DNA of 64,000 nucleotides from Thermosipho atlanticus DSM 15807 (GTDB lineage: Bacteria > Thermotogota > Thermotogae > Thermotogales > Fervidobacteriaceae). The stretch lies in contig NZ_FQXN01000001.1 of assembly GCF_900129985.1 (NCBI RefSeq), positions 248,001 through 312,000 on the forward strand, given 5' to 3'. The notes under the pieces are model-generated. The model made no database searches and had not been told where the DNA came from. It worked only from the letters and a program-made list of their open reading frames with translations. How positions within the stretch are numbered: the stretch's first letter is position 1; each line of letters begins with the position of its first letter. This document shows positions 1 to 64,000 of this stretch, one piece after another. Position numbers and translations under genes: made by a program.

Positions 1-41
1 CAAGCAGGAGGTCGTAGGTTCAAGTCCTGCCGCGCCCACCA
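1..41 (+). tRNA. tRNA-Val, 3' part (5' end outside window)
   Basis: The first 41 bases are the end of a tRNA: last anticodon base C followed by AA, anticodon-stem strand GCAGG, a five-base variable loop, T arm GTAGG-TTCAAGT-CCTGC, acceptor strand CGCGCCC, then A and an encoded CCA. Everything 5' of the anticodon's third base is missing. The ending closely resembles bacterial tRNA-Val (TAC or GAC), and the final C is consistent with valine, but identity is an inference because the other two anticodon bases lie outside the window. It is followed after 13 bases by tRNA-Phe, so both probably belong to one transcript. Confidence 0.8.
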
Positions 42-54
42 AAAGAATACAGGT

Positions 55-130
55 GGCGAGGTAGCTCAGTTGGTAGAGCAGTGGACTGAAAATCCACGTG
101 TCGACGGTTCGATTCCGTCCCTCGCCACCA
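55..130 (+). tRNA. tRNA-Phe (anticodon GAA)
   Basis: A complete 76-base tRNA with encoded CCA. The acceptor strand GGCGAGG (55-61) pairs with CCTCGCC near the 3' end. The D arm holds TAGCTCAG and GGTAGAGC. The anticodon stem GTGGA/TCCAC encloses the loop CTGAAAA, giving anticodon GAA at 88-90, which reads phenylalanine codons. The T arm contains GGTTCGATTCC. It is the last gene of a tRNA cluster and is followed directly by a strong terminator. Confidence 0.97.
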
Positions 131-143
131 GCGTTATTGAAGC

Positions 144-178
144 AAAAAGCCCCGTTTTTAAGGGGCTTTTTGTTTTTT
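144..178 (+). terminator. Intrinsic terminator of the tRNA cluster, probably bidirectional
   Basis: The arms AAAAAGCCCC (144-153) and GGGGCTTTTT (162-171) form a perfect 10-bp stem around an 8-base loop, followed by TGTTTTTTT. Because the stem is flanked by an A run on the left and a T run on the right, it can also serve the converging lipoprotein gene that ends at 231 on the minus strand. Confidence 0.92.
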
Positions 179-230
179 TGAAATTGTGAACTTTTAGGGA
201 TTTTTCAGTTTTGTTATTATCTAATTCAAG

Positions 231-1307
231 TTATTGAATATTAGGTGATACTGGAAGTCCCATAATGTAGCGGATGGTTCTAGTAAGCATAAGGACAAAT
301 AAATCTTTATAACTAATGTTATAGTTGTAATTTGGGGGAACTTCCGTAGGACCATTTTCAACGTACCATTCTAAAGGAACTGTGGTAGCAATTACTCTTC
401 CGTATCCGTATCTATATTCTATAAATGTTGGTAGTAGTCCAGTAGTTTCTTGCATATAAATTACCACATTATTTATAAGGTTATTGTTTGTTATTTGAAA
501 ACCTCCATGACTGGCAAAATTTCCTACCATTTGGGATGGAAAGTTTATAGTAATTGGATGATTGAAAGTTGCGACATCGTTTGTGCTTTCATAACTATCT
601 CTCCAAGTTACACTTCCTGGAAGCGTAGAAGTAAAATCACCATATGCCCATCCATTATCAGCAGCTACCCATAACATAATTCCTCCATTGTTTATGAAGT
701 TATCAAAAGTGCTTTTATGTGCTGTATAAATGTCATAAAAATCTTGTGGTTGATCTCCTTCGATGATTAAAAGATCACCAAAATTAAATTGAAGATTAGG
801 GGTTCCTCCTCTTAAGCTTCTGTATTCAAATTGGTTGACACCCGCTCCTTCAGTCATACCAATGTTATTGCTTAGTATATCTCCTATAACAGTTGTTGGA
901 ACTCCTGCATTTGCCCAACCAGATTCATCTTCGCGAAAGATAACTACATGGTTGACAACTTTTGTAAGAACGAGGTCTTGAACATTTAATAAACCAGTAG
1001 CAGAAATTGTAATTGATAAACTTGCAGGAAAATAAATGTTGGAAGGATCTTTAGCAACAATTATATAATCTCCCAATGCCAATCCTGAGAAAGAGTAATT
1101 TCCATTTGCATCAGTATTTGTGGTTACAGTTGAAACATTAGAATACAAAGAAATTTCGATTCCTCCATGTTGTCCCAGGTTTTTATCAAAAAATTTGGCA
1201 GTTCCTTTTATAGTAGATCCGGTTAAAACAGGAAGTAAATTAAAACAGCCTTGAATGATAATTAGAAGAATAAACATGGAAATGATAATGAGAAAAACTT
1301 TTTTCAT
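231..1307 (-). CDS. Lipoprotein with a CNA-B/carboxypeptidase-regulatory-like domain and a glutamine-amidotransferase-like C-terminal region
   Basis: A 358-residue protein of unknown function. Residues 1-20 form a lipoprotein signal peptide with lipobox IIQG-C, so Cys21 would be lipidated and the protein anchored in the envelope. Residues about 32-112 look like a carboxypeptidase-regulatory/SdrD-type beta sandwich (TDANGNYSFSGLALGDYIIV). From about 118 onward the pattern (VVIFREDES, LLIIEGDQPQDFYDIY, FINNGGIMLWVAADNG, GYGRVIATTVPLEW) resembles a class I amidotransferase or ThuA-like fold, but I see no catalytic Cys-His-Glu triad, so it is probably a binding domain. AGGAGGGG lies just before the ATG. 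It is a single gene with its own promoter, converging on the tRNA terminator. Confidence 0.75.
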   Translation of the reverse strand: MKKVFLIIISMFILLIIIQGCFNLLPVLTGSTIKGTAKFFDKNLGQHGGIEISLYSNVSTVTTNTDANGNYSFSGLALGDYIIVAKDPSNIYFPASLSITISATGLLNVQDLVLTKVVNHVVIFREDESGWANAGVPTTVIGDILSNNIGMTEGAGVNQFEYRSLRGGTPNLQFNFGDLLIIEGDQPQDFYDIYTAHKSTFDNFINNGGIMLWVAADNGWAYGDFTSTLPGSVTWRDSYESTNDVATFNHPITINFPSQMVGNFASHGGFQITNNNLINNVVIYMQETTGLLPTFIEYRYGYGRVIATTVPLEWYVENGPTEVPPNYNYNISYKDLFVLMLTRTIRYIMGLPVSPNIQ

Positions 1308-1367
1308 TTTATCCCCTCCTTTTTCGAATGAAACTCGAAATATCTATTTTTAAATTATTACATAAAT

Positions 1368-1376
1368 ATTATATCA
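1368..1376 (-). promoter_or_regulatory. Extended -10 promoter of the lipoprotein gene
   Basis: Read on the minus strand the site is TGATATAAT, an extended -10 element, about 60 bases upstream of the lipoprotein ATG. No -35 box is recognisable. Between it and the gene lies a small inverted repeat, TTTCGA (1322-1327) and TCGAAA (1335-1340), which could form a 6-bp hairpin in the leader just before the ribosome binding site. The promoter is an inference from sequence alone. Confidence 0.5.
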
Positions 1377-1496
1377 ACAAAGAATAGGAAATATATTATT
1401 TATACATTAATATTATGTAACTTATATAGACTTTATAATTTAATTTTATCTAACTTTTGGAATATTATTTTAAAAAACACTTAAAAATTATTTGAT

Positions 1497-1525
1497 TTGA
1501 ACAATGATTATTTCTAATGTATAAT
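1497..1525 (+). promoter_or_regulatory. Sigma-70-type promoter upstream of the ricT operon (distal)
   Basis: TTGAAC (1497-1502), a 17-base spacer and a perfect TATAAT (1520-1525) form the best-matching promoter of this 375-base intergenic region. Transcription would start near 1532, only about 17 bases before a strong hairpin at 1549-1572. It may therefore make a very short RNA, or a leader whose extension into ricT (ATG at 1683) is conditional. Confidence 0.65.
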
Positions 1526-1548
1526 ATATAATGGATGGATTCGAGCAC

Positions 1549-1576
1549 AAAAGACGGGTTCCCCCGTCTTTTAATT
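1549..1576 (+). terminator. Hairpin with T tract between two promoters: terminator or attenuator
   Basis: AAAAGACGGG (1549-1558) pairs perfectly with CCCGTCTTTT (1563-1572) around the tetraloop TTCC, followed by AATTTG. The stem is symmetrical, so it could stop transcription from either side. It separates the distal promoter from ricT. A minus-strand role, ending nothing obvious, is less likely. No alternative antiterminator pairing was found by eye. Confidence 0.6.
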
Positions 1577-1628
1577 TGCATTTTTGAAGAATTTATTTGT
1601 TGTTGAGCAAGTAGTTAAAAACTTTTCG

Positions 1629-1637
1629 TGATATAAT
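1629..1637 (+). promoter_or_regulatory. Extended -10 promoter of the ricT operon (proximal)
   Basis: TGATATAAT is an extended -10 element 46 bases upstream of the ricT ATG, downstream of the hairpin at 1549-1572. TTGAGC occurs at 1603-1608, but the 23-base spacing is too long to count as its -35. This is probably the main promoter of the ricT to rbfA operon. Confidence 0.55.
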
Positions 1638-1682
1638 AAAATGTAAAGTATTGAAAAATTCGGATACAGGAGGTTAATTATA

Positions 1683-2567
1683 ATGTTTCTGACTGCTGAA
1701 GTGTATGGAGTTGAATTAACTCCGTTAGGGCCAATAATTTATTATACTGATAATGGTGAGAAAATTAATGTTAAAGATACGGTAATTGTAATGAGTGAGT
1801 TTGGATTAGATTATGGAAAAGTTTTGATTGGTAAAAGAGAAATGAGTATAGAAGACATCGGATATGAATTGAAACCGATTATTAGAAAAGCAACCGAAGA
1901 AGATTTGAAAGCTATTAGTGAGAATGAGAAAGAAGCTCAAAGAGCAATTGAAATAACAAAAAAGTTAGTGAAAAAGCATGGCCTTAATATGAAAATACTT
2001 TATGCAAAGATGTTGATGGAAAGATCAAGACTTGTTATATACTTTAGTTCAAAGAATAGAGTTGATTTTAGAGAATTAGTCAAAGATATAGCTAAGGAAT
2101 TCAAAACGAGGATCGAGTTAAGACAAGTTGGTGCAAGGGACGAAATGAAGTTTATAAAGGGGCTTGGGTTATGTGGATTAAAATCTTGTTGTTCTTATTG
2201 GTTAAGGGATTTTGATAGTATTACTTTGAAACACGCAAAACGTCAACAGATGATGATAAATACGGCGAAAATTACTGGTCCATGTGGAAGGTTATTGTGT
2301 TGTTTGAGATACGAGTACGACTTTTACATCGATGCTTTAAAAAATATACCTGATGAAGGAAGTACTATAAAATATAAAGGCAAAGATGCAAAGGTAATTA
2401 CAGTAAACGTGTTTCTGTCGAGAGTGACCATTTATACTGAAGATGGTGATACTGTATCATTACCGTTTGAGTATTTTAGGGGTGGAGATAATGTGGAAGT
2501 TACTGATAATAGTGGGACTGATATTTCTAACGATCGGAATATTGATGTTTCTGATGGAGAAAATTAA
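1683..2567 (+). CDS. ricT: PSP1-domain protein RicT (YaaT)
   Basis: A 294-residue cytoplasmic protein of the PSP1/RicT family. In Bacillus RicT acts with RicA and RicF as an iron-sulfur-containing complex that assists RNase Y-dependent mRNA processing. The family's cysteine signature is present: Cys164, Cys169, Cys170 (GLCGLKSCC) and Cys201, Cys206, Cys207 (GPCGRLLCC), followed by the conserved LRYEY. An AGGAGG site precedes the ATG at good spacing. The 3' end overlaps the next gene by 77 bases. RicA and RicF are not in this window, so the partner set here is unknown. First gene of an operon running to rbfA. Confidence 0.9.
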   Translation: MFLTAEVYGVELTPLGPIIYYTDNGEKINVKDTVIVMSEFGLDYGKVLIGKREMSIEDIGYELKPIIRKATEEDLKAISENEKEAQRAIEITKKLVKKHGLNMKILYAKMLMERSRLVIYFSSKNRVDFRELVKDIAKEFKTRIELRQVGARDEMKFIKGLGLCGLKSCCSYWLRDFDSITLKHAKRQQMMINTAKITGPCGRLLCCLRYEYDFYIDALKNIPDEGSTIKYKGKDAKVITVNVFLSRVTIYTEDGDTVSLPFEYFRGGDNVEVTDNSGTDISNDRNIDVSDGEN

Positions 2568-2694
2568 GTTATTTCCTTTACCTGGAGATATAGTGATAAA
2601 AAAGAAAGGTTTTGTTATTTTTATACCAATTACTTCGATGATTCTGTTAAGTGTAATTTTAACAATAATTTTGAATTTGATTTTTAGAAGGTGA
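2491..2694 (+). CDS. Small DUF2905 membrane protein
   Basis: A 67-residue protein with two hydrophobic segments (about 2-20 and 42-64) around the motif LPGDIVIKKKGFVIFIPIT, which is the hallmark of DUF2905. Function is unknown. An open frame extends upstream to 2443, but the ATG at 2491 has the Shine-Dalgarno-like GGGTGGAG just before it and gives the normal family length, so I choose 2491. It overlaps the end of ricT by 77 bases in another frame and ends 3 bases before tsaE, which suggests translational coupling. Confidence 0.85.
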   Translation: MWKLLIIVGLIFLTIGILMFLMEKIKLFPLPGDIVIKKKGFVIFIPITSMILLSVILTIILNLIFRR

Positions 2695-2697
2695 AAA

Positions 2698-3192
2698 ATG
2701 AAGAATATAAAAATTGAAAATGTCACACTTTTGGAATTAAAAGAAATAGCAGGAATAATTGCCGAGAATATTGATGGTTATAGATTTGTTTTTTTAAATG
2801 GAGATTTAGGAGTTGGAAAAACTACATTTGTAAGATTTTTTTGTGAAAATTTTGGGATAAATCCTGAGGACGTGAGTAGTCCAACTTTTGCTATTGTAAA
2901 TATTTATGAAGGGATCAGGTTAATTTATCATGTTGATATATATAGATTGACGGATGTCAATGAACTTTTTTATATTTTAGAAGATCAAATAGAAAACGAA
3001 GAAGGAATTTTTTTAATCGAATGGGCTAACTTATTTCCCGAGTATTTTTCTGATGAGAGAGTTGAAATTGAATTGAAACATAAAGAAGGGAATAAAAGAG
3101 ATTTGATTATAAGAATTTTTGGAGAAAACGCTGAAATCATTGACAAGCTAAGGAGGTGGAATAATGCCAAAAAATTCGAAAGCAAAATTTGA
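2698..3192 (+). CDS. tsaE: tRNA threonylcarbamoyladenosine biosynthesis ATPase TsaE
   Basis: A 164-residue ATPase of the TsaE (YjeE) family, which works with TsaB, TsaC and TsaD to make t6A37 on ANN-decoding tRNAs. Walker A is GDLGVGKTT (residues 35-43). It is followed by the family motifs SSPTFAIVN, HVDIYRL and LIEWANLFPE. Length is normal for the family. It lies 3 bases after the DUF2905 gene and its 3' end overlaps lon by 29 bases. TsaB, TsaC and TsaD are not in this window. Confidence 0.95.
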   Translation: MKNIKIENVTLLELKEIAGIIAENIDGYRFVFLNGDLGVGKTTFVRFFCENFGINPEDVSSPTFAIVNIYEGIRLIYHVDIYRLTDVNELFYILEDQIENEEGIFLIEWANLFPEYFSDERVEIELKHKEGNKRDLIIRIFGENAEIIDKLRRWNNAKKFESKI

Positions 3193-5542
3193 AAAACTAG
3201 AAAAAAAAGCTTCAAGATTTAATGAAAAAGAAATTAATATTCCAGATATATTACCGGCAATAGCTATGAGAAGTAATGTTGTTGTTTTTCCAAATACTGT
3301 GATGCCATTTTATGTGGGCAGAGAAAAATCTTTGTATGCTTTGGAAGAATCAATGGAAAATTATGATCAACTGTTATTCGTTGTTAATCAAAAAGATCCT
3401 TCTATTGAAGAACCTACAGAAAAAGATTTGTTCGAAGTGGGAACTGTTGTTAGAGTAATGCAGTTAGGGAAATTACCAGATGGAACTTTTAAAGTTCTTG
3501 TAGAAGGTTTGGTTAGAGCAAAAAGAAGTAAAAAATCTCTTGATAAAAAATATTTTAAGTTTAATATTGAGATATTAAAGAAACGATATCAAAAAACGAA
3601 AAAATTGATAGCTCTAATGAGAATAGTAAGAGATGAGATGCAAAAATATATTCAATTTTCAAGAAAACTTCCAACAGAGGCTTTGATGTTTTTGGAAGAC
3701 ATGGAGGATCCTGATGTATTTGCTGATCTTGCAGCATCGATAAGTCCAGGTACATTGGAAGAAAAACAGTCCTTACTTGAGACATTGCATCCGTATGAAA
3801 GACTTGAAAAAATTTTAACTTTAATAACTAAAGAAACTGAGCTCTTAGAAATTGAACACCAATTAGATCAAAAGGTAAAACAAAGGATTGAAAAATCTCA
3901 AAAGGAGTATTTTTTACGTGAAAAGTTGAGAGTTATACGTGAAGAACTAGGAGGAGAAGAGGATGCAGAAATTAAAGAATTAGAGAAACGAATAGAAGAA
4001 GGCGATTACCCCGAATTCGTAAAGGAAAAAGCGAGATTTGAACTTAACAGGTTAGAAAAGATGTCACCTTATTCTCCAGAAGCTAATGTTATACGAAATT
4101 ATTTGGATTGGATTTTAAATTTACCTTGGAATGAAAAATCTAAAGATAATTTAAATATAAACCATGCGAAAGAACTTTTGGAAAAAGATCATTATGGCCT
4201 TGAAGAACCAAAACAGAGGATTTTAGAATTTTTAGCAATGCGGAATTTGTCGAAAACAATGAAAGCACCGATTATTTGTTTTGTAGGTCCTCCTGGAGTG
4301 GGAAAAACTTCTTTAGGTAAGTCGATATCTAAAGCAATGAATAGACAATTTATGAGAATGTCGTTAGGTGGCCTTAGAGATGAAGCTGAAATTAGGGGGC
4401 ATAGAAGAACGTATGTGGGTGCTTTACCTGGACGAATTATGCAATTAATAAGGAAAGCTAAGGTAAAAAATCCTGTTATATTACTCGATGAGATTGATAA
4501 AATGGGTATTAGTTTTCAAGGAGACCCAGCATCTGCATTACTAGAAGTTTTGGATCCAGAACAGAATAAAGAATTTGTAGATTTGTATATTGAACTTCCT
4601 TTCGATTTATCAGAAGTATTGTTTATTACTACAGCAAATACGTTATACAATATTCCTGAAGCTTTGAAAGATAGAATGGAAATTATAGAAATTCCAAGTT
4701 ACACAAATGTTGAAAAATTTTATATAGCAAGAGATTATATTGTTCCAAGGGCACTTGATGAGTTGAAGACTGAAAAAAATAAAATTTTATTTAGAGAGAA
4801 AGCAATAGAAAGGATTATTTCTGAATACACTATTGAACCTGGAGTAAGAGAACTAGAAAGAAAGATAAGGGCTATTATACGAAAAGCTGCACTTGAAATA
4901 GTGAATGGCAAAAATAGAGTCTATATCACTGAGAAGCGTGTAAAAGAATTTCTAGGAGCCCCAAGAATAAAAGAAGAAGGTATACTTGAAAAACCAACAA
5001 TAGGAGTAGCTACGGGTCTTGCATGGACTCCATATGGTGGAACGACCTTATTTATTGAAAGTATATTATTTCCTGGTAAAGGTTCATTAATTATTACAGG
5101 ACAATTAGGTGAGGTAATGAAAGAATCCGCTAAAATTGCTTTAAGCTTGACAAAAAGAATTTGTGGAGAAAAATTTTCGCAAGTTTTTGAAAAGAGTGAT
5201 ATACATATTCATGTTCCAGAAGGTGCTGTTCCAAAAGATGGGCCGAGTGCAGGAGTTACTATAGTTACTTCTCTAGTTTCAGCAATAAAGAAGGTGCCAA
5301 TAAAAAACAATATTGCAATGACAGGTGAAATTACACTTAGAGGTAGAGTGCTACCAGTTGGAGGTATAAAAGAAAAAGTATTAGCCGCTTACAGAAAAGG
5401 TATTAGGAAAATAATTTTGCCCAAATTAAATGAATACGATATTGAAAAGGTGCCAAAAGAAGTGTTAGATGAAATGGATTTTGTTTTTGTTGAAGACATA
5501 GATGAAGTGTTAAAGGAGGCATTAGTGAGTGAAAATAAATAG
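3164..5542 (+). CDS. lon: ATP-dependent protease Lon
   Basis: A 792-residue LonA-type protease that unfolds and degrades damaged or regulatory proteins in the cytoplasm. It has an N-terminal substrate-binding region (about 1-220), a helical part, an AAA+ module with Walker A GPPGVGKTS (from residue 375) and Walker B VILLDEIDKM, and the C-terminal Ser-Lys protease domain with catalytic Ser695 (DGPSAG) and Lys738 (GGIKEK). The distance of 43 residues between the two is the normal one. AAGGAGG precedes the ATG inside the end of tsaE. Full length and apparently intact. Confidence 0.98.
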   Translation: MPKNSKAKFEKLEKKASRFNEKEINIPDILPAIAMRSNVVVFPNTVMPFYVGREKSLYALEESMENYDQLLFVVNQKDPSIEEPTEKDLFEVGTVVRVMQLGKLPDGTFKVLVEGLVRAKRSKKSLDKKYFKFNIEILKKRYQKTKKLIALMRIVRDEMQKYIQFSRKLPTEALMFLEDMEDPDVFADLAASISPGTLEEKQSLLETLHPYERLEKILTLITKETELLEIEHQLDQKVKQRIEKSQKEYFLREKLRVIREELGGEEDAEIKELEKRIEEGDYPEFVKEKARFELNRLEKMSPYSPEANVIRNYLDWILNLPWNEKSKDNLNINHAKELLEKDHYGLEEPKQRILEFLAMRNLSKTMKAPIICFVGPPGVGKTSLGKSISKAMNRQFMRMSLGGLRDEAEIRGHRRTYVGALPGRIMQLIRKAKVKNPVILLDEIDKMGISFQGDPASALLEVLDPEQNKEFVDLYIELPFDLSEVLFITTANTLYNIPEALKDRMEIIEIPSYTNVEKFYIARDYIVPRALDELKTEKNKILFREKAIERIISEYTIEPGVRELERKIRAIIRKAALEIVNGKNRVYITEKRVKEFLGAPRIKEEGILEKPTIGVATGLAWTPYGGTTLFIESILFPGKGSLIITGQLGEVMKESAKIALSLTKRICGEKFSQVFEKSDIHIHVPEGAVPKDGPSAGVTIVTSLVSAIKKVPIKNNIAMTGEITLRGRVLPVGGIKEKVLAAYRKGIRKIILPKLNEYDIEKVPKEVLDEMDFVFVEDIDEVLKEALVSENK

Positions 5543-6113
5543 TGTTAAATTGTTTAAAACCATATACACTCCTAAAGATATATTTCCAGAACCGCGAGCA
5601 GGAGAATTTGTCTTTGTGGGTCGATCAAATGTTGGAAAATCGACTTTACTCAATATTATAACAAATCAAAACATTGCACGTGTGAGTAAAAAACCTGGAA
5701 AAACGAGATCAATAAACTTTTATTTGATAAATAACAAATTTTACTTTGTGGATTTACCAGGTTATGGTTATGCAAAAGCTTCTGCAATTGAAAAAGAGAG
5801 ATGGAGAAGAATTATTGAAAATTACTTTGAGGTTAGGAGTTGGAATATAAAACTAGTTTTTGTATTGATTGATGGTAGACATGAATTACAAAAAAATGAT
5901 CAATTGATTCTTGATTGGTTAAAGGAGTTGGAGTTACCTTTTTCTGTTATTCTTACTAAAATTGATAAGTTAAAAATGTCGGAAAAAGTTAGAATGACAA
6001 GATATTATAAAAAACTTTTAGGGGACAAATATATACTAATCCCCTATTCTGCAATCACGAAAGAGGGTGTACCTAATATTCTTAGATTGATTGAACAACT
6101 TGGAGGTGAGTAA
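5529..6113 (+). CDS. engB: Ribosome biogenesis GTPase EngB (YsxC/YihA)
   Basis: A 194-residue TRAFAC-class GTPase needed for late assembly of the large ribosomal subunit. G1 is GRSNVGKST (residues 31-39), G3 is DLPGYGYAK, G4 is TKIDKL and G5 lies at SAITKEG. Start is GTG at 5529, within the last codons of lon and behind AAGGAGG, overlapping lon by 14 bases. It abuts argS with no spacer. The lon-engB neighbourhood is common in bacteria. Confidence 0.95.
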   Translation: MKINSVKLFKTIYTPKDIFPEPRAGEFVFVGRSNVGKSTLLNIITNQNIARVSKKPGKTRSINFYLINNKFYFVDLPGYGYAKASAIEKERWRRIIENYFEVRSWNIKLVFVLIDGRHELQKNDQLILDWLKELELPFSVILTKIDKLKMSEKVRMTRYYKKLLGDKYILIPYSAITKEGVPNILRLIEQLGGE

Positions 6114-7745
6114 ATGTTAAGGAATTTGATATATGAAAGATTGAGAAGTATACAATCTGAAATGGGATTTGATTATGAATTTAATATTGAAATTCCTGAT
6201 GAAAGATTCGGAGATTATTCTTCAAATATAGCACTTATTGGTTCAAAATATTTTAAGAAGCCTCCAATTGAAGTAGCCAATTTTTTCCTTGAAAAATTAA
6301 ATGATGATCCATTATTTTCTGAAATAAATGTTGCAGGGCCTGGTTTTATTAATTTTAGAATTTCAAAGACTTTTTATATTGATATTTTGAATGATATGCT
6401 TACTAAAGGGGAAGAATATTGGAAGGCTAAAAAAAATGGGAAAAAAGTACAATTTGAATATGGTAGTGCAAATCCAACTGGACCGTTTACAGTTGGACAT
6501 GGAAGACAACTAATAATCGGTGATGTACTTTCTAATGTGTTTGAATTCTTAGGACATGATGTAACCCGTGAAATGTACCTAAATGATGCTGGAAGACAAA
6601 TAAAACTTCTTGGAAAATCTCTTTGGGTTAGATATAACGAGTTATATGGAAAACATTTTGAAATTCCGGAAGATGGATACAAAGGAACATATTTAATTGA
6701 TATTGCGAAAAAGTTAAGTGTTGAGATTGGTGATAAATACGTTGGTAAGTGGGATGAGCAAATAGAAAAGATTTTTATGAAATACGCGGTTGATAATATT
6801 TTGGATTCAATGTATGGTACTTTATCAAAACTTGACAATCATTTCGATTCGGTTGTAAGGGAAAGTTCAATAATCGAAAAAGGTTTAGTAAATGAGATTT
6901 TAACAAAATTTGAAAGTAAAGGATTAATTTATGAAAAGGACGGGGCAATATGGTTCAAAGTTTCAGCACTTATTGATGAAGAAGATAAAGTTTTGGTAAG
7001 AAGTGATGGAACATATACTTATTTTTTAACAGATATAGCTTATCATTATGATAAATTCCTTCGAAAATATGATAAAGTGTATGATATTTTTGGAAGTGAT
7101 CACCATGGTCATATTCCAAGAATGAAAGCTTCTATGAAAGCTCTTGAAATACCCGATAAATTCTTAGACTTTATTGTACACCAATTTGTTACTTTAAAAA
7201 GGAAGAACAAAGTAATTAAAATGAGTACGAGATTCGGACAATTTGTTACGTTGGATGAATTAATTGATGAAGTTGGAAAAGATGCAACAAGATATTTCTT
7301 TGTTATGAATGATATTAATACCCATTTGAATTTTGATTTGGATCTTGCGAAATCAAATACTGTAGATAATCCAGTATTTTATGTTCAATATGCTTATGCA
7401 CGAATAAATAATATTTTTGAAAAGGCAAAAGAAAAGGGAATAAGATTTAGTGTAAGAGAAAATATAGAAGAGTTGGTAAAAGACAATGAAATGACTTTGA
7501 TAAAATTACTTGATGAACTGTCTTTTACGCTTGAGGATATTACAGAAAAATTATCTCCTCATATTTTAACGAACTATATATATAACTTATCAGAGAAATT
7601 TCATAGTTTTTACGCTAAAGAAAAAATTTTGGATATAAACAACCTTTCTTTAACAAATGCAAGGTTGAATTTGTTGAGTGCAATGAAAATAGTATACGAA
7701 ATTGTATTCAAACTTCTTGGAATATCTGCACCAAAATATATGTAA
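6114..7745 (+). CDS. argS: Arginyl-tRNA synthetase
   Basis: A 543-residue class I aminoacyl-tRNA synthetase charging tRNA-Arg. The N-terminal Add-1 domain (about 1-105) is followed by the catalytic domain with the ArgRS form of HIGH (NPTGPFTVGHG, 120-130), the KMSK-type loop KMSTR (from 369), and a helical anticodon-binding domain at the C terminus. Length is normal for the compact bacterial form. Its ATG follows the engB stop directly, behind GGAGGTGAG. RbfA follows after 25 bases. Confidence 0.97.
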   Translation: MLRNLIYERLRSIQSEMGFDYEFNIEIPDERFGDYSSNIALIGSKYFKKPPIEVANFFLEKLNDDPLFSEINVAGPGFINFRISKTFYIDILNDMLTKGEEYWKAKKNGKKVQFEYGSANPTGPFTVGHGRQLIIGDVLSNVFEFLGHDVTREMYLNDAGRQIKLLGKSLWVRYNELYGKHFEIPEDGYKGTYLIDIAKKLSVEIGDKYVGKWDEQIEKIFMKYAVDNILDSMYGTLSKLDNHFDSVVRESSIIEKGLVNEILTKFESKGLIYEKDGAIWFKVSALIDEEDKVLVRSDGTYTYFLTDIAYHYDKFLRKYDKVYDIFGSDHHGHIPRMKASMKALEIPDKFLDFIVHQFVTLKRKNKVIKMSTRFGQFVTLDELIDEVGKDATRYFFVMNDINTHLNFDLDLAKSNTVDNPVFYVQYAYARINNIFEKAKEKGIRFSVRENIEELVKDNEMTLIKLLDELSFTLEDITEKLSPHILTNYIYNLSEKFHSFYAKEKILDINNLSLTNARLNLLSAMKIVYEIVFKLLGISAPKYM

Positions 7746-7770
7746 TTTGTAAAAATTTGGAGGCGAAATT

Positions 7771-8154
7771 ATGAGACCAGAGTATAGAAATAAGAAGATC
7801 GAAGCTCATATCAGAAATTTAATTGCTGAAGCTTTGCAAAAAATTAAAGAACCCGATTTTGACGAAATAAAAGATTTTATTATTGTATCAAGAGTCGAAA
7901 TTTCAAAAGATAAGAGATATGCAGACGTATACATTAGTTATATTGGCAATGATGAAATGCGAAAAAAAGCTGTGGATATGATGAAAGAGTATAAAGGATA
8001 TTTTAGAACATATGTAGCGAAAAATACGAGGCTATATGTAGCCCCTGAATTAAGATTTATAGAAGATAAGGGTATTGAAGCAAGTGTAAAGATTAATAAG
8101 CTTTTGGATGAAATCTCACAAAATGAAAAAAATAAAAGTGATAATGAAAAATAA
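7771..8154 (+). CDS. rbfA: Ribosome-binding factor A
   Basis: A 127-residue protein that binds the 30S subunit during 16S rRNA maturation and cold adaptation. It shows the RbfA KH-like pattern: N-terminal YRNKKIEAHIRNLIAEAL, the central VSRVEISKDKRYADVYISY and the C-terminal TRLYVAPELRFIED. GGAGG precedes the ATG. It is the last gene of the ricT operon. Its stop lies only 2 bases from the stop of the converging permease gene, and no GC-rich terminator is visible between them. Confidence 0.93.
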   Translation: MRPEYRNKKIEAHIRNLIAEALQKIKEPDFDEIKDFIIVSRVEISKDKRYADVYISYIGNDEMRKKAVDMMKEYKGYFRTYVAKNTRLYVAPELRFIEDKGIEASVKINKLLDEISQNEKNKSDNEK

Positions 8155-8156
8155 TT

Positions 8157-8897
8157 TTATGACATTAGATACTTTATAGCTGAGATTACAATCATAATGA
8201 AGACTATAAATCTTACAAATTTAGCACCGCTTTTTAATGCGGTAGTTGTTCCAATTTTAGCTCCTATCATTGTTCCTAGAGCAAGAACAAGTCCTTTTAA
8301 AATATCGACTTTTCCATTTAAAAGGAAAATTGTAAATGAAAATGACGTATAACATAAGACAATGAATACTTTCAAGGCATTAGTTTTTATGATATTGTTA
8401 CCTTCAATAAATACCAAACTAGCTATAAGAAAAAAACCGACTCCTGCTTGGATGAATCCACCATAAAAACCTATAAAAAAGAAAATTAAAAAACTTAAGA
8501 GGTAATTTTTTTTAACCTTTTTACCTTCTTCCCAAACTTTAGGTTTGTACAATATAAAGAAGCTCATGAAAAGGAATATTAATCCGATAATTTTTTCAAG
8601 TAGATTTTTATCAATACTTAAAACGGTAAATGTCCCAAAAATCGCACCAATAGTTGCTGGCATGGCGAGTAATATTCCTTCTTTAATAGATAGAACTTTT
8701 CCTTTTTTGAAATTCCTTGTAGCAATTATATTTTGAAGTAAAATGCCAACTCGGTTTGTCCCATTAGCTACAGATATATCAAGACCGAGCAAAGTTAAAA
8801 CAGGTAGAGTGAGCATTGAACCTCCACCAGCGAGTACATTTACGAATCCTGCACCAATTCCTGAAACAAATAGTAATATATAAAGTAAAAAAGCCAC
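8157..8897 (-). CDS. TSUP (TauE/SafE) family membrane permease
   Basis: A 246-residue integral membrane protein with about seven to eight hydrophobic helices. The N-terminal pattern GIGAGFVNVLAGGGS is the first half-repeat signature of the TSUP family, whose members carry sulfite, sulfoacetate or other organosulfur anions; the second half-repeat carries FYGGFIQAGVGFF. Substrate cannot be told from sequence. The start is GTG, whose G is the last base of the M42 peptidase stop codon, behind AGGAGGAG, so the two genes are translationally coupled. Confidence 0.88.
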   Translation of the reverse strand: MAFLLYILLFVSGIGAGFVNVLAGGGSMLTLPVLTLLGLDISVANGTNRVGILLQNIIATRNFKKGKVLSIKEGILLAMPATIGAIFGTFTVLSIDKNLLEKIIGLIFLFMSFFILYKPKVWEEGKKVKKNYLLSFLIFFFIGFYGGFIQAGVGFFLIASLVFIEGNNIIKTNALKVFIVLCYTSFSFTIFLLNGKVDILKGLVLALGTMIGAKIGTTTALKSGAKFVRFIVFIMIVISAIKYLMS

Positions 8898-9871
8898 TAT
8901 AACTCCTCCTCAGAAATAATTTTTAATAATTTTATAAGATTTTCGAGATCATTAATATGGATCATTTCAACTGTAGAATGTAAAAATTTTACAGCAACAC
9001 TCAAGGCAACAAATGGAGTTCCTTTATCAACAAATATACTACCATCTGTTCCTCCACCTGTTGTACCTAATTGAATGGGAATATTATTCTTTTTTGCTAA
9101 TTCAACTATCTTTTTTGAATAATAAAATGAGCTTATACCGGAGTTGTCAGCAAACCTTATCACAGGTCCATCACCAGGCTTTATATGCTGATTTTGCCTT
9201 GAACAACAGGCAAAAGAATCAATAGCAATAGCTAAATCAATTTCAGAGAGCTCGTTTGATAAAGCCTTAGCTCCTTTTAATCCGATTTCTTCTTGTACGG
9301 TCCATGCAAAAATTACTTCATTTTTAGGTGATGAATTTTTATATACTTCTTCTAAAACAAAACATCCAAATCTATCATCCAATGCTCTACAAGAAATATA
9401 ATTACCTATATTTATAAAATTCTTTTTAAATACAGCGTAATCCATAATATTAATTCCTATATTCAAAACATCTTCTTTGGTATTTAGCCCAACGTTTCCT
9501 ACAAGTTCGAAACTTACATTATCCTTTTTTAAATGAGGTGGGACTGCACCAATTACTCCTTGGATTATCTTCTCGTTAGTGACTATTTCGATATATCTAC
9601 TTTGTATGATTTCGTCGGGAATACCTCCAACCTTTCTCAAAATTAAATTACCATTTTCTTTAATACTTGTTATCAAAAAGCCTATTTCATCCATATGTGC
9701 CATTAAAAGTATCTTTTTATTTCCTGTTCCTTTTCTAATAACTAGATTTCCTATTTTGTCAACATAATATTTTCTTGGATTTAAGTTTTGAATAATTTTT
9801 TCTCTTATTTTTTCTTCTCTTGAAGAAATACCTGGAATTAAGCAAAGTTCTTTAAGCCTATCAATATTCAT
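8897..9871 (-). CDS. M42 family metallo-aminopeptidase
   Basis: A 324-residue dinuclear metallopeptidase of family M42 (TET/FrvX-like), which trims peptides in the cytoplasm as large tetrahedral assemblies. Metal and catalytic motifs are MAHMDEIGF (His59, Asp61), RALDDRFG, WTVQEEIGLKGA and AIDSFA, with the final His in FLHSTVE. An open frame extends to 9886, but GGAGGGAG lies between that ATG and the next one, so the second ATG at 9871 is the better start. It is the first gene of a two-gene operon with the TSUP permease, under the palindrome-bearing promoter at 9946-9982. Confidence 0.9.
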   Translation of the reverse strand: MNIDRLKELCLIPGISSREEKIREKIIQNLNPRKYYVDKIGNLVIRKGTGNKKILLMAHMDEIGFLITSIKENGNLILRKVGGIPDEIIQSRYIEIVTNEKIIQGVIGAVPPHLKKDNVSFELVGNVGLNTKEDVLNIGINIMDYAVFKKNFINIGNYISCRALDDRFGCFVLEEVYKNSSPKNEVIFAWTVQEEIGLKGAKALSNELSEIDLAIAIDSFACCSRQNQHIKPGDGPVIRFADNSGISSFYYSKKIVELAKKNNIPIQLGTTGGGTDGSIFVDKGTPFVALSVAVKFLHSTVEMIHINDLENLIKLLKIISEEEL

Positions 9872-9945
9872 TTCTTCTCCCTCCATTTCTTTTTCTTATT
9901 TTAACTAAAAATTTATTGTGTGATTTTCTTGATGTTTAACTTTAC

Positions 9946-9982
9946 TTGTTATAGTTATAACAAAAATTTGCATTTATTACAA
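9946..9982 (-). promoter_or_regulatory. Promoter of the M42-TSUP operon with an overlapping palindromic operator
   Basis: On the minus strand there is TTGTAA (9982-9977), a 17-base spacer and TATAAC (9959-9954) with an upstream TG, a good sigma-70 promoter. An 18-base palindrome, TTGTTATA-GT-TATAACAA at 9946-9963, covers the -10 box and the likely start site near 9947. Its arms are 8-bp perfect. This position is typical of a repressor site. The regulator is unknown; the half-sites TTGT/ACAA are not specific enough to name one. Confidence 0.65.
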
Positions 9983-10104
9983 GTTAAATAAATCCTAATT
10001 TTTAAATTAATAAATAAAAAATTAACCTCTTTTTTTCTCCTTTTATTTGAATGTCATATAATTTGTTGTGAGTAATACAATTGTTTAAAGAATGATGCTT
10101 TCCA
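9983..10104. other. AT-rich spacer before the thiolase relic
   Basis: About 120 bases between the M42 promoter and the thiolase pseudogene. Apart from A/T runs I see no gene, RNA or clear regulatory structure here. The pseudogene's missing C-terminal end would have lain in this stretch, but no matching codons are recognisable. Confidence 0.5.
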
Positions 10105-10616
10105 TTTAGTACCCATTGGATGCCCAAGAAGGGCTATTGTTCCTCCATTTACATTCGTTCTTTCAAGTATCTAGTCTTTGCTTACTCCAAATTTCTTACG
10201 CCACAGCTTTATTACCACAAAATTTCGTGCTGCAAATGCTTTGTTAAGCTCTATTAATTCTAAGTCTTCTATCTTACTTTTGCTTTTTTCAGAGCTTTCT
10301 CGTTGCAAGTACTATAATACTTTCTTCACCATTTATTCCCATGGTAATTCCTGCAGTTATTGTCCCATCTTTTTTGAAGATTACTTTTTATATTACTTTT
10401 TTTGCTTCATTTGATTGTTGCATGCAAATTCGTCTTATTTTTTTTCTTGTTAAGTTATATTTCTCTGCTAAGTATTCTATTGTTAATCCCATATGTATGT
10501 TGTAAATACTTCAATAAGTTTATATCACTTCAGTCCATTTCTTGCTTTTGAAGGTAATAAATAAGAAGAAGTAGGGATATTTTCTATGCTACATGATAGT
10601 ATAATATCAGCATTTT
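10105..10616 (-). pseudogene. Decayed acetyl-CoA acetyltransferase (thiolase)
   Basis: Read on the minus strand, broken frames spell successive thiolase motifs in the correct order: KNADIILSCSIENIP then SYLLPSKARNGLK, MGLTIEYLAEKYNLTRK, KKDGTITAGITMGIN, SKIEDLELIELNKAFAA and NVNGGTIALLGHPMG. Functional enzymes have GDADIVVAGGMENMS, MGITAENVAEKYGI, DGTVTAGNASGIND, IDLIELNEAFAA and VNGGAIALGHPIG. At least three in-frame stops and two frameshifts interrupt it. The N-terminal third with the catalytic Cys and the C-terminal CGGG end are missing, and a segment between KKVI and KKDG is deleted. About 510 of a normal 1,200 bases remain. A plus-strand open frame at 10178-10414 is a shadow of this relic. 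Confidence 0.85.
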
Positions 10617-10920
10617 TTGAAACTATATATCAACAGTGTATCATTTGCAATGATAGTTAATTGTTTCATTAGTTTATAATTTCATCTTCTAATTAATTTT
10701 TCAGCTTTGCAATAGTAATAACTTTCAACTTAATCCTTTCTCATTTTGATTTACAAAGTGAAAATAATCTCTTACACATTGGAATTTTAATACTAAATAC
10801 TTTTCAAATGAAAACATGAATAATGGAGAATAATTTACATATTAACATCTGAGAGAATTAAAATAAAGGTTGATTTTTGTATTTCGATTTTACATTTTTT
10901 CTAATCATACCGTATAGTAT
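10617..10920. other. AT-rich region without recognisable genes
   Basis: About 300 bases of A/T-rich sequence upstream of the thiolase relic and of rlmN. Six-frame inspection finds only short frames with no recognisable motif. It probably held the start of the decayed thiolase gene and perhaps part of a neighbour, but nothing can be identified. Confidence 0.5.
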
Positions 10921-10953
10921 TTGCAATGATTTTTAAATACTTTGTGATAAAAT
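10921..10953 (+). promoter_or_regulatory. Possible rlmN promoter
   Basis: TTGCAA (10921-10926) lies upstream of TGTGATAAAAT (10943-10953), which can act as an extended -10. Spacing is 19 to 21 bases depending on which hexamer is used, so this is a weak call. It sits about 30 bases before the rlmN ATG. Confidence 0.35.
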
Positions 10954-10982
10954 ATATTAGGAGTATATTGGGGAGGAAAAAA

Positions 10983-12014
10983 ATGATGAAGAATATTTTG
11001 AATTTTAATTATGATCAACTTCACAAAGAATTTGAAAAATTAGGGTTTGAAAAGTATAGAGTGGATCAAGTACTAGATTGGATATATAAAAAAAGGGTAT
11101 TTAATTTTGAAGATATGACGAATCTTTCCAAAGAACAAAGGAAAGTTCTAGTCGAAAAATTCTACGTAGGAATACCTAAACTTTTAGATATGCAGATTTC
11201 AAAAATTGATAGAACAACGAAGTTTTTATGGGAATTATCGGATGGGAATACTATTGAATCAGTTGTTTTATTTCATACTGGAAGAGTTACAGCATGCATT
11301 TCTACACAAGTAGGTTGTCCTGTGAAATGTAGTTTTTGTGCAACAGGACAAAGTGGTTTTGTTAGGAACTTAAAAGCCGGGGAGATTGTATCTCAAATTC
11401 TTGGAATAGAGTTTTATAGAAATGTTAAAGTTGGTAATGTAGTATACATGGGTATGGGTGAACCACTCCTTAATTTTGATGAAACTTTAAAGAGTGTAGA
11501 AATGTTAAATCACAAAAAGATGTTAAACATTGGAAAAAGACGGATTACAATTTCAACGGTTGGAATTCCTGAAAAAATAATAGAACTTGCTGAGAGAAAC
11601 GTTGATGTAAGATTGGCATTATCTTTACACGCTGCGACAAACTCGAAACGTGATGAGTTAATACCGTTGAATAAAAAATACAGTGTCGATGAATTAATTT
11701 ATGCAATAAAAAAATACCAAGAAATAACTGGTAATAGGGTTACAATTGAGTATCTTTTGATAAGAGAATTTAATGACTATCCAGAAGATGCAGAGAGATT
11801 GGCAGGCTTATTAAAAGGATTGAGTGTTTTTGTTAATCTAATCCCGGTGAATCCTGTTAATCCCAATTTTTATAGGCCCAGTAGATGGGCTATGGAAAGA
11901 TTTAAACAGATTCTTGAGAGACATGGAATTGAAAGTGAAATTAGAGTTGAAAAAGGAACTGATATTGAGGCGGCATGCGGACAATTAAGAAGGAGGAAGT
12001 TAAAATCAAAATAG
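10983..12014 (+). CDS. rlmN: Dual-specificity 23S rRNA/tRNA (adenine-C2)-methyltransferase RlmN
   Basis: A 343-residue radical SAM enzyme methylating C2 of A2503 in 23S rRNA and of A37 in some tRNAs. The cluster-binding triad is Cys112, Cys116 and Cys119 (CPVKCSFC). GMGEPLLNFD and RITISTVG are family motifs, and the resolving cysteine lies in the C-terminal AACGQLRRRKL. The open frame extends to 10926, but GGGGAGG sits just before the two adjacent ATGs at 10983 and 10986, so I start there. Its end overlaps the PASTA gene by 40 bases. Confidence 0.95.
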   Translation: MMKNILNFNYDQLHKEFEKLGFEKYRVDQVLDWIYKKRVFNFEDMTNLSKEQRKVLVEKFYVGIPKLLDMQISKIDRTTKFLWELSDGNTIESVVLFHTGRVTACISTQVGCPVKCSFCATGQSGFVRNLKAGEIVSQILGIEFYRNVKVGNVVYMGMGEPLLNFDETLKSVEMLNHKKMLNIGKRRITISTVGIPEKIIELAERNVDVRLALSLHAATNSKRDELIPLNKKYSVDELIYAIKKYQEITGNRVTIEYLLIREFNDYPEDAERLAGLLKGLSVFVNLIPVNPVNPNFYRPSRWAMERFKQILERHGIESEIRVEKGTDIEAACGQLRRRKLKSK

Positions 12015-12496
12015 TCAAATATTTTTTGATATTTATATTAGGAATATTTTTCGGAGTTCTTTCCTTCTTGGGTTGGGTATATTACCAAGAGAAAATAAAC
12101 ATCACGTATATACCAGATGTTATTGGTTATGATATTAATGAAGCTCAAAAAATATTAGAAAAAAACGATTTGAAAGTTTTAAGATTTGGAAATGGTAAGG
12201 TAATTAACACAATTCCGCAAGTTGGATTAGTTGTAAAAAAGGGAAGAATTGTTAGAATTTTTGGGAAATCGATGGAAACTAACGAGTATACGATCCCGAA
12301 TTTTTTTGGTGTAAATTATAAAACTGTAATTAAAATATTAGAAAATTGGGGTTTGAAGGTGGAAGTAGTGAAGATAAGATATCCGGGACCTGATGGAAGG
12401 GTTTTAGCAACATATCCTGGTGCCGGTAAAAGAATCAAAACTGGAGATTATATAAAAATATTGGTAGATGATGGTGAAATAGGAGGAGGTCAATGA
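11975..12496 (+). CDS. Single-pass membrane protein with two PASTA domains
   Basis: A 173-residue protein: basic N terminus, one membrane segment (about 14-34, VKYFLIFILGIFFGVLSFLGW), then two PASTA repeats (about 45-107 and 108-170; IPDVIGYDINEAQKIL and IPNFFGVNYKTVIKIL). PASTA repeats outside the membrane bind cell-wall fragments or beta-lactams in kinases and penicillin-binding proteins. No kinase or transpeptidase domain is present. It lies between rlmN and rsgA, the place of the prpC-prkC pair in Firmicutes. The start is uncertain: ATG 11975 has only a weak GAGG before it, while a strong AGGAGGAAG lies inside the frame with no usual start codon at proper distance. Translation is probably coupled to rlmN. 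Confidence 0.85.
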   Translation: MRTIKKEEVKIKIVKYFLIFILGIFFGVLSFLGWVYYQEKINITYIPDVIGYDINEAQKILEKNDLKVLRFGNGKVINTIPQVGLVVKKGRIVRIFGKSMETNEYTIPNFFGVNYKTVIKILENWGLKVEVVKIRYPGPDGRVLATYPGAGKRIKTGDYIKILVDDGEIGGGQ

Positions 12497-13359
12497 GAAG
12501 AAAAGGAGTCGTAGTAAAATTTTTATCAAATATGGCCATTGTTCAGGATTATGAAACTGGAGAGAAGTTTCTTTGTAAGTTAAGAGGTAAGTTTAAAGAG
12601 CAAAAAATTAGACCTATAGTCGGGGATATAGTCGAATACAGGATTATTGTTAAAAAAGAAGGGGTAATTGAGAACATATATAATAGAAAAAATGAACTTT
12701 TGAGACCAAGAATTGCAAATGTTGATCAAGTAATTGTAGTAACAACTTTAAAATCTCCGGAAACACCTTTAGGAATATTAGATAGATATCTTGTGCTTGT
12801 AGAAAATGCTAATCTTCCTGCTGTAATTGTTTTGAATAAAGTTGATCTGCTTACCGATGATGAAATAAAAAATTTTGTTGATATCTATGGTGATATTTAT
12901 GATGTTATAATTACCAGTGCAAAAACTGGTTATGGAATAGAAGAGTTAAAGAAGATATTAAAAGGGAAAATAGCTACTATGGCAGGAATGTCAGGGGTTG
13001 GAAAAAGTAGTTTGTTAAACGCTATAAATCCAGGTCTTTCATTAAAGGTTAATGAAATTTCCCAAAAATTGGATCGTGGAAGGCATACTACAACGGTGAT
13101 CGAATTATTGTATTTTGATTTTGGAGGTTGGATTGCAGATACTCCAGGTTTTGCAAATTTAGATATTTCATCAATAAAACCGGAAAATTTAAAAAAATTA
13201 TTTCCAGAATTTCGTAGATTTTCTTGTTTGTTCCTAGACTGTAACCACATCCATGAGCCAAATTGTGGTGTAAAAGAGGCTGTAGAGGATGGTAAAATAA
13301 AATCAAGTAGATATAATAGTTACATAGATATGTACAAAGAGCTTACGGAGGGAAAGTGA
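12493..13359 (+). CDS. rsgA: Small-subunit ribosome biogenesis GTPase RsgA
   Basis: A 288-residue circularly permuted GTPase that checks maturation of the 30S subunit. An N-terminal OB fold (about 1-70) is followed by G4 NKVD (115-118), G5, the P-loop GMSGVGKS (165-172), G3 DTPGF, and a C-terminal zinc finger with Cys245, Cys250, His252 and Cys258. GAGGAGG precedes the ATG, which overlaps the PASTA gene stop by 4 bases (ATGA type). Full length. Confidence 0.96.
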   Translation: MRRKGVVVKFLSNMAIVQDYETGEKFLCKLRGKFKEQKIRPIVGDIVEYRIIVKKEGVIENIYNRKNELLRPRIANVDQVIVVTTLKSPETPLGILDRYLVLVENANLPAVIVLNKVDLLTDDEIKNFVDIYGDIYDVIITSAKTGYGIEELKKILKGKIATMAGMSGVGKSSLLNAINPGLSLKVNEISQKLDRGRHTTTVIELLYFDFGGWIADTPGFANLDISSIKPENLKKLFPEFRRFSCLFLDCNHIHEPNCGVKEAVEDGKIKSSRYNSYIDMYKELTEGK

Positions 13360-15033
13360 TTGTTTTTACCAACTACACGTGAGGAAATGGATAAGCTGGG
13401 TTGGAAATATTTAGACGTTATCTTAGTAACGGGTGATGCATATATTGATCATCCTTCGATAGGAGTTTCTTTAATTGGGCATTTTTTAGTATCAAAAGGT
13501 TATAAGGTTGGTATTATTGCACAGCCTGATTGGAAGACTGATGAAATAACGAGGTTGGGAAGACCTCGTTTATTTTTTGGTGTTACAGCAGGAAATGTTG
13601 ATTCTATGGTTTCAAATTATACTGCGTCTCGTAAAAAGAGAAAAAGGGATGATTATACACCTGGAGGATATGGTGGAAAAAGGCCTGACAGGGCTACAAT
13701 AGTTTATTCTAATTTGATAAGAAAGTATTTTAAAAATGTTCCAATAGTTCTTGGAGGAATTGAAGCAAGCTTAAGAAGATTTTCCCATTATGATTGGTGG
13801 GCTAATAAAGTTAGAAAATCCATATTATTAGATTCAAAGGCTGATCTTCTTGTATACGGAATGGGTGAGCTTGCAACTTTCGAAATTGCTAAATGTCTTG
13901 AAAAGTATGGTAATGTAGATAAGTGCAAAAATATCAGGGGAATAATGTGGTGGACTTCATCTAGTGTTAAAGGTATTTATTTGCCTTCACATGAAGAAGT
14001 TGCAAGAGATCCAGAAAAATATTCTGAGATGTTTTTAAAACAGACTATGTTTACTGATCCTTTTAAAAAGTTTAAGCTGGTACAAAAACAGGATAATAGA
14101 TATGTTGTTCAAAATCCGCCACAATATCCTTTATCCCAAAAAATGTTGGATGAAATTTATTTATTACCTTTTGAAAGGAAGGTTCATCCATTTTATTTAA
14201 GAAAAGGTGAAGTAAAAGCAATTAAAACGGTAAAATTTTCAATAACTGCTGTTAGGGGGTGCTACGGTTCTTGTGCATTTTGTGCTTTGACCCAACACCA
14301 AACAACACACTTAGTTTCTAGAAGCAAAGAATCAATCCTTGAAGAAGTTAAAATTCTCTCAAGACTAAAGGATTTTAAAGGAACAATTATGGATGTTGGT
14401 GGTCCGACAGCAAATATGTACAATTCTAAGTGTGATATCAGAAGCACACGTGGACAGTGTACAAAATTTTGCATGTATCCAAGAATATGTGCTAACAATG
14501 AATCGGATCATGAAGATTTTCTAGATTTGTTGTATGCAATTAAATCACTTCCGAATATAAAGAATGTTTTTATTTCTTCAGGAATAAGACATGATCTAGT
14601 TTTAAAAGATAAAAGGTATGGAAATGAATTCATAAAAAGATTGCCTGAGTTTACTCCGGGACAGTTAAAATTAGCTCCGGAACATTCTCATGAAAGTGTA
14701 TTAAGAATTATGAGGAAACCTAATATTGATTTATTTCTTGAATTCAAGAGTAAGTTTGAGAAATATTCAAGAAGAAAATACGTAATAGCATATTTTATAG
14801 TTGGACATCCTGGAGAAGGAAAAAGTGAGAATGATCATCTCAAAAAGTTTATAGAAACAAAATTAGGTTATAAACCCCAACAAATTCAAATATTTACTCC
14901 TACTCCTGGAACACTAAGTACTACGATTTATTATACAGGAATTGATCCTTATACGAATGAAAAAGTGTTTGTGGAAAGGTCATTAAGAAACAGGAATCTA
15001 ATGAAAAAGAACGTAATGATGAAAAAAAAGTAA
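13360..15033 (+). CDS. YgiQ family radical SAM protein
   Basis: A 557-residue protein of the YgiQ (UPF0313) family, whose reaction is not established. An N-terminal cobalamin-binding-like region (about 15-190) precedes the radical SAM core with Cys301, Cys305 and Cys308 (CYGSCAFC), then further conserved cysteines in the TRGQCTKFCMYPRIC segment. The start is TTG at 13360, directly after the rsgA stop, with CGGAGGG at proper distance; no better start exists downstream. It is the last gene of the rlmN operon. Compared with long homologues the C-terminal tail is short, as in many thermophiles. Confidence 0.88.
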   Translation: MFLPTTREEMDKLGWKYLDVILVTGDAYIDHPSIGVSLIGHFLVSKGYKVGIIAQPDWKTDEITRLGRPRLFFGVTAGNVDSMVSNYTASRKKRKRDDYTPGGYGGKRPDRATIVYSNLIRKYFKNVPIVLGGIEASLRRFSHYDWWANKVRKSILLDSKADLLVYGMGELATFEIAKCLEKYGNVDKCKNIRGIMWWTSSSVKGIYLPSHEEVARDPEKYSEMFLKQTMFTDPFKKFKLVQKQDNRYVVQNPPQYPLSQKMLDEIYLLPFERKVHPFYLRKGEVKAIKTVKFSITAVRGCYGSCAFCALTQHQTTHLVSRSKESILEEVKILSRLKDFKGTIMDVGGPTANMYNSKCDIRSTRGQCTKFCMYPRICANNESDHEDFLDLLYAIKSLPNIKNVFISSGIRHDLVLKDKRYGNEFIKRLPEFTPGQLKLAPEHSHESVLRIMRKPNIDLFLEFKSKFEKYSRRKYVIAYFIVGHPGEGKSENDHLKKFIETKLGYKPQQIQIFTPTPGTLSTTIYYTGIDPYTNEKVFVERSLRNRNLMKKNVMMKKK

Positions 15034-15036
15034 ATA

Positions 15037-15045
15037 TGGTATAAT
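15037..15045 (+). promoter_or_regulatory. Extended -10 promoter of the CNNM transporter gene
   Basis: TGGTATAAT is an extended -10 element spanning the end of the preceding gene's trailer, with the ribosome binding site GGAGGTGA only 7 bases further on. The leader would be about 17 bases. No -35 match was seen. It suggests a new operon beginning at 15069. Confidence 0.5.
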
Positions 15046-15068
15046 TCTTTTTGGAGGTGAGAGTTAAG

Positions 15069-16385
15069 ATGGAAGACCCTTTAAGTTATTTTTGGGCATT
15101 TATTTTTTTAATATTTCTGCTTTATTTATCAGCTGTTTTTTCATCATCTGAAACTGCTTTAACTTCTGTAAGTAGAGTAAAATTGAAGGAAGCATTAAAA
15201 AAAGGAAACAAAGAGGAAGAAGAAAACGAATTACACTTATTTAATAAATTATTGACGGTTATTTTGATTATGAATAATCTTGTAAATATCTTAGCTTCTT
15301 CTGTCGCAACTTTAATTGTAGTTGGGTTGTTCCGTGAATTTATCCCTGAAAGTGTATCTGCACTAATTACCACCCTGATTTTAACCTTTTTCATTTTAAT
15401 TTTTGGTGAAATCACACCAAAAATCTATGCCAGGCAAAACAATGAAAAGGTTTTTAATAAAATGATAGGAATTTTAATTTTTCTTTCTAAAATTTTATCA
15501 CCATTTATAAAGATATTGGTATCAATTTCTAACTTTATTATCAGACTCATAGGAGGTAAATTAGTCAACGAAGCACCATTTATTACTACAGAGGATATTT
15601 TAATGTATGTAGAAGCTGGAAGAGAGGAAGGAATAATCAAACACGAAGAAAGTTTTATGTTAAAAAGGACGCTTGAAATGGAAGTTTCTTTAGTAAAAGA
15701 AATCATGATTCCACGGGTTGATATAGTTGCAATAGATGAGAGTGAAACGCTTAAAGAAATTATGGAAATAATTAAAGAAGAAGAATATTCAAGAATTCCT
15801 GTGTACAAAGACACAATTGATAACATTGTTGGTATATGTTATGCAAAGGATGTTCTTGTATTTATAAGTGAGAGAGGTACAGAAATAAAAGACAAAGTGA
15901 AAGTTAAAGAATTAATGAGAGAACCTCTTTTTATACCAGAGACAATGAAAGTTTCTGAATTATTGAAAATATTCAAAGAACAGAAAGTACATATTGCTAT
16001 AGTAGTGGATGAATATGGCGGAACTGCTGGACTTGTGACTATGGAAGATATTTTGGAGGAAATTTTCGGGGAGATTATGGATGAATATGATCAAAATGAA
16101 AATGTAGGAATTAAGAGACTTGAGGATGGTGCATACATTGTGGATGCTACTATTCCAATAAATGATCTTGAGAGAGAATTAAACATTGAATTTCCTGAAA
16201 GTGATTATGAAACACTTGCAGGTTATATACTTGAAAATTTACAAAGAATTCCAAAAGTAGGAGAAAAAATTAAAATCGATGGATTTATATTTAAAATTGT
16301 TGCAGCATCAAAAAATAGAATAGAAAAAGTTTTGATAAAGGTGGTGACTAAAGATGGAAAAGAAGAAAACGGAAGAATTAATTGA
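15069..16385 (+). CDS. CNNM/CBS-domain transporter (hemolysin C/CorC family)
   Basis: A 438-residue membrane protein of the CNNM (DUF21) family, usually linked to magnesium export or homeostasis. It has a DUF21 membrane domain with about four helices (residues 5-180; SAVFSSSETALTSVSR near the start), two CBS domains (about 200-320; MIPRVDIVAID, RIPVYKDT, VVDEYGGTAGLVTMEDI) and a CorC/HlyC domain (about 335-425). The open frame begins at a TTG inside the ribosome binding site; ATG 15069 is the sensible start. Its 3' end overlaps cdd by 32 bases. Confidence 0.92.
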   Translation: MEDPLSYFWAFIFLIFLLYLSAVFSSSETALTSVSRVKLKEALKKGNKEEEENELHLFNKLLTVILIMNNLVNILASSVATLIVVGLFREFIPESVSALITTLILTFFILIFGEITPKIYARQNNEKVFNKMIGILIFLSKILSPFIKILVSISNFIIRLIGGKLVNEAPFITTEDILMYVEAGREEGIIKHEESFMLKRTLEMEVSLVKEIMIPRVDIVAIDESETLKEIMEIIKEEEYSRIPVYKDTIDNIVGICYAKDVLVFISERGTEIKDKVKVKELMREPLFIPETMKVSELLKIFKEQKVHIAIVVDEYGGTAGLVTMEDILEEIFGEIMDEYDQNENVGIKRLEDGAYIVDATIPINDLERELNIEFPESDYETLAGYILENLQRIPKVGEKIKIDGFIFKIVAASKNRIEKVLIKVVTKDGKEENGRIN

Positions 16386-16755
16386 AAAAGCGTTTCAGGC
16401 TAGAGAAAATGCATATGCTCCATACTCCAATTTTAAAGTTGGAGCGGCTTTGCTAACAAAAAGCGGAAAAATATATACAGGTAGTAATATAGAAAATGCA
16501 TCATATGGTCTTACGTGTTGTGCTGAAAGGGTAGCAATTTTTAAGGCAATTTCAGATGGAGAAAAGAATTTTGATACTATTGTAATTGTTGGAGGGACTA
16601 AAGACCCTATTTCACCTTGTGGTGCTTGCAGGCAAGTAATGGCTGAGTTTGGGGATTTTAATGTAATACTTGTGAGTAAGGATAAGAAAATTAAAAAGAT
16701 GACTGTTAAGGATTTGTTACCATATTCTTTTGAAAAGGAGAATCTTAAAGAATGA
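16354..16755 (+). CDS. cdd: Cytidine deaminase
   Basis: A 133-residue homotetrameric-type cytidine deaminase converting (deoxy)cytidine to (deoxy)uridine for pyrimidine salvage. The zinc site is complete: Cys56 and catalytic Glu58 in CCAERVA, and Cys89 and Cys92 in PCGACRQ. The substrate loop APYSNFKVGAAL and NIENASYG are conserved. It starts within the end of the CNNM gene, behind AAGGTGG, and its stop overlaps the recN start as ATGA. Confidence 0.96.
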   Translation: MEKKKTEELIEKAFQARENAYAPYSNFKVGAALLTKSGKIYTGSNIENASYGLTCCAERVAIFKAISDGEKNFDTIVIVGGTKDPISPCGACRQVMAEFGDFNVILVSKDKKIKKMTVKDLLPYSFEKENLKE

Positions 16756-18281
16756 CGAATGGAATGATTATTTCCATTCATCTTAATGACTATTTATATT
16801 TTAAAAATGTTGATGTTTATTTTGATAAAGGTTTGAATGTTTTTACAGGTGAAACAGGTGCAGGTAAAAGTTTACTTTTAGATGTCCTTGGAATATTACT
16901 TGGTTTAACAAGTGGTCGAGTTGATAACTACAATGCAGATGTAGTAGTGGAGCTTCCACAGGATTATCCGGATTATGAAATAAATTCTGGAGAAAATATT
17001 TTTTCAATTACAAAAAAAAATGGTAGAACAATTTTTAAAGTGAATGGAAGAGTGTTTCCTAAAAATATTGTTTCCGAAATTTTGAATAACATCATTTCTA
17101 TGCATAGACAGAATTCTCATTTGAAATTTTTGGAATCAAATTTCTTAATTTCTGTTCTTGATGAGGTCGCACAAAATTATAATTTATTGTCAAAATTTTC
17201 AAAATTGTATTCGCAATATAAATCATTACTTCTTTTGTTAAAATCAGAGAATTTGGAAGAGTTAAAAAGAAGAAAAAGTGAACTTGAGATATATATTGAA
17301 GAAATCGAGAAGGTAAATCCTAATCCTGTTGAAGAGCAAGAACTGGAAGAAAAATATAAAGTAGCATTAAATTTACAGCAAAATATTCAAAATTACAATG
17401 AGTTATTAAATATGTGCGAAAATGTAAGTTCGGAAATATGGGCCATGAAAAAAGTTTCTCCAGATAAATTTATGGCCCAAATTGATGCTGCTTTTGATAT
17501 AATTGAGACTATGAAACTTGATATTCAACGTGAATTATCGAATATTGAAGAATATGATGTAAGTGAAATTGAAGAAAAAATTTGGGACTACAATTCTCTC
17601 AAAAGAAAATATGGTCCAACAATTGAAGATGTACTTCGAAATTACGAACAATTCAAAAAACAATTTAATGAAATAACATCTAAAATAGAACTTTTGGAAA
17701 ATTCAAACGAAAAGGTGCAAAAATTTAAAAGGAGACTTGAAGATTTGGGAGCAATGCTTACAAAAAGAAGAAAAGAAACAGCAAGTATTATTTTGAACAC
17801 TTTTATAAAACATGCTAGAGATTTAAATTTAAATGCAGACCTTGACATAGTTTTTGAAAATTCACAGATGACTTCAAGAGGCTTTGACAAAGTTGAAATT
17901 GTAGGGAGAATGATAAAAAATGAACCTTTAAAACCTATTCGCAATATAGCTTCTGGTGGAGAACTTTCGAGGTTAATGCTAGCACTCGAATTATCTATAG
18001 CTTCTGGTGGAGTGTTGATTTTTGATGAAATTGATGCCGGTATAAGTGGAGAAACTGGTAATAAATTAGCTGAAAAGTTAAAAGAGGTATCAAAGAAGTA
18101 TCAAGTTATTGTTGTAACACATTTACCTCAAATTGCTGTTAGAGCAGACAAACATTTTGTTGTTACAAGAGAAGAAGAAGTTGGTATTGTAAAAGAGTTA
18201 AGTGAAAAAGAGAAAATAAAAGAATTGAAAAGAATGGTGGGTTCTGAAGATGTTTTGTCATTTATTGACAAAGTTGAATAA
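16752..18281 (+). CDS. recN: DNA repair protein RecN
   Basis: A 509-residue SMC-like ATPase involved in double-strand break repair. Walker A is GETGAGKS (33-40); a coiled-coil region (about 150-340) separates it from the signature ASGGELSRLMLALE and Walker B GVLIFDEIDAGISG, followed by the D/H-loop region QVIVVTHLPQIAVRAD. It is somewhat shorter than the roughly 550 residues of E. coli RecN, mostly through a shorter coiled coil. The ATG overlaps the cdd stop; GGAG lies 11 bases upstream. It is 14 bases from the next gene. Confidence 0.93.
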   Translation: MTNGMIISIHLNDYLYFKNVDVYFDKGLNVFTGETGAGKSLLLDVLGILLGLTSGRVDNYNADVVVELPQDYPDYEINSGENIFSITKKNGRTIFKVNGRVFPKNIVSEILNNIISMHRQNSHLKFLESNFLISVLDEVAQNYNLLSKFSKLYSQYKSLLLLLKSENLEELKRRKSELEIYIEEIEKVNPNPVEEQELEEKYKVALNLQQNIQNYNELLNMCENVSSEIWAMKKVSPDKFMAQIDAAFDIIETMKLDIQRELSNIEEYDVSEIEEKIWDYNSLKRKYGPTIEDVLRNYEQFKKQFNEITSKIELLENSNEKVQKFKRRLEDLGAMLTKRRKETASIILNTFIKHARDLNLNADLDIVFENSQMTSRGFDKVEIVGRMIKNEPLKPIRNIASGGELSRLMLALELSIASGGVLIFDEIDAGISGETGNKLAEKLKEVSKKYQVIVVTHLPQIAVRADKHFVVTREEEVGIVKELSEKEKIKELKRMVGSEDVLSFIDKVE

Positions 18282-18295
18282 TTGGGGGTGAAAAA

Positions 18296-21316
<3,021 letters not shown>

Positions 21317-21352
21317 ATTTTTGGAAAAATATTTAAAAATGGAGGTGTAAAC

Positions 21353-21571
21353 GTGCTTTATTTTCTTGCAACGTTAGGAGTAATATTTTTAGTGATATTG
21401 GGTATTCTATTTTTTCCGTTTCTCTCACCTATTCTTGCTGTAATATTGGGTGTTTTGCTTGTGGTCTTAATTTTTGTTGGATTAGTAACAATAGTGCTTC
21501 CAGTTGTAATTGTTCTTCTTATTATCTCACTAATTGCTAAAGGAGTTGAATATTTAAGAAATAAACATTAA
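21353..21571 (+). CDS. Small hydrophobic membrane protein, unknown
   Basis: A 72-residue protein that is almost entirely hydrophobic (two to three membrane segments over residues 3-62) with a short charged tail (KGVEYLRNKH). I recognise no family. The start is GTG behind GGAGGTG at 7-base spacing, and a good promoter lies upstream, so it is very likely expressed. It is a lone plus-strand gene between minus-strand ligA and rnr, its stop overlapping the rnr stop by 4 bases. Confidence 0.7.
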   Translation: MLYFLATLGVIFLVILGILFFPFLSPILAVILGVLLVVLIFVGLVTIVLPVVIVLLIISLIAKGVEYLRNKH

Positions 21572-23706
21572 TTAATATTGCTTTTATTTTCTTCTTCATT
21601 ATATATTTCAAAATCAATTTGCATTCTTGTTTTATCGGCTTTAATTACTTTTGCCTTTAATTTATCGCCTATTTTATATATTTTTCCTTTTCTTTCGCCA
21701 ATTAAAATACTTTTTTCTTCGTTATATATGTAGTAATCATTCATTGTAGAGACATGGATTAATCCTGAAATATATTTGTCGATAATTTCTACGAATAACC
21801 CAAATTTTGTTACCGAGGTTACCACTACGTCGAAAACATCCCCAATATGCCTTGAAATATAGTCTATTTTTTTCAGGGCTGTATAATCCCATTCTGCTTC
21901 ATCGGCTGTTCTTTCTCTTTTACTACTATGTACAGCTATCTTAGTTAGTTTTTTGTTTAATTCTTTTATTTTCTTTTTGGTTAACTTTCCATTAGTCTTA
22001 AGAAAGTTTCTTATCAGTCTGTGAACAACAAGATCAGGATACCTTCTAATTGGTGAAGTAAAGTGTGTATAGGCGTATGATGCAAGCCCAAAATGCCCTA
22101 TATTAGTTGAAGAATAAACCGCTCTTTTCATGGATCTAACTAATAATCTTTCGATACTACTTCTTAGAGGATGTCCTTCTGTCTTTTCCAACAGTTCTTG
22201 TAGTAATTTTGGTTGTATTTTTTTAGGTAACTTAAAGTTTATTCCAAGTGCAGAGAGATAATTTTTGAGTTGTAATATAGTATCGGGATCTGGCTGTTCA
22301 TGAACTCTGTATACAAACGGTAAATCGAAATTGTTGAAAATTTCCGCAATAGTTTCATTTGCTTTTATCATAAATTCTTCAATTATAACTTCGGCTTCCC
22401 CTCTGTATCTTGGAATTATATCTATAGTATGTCCTTTTTCATCAAGTATTATTTTGACTTCGCCGCCTTCTATATCTAAGATAGCACCTCTTTTTCTTCT
22501 TGCATTCCTTAAAATGTCTTTCAATTCCTTCATCAAAAACAATTGTTCTTTTAAATCACCAATTTTTCTGTATGCTTCTTTATCCCCCGAAAATAAAGCA
22601 TTAACATCATCATATATAAGTCTTCTATAACTTCTAATAACTCCTGGAGTTACTTCAAAATCGACTACTTCTCCTTCTTTATTTAATTCCATTAAAAGAG
22701 ACATTACAAGACGATCTTCACCCTGGACAAGACTGCAAATTCCATGTGAAAGTTTAAATGGAAGCATTGGTATCACTCTATCAACAAGGTATACGCTAGT
22801 ACCTCTTTTAAAAGCTTCTTTGTCAAGTTCTGTACCTTCTTTTACATAATACGAAACATCGGCAATATGAACCCCAAGAAGGTAATTTCCGTTTTGTAAT
22901 TTTTTCACATTTACTGCATCATCAAAGTCTTTTGCATCTGCCCCATCTATAGTAACTATAATTTCATTTCTAAAATCTCTTCTTCCTTTTAAGTCTTTTG
23001 GAGTCACCTTTTCTGGTATTTTTGCAACTTCTTTTAAAACTTTTTCTGGAAATTCGACTGGTAAATCATGTTTTACTACAATAGTTGGGAAATCAGTTGA
23101 AGGATCGTCAGAATATCCTAAAACTTCAATCACTTTTGCAACGGGATTTCTTGTTGGTGATGGATACTTTACTATTTCAGCGACAACCTTTACACCTGGT
23201 TTTGCATTGTTAAAATATTCAACAGGAACGTAAAAGTCGTATTGGATTTTTGGATCATCTGGGATTATGAATGCAAACCTTCCACGGGGTTGAAAAGTTC
23301 CAACTATTTTTTTGAGTCCTCTCTCAATGACCTTTATAACTTTTCCTTCTGGAAGATCATACCATTTTCCAATGATCTCAACTAGAACTTTATCTTTGTG
23401 CAAAGCATTTCCAAGTTTTTCAGCTGGTATAGCTATTTCATCTCCTGATTCTGTCCATACAAACGCAAGAGTACCATTTCTTGTAAGTTCAAGGGTACCT
23501 ATAGCAAGATTATCTTTTAAAGGTCTATATTTTCCTTTACTATCTTTATATATTTTACCTTCAGAAATTAGTTCTAAAAGGATCTTTCTTAATTTCTGTT
23601 TTTCTTGTTTTGTTCTAAGATTAAAAATTTTATATAGTTCTTTTAAGACTTTTGGGGTGTAAGTTTTAGAGGTTAATTTTTTTTCGACAATTTTTTTATT
23701 TAACAT
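21568..23706 (-). CDS. rnr: Ribonuclease R
   Basis: A 712-residue 3'-5' exoribonuclease of the RNase II/R family that degrades structured RNA. An N-terminal winged-helix region (about 1-60) is followed by cold-shock OB folds, the RNB catalytic domain with metal-binding aspartates in DGADAKDFDDAVNV, the HFTSPIRRYPDL motif, and a C-terminal S1 domain (GDVFDVVVTSVTKFGLFVE). The frame extends three codons upstream to a GTG lying inside the ribosome binding site; ATG 23706 is at proper distance from AAGGAG. It follows rsmB after 5 bases. Confidence 0.95.
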   Translation of the reverse strand: MLNKKIVEKKLTSKTYTPKVLKELYKIFNLRTKQEKQKLRKILLELISEGKIYKDSKGKYRPLKDNLAIGTLELTRNGTLAFVWTESGDEIAIPAEKLGNALHKDKVLVEIIGKWYDLPEGKVIKVIERGLKKIVGTFQPRGRFAFIIPDDPKIQYDFYVPVEYFNNAKPGVKVVAEIVKYPSPTRNPVAKVIEVLGYSDDPSTDFPTIVVKHDLPVEFPEKVLKEVAKIPEKVTPKDLKGRRDFRNEIIVTIDGADAKDFDDAVNVKKLQNGNYLLGVHIADVSYYVKEGTELDKEAFKRGTSVYLVDRVIPMLPFKLSHGICSLVQGEDRLVMSLLMELNKEGEVVDFEVTPGVIRSYRRLIYDDVNALFSGDKEAYRKIGDLKEQLFLMKELKDILRNARRKRGAILDIEGGEVKIILDEKGHTIDIIPRYRGEAEVIIEEFMIKANETIAEIFNNFDLPFVYRVHEQPDPDTILQLKNYLSALGINFKLPKKIQPKLLQELLEKTEGHPLRSSIERLLVRSMKRAVYSSTNIGHFGLASYAYTHFTSPIRRYPDLVVHRLIRNFLKTNGKLTKKKIKELNKKLTKIAVHSSKRERTADEAEWDYTALKKIDYISRHIGDVFDVVVTSVTKFGLFVEIIDKYISGLIHVSTMNDYYIYNEEKSILIGERKGKIYKIGDKLKAKVIKADKTRMQIDFEIYNEEENKSNIN

Positions 23707-23711
23707 ATTAA

Positions 23712-24962
23712 TCACTCCTTTAAAATAATTGAGACATAAAACGGTGTAAGATTTTCGTCAGGGTAAAAAAGCGCTCCGTATCCATCCCATAAGTATTTTA
23801 CCTTAAAATTTTCCAATTTGTCTCGTATATCTATTATTTTTCCACCTTTTTCCTCAACTAACCATTTTACATTCATGGTATTTTCTTCATAGGTTACGGT
23901 ACAAGTTGAGTAAACTAATAAACCTTTTTGTTTCAATAATGTCCAAATATTTGTTAATATTTCCTTTTGGAGGGATGAAAGAAATTTTATGTTTTTTGGC
24001 GATTGCCTTCTTAAAACTTCTGGATTTCTTCTGGCTGTTCCAAGACTACTACAAGGGGCATCAACTAATATTTTATCAAACTTGAAATCGAAGTTTAATT
24101 TTCTTGCATCTTTTATAGTGAATTTTTCTGCTCTGAGATTAAGACGTTTGAATTGATTTCTAACTAATTCTATTCTTGATGCATCAATATCATTTACGTA
24201 TAATTTCACGTCAGAAAGCTCCAGAATTTCTGTTGCTTTTCCACCTGGTGCACTACAAGCGTCGAGAATAAATTCGTCTTTATTAAAATCTATCAAAAGA
24301 GGAATCAATTGTGATGATTCACTTTGATATGTAATATCCCCTTTGATGTATTCTTTTAATTCCCAAGGGGAAATATTAAAGGTTTCGAAAATTATTCCAA
24401 TTGGAGAATGTGCAGTATATTTTATATTTTCAAGATTCAACTGTTCTCTTGTTAATTTTCGTTTATTAACTCGTGCACTAGTTTTTATTGGAATAAGATT
24501 GTATTCAAGCATTGAATAAAGGTAATCATTTGGAAGAAACTTTTTCCAATATTCTAATAACCATTTTGGAACGGAATATTTTAAATATAATTCTTTTGGA
24601 TGTTCAAGGTAAGGAATCTTTGTTATGTTTCTTAGAATTGCATTTACCAATTTTCTGAATGATTGCTTTTCAACAAGATTAACTGTTTCGTTTACTACAG
24701 CATAATTTGGAATGTTAGTGAATAAAATCAAATATGCACCAATTCTTAGAATTGTTCTAATTGAAGGAGGAATATCCTTCTTTCTTAAAAATTTATTTAC
24801 AACCCAATCAAGATATTCCTGTCTTCTTAGAACTCCATATACTAAATCTTTAAAAAAAGCTTTCTCCTCAACATAGGAGAAAGCTTCATAAAAATCTTTT
24901 GAAAACATACCTGCTTTAAATTTCTTTCGAAGTAACCGATACGCAATTAAAAGATCATTCAA
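23712..24962 (-). CDS. rsmB: 16S rRNA (cytosine-C5)-methyltransferase RsmB (Sun/Fmu)
   Basis: A 416-residue enzyme methylating C967 of 16S rRNA. A NusB-like N-terminal domain (about 1-135; VYGVLRRQEYLD, LRIGAYLILF, VNETVNLVE) is followed by a Rossmann methyltransferase domain with SAM motif DACSAPGGKATEI, the VDAPCSSLGTARRNPE motif and the catalytic cysteine in YSTCTVTYEEN. Its start overlaps the stop of the upstream protease gene (ATGA), so the two are coupled. Confidence 0.94.
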   Translation of the reverse strand: MNDLLIAYRLLRKKFKAGMFSKDFYEAFSYVEEKAFFKDLVYGVLRRQEYLDWVVNKFLRKKDIPPSIRTILRIGAYLILFTNIPNYAVVNETVNLVEKQSFRKLVNAILRNITKIPYLEHPKELYLKYSVPKWLLEYWKKFLPNDYLYSMLEYNLIPIKTSARVNKRKLTREQLNLENIKYTAHSPIGIIFETFNISPWELKEYIKGDITYQSESSQLIPLLIDFNKDEFILDACSAPGGKATEILELSDVKLYVNDIDASRIELVRNQFKRLNLRAEKFTIKDARKLNFDFKFDKILVDAPCSSLGTARRNPEVLRRQSPKNIKFLSSLQKEILTNIWTLLKQKGLLVYSTCTVTYEENTMNVKWLVEEKGGKIIDIRDKLENFKVKYLWDGYGALFYPDENLTPFYVSIILKE

Positions 24963-25651
24963 TCTCTGTTACCTCCTATAAGACCAGCCAGGAAAATCAT
25001 TCTTAGTAATTGTAAAATAGCCATTAATGTTCCAGCTACGTATGTCATTGCAGCTGCGGTTAAGACCTGTTTGACACCTTCAAGTTCTTTTGGCGGCATC
25101 ATTAAATTCGAAGCTAATATTTTAACAGCTTTGTTACTTGCATCAAATTCAACTGGAAGTGTAATTAAAGAAAATATAACTGCAAAGGAGAATAAAATTA
25201 TTCCTAATCTAATAAGTGCAATGTTGAAAAATAGAAAACCTACTATAAAAAGTATCCATGAAAGATTAGATGTTATTGAAACAACGGGGGCTATTCCATT
25301 TCTAATTACCAAAGGAATGTAACCTTTTGCATGTTGTATAGCATGTCCAATTTCGTGAGCAACAACTCCCAGTGAAGCAACAGAATCGGAACTGTATGTT
25401 GCACTTGAAAGTCTCACAACTTTATTTCTGGGATCGTAATGATCAGTAAGTTTTCCAGGAATTCTTTCAATTGTCACGTCGTAGATACCTGCTGATTCTA
25501 GCATAAATTTAGCTAGTTCAGCTCCGCTCATATTTAGAGAAGATTTTATTTTGGAATATTTGTTAAATTTTTCCTGAATATAAGCTTGTGTAATAAGGGC
25601 AACTATAAGTCCAGGAATTAATATGATAAAACTTGGATCAAAGAAGAACAC
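24959..25651 (-). CDS. Zinc-dependent membrane metallopeptidase, YugP family
   Basis: A 230-residue membrane protein of the YugP/DUF neutral zinc metallopeptidase family. The catalytic signature HEIGHAIQH is preceded by DHYDPRNKVVRLSSATYSS, and there are membrane segments at the N terminus, after the active site (about 115-160) and at the C terminus. Physiological substrate is unknown. The open frame starts at a GTG that is part of the GGAGGTG ribosome binding site; the GTG three codons later (25651) has correct spacing and is my choice. Confidence 0.87.
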   Translation of the reverse strand: MFFFDPSFIILIPGLIVALITQAYIQEKFNKYSKIKSSLNMSGAELAKFMLESAGIYDVTIERIPGKLTDHYDPRNKVVRLSSATYSSDSVASLGVVAHEIGHAIQHAKGYIPLVIRNGIAPVVSITSNLSWILFIVGFLFFNIALIRLGIILFSFAVIFSLITLPVEFDASNKAVKILASNLMMPPKELEGVKQVLTAAAMTYVAGTLMAILQLLRMIFLAGLIGGNRD

Positions 25652-25668
25652 ATGTTTCACCTCCGAAT

Positions 25669-26328
25669 TTATCCTTTTGAAATAGTATATCCTATACCTC
25701 GTATAGTTTTTATTAAATTTGGATCAAGTTTTTTTCTTAAGTAATTTATATACACTTCTACCGTATTAGGGGTACCGTAATAATCAAGTCCCCAAACGGC
25801 ATTAAGAATTTCTTCTTTTGAAACAACTCTTCCGAGATTTTTTACAAGATACGAAAGAAGTTCAAATTCAGTTTTACTTAATTGAACTTCTCTTCCCTTA
25901 TATTTGACTGTTCTAGAATTAAAATCGATCGATAAATCGCCAATTATCATTTCCTGTTCAAATTCTATTTTTTTTCTTCTCAGTAGAGCCTTGACTCTTG
26001 CAAGAAGTTCTTCAAAATCAAATGGTTTAACAACATAGTCATCAGCTCCACTTTCAAGTCCTTCGACTTTATTTTTAGTTTCTCCTAGAGCAGTAAGCAT
26101 AATGATGCCAGCATCAGGATCAATTTTTCTTATTTTCTTTGCAACTTCGGTTCCGTCAATATCAGGTAACATTATATCAAGAATAACTACGTCAGGTTTA
26201 AATTCCTCGTACATGAATATTGCATCTTCTCCATATTCTGTTGTTTGGACTTCAAATTTTTCGTGTGTAAATTCTAATTCAAGAAGCCTTCTTAATTTGC
26301 TATCATCTTCAACTATCAATACTTTCAT
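25669..26328 (-). CDS. OmpR/PhoB family response regulator, orphan
   Basis: A 219-residue two-component regulator. The receiver domain (1-115) has the acidic pair Asp8-Asp9, phospho-acceptor Asp51 (VVILDIMLPDIDG), the switch Thr in LTALGE and the Lys in YVVKPF. The C-terminal winged helix (about 125-219; QLSKTEFELLSYL, NTVEVYINYLRKKLD, IRGIGY) binds DNA. No histidine kinase is nearby. The start codon lies inside rlmB (20-base overlap), so it is expressed with the rlmB-mazG group. Targets unknown. Confidence 0.93.
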   Translation of the reverse strand: MKVLIVEDDSKLRRLLELEFTHEKFEVQTTEYGEDAIFMYEEFKPDVVILDIMLPDIDGTEVAKKIRKIDPDAGIIMLTALGETKNKVEGLESGADDYVVKPFDFEELLARVKALLRRKKIEFEQEMIIGDLSIDFNSRTVKYKGREVQLSKTEFELLSYLVKNLGRVVSKEEILNAVWGLDYYGTPNTVEVYINYLRKKLDPNLIKTIRGIGYTISKG

Positions 26329-27025
26329 TTTGTCTCATCACCTCAAATAATATAATTCCAGCACTTACAGACACATTTAACGATTCAACATGATTTTTCA
26401 TGGGAATTGAAATAAAGTCATCGCATTTTTCTTTAATTAATCTTCTTATTCCAGCTCCTTCATTCCCAAGTACAACTGCAATTGGTTTTTTTAAGTCAAT
26501 CTCGTAATATTTTTTTCCATGCATGTCAGCACCATATATCCAAATACCATATTTTTTAATTTGTTCGATGAATCTAGCAAGGTTTACAACTTGAATAACA
26601 TTGATTCTAAATATAGTACCAACGGATACTTTGATTACCGCAGGGGTTACTTGTACCGAGTTATTTTTTGGTATTACAATGGCATCAGCTCCCGCTGCAA
26701 CTGCCGTTCTTATTATAGCACCAAAATTATGTGGATCCTGAAGTTGATCGAGGATAACAATAAAGGGATTATTTAAGTTTTCTATATAATATTCATCTTT
26801 ATACTTAAACTCACCAATATCAATAACTACTCCTTGATGTTTTTCATAGTTACAGAGTTTTGTTAATATTTTTTTATTTGCTATAGTGTGTGGTAGTTTC
26901 TTGATTTTAGCTATCTCAATTAATTTTTTTAGTTCTTTATCACCAGAATTGGAAAAATATATCATTTTAACAGGTGTATTAGTATTTAAAATTTCTTTTA
27001 AGACATTTCTTCCATATACTTTCAC
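26309..27025 (-). CDS. rlmB: TrmH-family rRNA (ribose-2'-O)-methyltransferase, RlmB type
   Basis: A 238-residue SPOUT methyltransferase, most like RlmB, which methylates G2251 of 23S rRNA. The N-terminal substrate-binding domain (about 1-75; YGRNVLKEIL) precedes the trefoil-knot domain with motifs LDQLQDPHNFGAIIRTA, VLGNEGAGIRRLI and IPMKNHVESLNVSVSAGI. Its ATG overlaps the mazG stop by 4 bases. The exact nucleotide modified is inferred from the family. Confidence 0.9.
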   Translation of the reverse strand: MKVYGRNVLKEILNTNTPVKMIYFSNSGDKELKKLIEIAKIKKLPHTIANKKILTKLCNYEKHQGVVIDIGEFKYKDEYYIENLNNPFIVILDQLQDPHNFGAIIRTAVAAGADAIVIPKNNSVQVTPAVIKVSVGTIFRINVIQVVNLARFIEQIKKYGIWIYGADMHGKKYYEIDLKKPIAVVLGNEGAGIRRLIKEKCDDFISIPMKNHVESLNVSVSAGIILFEVMRQNESIDS

Positions 27026-27774
27026 TTTTTAGCTTCCTCCCAGTATGTGTTTAATTCGTCTAAACTAAGATTTTCAAATGTTTTGTTATCTCTTTCAATG
27101 AGTTTTTCCATTTTTTGAAATCTCTTTATGAATTTTTCTGTTGCTTTTCTTAAGGAAATTTCAGGGTCGATTTTTAAAAAGCGTGAAAGATTTACTAGAG
27201 CAAAAAGCAGATCACCGAACTCTTCTTCTTTTTCTTTCGTATTTTTTGCTTCTTTAAATTCATCTATTTCTTCTTTTATCTTTGAAAGCACATCATCTAA
27301 ATTATCCCAGTCAAATCCAACATCCGCAGCATTTTCTTGAACTCTTCTAGCAAGTGAAAGTGAAGGTAAAGCATAATTAATTTTCCCGATTCTCGAATAT
27401 TTTTCTGTTCCTTTTTCTTTTGCCTTTATTTCTTCCCATCTTGCATATGAATAACCCTTTGCATTTCCAAAAACATGTGGATGACGTCTAATTAATTTTT
27501 CGATTAATATATCTAATACATCGTCTATTGTAAATTTATTATTTTCTTTAGCAATTTGTGAATGAAAAACAATCTGTAGCAGGATGTCTCCTAATTCTTC
27601 TTTCATATTGTCGTAATTTTTATTTCTTATTTCATCAATAAACTCATATGATTCTTCAATTAAATATGGGATCAAGGTTTCATGAGTTTGAGATTTATCC
27701 CAATCACATCCATTCGGCCCTCTTAATATTTCCATTATTTTCAGTAATTTTTCAAATTTTTCACCTACTGTCAT
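27022..27774 (-). CDS. mazG: Nucleoside triphosphate pyrophosphohydrolase MazG
   Basis: A 250-residue tandem MazG protein hydrolysing non-canonical or excess NTPs to NMP and pyrophosphate. N-terminal motifs are GPNGCDWDKSQTHETL, EESYEFIDEI and EELGDILLQIVFHSQIA (the EExxE-EExxD metal site). The C-terminal repeat has IKEEIDEFKEA and EEEFGDLLFALVN. AGGAGG precedes the ATG. It overlaps the upstream permease gene by 14 bases. Confidence 0.94.
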   Translation of the reverse strand: MTVGEKFEKLLKIMEILRGPNGCDWDKSQTHETLIPYLIEESYEFIDEIRNKNYDNMKEELGDILLQIVFHSQIAKENNKFTIDDVLDILIEKLIRRHPHVFGNAKGYSYARWEEIKAKEKGTEKYSRIGKINYALPSLSLARRVQENAADVGFDWDNLDDVLSKIKEEIDEFKEAKNTKEKEEEFGDLLFALVNLSRFLKIDPEISLRKATEKFIKRFQKMEKLIERDNKTFENLSLDELNTYWEEAKK

Positions 27775-28735
27775 ATTTTCCTCCTAAAATATATTCTTTC
27801 CAGTATCGCTTCACAAAAAGTAATGTGGGAATTGCAATTAAAATACCTATGAATCCGAATAAATCAGCAAAGATCAATATACTCACTATTAAAATAAACC
27901 AATGAATTTTTAAATTAGAACTTTGAATTTTCGGAGCCAACACCCAACTCTCAAGTTGATTAGCTATTATCAGGATAACAAGACCAATAATAAGACCTGT
28001 AAGTCCTTTCGAAGTCCATCCAAGCATAAGCATTGGTATAGTTACTATTATTACACCGAGAAATGGAATAAAATCTGTAATAAAAGATAAACTTCCTAGA
28101 AAGAAAGCACCTTCTATTTTAAAAGCAAAAGATAAGAATCCAACTATCAAACCAACAAAAGCCGCAACAAGTACCTGACCTTTTACAAATTTTTCGAAGT
28201 CAGTATAAAAACTTTTAAGAAAATTTTTACCTTTTTTTGGATCATCTATAAATAAACTTTCTGCGTTTTTAGCAACATACCATTTTAAATTTCCAACAGC
28301 TATTGTAGTAATTATAATCAAAATTGCCATAGTGATAAATGAAGGGGTATACGAAAGAATTTTGTTTATAATATCGAGAGCAAAATTCGACAATTGCTTA
28401 TTTGAATTATTTAGAAATTCGGATACCCAATTTGGAATTTTATCATTGTTAGTTATTGAAAGTTGGGATAAATTGTTGAAGATATTCTTTCCTTGAGTAA
28501 TTACAATTGGAAAAAACTTTGTTATGGAATAAACAAGTAGTCCAAGAATAATAGAGTAGGAGATTATTTTTGAGATTTTTTTGTTTATTTTCTTTGATAA
28601 AAAATCGGCTGGAACATCGATGATAATAGAAAAATAAAAGCCAATAATAATAGCTCCTAATATGAAAGGAGAAAATTTGATTAAAAGTAAAAATAGGATA
28701 AGATATATTAGTAGTATAATAGCATCTATCTTCAT
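27761..28735 (-). CDS. AI-2E family membrane transporter
   Basis: A 324-residue membrane protein of the AI-2E (YdiK/PerM/TqsA) family with about seven to eight helices, a long extramembrane region (about 75-135) and conserved LGAIIIGFYFSIIIDVPADF at the start and WSKGLTGLIIGLV-type helices late. Family members export quorum signals, organic ions or sodium; the substrate here is unknown. No Shine-Dalgarno sequence precedes the ATG; instead a -10 box ends 7 bases before it, so the mRNA may be leaderless. It is 16 bases from the upstream gene's stop. Confidence 0.85.
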   Translation of the reverse strand: MKIDAIILLIYLILFLLLIKFSPFILGAIIIGFYFSIIIDVPADFLSKKINKKISKIISYSIILGLLVYSITKFFPIVITQGKNIFNNLSQLSITNNDKIPNWVSEFLNNSNKQLSNFALDIINKILSYTPSFITMAILIIITTIAVGNLKWYVAKNAESLFIDDPKKGKNFLKSFYTDFEKFVKGQVLVAAFVGLIVGFLSFAFKIEGAFFLGSLSFITDFIPFLGVIIVTIPMLMLGWTSKGLTGLIIGLVILIIANQLESWVLAPKIQSSNLKIHWFILIVSILIFADLFGFIGILIAIPTLLFVKRYWKEYILGGKYDSR

Positions 28736-28742
28736 ACTTTTA

Positions 28743-28751
28743 ATTATATCA
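28743..28751 (-). promoter_or_regulatory. Extended -10 box giving a possible leaderless mRNA
   Basis: On the minus strand the sequence is TGATATAAT followed by seven bases (TAAAAGT) and the ATG of the AI-2E transporter gene. Transcription would begin at or one base before the start codon. The box lies directly at the stop codon of the upstream gene. Confidence 0.45.
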
Positions 28752-29993
28752 TCATTTGAATTTTTTGAGAAATTTTCTAAAAATTGATTCTTTACTTTTG
28801 ATACTTGATTTATAACTCCTTGTTTGTAATGTTTTCAAAATCAATCCAGCTGAGGTATTTAAAAGAGCATTAAAACTAGTTTCTTTAGGGTATAAGAGTT
28901 TGCTTATGTTTTTCAAAAACTGTTTTAATAATTTTTCTGGTTGTTTTAAGATCTCTCTTTTGAATATAATTTGATTTTCAATTAAACATGATTCAGTAGT
29001 TCCGTTAGAATCAAGTGTTTGCAGCATATTATTTGATATTTTGATAGTTATCTTAATTTTTAGGATATCAAGTAATCTTTTAATTATTTCTAAACCTTCT
29101 TTTTCTTCTTTGTCTAATGTATCTATTTCAACAAAATCAAACTGAAAATCTTTAGAATATTCTTTATAGAATCGTTCAACGCTGTTTATTTTATTTCCAA
29201 ATATATCTCTTTCATTATCTAGTGATTTTCTGAGTGCCTCTGAAATCATTATTAATTTATATCCCTTTGACTGAGCGATCTTTATAATATCATGGTATTC
29301 TCTTTCTTCATTTTCAGTAAAAAATAAAACCTTGTTTAAACCGTTAAGAAGTTTTATTGCATGTATTTGTATATTTTTCCAATTAATTTCATCATGTGAT
29401 TCTCCACTAATAAGTTTTTTTAAATCATCGGCTAAATAAATAGCAATTTCTGCATTTTCGCAGTAGAGGAGAATATTTTTTATTTTATTAACATAAGCTG
29501 TCCTTTTAAAAGGTATTTCAAAATTATTTAGTTTTTGAAAAATGGATTTTGAAGGATTTTTTATATTGTAACTAAATAAAAAATTTGGTTCTGTAGCTAC
29601 TAAAAATCCATGTACGTAAATTTTGGATATATTATTTTTCAGTAAAACCTCTCCGTGTTCATTTTCTTCAATTACTTTTTCATTTGAAAGTTTTTTGAAG
29701 AAGAATTTTACTTTTTCTATATAGTTTTCAGGGAGGTTTCTGAAAATTAGGGTAGAAGTTTCTAGGGTTTGCAAGTTTGTCTCGTTTAGTTTTACGGGTA
29801 GATCATTATAGTAAATTTCATATTTTAAATTGAGAGTATCAATGGGTATTTTTTTTAGATCACCTACTTTTACGGAAAAAGACTTTAAAATTAAATTATT
29901 ATTGTTATCGATTTCAATGGAATAATTGAAGGATTTAATAAAAAAAAGCAGGAAGTTCAGAAATATTTTTTCATTATAAGTTAGTTCAATCAA
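28752..29993 (-). CDS. Hypothetical protein, about 414 residues
   Basis: I do not recognise a family with confidence. The protein has no signal peptide or membrane segment, is rich in Lys, Asn, Ile and Leu, and looks alpha/beta. A central stretch (about 128-185: KIYVHGFLVATEP, FLFSYNIKNPSK, RTAYVNKIKNIL) vaguely recalls the middle region of rIIA/Hsp90-like ATPases, but no N-terminal GHKL nucleotide-binding motifs are visible. The C-terminal tail is strongly basic (SSIKSKESIFRKFLKKFK), which could contact nucleic acid. The frame extends to an ATG at 30008 followed by a G run; that run (GGGGGGAG) is better read as the ribosome binding site for TTG at 29993. Confidence 0.65.
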   Translation of the reverse strand: MIELTYNEKIFLNFLLFFIKSFNYSIEIDNNNNLILKSFSVKVGDLKKIPIDTLNLKYEIYYNDLPVKLNETNLQTLETSTLIFRNLPENYIEKVKFFFKKLSNEKVIEENEHGEVLLKNNISKIYVHGFLVATEPNFLFSYNIKNPSKSIFQKLNNFEIPFKRTAYVNKIKNILLYCENAEIAIYLADDLKKLISGESHDEINWKNIQIHAIKLLNGLNKVLFFTENEEREYHDIIKIAQSKGYKLIMISEALRKSLDNERDIFGNKINSVERFYKEYSKDFQFDFVEIDTLDKEEKEGLEIIKRLLDILKIKITIKISNNMLQTLDSNGTTESCLIENQIIFKREILKQPEKLLKQFLKNISKLLYPKETSFNALLNTSAGLILKTLQTRSYKSSIKSKESIFRKFLKKFK

Positions 29994-30028
29994 TTTTCTC
30001 CCCCCCATTTTTGCTGTAAATCTCTTAA

Positions 30029-30037
30029 ATTATAGCA
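30029..30037 (-). promoter_or_regulatory. Extended -10 promoter of the hypothetical gene
   Basis: On the minus strand TGCTATAAT lies about 35 bases upstream of the TTG start at 29993. It faces away from the promoter at 30055-30063; the two are only 17 bases apart, so they may compete or share a regulator. Confidence 0.5.
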
Positions 30038-30054
30038 TATATCAAGTAGAAATT

Positions 30055-30063
30055 TGTTATAAT
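30055..30063 (+). promoter_or_regulatory. Extended -10 promoter of the secreted beta-rich protein gene
   Basis: TGTTATAAT lies 27 bases before the ATG at 30091, with AGGAGGTG in between. The surrounding TTGT-N10-ACAA (30054-30071) has the same outer half-sites and spacing as the perfect palindrome at 9946-9963, though its inner part is not symmetrical. Confidence 0.5.
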
Positions 30064-30090
30064 ATATACAAAGAATAGGAGGTGAAGCAA

Positions 30091-31266
30091 ATGAAAAGAT
30101 TTATGAGCATAATTTATATATTTATAGCTTTCATTATTTTTGCTAATATTCCTTTATTTATAGGTACTATGGAAAAAAATGGTGAAAAATATTTTGTATA
30201 CGAGATTTCTCCAGAATTTTCTTTTGGACCTGTTACATTGGGTATTGGTTTTACCACATATGCGACTGATGTGGTTTACGGAACTTTCTATTATGGATTA
30301 CCTTCAACACATCCAAGTACAAATATTATCAATGGTTTTATAATTAATTCATTGGAATTAAATTTGGATACTTTTAAATTTAGATACGGTAAAGCTAGAC
30401 CATTAACGTTTGGTTTGGGTTTTAACGTGAGAAATTATGTTAATCCCAACACACGTGCGTTAGATGTTTCGCTAAAATTTGATAAGTTTGGCCTAAAAGT
30501 TCATGTGCCATATGAACTTCAATCTTTTATACCTTTTTCATTTGTACAATCAGATAGTGTATATATGGGGGAATTTGTATCGAAGTTTGGGATGTTTGAT
30601 TTAGAAGTTTCAGGTGCTGTTGATTTGGAAGCTTCGAATACGTTTGTTATGGGTAATGGTACACCAGTTCAGTATGCTGGAAGTATAGCGTTGGTTGCAC
30701 CTGTTATGATATTCAAGATTGGTATTGAAACGGCTTTCCAAGCGAATCCTGATTTTACGAAAATTGGTAAAGGTATATTTGCTGGACTTTATGGAAAATT
30801 TGGAAGTGCAATGGAATATACGGCAGGAGTTTTTTATACTATAGATGGTTTTATACCAAAATTGTTTGATAGAAATTATGCTTCGTTAAAATTAAATAAC
30901 AGTCTTCCTTCCTTAGATGAAGGTAATGAAAAAGGATATTTAGTTGGTTTTAATATTTATCTAGAACCTTATGGAAACGGGATGTTATATCTTCTTGGAA
31001 CGTTGGATGGTAGTTTACCAATAATGGAAGGAAGACTTCGATTGAATCTTCCTTCCATAGGAAGTTTTAATGGTTTGCTATTAAGAGCATATTATTACGA
31101 TGAAACGCCATTTATGGAAAATAAATTCTTTGATAGTAGTTCGGATTCTTGGCTTGAGATTAGCTATCCCATAATTGGAATGAATTTTGTTGCAGGAGTA
31201 AGATATACTTGGGAAGAAACTAAATGGGCAAAAAGTATCTTTGTTGGCTCAAGTGTTGAATTTTAG
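30091..31266 (+). CDS. Secreted beta-rich protein, probable outer-envelope barrel
   Basis: A 391-residue protein with a signal peptide (about 1-22, ending near IIFANIP). The mature part is a series of amphipathic beta strands rich in Gly, Phe, Tyr and Ser, with a closing strand SWLEISYPIIGMNFVAGVRY followed by KSIFVGSSVEF, whose final Phe is typical of outer-membrane barrels. No family name can be given from sequence alone. The frame begins at a GTG inside the ribosome binding site; ATG 30091 is the real start. Thirteen bases separate it from the Nudix gene. Confidence 0.65.
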   Translation: MKRFMSIIYIFIAFIIFANIPLFIGTMEKNGEKYFVYEISPEFSFGPVTLGIGFTTYATDVVYGTFYYGLPSTHPSTNIINGFIINSLELNLDTFKFRYGKARPLTFGLGFNVRNYVNPNTRALDVSLKFDKFGLKVHVPYELQSFIPFSFVQSDSVYMGEFVSKFGMFDLEVSGAVDLEASNTFVMGNGTPVQYAGSIALVAPVMIFKIGIETAFQANPDFTKIGKGIFAGLYGKFGSAMEYTAGVFYTIDGFIPKLFDRNYASLKLNNSLPSLDEGNEKGYLVGFNIYLEPYGNGMLYLLGTLDGSLPIMEGRLRLNLPSIGSFNGLLLRAYYYDETPFMENKFFDSSSDSWLEISYPIIGMNFVAGVRYTWEETKWAKSIFVGSSVEF

Positions 31267-31279
31267 GTGGAATATAGTT

Positions 31280-31786
31280 ATGGATTTTGTTGAAAAAATT
31301 AGAAGAAGCAAAATTCAAAAAGTAGCTGTTATGTGTTATGCAGAAAATGAATATGATGAAGTTTTGATGCTCGAAAGGTCAAATGAACCTTTTAAAAATA
31401 AGCTAGTCCCGCCTGGTGGGAAAGTTAAAGATGGTGAAAAAATATCCGAAGCGTTAAAGAGGGAATTTTTTGAAGAAACTGGCATAATCTTAAAAAATTA
31501 CGTTTTAAAAGTTATAACTACGGAATTAGGCCCAGAACATTACAATTGGATATTATTTATATACAAAGCGTTTATAAAAAAACAACCAACGATTAAGTGT
31601 TCAGAAGGAAAACTATATTGGATAAGAAAAAGTGAATTAAAATTTCACAATATTTCGGATATAGACAAAAAAATTTTACCCTATATTTTTTACAAAAAAG
31701 GTCTTTATTTGATGAAAATTAATTATGATGAATTGAAAAATGCTGAGATAATAAGTATTAGAAAGTTATCTTCAGTTTTTAAATAG
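31280..31786 (+). CDS. Nudix hydrolase, MutT-like
   Basis: A 168-residue Nudix enzyme. The Nudix box GX5EX7REUXEEXGU is perfect at residues 47-69 (Gly47, Glu53, Arg61, Glu62, Glu65, Glu66, Gly68). The upstream ERSNEPFKNKLVPPGG is like 8-oxo-dGTPases and other MutT-type enzymes that clean nucleotide pools; exact substrate is unknown. An upstream frame reaches 31241 inside the previous gene, but ATG 31280 has AGGTGGA 8 bases before it. Co-transcribed with the secreted protein gene. Confidence 0.88.
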   Translation: MDFVEKIRRSKIQKVAVMCYAENEYDEVLMLERSNEPFKNKLVPPGGKVKDGEKISEALKREFFEETGIILKNYVLKVITTELGPEHYNWILFIYKAFIKKQPTIKCSEGKLYWIRKSELKFHNISDIDKKILPYIFYKKGLYLMKINYDELKNAEIISIRKLSSVFK

Positions 31787-32061
31787 AATATAAAAAGTTA
31801 CAAAAATCTCTGGAGTTTTTTATTATCTTTTTTTACCAATGTTCGTTATTTTGATATTTTTCAGTTCTGTCGATGTACTTCAATAAAAAACGTGTTTTAG
31901 ATAAGTAAAGATCTTGAAAAAGAGTAAGTAACTGGTAAAGGGAAATACTTTTAAGGAAATTGGACAATATTTTTAGATGTTTGTTTTACGATTATCTCAT
32001 TGTTACCTTTGGAGGAGCAATAAAATTTGGAACTTTCAGATAAAAGGGCATCAAAAAATAA
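31787..32061. other. Convergent intergenic region, no gene recognised
   Basis: About 275 A/T-rich bases between the Nudix gene and the converging MMPL gene. Both strands have only short broken frames without known motifs. Near 31801-31832 an imperfect AAAAATCT/AGTTTTTT repeat followed by T runs could be a weak terminator of the Nudix gene, and the perfect palindrome of A and T at 32053-32070 overlaps the MMPL stop codon. Confidence 0.45.
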
Positions 32062-34092
32062 TTATTTTTTCTTTTTAAGAAGCAGAGGCTGAATAATTAG
32101 GGTAAAATATAATCCTACACTTATACCTAAAATTAATAAAATAGCAATTGATTGGAATAATTTTAAGCTTGAAAAAAGTAAAACTGAAAAACCCAAAATT
32201 AATCCCAAACCGTTTGCTAAAATTGGAGGGCCAACATTTAAAATAGCATCTTTTGGGCTTTTTGTTCTGTACTCTTCGCTTGCAAGATGAATAGAATAAT
32301 CAATTACAAGTCCCATTAGGATACTTGAAGTAATGGCAGTTGAAATATCGAGTTTGATATTAAATATAGACATAACCGCAAAGTTCATGATCGTTGTGAA
32401 AAGTATTGGAACCATAACACTTAATGTGGTTTGAATCTTCCTAAATATTATAAAGACCATCGCAAAAATTAGAATTGCCGCAAAGCTCAAACTTTCTATT
32501 TGGGCTTTTCTAACGTTATTATTTATATCATTCCATATAAGTGCGCTTCCAGAGATATAATATTTATATACATCTTTTGGAATATTTGAATCAATATAAT
32601 TTTTCACTTGATCTACATTGTAATACCCATCAGCTGTAAGATTTATTACAAGCCTTATTTTATTTCTTGATGAAATATAGTACTTCAAGCTTGGTGTTGA
32701 TTTTGCAAAGTTATATAAAATAGGTATGGGAACGTCAACTGGAAAATCAACACTAGCAATGAGGTTATATTTTTCCAAGTTTTCCTTAATTTTTTTTATT
32801 TTTTCATTATCTGTTGCCAAAAGTGGTGTTTCTTTTTCAATAACAAGATAAATAGGTTCTCTGAAGTTAAAGACTCCTTCCATAATTTTGTAGGCTTGTC
32901 TTATCTTTGAATTTTTTGAAAAATAAGAAACCATATCAGATTTTACTGATATGTTTTTAATTAAAAATGGTGAAAAAATACCAAGTATTAAAAAAACAAT
33001 CAATGAGATAGTTGCAACTTTGTTTCCCAAGAATCTTATACCAAGAGAAGAGGGTTTTTTAAATGTTTTGTTATGTCGTAAAAAACTATGCCCGAGTGTA
33101 AATATCAAAATAACCGTTATAACCAATCCAATTGAAACTAAAATTCCTAGTTCTTTAAAAGCTTCAATTTCCACGAAAAGAAATGACATAAATCCAGCTA
33201 CTGTTGTAAGCATAGAGAATAATATAGGTCTTGAAATGTGTTTTTTTGTTTCTTCAAGACTGTTAAATCTATGAAATGCGTTATAATAATGCAATCCATA
33301 ACCAGATCCTATTATAAGTAAAAATGATACATTCATTACTGTTAAAGTATTTAAAGGTCTTCCAGTCAAGAAAAATAGTCCAATAGTAATAATTGCCGCA
33401 GTTATGGGAGTAAAAACAATAAATAGTGATATTTTAAAGTAGCGAACCTGAAAGTAGAAAAAAATAACAATCAATATAAACATGATAATTGGGTAAACAT
33501 AAGTTTGTTTTAATAATTCTTTAAATAGTTCATTATCTATTACTGGCTCACCAAAAAGATAAAATTGTTCAAAATACTTTTTTGCTATATTTTCGACTTC
33601 ATTTATATGTTTTCGAGCGTTTGTTTGGGGAGAAAAAATAAGATTCAAAACTGCATATTTTCCGTCTCTACTTATAAGAGTTTTGGCGTTATCATCTTTT
33701 AAGATTTCTTTTTCCAACACACCGTTTTTTACATAAAAAGCTTTGTTAAATCCGATAACTTTGACTAGATTTAAAGGACTTAAGATGTTAATTATATAAT
33801 CTTTGCTTTGTAATTCATTTTGAAGTAGCATTAGCTTTTTTGTTGAAGAGTTATTAAAAAAGCTATTTTTATCATAAACAATTAATAAGACATTTGAACC
33901 ATCACCAAAATCTTTCGAAATTTTCACAAAGTTTTTTACATTTTCATTTTCTACTTTATCTAAGGGTTTTCCGTACTTATAACCTGGTAGAAAAACTTCA
34001 GGGCCAGTATATACAGAGCCTTTTGTAAAAATTATTATAATTGATAAAAAAACAATCAATGAAACAATAAAAAAGGGAATGTATTTTTTCAT
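32062..34092 (-). CDS. RND superfamily exporter, MMPL type
   Basis: A 676-residue membrane protein with the two-fold layout of MMPL/HpnN-like RND transporters: one helix, a large extracytoplasmic domain (about 30-185), five to six helices (about 190-345), a second single helix and extracytoplasmic domain (about 355-535), and a final helix bundle. Residues such as the GSGYGLHYYNAF and GLVIDYSIHLASEEYRTK segments correspond to the charged helix-4/10 regions of the family. MMPL proteins move lipids or hydrophobic compounds toward the outer envelope. GGGGGG precedes the ATG. Probably the last gene of the rpe-dnaE group. Confidence 0.88.
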   Translation of the reverse strand: MKKYIPFFIVSLIVFLSIIIIFTKGSVYTGPEVFLPGYKYGKPLDKVENENVKNFVKISKDFGDGSNVLLIVYDKNSFFNNSSTKKLMLLQNELQSKDYIINILSPLNLVKVIGFNKAFYVKNGVLEKEILKDDNAKTLISRDGKYAVLNLIFSPQTNARKHINEVENIAKKYFEQFYLFGEPVIDNELFKELLKQTYVYPIIMFILIVIFFYFQVRYFKISLFIVFTPITAAIITIGLFFLTGRPLNTLTVMNVSFLLIIGSGYGLHYYNAFHRFNSLEETKKHISRPILFSMLTTVAGFMSFLFVEIEAFKELGILVSIGLVITVILIFTLGHSFLRHNKTFKKPSSLGIRFLGNKVATISLIVFLILGIFSPFLIKNISVKSDMVSYFSKNSKIRQAYKIMEGVFNFREPIYLVIEKETPLLATDNEKIKKIKENLEKYNLIASVDFPVDVPIPILYNFAKSTPSLKYYISSRNKIRLVINLTADGYYNVDQVKNYIDSNIPKDVYKYYISGSALIWNDINNNVRKAQIESLSFAAILIFAMVFIIFRKIQTTLSVMVPILFTTIMNFAVMSIFNIKLDISTAITSSILMGLVIDYSIHLASEEYRTKSPKDAILNVGPPILANGLGLILGFSVLLFSSLKLFQSIAILLILGISVGLYFTLIIQPLLLKKKK

Positions 34093-34103
34093 TATTTTCC
34101 CCC

Positions 34104-34544
34104 CTAAAATTCTATATCTACTTTCTCTGCTTCTATGGCCGCATTAAACAAAATTTCTAGATATTGTTTCCATTGTTTTGCAGCTTCAAATCTATCAAGG
34201 TGAGGAATACAATTACCAAATTCAATTGGTTCGAGTAGTAGACAACCGGTGGGTCTATTATTCGGAATTAAATTACAACCTTTGTCTGTTAAAAAAGTAC
34301 ACTTACCACTTATAGAATTGTCAAATAATATCCCTTCTTTGCCTTTTATCGAAGGCCTCACGTAATAAAGATTTTTGTTCCTATCAATCCAATCAATACA
34401 CCATTTCCCGCTTTTTAGTGCAATACTCAAATTTTTAAATATTTCTTCCTTTGAGTTTCCAAAATCTTTTGGAAGTGCTATTCCAGGAAAATATTTACAG
34501 CACTTTCCACCGCACTTTGTACATATTTTCTGGTTTAAATACAT
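34104..34544 (-). CDS. YkgJ-type cysteine-cluster protein
   Basis: A 146-residue protein of the YkgJ/Fli-type zinc- or iron-binding cysteine-cluster family. The N-terminal cluster is Cys8, Cys11, Cys15 and Cys16 (CTKCGGKCC), with later cysteines in CTFLTDKGCNLIPNNRPTGC. Function is unknown; in other genomes members are sometimes linked to metal or oxidative chemistry. The ATG follows the dnaE stop directly with GAGGT upstream. Eleven bases separate it from the MMPL gene. Confidence 0.8.
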   Translation of the reverse strand: MYLNQKICTKCGGKCCKYFPGIALPKDFGNSKEEIFKNLSIALKSGKWCIDWIDRNKNLYYVRPSIKGKEGILFDNSISGKCTFLTDKGCNLIPNNRPTGCLLLEPIEFGNCIPHLDRFEAAKQWKQYLEILFNAAIEAEKVDIEF

Positions 34545-37013
34545 TTAATCTACCTCTATAAGCTTAATATTGTAGTTATCAAGAACAGGCCTTGATTTCA
34601 ATATCTTAATTTTTTTATTATTTTTTTCCAAAATAACACTTTCATTCATATTTCCTCTTTCGATGTCTTTATACGAGTTTATGTGTTTAAGTTCATAAAC
34701 AACTTTTTTAATTCCTCTTTGAATTTCCGGTTTTTTGTCAAATATTAAAGTATATGTGTCGTCCGGGACGTTGAGTTTAAAAGTTGAAATACCATCAGTT
34801 GCATAACCACCTTTGGATATTACATTAACTGCAAGTTTTTGATTTCTTATTACACACAAAGCATACGGGGCAAGATAATTTTTGAAGTTTTCGACTGGTT
34901 TAGATACTGAAAAACCCAAAACCGAATACTCCATGTCACACCTTTCCCAAGATTGTTCAGTTTTATATGAATTCTCAATTTTTTTGCCAAATAATTTACT
35001 TGAAAGTTCGATCAACTGGCTATTTACCCCACTTCTGATTTCTTTTAATTTGGAAAGTAACTTTCTTCTACTATCATTAAAGACATCGAATGCTCCAGCT
35101 TTAATTAAAGATTCTACAACCGAGAAGTTTAAGTTGGAGTTTTTTTCTACAAAATCTTCCAGAGAAATATATGGGCTATTTCTTAAAATCTGTTGTTCGA
35201 TTTTTTCGTTAATTCCGTTGATAAGAGTTAAGGGAATAATAAATTCATCTTCTTGTTCATATTTTTGATTCACGTTGGGAAGTTTAACTTTAAACCCCAA
35301 CGTTTGAAGTTCAAAAATTGAAAATTCTTTTTTAGAAGAATCATGTTTTAAAAGAACTTTGAAGAAAACTTTTGGAAAATGCGATTTAAAAAATGATAAA
35401 TAATATGTTATATGAGCGTAAGCTACAGCATGAGATTTATTAAAAGCATATTCAGAAAATTCATATATTATATCAACAATTTGTTGTACTAAATCTTTAG
35501 ACAATCTTTTTGAAAGGTTTGTTTTAAATTTTTTTAAAATATCTTTCATTAAATTCTTATCTTTTTTGGCAACTGCTTTTCTTAAAACATCAGCTTCTTC
35601 TGCCGTAAACCCTGCGTATTTCATAGCAATTTTCATGATTTGTTCTTGGAAAATTAATACTCCATTTGTTTCATTTAAAACATCTAAATTCAAATTTTTT
35701 TCTTTTTTCCATTTTGCATTTGCATACTGATCTACAATCCCCGCTTTCAATGGGCCAGGCCTATTTAGAGACAACAAAATTGAAAGTTCTTCTAAATTTT
35801 CGGGTTTGATAAGTCTCGATATTCTTTTTCCGAGAGGACTATCCAATTGAAATATACCAGTTGTTTGTCCTTTAAGTATAAAATTGTATGACTTTTTATC
35901 TTCAAATTTTGCTGTTCCAAGCTTCTTTTCTAGTTCAGCTAATATAGAAAGAGTACGGAGACCCAAAATATCAAATTTTATATATCCGATTTTTTGAAGA
36001 GAATTCATATCCCACTCTATTACTTGTTCTTTAATAGGAGCTAAGATTTTTTTAGTTGAAATGATGATTCCTGCTGCATGTACACTCTTATGAGTTGGAA
36101 GATTTAAAATAGGTTTTAATTCTTGAAGAGAAACGTTATTTTCAAAAGCTATTTTTTTGAGAGTTTTGAGACCTATATTTGAAAAGGTTGAGATGTGATA
36201 TACATATTTATATTTTTCCCTTAATTTTTCAATTAGTTCTTTTCGTTTTATATCTTCAATATCGAGGTCAATATCGGGAAGTTCCATTCTTCCTTTATTC
36301 AGAAATCTTTCAAACATTAGATTGAATTTTATAGGATTTATTTTTGTAATTCCAAGTTTGTATGACAATAAAGAACCTACTGCACTACCTCTACCGGGTC
36401 CTACTTTTATTCCATGCTTTTCTGCAATATTTACTATGTTATATATTGTATAGAAATAATCCACAAAATTTTTTTCTTTTATAAGATCAATTTCTTTTTT
36501 TAATCTTTCTTCTTCTTGAGGTGTTGCTTTTATTTTTAAAAAGTTGTCTGGAGCTTTTGGAAGAACTTGAGTCGAGTATAGTTTATATTCTTCAACTTCT
36601 AAACATACGTTGAGGTTTTTTAATTCACCGTTTTCGACAGGTTCAACACCTAAATAGTTGCAAAATATTTTATATAGATGTTTTTGTTTAGGAAAGTAAT
36701 ATGCAAAGTATACCTGATTTTCTGGGATGAAATTTAAATTTAAATGTTCAAATTTTTCTGTATTATATGCTTCGATAAGCTCATACAATTCGTGAGTGTT
36801 TCTGGCATAAAAAACCTTGTTTCTATACTTGAATCCTATTATTGGTTTTATGTCATTTTTTTTACATAAATCTATAAACTTTACAGTTGCATGAAAATTT
36901 TCATCACACAACAACAAACATTTTGCCCCAGAATTCTTGGCAAAATTTATAAGACTTTCAAGTTTTAAGATGGAGCCCTTGAAAGAATAAGGTGACACAA
37001 TCGCAGTTATCAT
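34545..37013 (-). CDS. dnaE: DNA polymerase III alpha subunit, short DnaE
   Basis: An 822-residue C-family polymerase, far shorter than the roughly 1,150 residues of E. coli DnaE. The catalytic palm is intact: GPGRGSAVGSLLSYKLGI, LPDIDLDIED with two metal aspartates, and the third in KFDILGLRTL. The N-terminal PHP region is reduced and its HxH motif is missing (SPYSFKGS where active PHP domains have histidines), so it should lack PHP nuclease activity. Helix-hairpin-helix follows, and the C-terminal OB part is short. Thermotoga species are known for a short DnaE next to a separate PolC. The ATG overlaps the rpe stop. Confidence 0.93.
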   Translation of the reverse strand: MITAIVSPYSFKGSILKLESLINFAKNSGAKCLLLCDENFHATVKFIDLCKKNDIKPIIGFKYRNKVFYARNTHELYELIEAYNTEKFEHLNLNFIPENQVYFAYYFPKQKHLYKIFCNYLGVEPVENGELKNLNVCLEVEEYKLYSTQVLPKAPDNFLKIKATPQEEERLKKEIDLIKEKNFVDYFYTIYNIVNIAEKHGIKVGPGRGSAVGSLLSYKLGITKINPIKFNLMFERFLNKGRMELPDIDLDIEDIKRKELIEKLREKYKYVYHISTFSNIGLKTLKKIAFENNVSLQELKPILNLPTHKSVHAAGIIISTKKILAPIKEQVIEWDMNSLQKIGYIKFDILGLRTLSILAELEKKLGTAKFEDKKSYNFILKGQTTGIFQLDSPLGKRISRLIKPENLEELSILLSLNRPGPLKAGIVDQYANAKWKKEKNLNLDVLNETNGVLIFQEQIMKIAMKYAGFTAEEADVLRKAVAKKDKNLMKDILKKFKTNLSKRLSKDLVQQIVDIIYEFSEYAFNKSHAVAYAHITYYLSFFKSHFPKVFFKVLLKHDSSKKEFSIFELQTLGFKVKLPNVNQKYEQEDEFIIPLTLINGINEKIEQQILRNSPYISLEDFVEKNSNLNFSVVESLIKAGAFDVFNDSRRKLLSKLKEIRSGVNSQLIELSSKLFGKKIENSYKTEQSWERCDMEYSVLGFSVSKPVENFKNYLAPYALCVIRNQKLAVNVISKGGYATDGISTFKLNVPDDTYTLIFDKKPEIQRGIKKVVYELKHINSYKDIERGNMNESVILEKNNKKIKILKSRPVLDNYNIKLIEVD

Positions 37014-37651
37014 TTTCTGTAAGTTCTACTTAAATTTTCAAGATTATCGTTTTTAAATATTCCATAGCCCATAATTAAAATGTTTGCTCCTGCATTAATT
37101 ACTGTTTGTATATTTTCATTGTTGATTCCACCATCTACAGCAATGTAATAGTCCATTCCGTATTTTAATTTCCATTCTTTAAGTTTTTTGATTTTTTCAA
37201 GTGATTTAGCAATGAATTTTTGGCCTGAAAAACCAGGATTTACACTCATAACAAGGATTCCGTCTACGTCACTTAGAACTTCTTCTATAGCAGACAAAGG
37301 TGTTCCAGGATTAAGTGTAACAAAAATTTCTGTATCTGTTTCTTTTACTTGTGAGATTAATTTATTAATATGTACTGTTGATTCAATATGAATAGTAATT
37401 CTGTCCACACCTATGGTTAGTAGTTTTGGAATATGAAATTCAGGATTTGTAACCATTAAATGTGCATCTATTGGTAGATTAGTACATCTTTTTACAGCGT
37501 CAAGTACGGGATATGCAAATGTTAAATTTGGGACAAAATGTCCGTCCATGATATCAAGATGGATTTCATCAATGTAAGGTTGTACTCTTTTTATTTCAGC
37601 TTCTAAATTTGTAAGATTTGCACCTAAAATTGAAGCGCTAAATTTTACCAT
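37010..37651 (-). CDS. rpe: Ribulose-phosphate 3-epimerase
   Basis: A 213-residue TIM-barrel enzyme interconverting ribulose 5-phosphate and xylulose 5-phosphate. Conserved elements are SASILGAN, the metal and catalytic residues in HLDIMDGHFVPN, DAHLMV, VMSVNPGFSGQKF and the phosphate-binding VDGGIN. AGGGGG precedes the ATG. In many Firmicutes rpe follows rsgA; here it has moved and leads the dnaE operon. DnaE overlaps its stop by 4 bases. Confidence 0.97.
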   Translation of the reverse strand: MVKFSASILGANLTNLEAEIKRVQPYIDEIHLDIMDGHFVPNLTFAYPVLDAVKRCTNLPIDAHLMVTNPEFHIPKLLTIGVDRITIHIESTVHINKLISQVKETDTEIFVTLNPGTPLSAIEEVLSDVDGILVMSVNPGFSGQKFIAKSLEKIKKLKEWKLKYGMDYYIAVDGGINNENIQTVINAGANILIMGYGIFKNDNLENLSRTYRK

Positions 37652-37674
37652 ATTAATTCCCCCTATTCGATATG

Positions 37675-37701
37675 TTACAATAATATGATATGTGCTATAA
37701 T
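37675..37701 (+). promoter_or_regulatory. Promoter of the punA operon
   Basis: A perfect TATAAT (37696-37701) with an extended TG (37693-37694) lies behind TTACAA (37675-37680) at a short 15-base spacing. It is 25 bases before the GTG start of punA. It probably drives the long plus-strand run from punA through at least murB. Confidence 0.65.
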
Positions 37702-37726
37702 CATTATAACAAAGGAGGTAGAAAAA

Positions 37727-38527
37727 GTGAAGGAAAAGTTATATGAAACTTTAGAGTATATTAATAGTAAAATCAACAAGACACCAAAAATTGGTTTAAT
37801 TCTTGGGTCAGGATTAGGTTTTCTTGCAGATAGTGTTGAAGATAAAATAGAGATTTCATACGATGAGATTCCAAATTTTCCATATTCTACTGCTCCAGGC
37901 CACGAAGGAAAACTGGTTTTTGGAAGACTTTCTGGTAAAGATGTGGTGGTATTAAAAGGTAGGTTTCATTTATACGAAGGATGGTCATCTGAAACAATCA
38001 AATTTGTTATTTACACACTTAAAAAATTGGGAATTGAAAAGTTGCTAATTACTAATGCTGCGGGGGCGATTAATAAAACATATAAACCGGGAGATATTAT
38101 ACTTGTTAAGGATATAATTAATTTTCAATTTAGAAATCCATTAAGGGGTCCGAATGAAGACGAATTTGGGCCAAGATTTCCTGATATGTCAAAAATATAT
38201 GATGAAGAATGGGTAGAAAAGATAAAGAAAGAATTTCCAGAACTAAAAGAAGGAGTATATCTTGCTGTTATCGGCCCAAGTTATGAGACACCTGCAGAAA
38301 TAAGAGCATTTAGAAAATTCGGGGCAGATTTAGTTGGAATGTCTACAGTACCAGAAATAATAGCAGCACAACATTGTGGAATAAGCTGTCTTGTTTTTTC
38401 CTGTGCAACAAATATGGCAGCTGGTGTTTTAGATCAACCATTATCGCATTTAGAAGTAATGGAAGTAGCAAATAAGGTTAAGCAAGAATTTTCAACTTTA
38501 ATTTTAAAATCTTTGGAGGTGCTTTAA
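37727..38527 (+). CDS. punA: Purine nucleoside phosphorylase
   Basis: A 266-residue class I (trimeric, guanosine/inosine-type) purine nucleoside phosphorylase. Family motifs: GLILGSGLGFLAD, phosphate-binding loop, GRFHLYEG, TNAAGAIN, IGPSYETPAEIRAF, GMSTVPEIIAA and SCATNMAAG with the base-contacting Asn. An open frame extends upstream to 37685, but AAGGAGG precedes the GTG at 37727, which also gives the normal family length. Its stop and the start of the DHH gene share one base (TAATG). Confidence 0.94.
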   Translation: MKEKLYETLEYINSKINKTPKIGLILGSGLGFLADSVEDKIEISYDEIPNFPYSTAPGHEGKLVFGRLSGKDVVVLKGRFHLYEGWSSETIKFVIYTLKKLGIEKLLITNAAGAINKTYKPGDIILVKDIINFQFRNPLRGPNEDEFGPRFPDMSKIYDEEWVEKIKKEFPELKEGVYLAVIGPSYETPAEIRAFRKFGADLVGMSTVPEIIAAQHCGISCLVFSCATNMAAGVLDQPLSHLEVMEVANKVKQEFSTLILKSLEVL

Positions 38528-39510
38528 TGGCAGCAGCAAATGAATTTCTAAATATTGTAGGTTTAATAAACGAATCAAATAAAATTTTGGTTGTTGGACA
38601 TATAATGCCAGATGGAGATGATATAAGTTCAGTACTTTCGTTAAGTATGGGTCTTCAAAAGATTGGAAAGGAAGTTGTTTCAGCAATTGATTGGAAAATA
38701 CCAAGTTATTTCAATGAAATACAAGAGGTTAGTAGTATAAAAACTTTTGAAGAAGCTAAAGATTTTAATCCTGATTTAATCATAATAGTTGATGCTTCAA
38801 GTCCTGATAGGGTGGGAAGATTTTCTGAGATATTATCGAAGTTCAAAGTTGTAGTGATAGATCATCATGGTACGAATGTATTTTTTGGAAATTACAATTG
38901 GGTTGATAGTTCTTTTGGGGCAGCTGCCCAAATGATCTTAAGGCTTAATAAAGAACTTGGCGTAAAATATGATGAAAGATTGGCACATATAAATTTAATG
39001 GGAATTGAAACTGATACAGGTTTTTTTAAATATTCAAATGCAGATGAAAGAGTATTTAGAGATGCCGCCGAATTAATTAGTCTTGGTGCAAGGCCTGATT
39101 TAATTGCACGTATGATTTTGGAGAACAAAAAACTTGAGCAGTTTTTACTTCTTTCGCGGATGATAGAAAAATTGAAGTTGGATTGTGAAGGTACTTTAGC
39201 ATATTCTTATTTATCTCAGGAAGATTATAAAGAGTTTAACTGTAGTGAGGAAGATAGTGGAGGGTTTGTTAGTGAAATAAGGTCAATAAAGGGTGTAGAA
39301 GTAGCTATATTTTTATCTGAATTTGAGAAAGGAGAAATACATGTAAGTTTTAGGTCAAAAGAATGGTTTGATGTAAGTAAAGTTGCCGTTATATTAGGTG
39401 GTGGGGGCCATCCTAGAGCTGCAGGAGCGACGATCAAAGGTAACATTGAAGAAATAGTTGAGGAAGTTGTTAGAGTGACTAAGTCTGTGTTGGAAGGGGA
39501 AAGAAAGTAG
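38527..39510 (+). CDS. DHH-family phosphoesterase, NrnA-like
   Basis: A 327-residue DHH/DHHA1 phosphoesterase, most like NrnA, which degrades nanoRNA and dephosphorylates pAp or cyclic dinucleotide products. Metal motifs are VVGHIMPDGDD, IIIVDAS, the signature IDHHGTN and MGIETDTGFFKY; the DHHA1 domain ends with GGGGHPRAAGA. Its neighbour is a GGDEF protein, so a role in clearing pGpG from c-di-GMP turnover is conceivable but only an inference. GGAGG near the punA end serves as ribosome binding site. Confidence 0.9.
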   Translation: MAAANEFLNIVGLINESNKILVVGHIMPDGDDISSVLSLSMGLQKIGKEVVSAIDWKIPSYFNEIQEVSSIKTFEEAKDFNPDLIIIVDASSPDRVGRFSEILSKFKVVVIDHHGTNVFFGNYNWVDSSFGAAAQMILRLNKELGVKYDERLAHINLMGIETDTGFFKYSNADERVFRDAAELISLGARPDLIARMILENKKLEQFLLLSRMIEKLKLDCEGTLAYSYLSQEDYKEFNCSEEDSGGFVSEIRSIKGVEVAIFLSEFEKGEIHVSFRSKEWFDVSKVAVILGGGGHPRAAGATIKGNIEEIVEEVVRVTKSVLEGERK

Positions 39511-39522
39511 GGGGATATTTAT

Positions 39523-42500
39523 ATGAAAGTTATTAAGTTTTTAAGAAATACTTATATTGGTCGAGAATATCTTGTTGAGAATGAGAAAAAACAGTTAAAA
39601 AGATTGTTAGAAGTAGATAAAAAAATATATGAAAATATAGATGCATTGGTTTTGCATTTGAAGATGTTTGAACATCTTGATGATGTTTTGATTCCTGATG
39701 AGTATCACTTTAACGAAAAGTTAGAACTTGTCTTTCCTTATAATGAGGAAAAAAGTGTAGATTTGCTTTCTCTTAAAACACTGGAAAGAGATTATTTGGC
39801 GTATAAATTATTAGAATATGCGAAGAATATATATCAAACTCCTAATTTTAATATACCCATTTTTTCTTTTGACGATGTTTTAATCACTAGAGAAAACGAT
39901 TTTAAAATTCTACCTCAGCTTTGGATAACTTCTAATATTTTGCCGCAAGAAAATGAAAGATTGTTTATAGCTCCAGAATTTAAAAATGCAAGAGTCACTT
40001 TTGAAGAGTCAATTTTATATGTAATTGGAAAAGCAATTCTTGCTTTGAAACCTTCAGAAGAAGTAAAGAAGTTTGCAGAAAAATTGACTGAATTTCATCC
40101 AAAAAACAGAAAAATGTATTTCAATCTTCCTTTTTCAAAGGAAGCTTTTATAAAAACGAAATTTATTGTTCCAGTAATTCAAAGAGAAGAGCTAGAATTG
40201 GTAAAAAATTATGTTAATAACACAACTGTTAAAATGTTAGGAATAGTTGGAAAACAAAGAATTGGTAAAACTACTTTTATAAACGAAATTCAAATGGAGT
40301 TAATAAAAGAAGGAAAGTACGTTTTAAGGCCGATTGATGGGGATGATTTGATACTTCAAATTTTGAAAATTTCTAATGAATTGGTTGATAAAGAGGTTAT
40401 TCATGAAATTTTTAATTGTACCAAGAAAGAAAGATGTAAAATAGATACAATTATTTCATTGATTGCTAAAGTTATAGATTCTTTAAAAAATGTTGTGATT
40501 CTTGTTGATGATTATTATGAAGCTCCAGAAAATTTTAAAACTTTACTGTTGGGTTTGAAATCAATGAATTTTAAAAATCGTTTTATAATTATTGCTGCAT
40601 CAACAAATGAATTTGAAGAGTTTGAAAAGACTATCAATTTATCACCTTTTGATTATAAAACAATTAAAGAATTGATTAAGAAAACTTTGGAAAATGTTGA
40701 TAATATAGATACACTCACAAAGTTTATTTTTAACATCTCTAAGGGTTATCCAGGTTTGGTAGTTGAAATACTGAGAATGTTAATTGAAAAAGGAATTTTG
40801 TACAAAGATTTCGCTGTAAGAAAATGGATGTATGATGTGGATAGGCTTTCTGAATTAGATGTTGATGAAGTACTAGATGTATTTAATTTTTTGACTCGCG
40901 AAGAGTTTGAAAAGATAAAATATTTATCAGTTTTAGGACAGAAATTCACATATAAAGATATTAGAGTTTTAGAGAAAATACTTGGGATAAATTATCGTGA
41001 GGTTATCGAAATTGCTCAAAACAAAGGGATAATTTATAAAGAATATCGCCATTATAGATTTACTTTACATCAATATTGGGAAAAGTTGTATTATTCGTTT
41101 GATGAGTTTGAAAGAAAAAGTATTCATTTGAAGATAATAAATGAACCTTCTGCTGGTTTGCGTAAAGATGAGGAATTATTAAAAAATGCTTGGCACTATA
41201 ATATGATTGGTGATACCATCAAGGCTTTTGTAATGTACTTAAAAGCTATCAAATTTGGATTGGAGAATTTTTATTCTCCTAGTTACCTTTTGAAATTAGT
41301 AAATGATGCGGAAACTCTTCTACCAGATGGAAGATTTTCTTATTCTTTAATAAGATTTAAAGTTGAAATTTATTACAGGCTGAACAAGGCGGTTGATTTT
41401 GAAATTCCAAACAAAGAGTTGTTTGAATATTGGAAAGTTGCAGCAAAAATAATCGAATTGAAGAATAAGGAAATAGTAGAATATTTTGAAGAGGATAAAT
41501 CACGTTTAGACGGATTTGGTATTGTCGGTAGCTATAGAAGAAAGTTATTATATTATGTAGCTCTTTATAATTTAGGAAAGATAAACAAAATTAAGTTAGG
41601 TGAGCTTGAAAAAATATATAAAAGTATAAATTCTAATTCGCATTTTGTAAATGATGTAAAAGTAAGAACAATAATCCTTTTAGCTAATGTTGTAGATAAT
41701 AGAGATAGCAAATTGGCAAAAGATTATTTAAGTTTAGCTGAAAAGTTAGCTAAAAAGTATAAGTTATTGCATTTACTTCCGGTGATTTACAATAATATAG
41801 CTGGCCTTATTAATAATTTAGTGATAGCAACTTCGTATTATGATAAATCAATAAAAACAGCGCATGAAGCTGCTCTCCCCAATAGAGCAATTATTGCAGA
41901 ATTAAATAAGATAAATCTTCTTTTGTATACTGGAGAAACAACTAAATTCTTCAAACACTTATATGAAATTCGTGAAGAATTAGAATTAAAAGGATTAAGG
42001 CTGGAATTGGCTAACACGTATATTTTGGAAACATTTTTTCATATTTATAATAGGGATTGTGAAAAAGGTCTTAAGTCGGTTCTTAAAGCAAAAGAAATTC
42101 AAGAAACTTTGGAAGTGGAGAAATCATATTTAAGAACACTTATATTGTTGAACTTATTCTGTGGCAAATATGAAGAAGCGAGAGATATTTATGTTCGGAA
42201 CAAAGATAAGCATTTCATGAAGATCATGAACTTTAATTTATTTGTTGATGTTGTATTATCAAATGAAGAAGATTTTAGAAAGAATTGGAATGCATTTAAA
42301 AATTCGTCAACATTTTTATGGCAAGAAGAAATGTATGCATTAGTTGGAGATAAAATTGCCAAGGTAGATGCCGAAAATTTCTTTGAGATATTAAAAAGGT
42401 TAGAAAGTGATTATGCTACTCAGAATTTGAGATTATCTCTTGCTATGTTATATGAAGGATTAGCAAAATACTATAAAACTATTAATAAAGAATACAAATT

Positions 42501-43566
42501 TCGAAGTTATTTAACTAAATCATATAATTTGTATAAAGAACTTGGCTTTGAAAATTATTCAAGAATGTTAAGAGAATTTCATAAAGATTTATTAAAAGAA
42601 GTAGAAGAAATAGAACTTCTTAGAGAAATGAATAAAGGCTTTTTGGGTTCTAAGAACTTTTCTAAAGCACTTGAAAGATGTGATTTTGCTTTAAGCTTAC
42701 TTGAAGAATTGAGGGCAATTGAGGTAGTTGAAGATCCTCAAAATATTTTGAATTATTTTGCGGGAAAAATATATAAGGAATTTCCAGTGACGGAACTTTC
42801 AATTCGTATTTCCGATAAAAGAATTCAACAAGATTTTACTTTTTCTAGTTTAGATAATGAGTTAAAACTAATGGAAAAAGAGGATGTTTTGCAAAGTTCT
42901 CCATTTTTAGTGAAAATTTCAGATAAAATAGATAAATTTCTTGAATATAGTATAATTTTATCTAACAAATCATTGTACATTGATAAAAAAGCTTTGATGG
43001 GTATTTTAAAAAAGTTTGAAGTATTAGAATATTCTTTTGTAACAGTAATTAAAAGTATTATAGCTAGACTTAGGAGTCTAATTGATCCCTTAACAAAGTT
43101 ATATACCAGGTATTTTGTCAATGAAAAATTGGAGCAAATTTTTGTTCAAAGTAAAAGATTCAATATGAACTTTTCAGTTGTTATGTGTGATGTTGATCAC
43201 TTTAAGTTAATAAATGATAAATACGGACATTTAATGGGGGATGAAGTTTTAAAACAGGTAGCGAATGTTTTGAAAGAAAATCTCAGAAAAAGCGATGTAT
43301 TAGGAAGATTTGGTGGAGAAGAGTTTATAATTCTTTTGCCAAACACAACTTCTGAAGTTGCCCGTGAAATTTCAGAAAGATTAAGACGTAAGATAGAAGA
43401 GTTAAATGAATTTCCACAAAAAATTACGTTGAGTTTTGGTGTAGCATCGTATCCCCAAACAATGGTAGAGACACCAACTGAGCTTATTGGATATGCAGAT
43501 GATGCTCTTTATAAAGCCAAAGAACTTGGAAGAAATAGGGTGATTGTCTTTGGAGAAAATCTTTGA
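39523..43566 (+). CDS. Pseudokinase-like/STAND ATPase/helical-repeat diguanylate cyclase
   Basis: A 1347-residue cytoplasmic signalling protein. Residues 1-190 resemble a degenerate Ser/Thr kinase: IFSFDDVLITRENDFKILP aligns with the catalytic-loop/DFG region without HRD or DFG residues, and LFIAPEF with the APE motif. A P-loop ATPase follows with Walker A GKQRIGKTT (243-251) and Walker B ILVDDYYE (Asp329, Asp330), as in STAND/AAA regulators. Residues about 550-1060 are TPR-like helices. The C-terminal GGDEF domain is intact, with GGEEF at 1264-1268 and the inhibitory site RKSD five residues before it, so it should make c-di-GMP. No membrane segment. GGGGG precedes the ATG; its end overlaps murB by 23 bases. 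Confidence 0.85.
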   Translation: MKVIKFLRNTYIGREYLVENEKKQLKRLLEVDKKIYENIDALVLHLKMFEHLDDVLIPDEYHFNEKLELVFPYNEEKSVDLLSLKTLERDYLAYKLLEYAKNIYQTPNFNIPIFSFDDVLITRENDFKILPQLWITSNILPQENERLFIAPEFKNARVTFEESILYVIGKAILALKPSEEVKKFAEKLTEFHPKNRKMYFNLPFSKEAFIKTKFIVPVIQREELELVKNYVNNTTVKMLGIVGKQRIGKTTFINEIQMELIKEGKYVLRPIDGDDLILQILKISNELVDKEVIHEIFNCTKKERCKIDTIISLIAKVIDSLKNVVILVDDYYEAPENFKTLLLGLKSMNFKNRFIIIAASTNEFEEFEKTINLSPFDYKTIKELIKKTLENVDNIDTLTKFIFNISKGYPGLVVEILRMLIEKGILYKDFAVRKWMYDVDRLSELDVDEVLDVFNFLTREEFEKIKYLSVLGQKFTYKDIRVLEKILGINYREVIEIAQNKGIIYKEYRHYRFTLHQYWEKLYYSFDEFERKSIHLKIINEPSAGLRKDEELLKNAWHYNMIGDTIKAFVMYLKAIKFGLENFYSPSYLLKLVNDAETLLPDGRFSYSLIRFKVEIYYRLNKAVDFEIPNKELFEYWKVAAKIIELKNKEIVEYFEEDKSRLDGFGIVGSYRRKLLYYVALYNLGKINKIKLGELEKIYKSINSNSHFVNDVKVRTIILLANVVDNRDSKLAKDYLSLAEKLAKKYKLLHLLPVIYNNIAGLINNLVIATSYYDKSIKTAHEAALPNRAIIAELNKINLLLYTGETTKFFKHLYEIREELELKGLRLELANTYILETFFHIYNRDCEKGLKSVLKAKEIQETLEVEKSYLRTLILLNLFCGKYEEARDIYVRNKDKHFMKIMNFNLFVDVVLSNEEDFRKNWNAFKNSSTFLWQEEMYALVGDKIAKVDAENFFEILKRLESDYATQNLRLSLAMLYEGLAKYYKTINKEYKFRSYLTKSYNLYKELGFENYSRMLREFHKDLLKEVEEIELLREMNKGFLGSKNFSKALERCDFALSLLEELRAIEVVEDPQNILNYFAGKIYKEFPVTELSIRISDKRIQQDFTFSSLDNELKLMEKEDVLQSSPFLVKISDKIDKFLEYSIILSNKSLYIDKKALMGILKKFEVLEYSFVTVIKSIIARLRSLIDPLTKLYTRYFVNEKLEQIFVQSKRFNMNFSVVMCDVDHFKLINDKYGHLMGDEVLKQVANVLKENLRKSDVLGRFGGEEFIILLPNTTSEVAREISERLRRKIEELNEFPQKITLSFGVASYPQTMVETPTELIGYADDALYKAKELGRNRVIVFGENL

Positions 43567-44440
43567 AAAACTTTTAGAATTAGGAAATGACGTGAAATTG
43601 GATGAAAAAATGGAATATCATACAAGTTTTAGGATAGGGGGACCTGTGAAATATTTTATAATCCCGAATACACTTGAGTCGTTTGTTAGTACGTACAATT
43701 TTTTGAAGAAAATAATGGAGATAAAGGTTGTAGGAAAATGTACAAATATATTACCAAGCGATGAAAAAATGAATATTGCTATTCTTTCAACTGAAAGAAT
43801 TGACAGGATAGAATTTAAAAATGATATTGTGTTGTGTGAAAGTGGTGTTCCTTTAAAAAAATTATGTTTGGAAAGTATGGAAAATAGTTTGTCAGGTTTT
43901 GAAAAAGCGTATGGGATTCCAGGAAGTGTCGGTGGAGCAGTATATATGAATGCAGGAGCGTATGGTTGGGTGACAGCGGAGAATATAATTTATGTAGAAG
44001 CTTTTGATGGTGAAAAGATAATAAAATTGTTTCCAAGTGAGATGGAATTTTCCTATAGAAATAGTATTTTTAGAAAAAAGAAAGAATTGGTAATTTTAAG
44101 GGTTGCTTTCAAAGTTATTAATGGAGATAAAGAGAAAATAAAAATAAAGATGAATGAAATATTGAAAAGGAGGTATACAAAACAACCGCTTGAGTTTCCA
44201 AGTGCTGGAAGTGTTTTTAAACGCCCTAGGGAAGACTTTTATGTTGGGACAGCAATTGAAAACTTAGGATTAAAGGGATATGCTATTGGTGATGCCCAGG
44301 TATCAGAAAAGCATGCTGGTTTTATTATAAACAGGGGGAATGCAAAGGCTGAGGAAGTAAAGAAACTAATAGAGTACATTAAAAATAAAATTAAGAATGT
44401 TTATAATGTTAATCTTGAAACAGAAATAGAAATTTGGTGA
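43544..44440 (+). CDS. murB: UDP-N-acetylenolpyruvoylglucosamine reductase MurB
   Basis: A 298-residue FAD enzyme reducing UDP-GlcNAc-enolpyruvate to UDP-MurNAc in peptidoglycan synthesis. FAD motifs SFRIGGPVKYF and GIPGSVGGAVYMNAGAYG are present, with SYRNSIF and the catalytic-serine loop PSAGSVFKRP, and the final HAGFIIN. The start is TTG at 43544 inside the preceding gene with only AGGGTGA close by; TTG at 43550 is an alternative. The sequence from MSLEKIFEKL aligns well with MurB N termini, so 43544 is kept. Confidence 0.93.
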   Translation: MSLEKIFEKLLELGNDVKLDEKMEYHTSFRIGGPVKYFIIPNTLESFVSTYNFLKKIMEIKVVGKCTNILPSDEKMNIAILSTERIDRIEFKNDIVLCESGVPLKKLCLESMENSLSGFEKAYGIPGSVGGAVYMNAGAYGWVTAENIIYVEAFDGEKIIKLFPSEMEFSYRNSIFRKKKELVILRVAFKVINGDKEKIKIKMNEILKRRYTKQPLEFPSAGSVFKRPREDFYVGTAIENLGLKGYAIGDAQVSEKHAGFIINRGNAKAEEVKKLIEYIKNKIKNVYNVNLETEIEIW

Positions 44441-44452
44441 AGGAGTGGTAAC

Positions 44453-45790
44453 ATGAGTTTGTGGTATAAAAGAAACAGAGAAAAAGTAGAAAATTTTAGT
44501 AGAGAATATTTGAAATTTATCAATAGTGCTTTAACCGAAAGATTATCTGTAATGTTTTATAAAGATTTACTTGAAAAAAATGGTTTTATTTCTCTTAATG
44601 AATATACTGGAAAAGAAGAGAAAGTTTATTATATAAATAGACATAAGTCATTGGTTGCAGCAAGAATAGTTGATCATCCAAAATATGGTTTTAATATTAT
44701 TGCCGCACATATAGATGCTCCTAGGATCGATTTGAAACCTAACCCTTTGTATGAAGATGAAAATATAGCTTTAATGAAAACCCATTACTATGGTGGCTTG
44801 AAACTCTATCAATGGTACAACATACCACTGGCTTTAGTTGGAGTTGTGATTAAAGAAGATGGTACAAAGTTAGATATAAAAATAGGTATTGAGGAAAATG
44901 ATCCTGTGTTTGTTTTACCAGATGTTTTGCCTCATCTTGATAAGAAAGATGAAAAAATGAGTGAAAAATTTCAAGGAGAAAAATTAAACTTAATCGTAGG
45001 ATCAATACCTTTAGAAGGTGAGAATAAAGAGCCGGTGAAAAAATATGTTTTAAAGATTTTAGAGGAAAAATATGGAATTAGCGAAGAAGACTTTGTAAGC
45101 GCAGATTTAGAATTAGTCCCAGCGATTAAAGCAAGAGAAGTGGGTTTTGATAAAAGTTTCATAGGAGCGTATGGTCAAGATGATAGGATCTGTTCGTATC
45201 AAGCAATTAGAGCGTTGATTGACGCTGAAAACCTTGAGAAATCTGCAGCGGTCATTTTGTTTGATAGGGAAGAAATTGGAAGTGAAGGCGACTCAGGGGC
45301 AAAAGCTAGATTTTACAAGAAATTTTTTAGAAAACTTTTGAAAATTCATGGTGAAACAGATTCAGAATATGCTTTGGATATTCTTACAGAAAATTCATTG
45401 GTTATTTCAGCCGATGTAGCAGCATTAGTTAATCCGACATTTAAGGATGTACATGATAAATACAATGCTGCAAAAACAGGTGAAGGTGTTGCATTAGTGA
45501 AATACACAGGAGCAAGAGGGAAATCAGGTTCTAGTGAAGCTCATGCTGAAATAGTTGCACATGTTAGGAAGATATTAAATAGAGCCGGAATAAAGTGGCA
45601 AGTAGCAACTCTTGGAAAGGTTGGAGTTGGTGGTGGAGGAACCGTTGCAAAATTTTTGGCTCAAGAAGGGTTTAATGTAATTGATATGGGCCCAGGTTTA
45701 ATAAGCATGCATTCACCATATGAACTTGTTTCAAAAGTTGATCTTTATGAAACATATTTAGCGTTTAAAGAGCTTTTAGCAAAGAGGTGA
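44453..45790 (+). CDS. M18 family aminopeptidase
   Basis: A 445-residue dodecameric-type zinc aminopeptidase of family M18. Metal and catalytic motifs are IAAHIDAPRIDLKP, GAYGQDDRICSY, LFDREEIGSEGDSGA, SADVAAL and the C-terminal MGPGLISMHSPYELV with a metal His. It trims peptides in the cytoplasm. GGAGTGG precedes the ATG, 12 bases after murB. MarR follows after 4 bases. Confidence 0.92.
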   Translation: MSLWYKRNREKVENFSREYLKFINSALTERLSVMFYKDLLEKNGFISLNEYTGKEEKVYYINRHKSLVAARIVDHPKYGFNIIAAHIDAPRIDLKPNPLYEDENIALMKTHYYGGLKLYQWYNIPLALVGVVIKEDGTKLDIKIGIEENDPVFVLPDVLPHLDKKDEKMSEKFQGEKLNLIVGSIPLEGENKEPVKKYVLKILEEKYGISEEDFVSADLELVPAIKAREVGFDKSFIGAYGQDDRICSYQAIRALIDAENLEKSAAVILFDREEIGSEGDSGAKARFYKKFFRKLLKIHGETDSEYALDILTENSLVISADVAALVNPTFKDVHDKYNAAKTGEGVALVKYTGARGKSGSSEAHAEIVAHVRKILNRAGIKWQVATLGKVGVGGGGTVAKFLAQEGFNVIDMGPGLISMHSPYELVSKVDLYETYLAFKELLAKR

Positions 45791-45794
45791 TTAC

Positions 45795-46223
45795 ATGGCT
45801 GAAAAGTTAGAAAGAATATTGAGAGAAATTTGCTTTCGAATTAAAGTTAAAGGTAGAGAAGTATTAAAAAAATACCCTATTACTCCTGCACAGTTCGATT
45901 TGATGCAAAAAATATATTTTACCGGTCCCAAAACTATGAGCGAGTTGAGTCAAAATTTAGGAATAGCCAAAAGTACGACAACTGGTCTTGTTTCAAGATT
46001 GGAAAAAGATGGTTTTCTTGAAAGAGTTAAGTCTTTAAGAGATAAAAGAGTGATAAGAGTTTCATTGACAAAAAAGGGTAAAAAAGTGATTGATGAAGTT
46101 ATAATTGAAAGAGTAGAGTTTATAAAGAGTGTTTTGAAAATTTTACCCGAAAGTTTTGAAAAAGAAATAACGTACTTACTTATGAAATTTAATGAAGCTA
46201 TTATAAATGAAAAAAAGCAATAG
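45795..46223 (+). CDS. MarR family transcriptional regulator
   Basis: A 142-residue winged-helix regulator. The DNA-binding core is at about 38-100: MSELSQNLGIAKSTTTGLVSRLEKDGFLERV, then the wing DKRVIRVSLTKKGKKV, typical for MarR. Flanking helices form the dimer interface. Ligand and targets are unknown; position between an aminopeptidase and the Omp-alpha gene is not specific. AGAGGTGA precedes the ATG. A palindromic target is not obvious in its own upstream sequence, because the gene is inside an operon. Confidence 0.9.
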   Translation: MAEKLERILREICFRIKVKGREVLKKYPITPAQFDLMQKIYFTGPKTMSELSQNLGIAKSTTTGLVSRLEKDGFLERVKSLRDKRVIRVSLTKKGKKVIDEVIIERVEFIKSVLKILPESFEKEITYLLMKFNEAIINEKKQ

Positions 46224-46241
46224 TTTTGCTGAGGTGATTTT

Positions 46242-47549
46242 ATGAGAAAAAAATTTTTAATAGTTTTCATTTTAATTTCTGTCTTTGTATTTTCTGTTGA
46301 AATGGTTATAACTGATGTTTCTCCATTTTCAACGGATTATAATATTGTTAAATATCTAGTTGAAAATGGGATCATGAAATTGGACGAAACTGGAAAATTC
46401 AAACCTGCACTCTTAGTAACAAGAATTGATATTGCACGGATAATTTACAATGTGATTAGGCAATATAACTTAGAAATAATAAATGAAATGAGTAAAAAAT
46501 TAACTGAAATTGGAAATGATAATAAATTGGTGAAAAACCTTTTTTCTGGAATTGATGAAAAGTTAAGTATTTTAGAGAATAAACAAGTTAAATTAAATGA
46601 ACAAGTTGAAAAAATTACTGAAAATCTTACTAATATTAATACAACTTTTTCTAAAATTCCTCAACTTGAAAAGTATGTTTTAACATTAATGGCTTCAAAT
46701 ACAGCTTTAGAAAAGCAATTTGAAAATCAAAATTTATTGAATTTGGCTGAAAGACTTTCTAATTTGGAAAAGGAGATTGTAAAAAAAGGTGAATTGATTA
46801 ATTTTGAAGAGAGAATTTCAAGTTTAGAGAAGATTTATACTGAAGTTTCAGATAATTATGAAAAGTTAAAAGGGAAAGTTTCTGAGATAGAAAAAAATTA
46901 CCAAGATTTAAAGAGCAGTGTTGATAGTCAAAGTAAACAGACTAATGTTCAAGTTGAGAATTTGAAAAATGAAATATTACATATTTCAGGGCAGATAACT
47001 GAATTTGAGGATAAAATAAATTATTTGAATAGTCTATTTGAAGATATAGATGTTTCTAAATTGAAAAACTTGGAGAAGTTTTCGACTTTAGAAGGAAAAG
47101 TTATAAATATTGAAGACTCATTGAATAAGATAAAAAATGTTTTGAACGATTACGAGGAGTTTAAGAAAAAAGTTGAGATTAATATGACAAGCTTGGAGAC
47201 ATTAAAAACGAACATCGAAAAGATTGATAGCAATCAAATAAAATTAAGTGCTTTAGTAGCAGAACTTGATAGTAAAGTTTCTGAAATAAACGATTTAAAA
47301 GCTAAAATTTCCGAAATAGAAAATAAAATGACGGAACTTGAAAAATTAGGAATATACGCTTCTAAATTAAATAAAATTTCGGAAAACATTGAAACATTTA
47401 CAAGTTATATAGAAAATACAACTGCTAATATTGATAGTTTAAATGAAAAGCTAAAAAAACTAGAAGCTAATAACCAGTTTTTGTCAATTGTTACATTTAG
47501 TTCAATTTTACTTGCAGTAATTTCGTTTATAACTGCACTAATGTTTTAG
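46242..47549 (+). CDS. Omp-alpha-like outer-sheath spacer protein (SLH, coiled coil, C-terminal anchor)
   Basis: A 435-residue protein built like Thermotoga Omp-alpha: signal peptide (1-18), one SLH domain (about 22-78; VITDVSPFSTDYNIVKYLVENGI), a coiled-coil rod with heptad Leu/Ile spacing through residues about 85-405, and a C-terminal hydrophobic anchor (about 412-435). Such proteins are thought to span the periplasm, binding peptidoglycan-linked polymer with the SLH end and the outer sheath with the tail. Composition is rich in Lys, Glu, Asn, Leu and Ser. GAGGTGA precedes the ATG. This is the strongest marker for the phylum. Confidence 0.88.
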   Translation: MRKKFLIVFILISVFVFSVEMVITDVSPFSTDYNIVKYLVENGIMKLDETGKFKPALLVTRIDIARIIYNVIRQYNLEIINEMSKKLTEIGNDNKLVKNLFSGIDEKLSILENKQVKLNEQVEKITENLTNINTTFSKIPQLEKYVLTLMASNTALEKQFENQNLLNLAERLSNLEKEIVKKGELINFEERISSLEKIYTEVSDNYEKLKGKVSEIEKNYQDLKSSVDSQSKQTNVQVENLKNEILHISGQITEFEDKINYLNSLFEDIDVSKLKNLEKFSTLEGKVINIEDSLNKIKNVLNDYEEFKKKVEINMTSLETLKTNIEKIDSNQIKLSALVAELDSKVSEINDLKAKISEIENKMTELEKLGIYASKLNKISENIETFTSYIENTTANIDSLNEKLKKLEANNQFLSIVTFSSILLAVISFITALMF

Positions 47550-47561
47550 AGGAGGATAAAC

Positions 47562-48347
47562 ATGATTGTTAAACCATTTTTTAGAAGAATGGTCTGGGGA
47601 AATCCAAAATTAAATGAAATTTTTCAACTTGATGGTGAGCCAATTGGTGAAATTTGGCTTGTTTCAGGTCATCCATTATACACTACAGAAATAGCAGGGA
47701 AAAAAATTAATGAAGTTTCAGATACACTTTGCGGGAAAAAGTTTAATAGGTTTCCTTTGTTGGTAAAATTGATTTCTTCAGCATCGTGGTTATCAGTTCA
47801 AGTACATCCTGATGATGAGTATGCAAGGACTGTTGAAAATGAACCATGGGGAAAAAATGAAGCTTGGTATTTTCTAACAGATGGTGTTATAGCAATATGT
47901 GAAGATCCTTCTTTGATTTCTACTGCTATGAAAGAGGGAAATTGGAATGAAGTTTTAAAAATTGAAAAAGTAAGTGCAGGAACGTTTGTAAATATTCCTG
48001 CAGGAACAATTCATGCATTAGGTCCAAATTCAACTGTTATTGAAGTTCAGCAATCATCTGATTTAACGTATAGAATATATGATTGGGGAAGGCCTAGGGA
48101 GACACATATAAAAAAGGCATTGGAAGTTTCCAAAAGTGTCAAATTCGAGGATTTGATTGTTAATAAAATAAACACGAAATATTTTGAAATGAGAGAAGTT
48201 ACAAGAGAAATAGTGGATGGTTTTTCTATAATTGTTCCAAAAGAAATAAACAAAGATTTTGGCGCGAGAATAATTTCAATAGGTGAGAAGGAAGAAATTG
48301 AAAATTCGATATTAATTAAACTTGGCGAATTCTTTTTGAATTCATAA
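47562..48347 (+). CDS. manA: Class I mannose-6-phosphate isomerase
   Basis: A 261-residue short cupin-type mannose-6-phosphate isomerase interconverting fructose 6-phosphate and mannose 6-phosphate. Zinc-binding and active-site motifs are LSVQVHPDDEYA, GKNEAWYFL, and FVNIPAGTIHALG, with YRIYDWGR further on. It is the compact form found in Bacillus and Thermotoga relatives. GGAGG precedes the ATG. Its 3' end overlaps the converging DUF89 gene by 32 bases, so the two coding sequences share antisense codons at their ends. Confidence 0.92.
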   Translation: MIVKPFFRRMVWGNPKLNEIFQLDGEPIGEIWLVSGHPLYTTEIAGKKINEVSDTLCGKKFNRFPLLVKLISSASWLSVQVHPDDEYARTVENEPWGKNEAWYFLTDGVIAICEDPSLISTAMKEGNWNEVLKIEKVSAGTFVNIPAGTIHALGPNSTVIEVQQSSDLTYRIYDWGRPRETHIKKALEVSKSVKFEDLIVNKINTKYFEMREVTREIVDGFSIIVPKEINKDFGARIISIGEKEEIENSILIKLGEFFLNS

Positions 48348-49197
48348 AGATTTTGGAACCTTTTTCTACACCAATGAATTTTGACAACACGTCACATTTA
48401 GAAACTAAGGCGAAGAAGAGGTTATCACGATTTTCTTCAGATAAGCCTTCGAAATTTCCTTGTCCCTTTGCAATAACTAAATCATATTCGTAAAAGGCTT
48501 TTCTGAATTCATCAGTAGCTTTTGTGATGGAAATCCCCGCAGTTTTTAATCCAGTGTCTATTATTTGTGCAAGTTTGTCCAAACCAATTTGTAATGCGTC
48601 CCTAAATGTTGCATCATTAATTATTGGTTTCCCTTTTACAGCAACAGCAACATGCAAATTAGGGTAGATGCTTTTAATAATATCAATAAAAAGTTTATCA
48701 AAAACTATTTCACCAGCATTGTCGACCAGGTATAGTAAATTATTTGCTTGTGAGAGCGATGTTTTGAAATCTTCAAAATCATTGATTGAAAAAGGTTCAT
48801 TCCAATATTCAGTAACTTTTGAGATTAAGGAGTCAATGGAGCCTGGTAAGGCTCCGAAATCTACTAGATTACCTGCAACAGCTAACTTTGATGCTTCATA
48901 CAAAGGATCTAATGCATCATTAATTTTAAGTTTAAAGGTATCATATAACTTTAGTGCAATTTCATTTGATCTCATTTTTTCAAAAAAATAGATATCATCT
49001 GTTTTAAGGTATTTTTCCAATTTTTCATAAATATACTCTGCAATATCAATAGGTTTAAGCCCATATCTTACTTTAGACAAATCTTCTAAGACTTTTTCTA
49101 AAATAACCCATTTTTCTTCTTCATTGTGGACAAATTTTTCTAAAATTCTTTGAGCTTGTTCAACATGACAAGTAAGGCACTTGCTAACTGACTTCAA
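48316..49197 (-). CDS. DUF89/ARMT1-like damage-control phosphatase
   Basis: A 293-residue protein of the DUF89 family, metal-dependent phosphatases thought to remove damaged sugar or nucleotide phosphates. The metal-site motifs YLVDNAGEIVFDKLF, VKGKPIINDATFRDA and IAKGQGNFEGL are all present, with the N-terminal cysteines CLTCH of the prokaryotic subfamily. Substrate is unknown. The start follows the acpP stop after one base, so it is co-transcribed with acpP, an uncommon pairing. It converges on manA with a 32-base overlap. Confidence 0.87.
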   Translation of the reverse strand: MKSVSKCLTCHVEQAQRILEKFVHNEEEKWVILEKVLEDLSKVRYGLKPIDIAEYIYEKLEKYLKTDDIYFFEKMRSNEIALKLYDTFKLKINDALDPLYEASKLAVAGNLVDFGALPGSIDSLISKVTEYWNEPFSINDFEDFKTSLSQANNLLYLVDNAGEIVFDKLFIDIIKSIYPNLHVAVAVKGKPIINDATFRDALQIGLDKLAQIIDTGLKTAGISITKATDEFRKAFYEYDLVIAKGQGNFEGLSEENRDNLFFALVSKCDVLSKFIGVEKGSKIFMNSKRIRQV

Positions 49198-49198
49198 T

Positions 49199-49456
49199 TT
49201 ATTCCTCCTCTTTTGTTTTAAGCTTTCTTTCTAAAATATTTAAGATGTCACCTACGGTTGCTATACTTTCTAGTTCGTCATCTTCAATTCTGATTCCATA
49301 TTCGTCTTCCAAAATCATAATGAGATCAACAACATCTAAAGAATCAGCACCTAAATCGTCGATAATATGTGAAGATTCGTCAATGTCTTCTATTGGGATA
49401 TCAAGTTTTTCTGCAAGGACTTTACTTAATTGTCTGAAAAGTTCGTTTCTGTCCAT
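49199..49456 (-). CDS. acpP: Acyl carrier protein
   Basis: An 85-residue acyl carrier protein for fatty acid synthesis. The phosphopantetheine attachment Ser39 sits in DDLGADSLDVVDLIM, followed by EDEYGIRIEDDELE, all typical. GGAGGGT precedes the ATG, and a consensus promoter lies upstream. No other fatty acid synthesis gene is adjacent in the window, unlike the fab clusters of many bacteria. Confidence 0.97.
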   Translation of the reverse strand: MDRNELFRQLSKVLAEKLDIPIEDIDESSHIIDDLGADSLDVVDLIMILEDEYGIRIEDDELESIATVGDILNILERKLKTKEEE

Positions 49457-49491
49457 TTTAACCCTCCTTATTTTTTCTTTTTACAATTAAG

Positions 49492-49519
49492 ATTAAACAC
49501 AAATTTTGTTTATTGTCAA
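49492..49519 (-). promoter_or_regulatory. acpP promoter
   Basis: On the minus strand: perfect TTGACA (49519-49514), 16-base spacer, TTTAAT (49497-49492). The start would lie near 49485, about 28 bases before the acpP ATG. A small palindrome ACAAATTTTGT (49499-49509) sits in the spacer and could be a regulator site, but it does not match the FapR operator I know. Confidence 0.65.
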
Positions 49520-49586
49520 GCTTGATTTTTATGAATTATATCATAAAATTGAAAATATTAAAAAGAGTTTAATGACTTTTTTCATA

Positions 49587-49615
49587 TTGGTTTTAAGTAT
49601 TTTTTATGGTATTAT
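49587..49615 (+). promoter_or_regulatory. ruvB operon promoter
   Basis: TTGGTT (49587-49592), a 17-base spacer and TATTAT (49610-49615) with an extended TG at 49607-49608. It is about 20 bases before ruvB and probably drives the run through the LptF-OstA gene. Confidence 0.6.
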
Positions 49616-49633
49616 TTAAATAGCTAAGGAGGT

Positions 49634-50644
49634 GTGATTATTTCTGACAGAATATTTGATCCAGAAAGATCACCAGTTGACAATTTAACCATCAGGCCAC
49701 AGTATTTAAGTGAGTATATAGGTCAAGAAATGATCAAGAAAAGATTATCACTTGCAATTAATGCTGCAAAGTTAAGAAATGAAGCTTTAGATCATGTTTT
49801 GCTTGTAGGACCTCCGGGACTTGGTAAAACAACACTAGCACACATTATTTCTAATGAAATGGGAACAAACATCCATGTTACGAGTGGTCCTATCCTTGAA
49901 AAACAAGGAGATGTTGCTGCGATACTTACTAATCTTGAATTTGGTGACATTTTATTTATAGATGAGATTCATAGAATGAACAAATCTGTTGAGGAAATTT
50001 TATATACTGCAATGGAAGATTTTCAAATTGATATTATGATAGGGAAGGGGCCGTCAGCAAGATCAATTAGGATCGATTTGCAGCCATTTACACTGGTTGG
50101 TGCAACAACAAGAAGTGGGCTTTTAAGTTCGCCTTTGCGTAACAGATTTGGGTTAATTATGGAATTGGATTTTTATAGTGAAAAAGAGTTAAAGATAATT
50201 TTGGAAAGAGCTGCTAGTATTTTAAATGTTGAAATCAACGAAGATGCAGCATATTTATTAGCTAGACGATCGAGGGGTACTCCTAGAATAGCGTTGAGAT
50301 TATTGAGAAGGGTAAGAGACATGAGTACAGTTAGCGAACAAAAATTGATTGACATAAATATGGTTGAAGAAATAATGAAGCTTCTTGGTATAGATGAAAA
50401 TGGTCTTGATGAAATGGATAGGAAAATTTTAAAAACAATTATTGAAGTATATAATGGTGGACCTGTTGGATTAAAATCTTTGGCAGCATCAGTAGGTATA
50501 GCAGAAGACAGTATCTCAGAAGTGTATGAACCTTATTTACTTCAAAGTGGATTTCTTGCAAGAACACCAAGAGGTAGAGTTGCAACTACAAAGGCGTACA
50601 AACAATTAGGTTATGGGAATGTAGGAGGGTTGTTTGATGAGTAA
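49634..50644 (+). CDS. ruvB: Holliday junction branch migration ATPase RuvB
   Basis: A 336-residue AAA+ motor that with RuvA drives branch migration. Walker [15 protein letters not shown], Walker [13 protein letters not shown], sensor 1 [20 protein letters not shown] and the C-terminal winged helix ([18 protein letters not shown]) are all present. The start is odd: the GTG at 49634 is only one base after AGGAGG, too close for a normal site, whereas ATT at 49637 or 49640 is at better distance. I keep GTG formally. It overlaps the next gene by 8 bases. Confidence 0.95.
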
Positions 50645-51326
50645 TATCTTTGAAAATTACCAAAATGTTATAAAAAATATAAATGAAATTTGTGAGAAAA
50701 CAGGAAGAAACGTTTCAGATATAACTATAGTAGCGGTAAGTAAAACTTTTCCAGTTGAAGTAATAAAAGAAGCATATGATTGTGGAATTAGAATTTTTGG
50801 TGAAAATTATGCTCAAGAGTTAAGAAAGAAGGTTAAGTTTTTTGAAAGTTATGATATAAGTTGGCATTTTATTGGCCGGATTCAGTTAAATAAACTGAAG
50901 TATATTGTTCCAGTAGTTGATCTGATTCATTCAGTGTCAAGATTTGAAGAAATGAAGGAAATTGATAAGTTGGCAGAAAGGTTTAATAAAGTACAAAAAA
51001 TCCTGGTTCAGGTAAATGTTTCGGGTGAGCCGACAAAATCCGGATTAAAAGTGGAAGAAGTAGAAGAATTTGTTGGAAGATCGAAAGAGTATAAAAATAC
51101 AAAAATAATTGGATTGATGACAATGGCTCCTTTCACAAAAGATGAAAAGATAATAAAGAATGTTTTTTCGACTTTGAGAAATTTGAGAGATAGGCTTGAA
51201 AAAAATTATCCTGATATAAAGCATCTTTCAATGGGTATGAGTAACGATTATTTGATAGCTGTTGAAGAAGGGGCAACAATATTGAGAATTGGAAGCGCAA
51301 TTTTCGGTGAAAGAAAATATTCCTAG
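50637..51326 (+). CDS. YggS family pyridoxal-phosphate homeostasis protein
   Basis: A 229-residue alanine-racemase-fold protein that binds pyridoxal phosphate and keeps PLP pools in balance. Lys in [11 protein letters not shown] is the PLP lysine; [42 protein letters not shown] and the final [28 protein letters not shown] are standard. A TTG precedes the ATG by one codon, but the ATG at 50637 has the better distance from AGGAGGG. It overlaps ruvB. Confidence 0.94.
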
Positions 51327-51336
51327 GGGGTGTCAT

Positions 51337-51627
51337 ATGTTTATTATTGGGAATTTTTTAATAGGTTTGGGTGTTGCATTTAGAATTTTGTTTAATATTG
51401 AAACAGCAATAATTGTTATTTCGGCCATTTTAAGTTGGATCCCTGAAGCTAGGACTTTGTATTATTATTTACAATCTCTTGCCGATATTGTAGAAAGACC
51501 TATAAGACGTATTATTCCAAGAATTGGTCCCGTAGATGTCTCACCGATTATTGCAATAGTTTTGTTGGTATTTTTAGATAGGTTTTTAATTCAAAGTATA
51601 ATAGATCTGGGGTATTATCTAAAATGA
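51337..51627 (+). CDS. YggT family membrane protein
   Basis: A 97-residue membrane protein of the YggT family (linked to division-plane or osmotic functions in other bacteria). Two hydrophobic regions (about 1-35 and 62-90) flank SWIPEARTLYYYLQSLADIVERPIRR-type family residues, here with ADIVERPIRRIIPRIGPVD and SPIIAIVLL. The open frame extends upstream to 51289 inside yggS; the ATG at 51337 follows AGGGGG and fits the family. YggS-YggT adjacency is widespread. Confidence 0.88.
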   Translation: MFIIGNFLIGLGVAFRILFNIETAIIVISAILSWIPEARTLYYYLQSLADIVERPIRRIIPRIGPVDVSPIIAIVLLVFLDRFLIQSIIDLGYYLK

Positions 51628-52394
51628 AAGTATTTGGCATTTTTTATAAACCTGGATTAAAAAGTATCGTAGATGAATTTGTGCAAAAATTAAAAAAGAA
51701 AAATGCACATATTGTTTTTTTGACATCTAATGAAAAAGAAATTGAAGATCATACAGATCTAACTTTAGTTATTGGTGGAGATGGAACAGTACTAAAAGCT
51801 GCAAAATATGTTTCTTCACCAATAATAGGTTTTAAGGGTGGAAGATTAGGGTTTCTTTCAAGTTATACAATAGATGAATTTGATAAATTCCTGGAACATT
51901 TAGAAAGTAACAGTTTTTATGAAGATAAAAGGCAATTTTTTGAAGTTTTAGAATTAAATAGTCTTTATTTGAATGATATAGTTGCTATAAGAGAACCACA
52001 TCAAAAAATGTTAGATATCAATGTGAAATTTAAAGATGGTTCATTTTATTTTCATGCGGACGGAATAATTATCAGTACACCAACAGGTTCTACAGCATAT
52101 TCTCTATCTCTTGGTGGTCCGATTCTCTTACCAAATGTTAAAGCGTATGTCTTAACGCCTATAGCCCCACAATTTCTTGCTTCACGGAGTGTTATTTTAC
52201 CAGATGATGAAAAGATAAGCGTTGAAACAAGTTTTCCTTCGCATCTTATTGTTGATGGGCATGATTTTGGTAAATTTAACAAATTTTCGGTTAGAAAATC
52301 TGAGAAAAGTATTACTATTCTTAGACCTCTTGATTATGATTTTTCGAAATCAATAAAAGAAAAAATGGGATATGGGAAAAATTACTTTAAGTAG
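51624..52394 (+). CDS. nadK: NAD kinase
   Basis: A 256-residue ATP-NAD kinase producing NADP. Motifs: LVIGGDGTVLKAAK (GGDGT site), GFKGGRLGFLSSY, the NAD-binding loop with DGIIISTPTGSTAYSLSLGGPI and LTPIAPQFLASR. The ATG overlaps the yggT stop (ATGA). Short, as in Thermotoga homologues. PhoU follows after 9 bases. Confidence 0.96.
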   Translation: MKVFGIFYKPGLKSIVDEFVQKLKKKNAHIVFLTSNEKEIEDHTDLTLVIGGDGTVLKAAKYVSSPIIGFKGGRLGFLSSYTIDEFDKFLEHLESNSFYEDKRQFFEVLELNSLYLNDIVAIREPHQKMLDINVKFKDGSFYFHADGIIISTPTGSTAYSLSLGGPILLPNVKAYVLTPIAPQFLASRSVILPDDEKISVETSFPSHLIVDGHDFGKFNKFSVRKSEKSITILRPLDYDFSKSIKEKMGYGKNYFK

Positions 52395-52403
52395 GGTGAT
52401 TAT

Positions 52404-53108
52404 ATGGATTGGATTTTAAAAGAAAGTATTGAAGAGTTAAAGAGAATGGTTTTAAAAGAGGGGTGGCTTGCAGAGGCTTTATTTAATCAAGCTTTAAATG
52501 CTTTAAAAGAAAGGGATGAAAGGTCCGCCCGTGTAGTACTCGAAAGAAAGAATGAGATAAAAATTCTTGATATGAAAGTAAGAGAAAAAGCATTAATAAT
52601 TTTGGCTACCATGATGCCTATGTCTATAGATCTGAGGATAGTAACTGGAAGTTTTGTAATTTCAAGTTATTTTGAAATGATTTCTGAGAAATCTTTGGAA
52701 ATTGCAGAAAAAACACTTGAATTGATCAAAGAGCCTCAATTAAAGCCTTTAATTACTATCCCAGAAATGGCTAAATACGTTTTAATTATGTTAAGGGAAA
52801 GTATGAGAATGTTTGCTGATCAAAATATCTATGGAGCAGAAAGTGTTTGTGAAAGAGATAATGAGATAGACAATTACTTAGAAGATGTAAGGAATGAGTT
52901 AATGGTATATATGATGGAAAATTCCAAATATGTAAAAAGAGCCATACTCTTACTTGAAATTGCCCAAAATATTGAAGAAATAGCTGATCAAGCTACTAGA
53001 ATAGTTGAAGTGACTTCCTATATTATTACAGGTAAACAATATAGATGTTTTGAAGATAAACTTTATACTATTGATACTTTGGAAAATAATAAGGAGGAAA
53101 ATTCTTGA
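52404..53108 (+). CDS. phoU: PhoU-like protein
   Basis: A 234-residue all-helical protein with two three-helix PhoU repeats (about 10-95 and 110-205); conserved patterns are the ERDNEIDNYLEDVRNELM segment and IEEIADQATRIVE near the end. PhoU binds metal clusters and represses phosphate-starvation signalling with PstB/PhoR. No pst genes are in the window; the orphan OmpR-type regulator at 25669 could be a PhoB, but nothing links them directly. AGGGTGA precedes the ATG. Its stop overlaps the next start. Confidence 0.88.
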   Translation: MDWILKESIEELKRMVLKEGWLAEALFNQALNALKERDERSARVVLERKNEIKILDMKVREKALIILATMMPMSIDLRIVTGSFVISSYFEMISEKSLEIAEKTLELIKEPQLKPLITIPEMAKYVLIMLRESMRMFADQNIYGAESVCERDNEIDNYLEDVRNELMVYMMENSKYVKRAILLLEIAQNIEEIADQATRIVEVTSYIITGKQYRCFEDKLYTIDTLENNKEENS

Positions 53109-56100
53109 AAGTTTTAACAAGATATATCTTAAAACTTTCTATAGGCCCTTTTTTAATGGGCATTTTTGGTTTTGTAGTTTTTGCAAGTGTTGAGCTTTTG
53201 TATCAATTATCGGATATAATTGTAAGACATAGAGTTAGTATTTTAAAATTATTTGAGCTGATTTATTATAATCTTCCTTATTTTGTTTCACTAGGTATTC
53301 CTGTTGGTGTTTTGTTTGCAATTTTTTGGGTGTTATCTCAATTATATAATTCAAAAGAGATAACAGCACTTCTTGTCCATGGAATACCTTCCAAAAGGTT
53401 AGTTATACCATTTTTCGTGTTATCACTTGTATTTGGCTTTTTTGTTTTTTATTTAAATGATCAAATTGTTCCAAATTTTAATCAGAAAGCTGTGAAAATA
53501 ATTTCAAAGTATGTATACAAAAAGCCTGAGCTTAACATACGAGAAAATATTTTAACTAAGATTGACGATAAACAATATTTTTTTGTAAAAAAGTATGATC
53601 AAGAAAGTGGGATATTGTATGATGTTGTTTTGTTTCAAAACATAAGTAATGAAGAGAGAATAATTACATCAGAAAAAGTAATTAAAGAAGGTTCATCTTG
53701 GTACTTGATAAACGGTCGAATGTATGTAACTGGTGATTCTGGATTTTTAAAACTTGATATGAAATTTTCAAAAATTAAACTTGACTTAAAAGAAGATTTA
53801 GAAAGTTTAATGAGGTTCGGAAAGTCTCCGAGAGATATGACAGGTGGAGAGTTAAAACAAAAAATAAATACATTTGTAAAATTAGGTATAGATCCCTCAC
53901 CTTGGATTGTGGAATTACAATCCAGATATGCAAATTCTGTAGGACCATTTATAATTGCTTTACTTGGTGTGCCTCTTTCACTTTTATTTGGTTTAAAGAG
54001 CAAATCATGGAGTGTAATTTTGACTTTTGGTATAGTTGTCTTATATCAAGGTGCAGGTGCTTGGCTTGCAGCTATGGGGAAAGAAAATTTACTTAATCCG
54101 TATCTTGCATCTTGGTTACCGAATATTGCGTTTGGGATATTTGGAACAATTTTGTTTATTCTACTTGATACCCCTTTTGCATATAAAGTTAGAGAGGTTC
54201 TATCTAGATTTTTTATATTTTTACTTTTTTCAACTGTTATATTAATTAATACTCATGTTTACGCAAATGAAATAACTTTAGATGCTTCTCAAGTGGAGTA
54301 TTTTGGAGAAACGATATTTGCCAGTGGCAATGTCTATATACAATGGGATGACAATATAATTATTTCAGATTATGCAACGTTTACTCTTGAAAATTCACAA
54401 GTGAAGTCGTTGGAATCTGAAGGAAATGTGAAATATGAATACCAAGGGAATGTTTACTATGCACGTTATTTAAAATATTTTTTTGATGAAGATAAAGCAT
54501 ATGTTGTAAACGTTAAGGGAGTTATGAATTATAAATATGGAAAAAATGATGTGAATTTATATTTTGGTGCGGAGAAGGTAACTACCTATTCCGCAAGTTC
54601 TTTACTTAACGAAGCTTATATTACAACATGTGACCTTGAGCATCCTCATTACAAACTTGAATCTTTGAATGTTTATGTGTACGAAGGAAAATATATCATT
54701 GCTGAAAATACCCTACTTTTTATACTAGACTTCCCATTTTTCCCATATCCAATTTATTTTACTAGTGTTAATGAAAAAGAGAAATCACCATTTTCATTTT
54801 CATTTTCGTGGTCACCGTTTGACGGTTTTATGACACAACAAAATTATATTTCAAATGTTGGAGACTTTACTTTAAATACCTCGATTGAGACATCAAAATA
54901 TGGTTCAGTATTTAGTTTGTTAATGAATAACAACAAGACTGGTGATAAATTTGTTCTTGATTTTCGGAAAAATTTACTTGAATTGAATACTAAAAATTTT
55001 ATTTACAAAACTAATTGGGATAGTGCAACTTCATTTTTGAAAGTTTTATACGAACCATTTTATTTTGAGGAAAGTTATTATTCTGAAAGTAATTGGAATA
55101 AAAGAATAGGTTTTAAATATATGTTTAATAAACCAATAAAAAGTAATTTTAATTTTTATATTGACTATAATGGAAGTAGATCGTTGATATATAACTCTTT
55201 TAATATGAAAAATTTTAGTGTTGGAATTAATAATTTCATAAAGTTTAAGTTGATAAATTTAGATTCAAAGGTTTATATAACAAAAGAAGGTTTTTTCTTG
55301 GATGATTCGACTTGGTTAGTAAATGAAAATATAAATTATAAATTTAGTTTGTATAATGAGAAATTTTTCAATACATTAGTAGATGTTTCATATTTGAATA
55401 ATCAATATATAAGTAAAATAAATCATAAATTTGTTTTACCATATACGTATAAATATGGTTTTTTCCAGTTTGGAACAGGTTATGAATTTGGTTTAAAAAT
55501 ATATAATGCTTTAACGGATAAATACTACTTTCAAATAGGTATGTATGATAAATATACTTTGTCTGGAAAGTTTGAATTGAGTCCTTTAACTTTCAAAACT
55601 GAATATATTTATAGGAAAAATTTTCAAGATGAATCAACGTCTACCAATACTTCAAAATTAAATTTTACCTTATTTTTAGACACAAATTATATGAATATAA
55701 GTGTTGCAAAAGGTTGGGATTTTCTTTTAAATGCCCCGTTGAATGATAAATTAAAATTCAATCTTCATTTTTCGTTGAGCGGTTATGAATTTAATTTGAA
55801 CATGTATTCTGAGTATGATAACGTAAATAAATTACTACAACCTTCTAATATATCTTTTAGCATTTCAAATTCAAAATTAGCTTTGGAATACAAATCTAGC
55901 TTTATTTACTCTCCAGGAGATATTTATTTCGTCAAAGAAATCAATCATAATTTTAGATTTCAAAAATTCAAAGGTTCAATTACGCAATCTATAGAAGAGG
56001 ACTATATAAAAAGAGCTTATTTTAATGGTTCGTTTATTTTTGGTGGATTTAGTAATTTTCTAAGTTTAAATTATTATAAAAGTTCAAAATATGAACAAGC

Positions 56101-56455
56101 TAATTTTAGTTTTAATTATAAACTGAAAGTTGAAAAAAATTCATACAGTTTCTTATACAGTAGAGATGAAAAGTTAAAATTTGGGTTAGATTTGGTTTCG
56201 TTCGATCCTTCCATAAAGTTTGAAACCACGTTTGATTTAGTTTCTAAGAAATTTTCTTCTATTGGTTTTTCATTTTCAAAAAAATTACATCATTGGGTTT
56301 TAAATTTTAACAGTAATTTTAATTTTAATGGAGATGGAAGGCTTGATTTTAACGATATAACGGAACTTTCTGTTCAGTTTTATGTCATAGAATTTAGTGA
56401 GAAATTTTTCGGATGGGATTTCAAAAAGAATCAACCGAGTATTGGACTTTTCTAA
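53105..56455 (+). CDS. Fusion of an LptF/LptG-type permease with an OstA/LptD-like domain
   Basis: A 1116-residue fusion. Residues 1-355 are a YjgP/YjgQ (LptF/G) permease: six helices around a periplasmic beta-jellyroll (about 130-235), with YILKLSIGPFLMGIFGF and SKEITALLVHGI near the start. Residues 362-387 form a helix ending VYA-NE, much like a signal peptide with cleavage after Ala387. Residues 388-500 match the OstA/LptA fold (ITLDASQVEYFG, ASGNVYIQW, ISDYATF, GNVKYEY). About 510-1116 are repeated amphipathic beta strands like the LptD barrel. The start is TTG behind AAGGAGG, overlapping the phoU stop. LptB and LptC partners are not in the window; Thermotogota are not known to make ordinary LPS, so the cargo is unknown. 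Confidence 0.88.
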   Translation: MKVLTRYILKLSIGPFLMGIFGFVVFASVELLYQLSDIIVRHRVSILKLFELIYYNLPYFVSLGIPVGVLFAIFWVLSQLYNSKEITALLVHGIPSKRLVIPFFVLSLVFGFFVFYLNDQIVPNFNQKAVKIISKYVYKKPELNIRENILTKIDDKQYFFVKKYDQESGILYDVVLFQNISNEERIITSEKVIKEGSSWYLINGRMYVTGDSGFLKLDMKFSKIKLDLKEDLESLMRFGKSPRDMTGGELKQKINTFVKLGIDPSPWIVELQSRYANSVGPFIIALLGVPLSLLFGLKSKSWSVILTFGIVVLYQGAGAWLAAMGKENLLNPYLASWLPNIAFGIFGTILFILLDTPFAYKVREVLSRFFIFLLFSTVILINTHVYANEITLDASQVEYFGETIFASGNVYIQWDDNIIISDYATFTLENSQVKSLESEGNVKYEYQGNVYYARYLKYFFDEDKAYVVNVKGVMNYKYGKNDVNLYFGAEKVTTYSASSLLNEAYITTCDLEHPHYKLESLNVYVYEGKYIIAENTLLFILDFPFFPYPIYFTSVNEKEKSPFSFSFSWSPFDGFMTQQNYISNVGDFTLNTSIETSKYGSVFSLLMNNNKTGDKFVLDFRKNLLELNTKNFIYKTNWDSATSFLKVLYEPFYFEESYYSESNWNKRIGFKYMFNKPIKSNFNFYIDYNGSRSLIYNSFNMKNFSVGINNFIKFKLINLDSKVYITKEGFFLDDSTWLVNENINYKFSLYNEKFFNTLVDVSYLNNQYISKINHKFVLPYTYKYGFFQFGTGYEFGLKIYNALTDKYYFQIGMYDKYTLSGKFELSPLTFKTEYIYRKNFQDESTSTNTSKLNFTLFLDTNYMNISVAKGWDFLLNAPLNDKLKFNLHFSLSGYEFNLNMYSEYDNVNKLLQPSNISFSISNSKLALEYKSSFIYSPGDIYFVKEINHNFRFQKFKGSITQSIEEDYIKRAYFNGSFIFGGFSNFLSLNYYKSSKYEQANFSFNYKLKVEKNSYSFLYSRDEKLKFGLDLVSFDPSIKFETTFDLVSKKFSSIGFSFSKKLHHWVLNFNSNFNFNGDGRLDFNDITELSVQFYVIEFSEKFFGWDFKKNQPSIGLF

Positions 56456-56512
56456 TCTTGAAAATCTTGTCAAAAAATGTTTCCTTTAAATCAAAAATAT
56501 TTCAAAAATACG

Positions 56513-56521
56513 TGTTAAAAT
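56513..56521 (+). promoter_or_regulatory. Possible rlmD promoter
   Basis: TGTTAAAAT is an extended -10-like element 28 bases before the rlmD ATG in a 94-base intergenic gap. No -35 match is seen, so the call is weak. No terminator hairpin for the preceding fusion gene was found in the gap. Confidence 0.4.
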
Positions 56522-56549
56522 TTTTTAAAAAGAAAACGGAGGTCTTAAT

Positions 56550-57881
56550 ATGTCCGAAATGGTATACATAGAAAAATTAGCGTATGGTGGAAGTGGTCTT
56601 GGTAAGCTTCCAGGTGGAAAAATAATTTTTGTTTCTGGAGCGTATCCTGGGGAACTTGTAAAAGTAGATATAATCTCGGATAAAAGAGATTATGCTATAG
56701 GAAGGTTAGAAGAAGTAATAGAAAGCATACCTGAAAGAAGACATCCGGTATGCCCGTATTTTAGAAAATGTGGCGGATGCAATTTTTTGGATTTAAGGTA
56801 TAGTAAACAATTACAATTTAAAGAAGAAATAGTGAAAGAGCAACTTTCTAGGATTGCAAGGATCTCTGTCGACAAAGTTACCCAAATACAAAAAAGTAAT
56901 GATGAATATGAATACAGATTAAAAATGGAATTTGCATTTGATTATAATATGAAAACAACTCTAGGATTTAAAATGAAAAATTCACGGAAAATAATTGATA
57001 TAAAAAAATGTTATATTGCTCCAAAGTATTTCAACAAAATAGTAGAATTAACTCCTGAAATTATCGATTTGCATAAGGTTCCTATATACAAAAACAGAAA
57101 AGGTGTTTTGAAGCATTTGGTATTGAGATATTCACCAACCGAAAAAAACGTCATGGTTATCTTTGTAACAAAAACTGAAAAATTTTCAAATGGCAGGCAA
57201 ATTGCAAATCAATTAGTAAAAAATATTCCTAACGTTTCTTCGGTGGTACATGTAATGAATAGTAATGACAAAATAGTATTAAGAGGCCCGTATAAGATTT
57301 TAAGAGGAGAAGGTGTTTTATCCTATGAGTTTGATTGGGAAAAATTTCAAGTACCTCCCACTGCCTTTTTCCAAAATAATTATCATATAACTGGAAAGAT
57401 GATAGAATTTTTAACGAAAAGTTTAAATCTGAACGGTTCTGAAACGATCCTAGAATTGTATAGTGGATTAGGGACATTTTCAATTAGGCTTGCGGCATTA
57501 TCGAAGCATACAACAGCGGTTGAAAGTAATAGGGTTGCCATAAAAGCTGGAAAAGCAAATGCTAATATAAACAATGTAAGAAATTTGCGTTTTATTGAAG
57601 CAGATGTAAAAGAATATCTCAACAGTCATGAAGAAAGATACGATGTTGTAGTAGTCGACCCTCCAAGAAGTGGTCTTGAAAAAGAGGTTATAGACAAAAT
57701 TTTAGAGATATCACCTGAAAAAATTGGGTATGTTTCATGCAATCCGGCTACTCTTGCAAGAGACTTAAAAAAATTCTTAGATTCAGGAAAATATAAAATT
57801 GAAATTATAAAGCCCTTTGACATGTTTCCACAAACATATCATATAGAAACAATCACAATACTTAGAAAAAGGGGGTTATAA
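56550..57881 (+). CDS. rlmD: 23S rRNA (uracil-C5)-methyltransferase, RumA/RlmD family
   Basis: A 443-residue TRAM-domain methyltransferase. TRAM domain 1-60; iron-sulfur cluster cysteines Cys68, Cys74, Cys77 (CPYFRKCGGC) and a later one in IDIKKCYIA; Rossmann domain with ELYSGLGTFSI, VVVDPPRSGLE and the catalytic cysteine in YVSCNPATLARDL. Whether the target is U1939 (RlmD) or U747 (RlmC-like) cannot be told from sequence. CGGAGG precedes the ATG. The next gene starts one base after its stop. Confidence 0.9.
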   Translation: MSEMVYIEKLAYGGSGLGKLPGGKIIFVSGAYPGELVKVDIISDKRDYAIGRLEEVIESIPERRHPVCPYFRKCGGCNFLDLRYSKQLQFKEEIVKEQLSRIARISVDKVTQIQKSNDEYEYRLKMEFAFDYNMKTTLGFKMKNSRKIIDIKKCYIAPKYFNKIVELTPEIIDLHKVPIYKNRKGVLKHLVLRYSPTEKNVMVIFVTKTEKFSNGRQIANQLVKNIPNVSSVVHVMNSNDKIVLRGPYKILRGEGVLSYEFDWEKFQVPPTAFFQNNYHITGKMIEFLTKSLNLNGSETILELYSGLGTFSIRLAALSKHTTAVESNRVAIKAGKANANINNVRNLRFIEADVKEYLNSHEERYDVVVVDPPRSGLEKEVIDKILEISPEKIGYVSCNPATLARDLKKFLDSGKYKIEIIKPFDMFPQTYHIETITILRKRGL

Positions 57882-57882
57882 T

Positions 57883-58701
57883 TTGTTTTTTAGAAGGAAA
57901 AAATCAAGAGTAGATATTGCTAGAGAAGCCTTTAAAGATGGAAATTTGGAATTACATAAAAAAGCTCATGAAGAAAAATATATAAAAGAAGAGCCTCATA
58001 AAACTGAACAAGGTAAATATATTGGTTCTGCAGTATATGGAGCAAGTGATGGAATTGTGACTACTTTTGCTGTCGTAGCAGGGGTTGTAGGGGCTCAACT
58101 TGATCCAAAAATAGTTTTGATTTTGGGATTTGCAAATTTGTTTGCTGATGGTTTTTCTATGGCTATAGGTGATTATTTATCTGAAAAATCAGAAAGGGAT
58201 TACATTGAAAGCGAAAGACAACGTGAATTATGGGAAGTGGAACATTTTCCAGATGCTGAGCGTAAAGAAATTGAAGAAATTTACAAAAGAAAGGGTATTA
58301 AAGGTGAAAAGTTAAATATATTAGTAGATATTATTACATCTGATAAAAACTTGTGGGTCGATACTATGATGAAAGAAGAATTAGGGTTAATGTCCGATGA
58401 AGATACTTCTCCTTTGAAAAGCGCTGTTGTTACATTTTTATCGTTCGTTATAGCAGGATTTATGCCATTAATTGCTTACGTATTCGCTAGTTTTGTGCCA
58501 TTTTTTGTTAAACATAGCTTTCTTTCAGCTAGTATAATTACAAGTTTTACTTTATTTCTTGTAGGAGCCTTAAGACAATTTATTACTGATGTAAAATGGT
58601 ATTTAGGAGGTTTAGAAATGCTTCTGGTTGGAGGGCTTTCGGCAACGGTTGCATTTCTGATAGGATATGTATTACGCACAATTTTTGGAATAGTTGTGTA
58701 G
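57883..58701 (+). CDS. VIT1/CCC1 family metal transporter
   Basis: A 272-residue membrane protein of the VIT/CCC1 (DUF125) family, which move Fe2+ or Mn2+ out of the cytoplasm. The N-terminal soluble region ends in YIGSAVYGASDGIVTTFAVVAGVVGA, followed by FADGFSMAIGDYLSEKSERD and a Glu-rich cytoplasmic metal-binding segment (about 100-165), then three C-terminal helices. The start is TTG at 57883 with GGGGG upstream; no ATG is nearby. The last gene before the purH-type gene. Confidence 0.88.
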   Translation: MFFRRKKSRVDIAREAFKDGNLELHKKAHEEKYIKEEPHKTEQGKYIGSAVYGASDGIVTTFAVVAGVVGAQLDPKIVLILGFANLFADGFSMAIGDYLSEKSERDYIESERQRELWEVEHFPDAERKEIEEIYKRKGIKGEKLNILVDIITSDKNLWVDTMMKEELGLMSDEDTSPLKSAVVTFLSFVIAGFMPLIAYVFASFVPFFVKHSFLSASIITSFTLFLVGALRQFITDVKWYLGGLEMLLVGGLSATVAFLIGYVLRTIFGIVV

Positions 58702-58726
58702 TATGATAGAATTAGGAGGGAAGAGA

Positions 58727-59335
58727 ATGAATATAAAAAGAGCGTTAATTAGTGTTTCAGATAAAAGAGGAATTATAGAATTTGCTAAAAAACTTCAAGA
58801 AAGAGGAGTAGAAATAATTAGTACCGGTGGTACTGCTAATTTTCTTGAAAAAAATGGAATAAAAGTGATGAAAGTTTCTGAATTAACGGGTTTTCCGGAA
58901 ATTCTAGATGGAAGAGTTAAAACTTTACATCCAAAAATTTTTGGTGCAATACTGGCTAAATTTGGGAACAAACAACATATGAAAGATTTAGAGGATAATA
59001 ACATAAAATTTATAGATATGGTTGTTGTTAATTTATCACCTTTTGAGGAAAAGGCAAAAAAAACACGAAATGAGGAAAAACTAATTGAGTGTATTGATAT
59101 TGGTGGAGTTGCTTTATTAAGAGCTGCTGCAAAAAATTATAGGGATGTAGTAGTTTTGTCAGACCCTGATGATTATGAAAAGGTTATTAAAAGTCTTGAT
59201 GATTGTGGTGATGTTACACTTCATATGAGAAGAATTTTTGCACTTAAGGCATTTTATAGAACTATGAAGTACGATGCAGAGATTCACAGTGTTTTATCTG
59301 AGTTGTTTGCTTCTTTGGATTTTAGAAAACTGTAA
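58727..59335 (+). CDS. IMP cyclohydrolase domain of PurH, stand-alone
   Basis: A 202-residue protein corresponding only to the N-terminal (MGS-fold) IMP cyclohydrolase half of PurH: ALISVSDKRGIIEFAK, ISTGGTANFL, FPEILDGRVKTLHPKIFGAIL, NLSPFE and IDIGGVALLRAAAKN. The AICAR transformylase half, about 300 further residues in usual PurH, is absent and is not found in the next gene. The frame runs upstream to 58694 inside the VIT gene, but ATG 58727 follows AGGAGGGA. Function should be closure of FAICAR to IMP, with formylation done by another enzyme elsewhere. Confidence 0.88.
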   Translation: MNIKRALISVSDKRGIIEFAKKLQERGVEIISTGGTANFLEKNGIKVMKVSELTGFPEILDGRVKTLHPKIFGAILAKFGNKQHMKDLEDNNIKFIDMVVVNLSPFEEKAKKTRNEEKLIECIDIGGVALLRAAAKNYRDVVVLSDPDDYEKVIKSLDDCGDVTLHMRRIFALKAFYRTMKYDAEIHSVLSELFASLDFRKL

Positions 59336-59350
59336 AAAGAAGGTGAAATT

Positions 59351-60256
59351 ATGAGAAAATTATTAGTTTTTATTTTGATTATTCTATCGTTAATAATTTT
59401 TGCTGGTAAAATTAGTTTTACGATTTTTATAGGTTATCCACCGGAAATACCAGAATATGGATTATGGATTGAAACAAATGTTCCGTATGCAAATGTATAT
59501 ATTAATGGTTACTTTGTGGGTCAGACTAATGCTTTTGGATATATTATACTAGTGTTTGAAGAAGAAGAATATTTGAATATAAAAATTGATGCGGAAAATT
59601 ATGTGCCATTTACCAAAACCGTATATATTGAGAAGAGTGGATTAAGAATGTACGTAAATTTAGAAAAAGCTGGGAAATTGATGGTATTTTCAAACATATA
59701 TCCTGTGAATGTCTATTTAAATGGAAGTTTTTATGGCACAATAAGTGATGAAACTGATGTTTTGAAATTACCGTCAGGTGAACATAAGTTAATTCTTACC
59801 ACTCCAGGATACGAATACATAGAAAAGAAGTTATTTTTGGATTTTAAAGAAGTAGAGGTATTGCATATAAATTTTAAACCCAAAAAACTTGAAATGAACA
59901 TTTTGACTGATTACACCGAATTTTCTCCAAATAATGATTGGTACAGAGATACATGGAATCTTAAAATTTATTTATCAACTTATGCAACAATAAGGATAGA
60001 AATAATCAAAAAGAGTACGGGTGAAGTAGTCTATGAAAAAACTTTAAATGGAAAGCCAAATTACAACATTTTTACCTGGAAAGGTGAAAATGCAGATGAT
60101 GGAGTTTATTTAGTAAGAGTTGTTGCGAGTAATGGAAAAGAAAAAGTAGAAAGAAATCTAACTGTGATTATAGACAGGACTAAATACTTTTATATTAAAC
60201 AGATATTTTTTATCTCAATTATTTCATTGTTAATGTTATCTTTGATAGGATTGTAA
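59351..60256 (+). CDS. Secreted PEGA-domain protein with C-terminal membrane anchor
   Basis: A 301-residue exported protein. A signal peptide (1-18) is followed by two PEGA-like repeats (about 38-103, WIETNVPYANVYINGYFVG, and 108-172, VFSNIYPVNVYLNGSFYG), a FlgD/Ig-like beta domain (about 180-270; FSPNNDWYRDTWNLKIYL, WKGENADDGVYLVRV) and a hydrophobic C-terminal helix (about 282-301). Such proteins bind wall or sheath surfaces; no partner is named. AGAAGGTGA precedes the ATG. Confidence 0.82.
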   Translation: MRKLLVFILIILSLIIFAGKISFTIFIGYPPEIPEYGLWIETNVPYANVYINGYFVGQTNAFGYIILVFEEEEYLNIKIDAENYVPFTKTVYIEKSGLRMYVNLEKAGKLMVFSNIYPVNVYLNGSFYGTISDETDVLKLPSGEHKLILTTPGYEYIEKKLFLDFKEVEVLHINFKPKKLEMNILTDYTEFSPNNDWYRDTWNLKIYLSTYATIRIEIIKKSTGEVVYEKTLNGKPNYNIFTWKGENADDGVYLVRVVASNGKEKVERNLTVIIDRTKYFYIKQIFFISIISLLMLSLIGL

Positions 60257-60272
60257 AAAAGGAGGAGTTTGA

Positions 60273-61382
60273 GTGCTTGCATATGAATTAAAACAAAGAA
60301 TAGATGAAATTAAAAAGAAATATGATGATATTATTCAAGTTTTTCATCCTGAAAAAAAAGAAATAGAATTAAAAGAGTTGGAGCAAATAATGGGACAAGC
60401 TGATTTTTGGAATGATCAGAAGAGGGCAAAGGAAGTTTCACAGAAAGCTCAAAGAATTAGAAAGGTAATAGAGGATATGAAAGAAATTGAAAAAAAGTTT
60501 GGAGATTTAGAAGTTGGTATTGAGCTTTCCGAAGAAGATCCATCTATGATGGAGATGGTAAATGACTTAATTGTAGACATAGAAAAGAGAGTCAGAAATT
60601 TCGAACTTGAACTTATTTTAAATGGTAAGTTTGATGCAAATAATGCGTACCTTACAATTCATCCTGGAGCAGGAGGCACTGAATCCCAAGATTGGGCATC
60701 CATGCTTTTAAGAATGTATACTCGTTGGGCTGAAAGGAAGGGTTTTTCGGTGGAATTAGTTGACTATCAGCCTGGAGATGAGGCTGGAATTAAAAGTGCA
60801 ACTTTGTATATTAAAGGTGAGTTTGCATATGGTTATTTGAAATATGAAAAGGGAGTACATAGGTTGGTTAGAATTTCACCATTTGATGCAAATAAAAGAA
60901 GGCATACTTCTTTTGCATCTGTGAATGTTATGCCAGAAATTGAAGATGAAATAGATATTGAAATTAATCCTGATGATTTAAGAATAGATACGTATAGAGC
61001 TTCTGGGGCTGGTGGTCAATACGTTAATAAAACTGAATCTGCAGTAAGGATTACTCACATACCAACAGGAATAGTTGTAACATGTCAGACTGAAAGATCG
61101 CAGCTACAAAATAAGGAAACCGCTATGAAAGTGTTAAAGGCAAGATTATATCAACTTGAACTTGAAAAACGTCAAAAAGAAATCAAGGCAATTCAGGGTG
61201 AATTGAAAGATATTTCTTGGGGAAACCAAATTAGATCTTATGTTTTTCAACCGTATACTATGGTAAAAGATCATAGGACGAATGTAGAGACTGGAAACAT
61301 TGATGCGGTTATGGACGGTGATATAGATATGTTTATTGAAGCGGAATTAATACATTTTGCTGGAGGTAAAAATAATTCTTAG
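60273..61382 (+). CDS. prfB: Peptide chain release factor 2 (RF2), no programmed frameshift
   Basis: A 369-residue class I release factor reading UAA and UGA. The codon-recognition tripeptide SPF (RISPFDANKRRHTSFAS) and the catalytic GGQ (SGAGGQYVNKTESAVR) are present. In most bacteria prfB carries a +1 frameshift site near codon 26; here the frame is open from the GTG start, so the usual autoregulation is absent. AAAGGAGGAG precedes the GTG. It lies 16 bases after the PEGA gene and 11 before minD. Confidence 0.97.
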   Translation: MLAYELKQRIDEIKKKYDDIIQVFHPEKKEIELKELEQIMGQADFWNDQKRAKEVSQKAQRIRKVIEDMKEIEKKFGDLEVGIELSEEDPSMMEMVNDLIVDIEKRVRNFELELILNGKFDANNAYLTIHPGAGGTESQDWASMLLRMYTRWAERKGFSVELVDYQPGDEAGIKSATLYIKGEFAYGYLKYEKGVHRLVRISPFDANKRRHTSFASVNVMPEIEDEIDIEINPDDLRIDTYRASGAGGQYVNKTESAVRITHIPTGIVVTCQTERSQLQNKETAMKVLKARLYQLELEKRQKEIKAIQGELKDISWGNQIRSYVFQPYTMVKDHRTNVETGNIDAVMDGDIDMFIEAELIHFAGGKNNS

Positions 61383-61393
61383 AGGTGATAAAT

Positions 61394-62200
61394 ATGAGTA
61401 AAGTTTTTGTTGTTACATCTGGAAAAGGTGGGGTAGGGAAGACTACTGTTTCAGCAAATTTAGGTTGTATTTTGGCAAAAGAAGGCGAAAAAGTATGTGT
61501 GATAGATGCCGATGTAGGATTAAAAAATCTAGATGTAGTGCTTGGTTTGGAGAATAGAATTATTTATACATTAATTGATGTGATTAAGGGCAATGTCACT
61601 CCCAGGGAGGCTCTTGTGAGACATAAATTAATAAAAAGCTTATATTTGTTACCAGCCTCGCAGATTGCAACTAAAGAAATGGTTTCTCCTGAAGATATGA
61701 TAAATATAGTGAATGAATTGAAACCAAATTTTGATTATATCATAATAGATTCTCCTGCGGGAATTGAAAGAGGATTTAGAAATGCAGTTGCTCCTTCAGA
61801 ATATGCATTAATAGTGACTACCCCTGAACTTCCAGCTATTTCTGATGCAGACAGAGTAATTGGTTTACTTGAGAATTTTGGTTTTTCTGAGGAAAATATC
61901 TTATTAATTTTAAATAAATTTAAACCACATATGGCCAAGAAAGGAGAAATGTTAACTGCAGAAGATGTAAAAAAAGCATTAGCTGTGAGATTATTAGGAG
62001 TAATTCCAGAATCAGATGAAGTAATAATTTCCACTAACAAGGGTTTACCACTTGTGCTTGAAACTGAAAATGGAATTGTTAAGAGTTTCGAAAATATAGC
62101 AAAGCGAATGAAAGGTGAAGAAGTTCCAATTGAAAATGATATTTCTTTTGCAAATAAAAACTTATTTGGAAAATTTGTTTCTTTGTTTAAAAAGAGGTGA
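61394..62200 (+). CDS. minD: Septum site-determining ATPase MinD
   Basis: A 268-residue deviant Walker-A ATPase that places the division site with MinC and MinE. SGKGGVGKTT at 9-18, VIDADVGLKNLDVVLGLE, IIIDSPAGIERGF and the C-terminal amphipathic membrane-targeting helix (NKNLFGKFVSLFKKR) are present. The frame begins at a GTG inside the ribosome binding site; ATG 61394 has right spacing. MinE follows after 5 bases; minC is not in the window. Confidence 0.95.
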   Translation: MSKVFVVTSGKGGVGKTTVSANLGCILAKEGEKVCVIDADVGLKNLDVVLGLENRIIYTLIDVIKGNVTPREALVRHKLIKSLYLLPASQIATKEMVSPEDMINIVNELKPNFDYIIIDSPAGIERGFRNAVAPSEYALIVTTPELPAISDADRVIGLLENFGFSEENILLILNKFKPHMAKKGEMLTAEDVKKALAVRLLGVIPESDEVIISTNKGLPLVLETENGIVKSFENIAKRMKGEEVPIENDISFANKNLFGKFVSLFKKR

Positions 62201-62205
62201 TTGAT

Positions 62206-62475
62206 ATGTGGCTTCTCGATATATTTAAAAAGAATTCAAGGAAGCATCACTCTAAAGACGAAGCGTTAAAAAGGTTAGAAAACATGATTAGTAGGCGAAG
62301 AGAGATAACTCACAAGGTTCCTATTGAGAATTTTTCAAAGAATTCTGAAGAGATTAAAAAAGAGCTTGTTAAAGTTGTTTCTGAGAAATTTCATGTTCCA
62401 TTAGAGAGGGTGAAAGTTGATTGTCAAGAACAAGATGGTTACGTAATAATAGTTACAAATATAAATTTCAAATAA
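62206..62475 (+). CDS. minE: Cell division topological specificity factor MinE
   Basis: An 89-residue MinE. The N-terminal amphipathic and anti-MinCD part (WLLDIFKKN, DEALKRLENMISRRR) is followed by the topological domain IKKELVKVVSEKFHVPLERVK and VIIVTNINF. It stimulates MinD ATPase and drives Min oscillation. The frame begins at a GTG within GAGGTGATT; ATG 62206 is preferred. The 3' end overlaps the next gene's TTG-started frame by 55 bases. Confidence 0.85.
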   Translation: MWLLDIFKKNSRKHHSKDEALKRLENMISRRREITHKVPIENFSKNSEEIKKELVKVVSEKFHVPLERVKVDCQEQDGYVIIVTNINFK

Positions 62476-63137
62476 TCCTGTTTTTAATTATTATTTTGTT
62501 TTTATCGAGTTGTGGAGTAATAATTAATGATATCATTGGAGAAACTAGAACTTCAAAAACCGTAGAGTTAAAAATAATTTATCAGGGATTTTTCTATGGG
62601 CCTGTTCCTAACTTTACTTTTAAAGACTTGCAAGAAGTAAGTATAGATTCAACAAGTAGTTTGGTGTATAATGGGACAACTTACAGTTTTACCCAAGGTG
62701 AAGCTCCTCTTTTGGTTTATTCAAAAGATTCTGGTTTTTTTAATAGCGAGATTAAACCTTTAAATTTAATAGTTGAACAACAAGCGAATGTTAATTTAGC
62801 TGTTAATTTGGGCGTTGAGGTTTCTTATATTAACGTTGAAACGGGAGATTCAACGCAGTTATCTTTTGATTTAACTTTATCAATATCAACTGACACTTTG
62901 AATGTAAATAGATTGACTTTCATTTTGGGACTTGATGAATCAGGAAATTTGGTTTATGATGTATTAAAAGAAGATGATTGTTCTGTGATAGAGATAGCGG
63001 AAACTGAGAACAATATATATTATGTTACAAATAACGGAATTTACTATTCGACTTTGAAAGTTGATGATTCCACTCCAGTGATTTATTATCCCACATCGTG
63101 GGGAAAAGATATTTTATACTTTAAATATCAGGAGTGA
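62421..63137 (+). CDS. Lipoprotein of unknown function, coupled to minE
   Basis: A 238-residue lipoprotein. The signal peptide has a basic n-region (RTRWLRNNSYKYK), a hydrophobic stretch and lipobox LSSC with Cys31. The mature part is beta-rich with Thr/Ser-containing segments (VEVSYINVETGDSTQLSF-like strands, YPTSWGKDILYF at the end) and no family I know. The start is uncertain: TTG 62421 lies inside minE behind AGAGGGTGA, while no ATG exists before the lipobox. Ends 4 bases before the next gene, so it belongs to the minD operon. Confidence 0.7.
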   Translation: MSRTRWLRNNSYKYKFQIILFLIIILFLSSCGVIINDIIGETRTSKTVELKIIYQGFFYGPVPNFTFKDLQEVSIDSTSSLVYNGTTYSFTQGEAPLLVYSKDSGFFNSEIKPLNLIVEQQANVNLAVNLGVEVSYINVETGDSTQLSFDLTLSISTDTLNVNRLTFILGLDESGNLVYDVLKEDDCSVIEIAETENNIYYVTNNGIYYSTLKVDDSTPVIYYPTSWGKDILYFKYQE

Positions 63138-63141
63138 TTAT

Positions 63142-63375
63142 ATGAAAACTTACAAAAAGAAAAAAATTTCCGCATTTTTATATTCATTAATAATAGTTGT
63201 TCTTTCGTTATTTTTATTTGTGACGTTAATTAGTTCAATTATAAGATATAATGTAAATTTAAAGGAAGTAAATAGACTGGAAAAAGAATATAATACATTG
63301 AAATTTGAGTATGATAAAAAACTAGAATTGTACAATACATTGAAGAATATAGACAAAGGTAGTGATAAAGAATAA
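63142..63375 (+). CDS. Small single-pass coiled-coil protein, FtsB/DivIC/FtsL-like
   Basis: A 77-residue protein with a basic start (MKTYKKKK), one membrane helix (about 11-33) and a coiled coil outside (about 38-70, LKEVNRLEKEYNTLKFEYDKK). This is the build of FtsB/DivIC or FtsL division proteins, and its place after minD-minE supports such a role, but similarity is to structure only. AGGAGTGA precedes the ATG. The stop overlaps the next start by one base. Confidence 0.65.
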   Translation: MKTYKKKKISAFLYSLIIVVLSLFLFVTLISSIIRYNVNLKEVNRLEKEYNTLKFEYDKKLELYNTLKNIDKGSDKE

Positions 63376-64000
63376 TGAAATATGTAGTCACAACTTCTTA
63401 TCGTCCTACTAAGGAAATGGTAGAGTTAGCTAAAAATCTTGCTTCAAAATATGGTGTTAAGTATGTAAACAGAAGACATTTAGCAAAAACGCTTCAATTA
63501 GAAAAAATAGATTTTTATTATGTTATAGACAAAAATTTGATGATTTCAATAAAGTGGGGGAATGAAAAATTTTTCTTCCATCAGGGTATAGCCAAAATAA
63601 GGATGGAAAATATTTTTCATGGTGAAAAAGATTATTTGATAGAGTCTGTTAAACCAACAAATAATTCTGTAATTTACGATGCAACATGTGGACTTGCTTC
63701 TGAAGCTTTACTTCTTGCTCATTTTGCAGAAAAAGTTGTAGCAACTGAAGGATCAATTCATATATATAGGATTGTCAAATGGGGACTTGAAAGATATAAA
63801 TCTAATGTTGAATGGATTAACAATGCTGCTAAAAAGATTGAATTAATCCATTCAAATTACAAAGAGTATATTAGAATGGTGAAGGATAATACATTTGACA
63901 GTGTGTATTGTGATCCAATGTTTGAAAATCCTATATTTGAAAGTAATAGTATCAATCCGTTAAGAGGTTTTGCGGTGTACGAGCCTTTGAATATTGATGA
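63375..64000 (+). CDS. RsmJ/YhiQ-like SAM-dependent methyltransferase, 3' end cut by window
   Basis: The frame starts at ATG 63375, sharing its A with the previous stop (TAATG), and runs open for 208 codons to the window edge. The first 65 residues form an N-terminal domain (YVVTTSYRPTKEMVELAKNL; YVNRRHLAKTL). The methyltransferase core has VIYDATCGLASEALLLAHF (SAM motif I with Asp and Gly) and the catalytic-type motif YCDPMFE, like the DPMFP of RsmJ, which methylates G1516 of 16S rRNA. RsmJ-like assignment is moderate; the C terminus is missing. Confidence 0.75.
   Translation, partial: MKYVVTTSYRPTKEMVELAKNLASKYGVKYVNRRHLAKTLQLEKIDFYYVIDKNLMISIKWGNEKFFFHQGIAKIRMENIFHGEKDYLIESVKPTNNSVIYDATCGLASEALLLAHFAEKVVATEGSIHIYRIVKWGLERYKSNVEWINNAAKKIELIHSNYKEYIRMVKDNTFDSVYCDPMFENPIFESNSINPLRGFAVYEPLNID

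Follow-up and report, generated by a model that had tools for sequence, protein, structure and literature searches.

PASTA biology is known almost wholly from kinases and penicillin-binding proteins (PBPs). The PASTA domains of S. aureus PBP1 are reported to bind peptidoglycan (PMC9426605) and those of the kinase PknB to bind lipid II (PMC6428115). The repeats are described as head-to-tail in the kinases and as a compact pair in PBPs (PMC9426605). The engineered PknB 'TMP' construct has a membrane-plus-PASTA layout without the kinase (PMC4632501), as does the protein considered here. In M. smegmatis a kinase-free membrane-plus-PASTA piece of PknB alters growth and the distribution of nascent wall; constructs with two or three PASTA units are reported to have a marginal effect, a strong one being obtained only with four (PMC4632501). 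A Borrelia burgdorferi protein, BB0063, has been named 'PASTA domain protein' (PMC3757035). It resembles the protein described below in being annotated as a PASTA protein, and it has no assigned function. Its neighbours are presumably fmt and def.

The window analysed, a stretch of 64,000 nucleotides from Thermosipho atlanticus DSM 15807, corresponds to C1:248001-312000 of a 1.64 Mb assembly that is 99% complete. It carries a PASTA-only membrane protein between rlmN and rsgA (Table 1).

Table 1. The PASTA-only gene and relevant genes of the window
Feature	Coordinates	Strand	Details
PASTA-only membrane protein	11975..12496	+	173 aa; ORF, Pfam, hydropathy, AlphaFold model
rlmN	10926..12014	+	upstream neighbour; TIGR00048, 392 bits; 3' end overlaps PASTA gene by 40 nt
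rsgA (B. subtilis cpgA)	12493..13359	+	downstream neighbour; TIGR00157, 255 bits; 4-nt overlap with PASTA stop
YgiQ-type radical SAM protein	13360..15033	+	next in the same gapless run after rsgA
rpe	37010..37651	-	away from its usual post-rsgA place in the window's family

Two stretches of the protein match PASTA (PF03793; E 1.2e-21, 76.9 bits against a cut-off of 23.2) and hydropathy gives a single N-terminal membrane helix. The helix occupies residues 8-38, PASTA 1 residues 44-100 and PASTA 2 residues 104-167, all approximate, and the predicted cytoplasmic tail is of about 10 residues. An AlphaFold2 model, made on 58 slot proteins, displays a helix (residues 2-41) followed by two PASTA folds with a mean pLDDT of 85.8, and a pTM of 0.47 that leaves the mutual orientation of the domains uncertain. 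Both the score and the modelled fold place the protein in PF03793. Pfam matches neither a transpeptidase domain, the mark of a class B PBP, nor a Pkinase domain, the mark of a Hanks-type kinase. The predicted start codon falls within the 3' end of rlmN and is the sole in-frame ATG ahead of the helix. The nearest named relatives are from two Thermosipho MAGs (72% and 69%). Within the genus the gene is under purifying selection, with dN of 0.19-0.24 and dS greater than 1.1, rough values since dS is near saturation.

An earlier note on this DNA had placed the gene in the genomic slot of the kinase PrkC, the Firmicutes order being rlmN, prpC, prkC, rsgA and rpe, and read the product as a PrkC stripped to membrane anchor and wall sensor. 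The adjacency that it described is borne out by the overlaps with both neighbours. Between rlmN and rsgA there is no gene beyond the PASTA ORF, hence neither a kinase gene nor a PP2C phosphatase gene beside it. The absence of both extends to the genome, where no match at E≤0.001 was obtained with PF00069 or PP2C_2, the sole kinase and phosphatase families searched, so the PF00069 search yielded no candidate for the separate kinase partner that the note had suggested looking for. The slot protein alone has Pfam PASTA matches in its genome. It is not, however, the sole PASTA carrier, judging from sequence comparison: one of three transpeptidase proteins, an FtsI-like PBP (L285:1285-3027; 57.5% identity to a PBP of genome G085 across residues 4-580), has a divergent C-terminal PASTA domain, missed by Pfam and alignable with those of Thermotogota relatives.

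Which of the known PASTA families does the protein resemble? The PASTA kinase family NF033483 matches from the helix onward with 53.2 bits, far under its cut-off of 450, as against 31.1 bits for spoVD_pbp. Sequence matches in the PDB are to kinases only, those of S. aureus and M. tuberculosis. With VIA-align both modelled PASTA domains superpose on the PknB/PrkC structures 5e12, 5e10, 3py9 and 3m9g (124-145 residues, rmsd 3.0-4.5), whereas on PBP1 and PBP2x a single domain superposes (56-59 residues) with Z values similar to those of the kinase matches; Foldseek agrees. The predicted tandem, within the uncertainty of its orientation, thus resembles the head-to-tail PASTA repeats of kinases and is unlike the compact antiparallel PBP pair. 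The best family and fold matches are therefore to PrkC, Stk1 and PknB, which have in common with the slot protein a membrane helix followed by head-to-tail repeats and, in PrkC, the slot; they differ in possessing a kinase domain and an adjacent PP2C gene, and the slot protein has two PASTA domains only. With the class B PBPs (PBP2x, PBP1, SpoVD) it shares the PASTA fold but not the transpeptidase; Thermotogota PBPs have one PASTA domain of their own.

Per-domain scores are less uniform. For PASTA 2 the nearest source is another PASTA-only protein in 42 of 57 cases, a kinase in 13 and a PBP in two. For PASTA 1 the sources are not separated (PASTA-only 22, PBP 19 and kinase 17 of 58). Grouping with PBPs, which the earlier note had named as fatal to its proposal, is thus not favoured by PASTA 2, and PASTA 1 is split. 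In a tree of the helix and PASTA 1-2 with 119 rows the Thermotogota slot proteins form one side of a branch with support of 79; this branch is absent from a second tree of 109 rows, from which six kinases (duplicates or long branches) and four long PASTA-only proteins had been dropped. A single kinase clade is not rejected (p-AU 0.834), and the tree carries no direction of change.

In four scans of 103 Thermotogota genomes, 99 had a match for PASTA, 27 for Pkinase, 98 for rlmN and all 103 for rsgA, the last exceeding its cut-off in 98. On one strand rlmN and rsgA are linked in 86 genomes. The slot between them contains a PASTA-only gene in 58 (gap 589-1334 nt; families f1, f2, f3, f10 and f11) and is empty in 28 (gap 104-149 nt; f5, f8 and f9). 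None of the 86 linked slots holds a kinase or is wide enough for a PASTA kinase, and the unrelated gene that would have told against the earlier note is likewise absent. In each filled slot lies an ORF, 161-295 residues long, that begins with a hydrophobic segment near its N-terminus; the 58 products can be aligned as a single family, although that of G079 does not attain E 0.001 with Pfam PASTA. The rlmN-rsgA link was not found in 17 genomes. Six f3 genomes retain the PASTA gene outside the slot; the locus is interrupted at contig ends in G062 and G054, and G004 has the order PASTA-rsgA-rpe. Since 28 genomes with linked rlmN and rsgA manage without it, the gene is not essential to the wall of the phylum. 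On a tree of rlmN and rsgA, in which long outgroup branches join f8, the presence of the slot gene needs two changes, gain and loss not being separable.

In the loci read, rpe directly follows rsgA in f2 (9/9), f3 (8/8), f6 (1/1), f8 (10/10), f9 (17/17), f10 (20/20), f11 (2/2) and f7 (1/2, the second at a contig edge), but in none of 20 loci of f1, the window's family, nor in f4 or f5 (0/1 in each, with one genome apiece in this count). The displacement of rpe that the earlier note saw in the window is therefore a property of its family, which has lost the gene from a place where most other Thermotogota families keep it. Upstream, rsmB and a zinc peptidase precede the pair in f8 (10/10), most of f9 and some of f10. 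From these upstream genes and the position of rpe, the plain form of the locus in the phylum is rsmB-rlmN-[PASTA]-rsgA-rpe, and the window's gene sits in it between rlmN and rsgA, as prkC does in Firmicutes, with no prpC.

The Pkinase genes are most frequent in f9 (16/17 genomes), a family with no slot PASTA gene. They were rejected as displaced slot kinases on reading ten loci, nine from f9, out of 27 kinase genomes, by ORF and hydropathy only: most encode a protein of approximately 280 residues with no clear terminal helix and with other neighbours. The N-terminal motifs of the flanking genes are presumably PHP-type and polyprenyl-synthase-type. In some f9 genomes, among them G018, G019, G020, G021 and G034, a second RsgA paralogue well above the family cut-off is present elsewhere in the genome. 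The idea that slot proteins and PASTA-bearing PBPs replace each other was also discarded; f2, f3, f10 and f11 have both, as does the T. atlanticus genome with its FtsI-like PBP.

A profile made from the 58 slot proteins was run on 390 genomes, including 287 that do not belong to Thermotogota. Most of the best outside matches listed are ORFs of only 182-408 residues, and they rank above most kinases. A non-random sample of 66 short-PASTA loci, with 55 family codes among them, was drawn from the best-scoring rows, and 14 longer loci were added; L253 has no PASTA gene call, so that 65 short-PASTA loci were scored. A slot neighbour was defined as rpe up to three genes downstream, rsgA next, or one of def, fmt, DUF116, rsmB, rlmN or the zinc peptidase next upstream. 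In this best-scoring sample 59 of 65 loci have one, the exceptions being L213, L220, L223, L247, L257 and L259. Downstream, rpe is immediate in 42/65 and within two genes in 48/65, and rsgA is immediate in 3/65; upstream the immediate gene is rsmB in 27/65, fmt in 9/65 and rlmN in 1/65. A core gene immediately before and rpe within two genes after are combined at 27/65 loci. Neighbour labels come from single-seed profiles, with Pfam confirming the RsmB, Fmt, Def, DUF116, MreB, MreC, PP2C and kinase identities on representatives only. The general order outside the phylum is def-fmt-rsmB-(rlmN)-PASTA-(rsgA)-rpe, and 64 of 68 proteins there have three PASTA domains. Among open-licence papers we found no description of this slot outside Firmicutes, which is weak evidence of novelty.

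Kinases occupy the same position at several loci. L268 and L274, Firmicutes-type by gene order alone, read rsmB-rlmN-prpC-PrkC-rsgA-rpe, with PrkC as the kinase/PASTA protein, and uphold the equivalence with the PrkC slot drawn in the earlier note. L272 (kinase/PASTA-rsgA-rpe) and L277 and L278 (rsmB-rlmN-kinase/PASTA-rpe) have no adjacent prpC, and L271 reads kinase/PASTA-rpe. At L236 (4613-6669) a PASTA-only gene overlaps a separate Hanks-type Pkinase gene (68.9 bits), with rpe coming next, so that two genes together resemble PrkC. At L209 (4426-6652) the gene after rsmB, rlmN and a PASTA-only gene bears a weak likeness to kinases (23.9 bits, under the Pfam cut-off). In L269 (6365-8362) and L270 (3351-5342) fmt precedes proteins of about 665 residues that carry three PASTA domains and match kinases or Kdo-kinases only marginally, possibly pseudokinase-PASTA fusions. 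L217 and L245 have two tandem PASTA-only genes between rsmB and rpe. Lastly, def, fmt, a PASTA-only gene, mreB and mreC follow in order at L204 (3554-7574) and L205, with Pfam identities checked for L204; this gene order would fit a role in elongation.

The history of the slot can be read in two ways. PrkC may have been deprived of its kinase domain and phosphatase gene in the Thermotogota ancestor, wall sensing being retained. The slot and the helix-PASTA anatomy are as in PrkC, prpC and the kinase domain are all that sets L268 and L274 apart, and the slot kinases of L272, L277 and L278 could be steps on such a path. Yet kinase-less proteins at 59 of 65 scored loci outside the phylum, across 55 family codes, would demand many independent losses or a single very old one, the tree is neutral, and PASTA 2 is closest to other PASTA-only proteins; we consider this loss possible but doubtful. 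Alternatively, the prkC position may be an old PASTA slot in an operon for translation start and ribosome assembly, with a kinase-free ancestor that a Hanks kinase, such as the separate neighbouring one at L236, joined later and to which prpC was added, giving PrkC, a history that we offer tentatively. For the earlier note it follows that 'PrkC slot' is right, and that the membrane-plus-PASTA anatomy, in family score and predicted fold, is indeed PrkC-like. That PrkC was stripped here is unproven, since proteins lacking the kinase are common in this position and no direction can be read from the trees; as a description it is also too narrow. The slot looks like an old home of wall-binding proteins rather than the site of a one-off loss, and what emerges is a conserved and widespread kinase-free variant of the PASTA system within it.

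What might the protein do? With a short cytoplasmic tail, one helix and two head-to-tail PASTA domains outside, it would be a type II membrane protein, the Thermotogota member of a PASTA-only family in the def-fmt-rsmB-rlmN-[PASTA]-rsgA-rpe slot, acting like the extracellular half of PrkC, minus the kinase. Selection keeps the gene, given that dN is well below dS and that the six relocated f3 copies are retained. From this, the known PASTA ligands and the effect of the PknB piece we infer a binder of nascent wall that paces wall synthesis. By analogy with its domain family the protein would bind peptidoglycan; the tandem may recognise uncrosslinked peptidoglycan or lipid II where the wall grows, and such binding, coupled to the membrane helix, could recruit or pace wall-synthesis proteins with no phosphorylation. 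The analogy with TMP is tempered by the four PASTA units and artificial overexpression of that construct (PMC4632501).

Other roles would use the same parts differently. Were the protein the sensor in a system of two proteins, wall state would be reported to a separate kinase or another cytoplasmic partner, as the gene pairs of L236 and, more weakly, L209 suggest; but its own genome has no PF00069 protein, the Thermotogota kinases stay out of linked slots and abound in f9, where slot PASTA genes are lacking, and the tail is very short, so that we judge this improbable. A passive membrane-to-peptidoglycan anchor with no regulatory part needs only one helix and wall-binding domains, and relatives with three PASTA domains resemble longer spacers. 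That its gene stands, in many families, among genes for ribosome assembly and translation start would, though, be odd for a pure anchor, and kinase-fused versions in the same slot imply a regulatory position; a mere anchor seems unlikely to us. We lean, if only slightly, towards a membrane-tethered binder of peptidoglycan or lipid II, from a widespread PASTA-only slot family, that recruits or paces wall synthesis.

Loss of rsgA (cpgA) in B. subtilis is reported to affect both ribosome assembly and resistance to wall drugs (PMC6449344), and the slot ties a wall binder to this gene. A kinase-free slot protein in many families amounts to a natural experiment on the PASTA part alone, and the slot offers a testable route to how PrkC was assembled or dismantled. 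If the ancestor was kinase-free, many bacteria would read the state of their wall through PASTA proteins with no phosphorylation.

Follow-up and report, generated by a model that had tools for sequence, protein, structure and literature searches.

The locus described here raises the question of whether one gene can supply both the inner-membrane permease and the outer-membrane exit pore of an Lpt system, and whether its product would then act as one chain or as two. The gene lies at 53105..56455 on the plus strand of a 64,000-nucleotide stretch of a Thermotogota genome (G000:C1:248001-312000, hereafter the window), whose closest named relatives are Thermosipho. It is a single ORF with a TTG start, located just 3′ of the strong Shine-Dalgarno sequence AAGGAGG (53091..53097, plus strand), and its 1116 codons specify a protein of predicted 130.4 kDa; the original prediction had placed a frame of 1116 residues at exactly this position. 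Two conserved neighbours precede it on the same strand, an NAD kinase gene (51624..52394) and a gene for a PhoU-domain protein (52404..53108), the 3′ end of which overlaps the start of the fused gene. This gene order is widely conserved: within the limited flanks available, the two neighbours were seen in 38 and 41 of 51 loci.

Composition of the fused protein

The permease part comprises residues 1-356. Its LptF/LptG domain (PF03739) extends over residues 6-351 (53120..54157, plus strand) with an E value of 6.3e-74 and 249.6 bits against a cut-off of 27.9, and is the only domain that Pfam detects in the window protein searched alone. The domain contains six hydrophobic transmembrane (TM) segments, with the gap at 123-275 corresponding to the periplasmic domain between TM3 and TM4. 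Neither of the two equivalog models is reached (TIGR04407, 130.8 bits with a cut-off of 230; TIGR04408, 122.7 bits with a cut-off of 240), and the permease thus fits neither family at the equivalog level.

The C-terminal part, residues 388-1116, escapes Pfam when the window sequence is searched alone: the OstA model PF03968 gives an E value of 0.016, and exceeds its cut-off in 16 of 44 relatives. These relatives, 44 homologous C-terminal parts from across Thermotogota with 12-59% identity to the window, were aligned (alignment A3), and the resulting profile was compared with all PDB sequences. LptD ranked first (7omm, E 9.1e-7; 8h1r, E 1.3e-6), followed by LptA entries, and the match to LptD spans the OstA domain as well as the segment with YTTC...PHY and P-x-FY-x-P-x-YF. 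Using hhalign, the A3 profile matched E. coli LptD with a probability of 92% at an identity of ~12%, pairing ITTC with SFTSC and PFFPYPIYF with PVPIFYSPYL of the E. coli protein.

Based on these comparisons, three regions can be assigned on the plus strand. The OstA domain, equivalent to the N-terminal domain of LptD and matched by LptA and LptD entries of the PDB, begins at residue 388, the predicted start of mature LptD (54266..54628). It is followed by the LptD motif YITTC..PHY...PFFPYPIYF at residues 505-554 (54617..54766), identified from the alignment and hhalign, and by a predicted beta-barrel region at residues 563-1116 (54791..56452). The latter ends with F, in agreement with a C-terminal F or M in all complete members except L081, which ends with L. 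In one family (f9; L069-L074 and L100) the LptD parts reach 1040-1080 aa vs about 680-870 aa elsewhere, the ~300 extra residues being located in the barrel region.

The Cys of the TTC motif, Cys509 in the window protein, is invariant in the aligned relatives. Most members carry a second, LHCW-type Cys near the C terminus, often as their sole other Cys, and its pairing with the TTC Cys would be as expected for the inter-domain disulfide of LptD. This C-terminal partner is absent from the window protein, which has LHHW at the corresponding position (residues 1061-1064; 56285..56296, plus strand). The same loss is found in Thermosipho and one sister genus (L002, L003, L057, L065, L066), with LHHW in the rows read; the TTC Cys is kept there, and would thus lack its usual disulfide partner.

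Structure prediction, suggested as a check in the original prediction, was performed with AF2 for the full chain and for residues 388-1116. For the C-terminal region, in which LptD forms a large barrel of about 26 strands, both models show a beta-strand meander at a pLDDT of just 45-47, a low confidence due to an alignment of only three sequences (the window and two Thermosipho loci), so that the identification as LptD is based on the profile evidence. When the low-confidence model was compared with the PDB by Foldseek, the top 24 matches were all LptD (probability 1.0, TM ~0.17). Taken together, profile, hhalign, Foldseek, motifs and Cys pattern indicate, at the level of sequence comparison, that residues 388-1116 are an LptD homologue with a predicted barrel. 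The union of permease and LptD part in one frame is confirmed; the OstA fold and barrel that had been proposed are the normal make-up of LptD, and the LptA-like protein is encoded separately elsewhere in the genome.

Distribution of the fusion and naturally split genomes

A search for this architecture across Thermotogota, also put forward originally, detected PF03739 in 100 of 103 genomes and a single frame of at least 900 aa in 89 of them. About 50 of the long ORFs were read, and all carry the same LptD part; ORFs extracted in full are mostly 1071-1466 aa long. Because 89 genomes, including the one studied here, have the long frame and the ORFs read contain the LptD part, we reject an assembly, frameshift or sequencing artefact as the origin of the fusion. 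Six shorter ORFs stop at contig edges (G001, G022, G031, G034, G062, G097). Broken frames were observed inside the permease or the barrel, never at the joint, in G041, G044 and G093, where the remainder follows, and a frame shift late in the barrel in G079. The distribution given here is that within Thermotogota; a single scan of genome contigs returned Thermosipho alone.

Only two genomes, G005 and G054, are genuinely unfused; both are incomplete and they belong to different families. G005, whose family also includes G006 and G007 with the fused gene, encodes two adjacent separate permeases, each ending after TM6 (L045 2410-4743), and on another contig an LptD of 849 aa (L109 1363-3912) that begins with MKERRMVIKKFKKNQIFHILILIILLIPLMAFTQ, a typical N-terminal signal peptide. 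In the phylogenetic tree this LptD is sister to those of G006 and G007 with a support of 100/100, and the permeases group with the G006 and G007 permeases on long branches. Since LptD and permeases of G005 group with fused relatives, the split is probably secondary, a fission accompanied by permease duplication that would account for the free LptD and for two LptF/G genes that have diverged. Several OstA repeats occur in a further G005 ORF of 621 aa (G005:C50:26341-27960).

In G054 (L082, G054:C205), the permease ends with a stop (CTGGGATGATACCATG) and an ATG follows 5 nt later in another frame, resulting in two closely coupled genes, both complete, that meet on the minus strand near base 4310. 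The LptD of 848 aa starts MHLRYKSFSPVLFIISLFFIILSGTKVFSA-T (hyphens mark predicted cut sites). In both split genomes, the counterpart of the internal segment lies at the same place and is a normal N-terminal signal peptide whose n-region is basic. LptD thus has its own N-terminal signal peptide in either case, which argues that it works as a free chain in Thermotogota.

The joint and its internal signal-like segment

In LptF/G-type permeases, the C-terminal end after TM6 is cytosolic. The window protein continues past TM6 with the tail LDTPFAYKVREVLSRFF, a seventh hydrophobic segment (TM7) and VYA-NEITLDAS, and the OstA domain follows immediately, its first strand starting only 2-3 residues after TM7. 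Hydrophobicity and aligned rows delimit this signal-peptide-like segment to residues 366-387 (54200..54265, plus strand), in good agreement with the original prediction of a hydrophobic stretch at about 362-387 ending VYA-NE.

In 52 aligned rows, position -1 relative to this site is A, G or S in 88% and T in a further 4%, compared with a mean A/G/S content of 0.12-0.20 per column in the regions flanking the joint. Position -2 is aromatic in 83% of the rows, and position -3 is never charged. The few rows with T, P, Q or C at the aligned -1 position each have a neighbouring candidate, and at least one -3/-1-compatible site is present near the joint in every row. The hydrophobic residues of TM7 are free to vary, and the small residues interchange at the predicted cut site. 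With its basic cytosolic side and conserved -3/-1 site, the joint displays the sequence features of an internal signal. We read the -3/-1 pattern as the signature of signal peptidase I, and TM7 appears to evolve as a cleaved signal peptide would. The genome contains a gene for signal peptidase I, and the separate LptA-like protein begins MKKIVLSFLIFVVLISFS-K, in the same style as the VYA-NE site.

We consider it likely that the gene encodes a polyprotein whose cleavage behind residue 387 yields a permease of 44.3 kDa with seven TM segments and an LptD of 86.1 kDa, which would serve the export of a non-LPS lipid. The cleavage, homodimer, lipid route and cargo that we infer would be connected as follows. 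The permease would be inserted by Sec, with its cytosolic tail (..AYKVREVLSRFF) acting as n-region of the internal signal peptide TM7, and signal peptidase I would cut the periplasmic end of TM7 after VYA387. The permease product would retain the signal segment as TM7; the LptD product would be periplasmic and subsequently be placed in the outer membrane of the toga by the Omp85 (BAM-type) machinery. The permease, being the only one, would have to pair with itself; it presumably forms a homodimer that works with the LptB ATPase and hands the non-LPS lipid to the LptA-like OstA protein, a separate product, from which it would pass to LptD. Partial cutting of the fused chain is possible.

The original prediction had offered a cleaved polyprotein and a continuous trans-envelope bridge as alternatives, and the -3/-1 site, the two splits and the signal peptidase I gene speak for the former. 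In the bridge, an uncut or partly cut chain would run as one molecule from permease through OstA to barrel and conduct lipid where the membranes are close, with TM7 and OstA replacing LptC. Such a role would suit the phylum-wide conservation of one frame, an own genome in which LptC has no match, and the spacing of just 2-3 residues from TM7 to OstA, but a signal anchor has no need of conserved small residues at -3/-1, and the lineages of G005 and G054 use separate chains. Moreover, a permease homodimer would pull two barrels along, and the toga is located ~50 nm from the cytoplasmic membrane, ballooning at the poles (PMC3387000), a gap that far exceeds the reach of an OstA segment of ~120 residues. 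We therefore regard the bridge as improbable.

Two products could also arise without proteolysis, by internal translation initiation or reinitiation, and the separate, tightly coupled genes of G054 demonstrate that coupling is possible in Thermotogota. However, the frame stays open across the joint in 89 genomes, and a conserved internal start is absent there: an ATG, GTG or TTG with a Shine-Dalgarno sequence of at least 5 bases is found near the joint in 3 of 48 rows, vs 26 of 48 for the true starts, and the joint of the window has one TTG only, without Shine-Dalgarno sequence. This makes initiation at the joint very unlikely. The least probable of the explanations is that the C-terminal part represents an unrelated outer-membrane barrel or porin. 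Weak Porin_4 matches of two A3 members, the low confidence of the AF2 model and the ~12% identity to E. coli LptD would be compatible with it, but the profile matches to LptD cover the OstA domain together with the TTC and PxFYxP segment, Foldseek returned LptD throughout its top 24, and the invariant TTC-type Cys, mostly accompanied by the C-terminal LHCW-type Cys, resembles the inter-domain disulfide of LptD.

Partner genes, cargo and relation to other Lpt systems

The genome encodes an LptB that exceeds the cut-off of TIGR04406 with 300 bits, and LptB is present in 98 of the 103 Thermotogota genomes. Its gene lies directly downstream of a gene for an OmpH/Skp-like periplasmic chaperone (L101 6162-7357, G000:C5). 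One further OstA protein, LptA-like and 207 aa long, is encoded by a separate gene, preceded by a gene for a patatin-like phospholipase and by another ORF that has no Pfam match (L102 6508-8640, G000:C1); a link of the phospholipase to lipid turnover is possible. An Omp85 (BAM-type) gene is also present. LptC (PF06835) was not found in this genome, with E values up to 5, so that of the LptB- and LptC-like genes whose location had been suggested as a check, LptB was found and LptC was not.

LpxC is absent from all 103 Thermotogota genomes, which indicates that canonical LPS is not the cargo. For LPS-less diderms with an Lpt system, Thermotoga maritima being named among them, a glycolipid cargo has been argued (PMC10353723). 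By this analogy a glycolipid is the likeliest candidate for the non-LPS cargo. The absence of LpxC agrees with the sheath lipid or glycolipid of the original prediction; the idea of a glycolipid cargo was already contained in PMC10353723.

With the LptB2FGC-LptA-LptDE system of Proteobacteria, the system described here shares a homologous permease (PF03739), LptB at equivalog level, an OstA-domain LptA-like protein and LptD. It differs in that permease and LptD form one ORF, a single permease gene replaces LptF plus LptG, LptC has no match in the genome studied, and the missing LpxC leaves no canonical LPS as cargo. A precedent for the predicted processing is FbcH, the cytochrome b/c1 polyprotein of Bradyrhizobium, a polytopic membrane protein from which signal peptidase frees a second, exported protein at an internal signal peptide. 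There, the proteins are unrelated to those described here and both products remain in one inner-membrane complex, whereas the second product of the Thermotogota fusion would go to the outer membrane.

Borrelia burgdorferi, too, is an LPS-less diderm with an Lpt system and a proposed glycolipid cargo (PMC10353723), but its Lpt proteins are separate, and that paper uses neither the word “fusion” nor “fused”. The diderm Firmicutes (Negativicutes, Halanaerobiales) likewise have one LptF/G homologue and OstA-domain proteins (PMC5007114); in contrast to Thermotogota, they make LPS, and neither an LptD nor a fusion was reported for them. Putker 2015, as cited in PMC10353723, had already listed T. maritima orthologues of Lpt proteins. 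Of the outer-membrane genes examined in a survey, Thermotogae were said to lack almost all but bamA (PMC8871954), which our results contradict for LptB, LptF/G, LptD and the LptA-like protein. We found no description of the fusion or its internal signal in the largely open-access literature searched.

Essentially all Thermotogota keep the Lpt core of LptB, LptF/G, LptA-like protein and LptD despite the absence of LpxC. One precursor for an inner-membrane transporter and an outer-membrane exit pore would be an unusual way of matching the amounts of two partners across two membranes. Through the cargo of this exporter, the composition of the toga membrane, a long-standing question, becomes testable.
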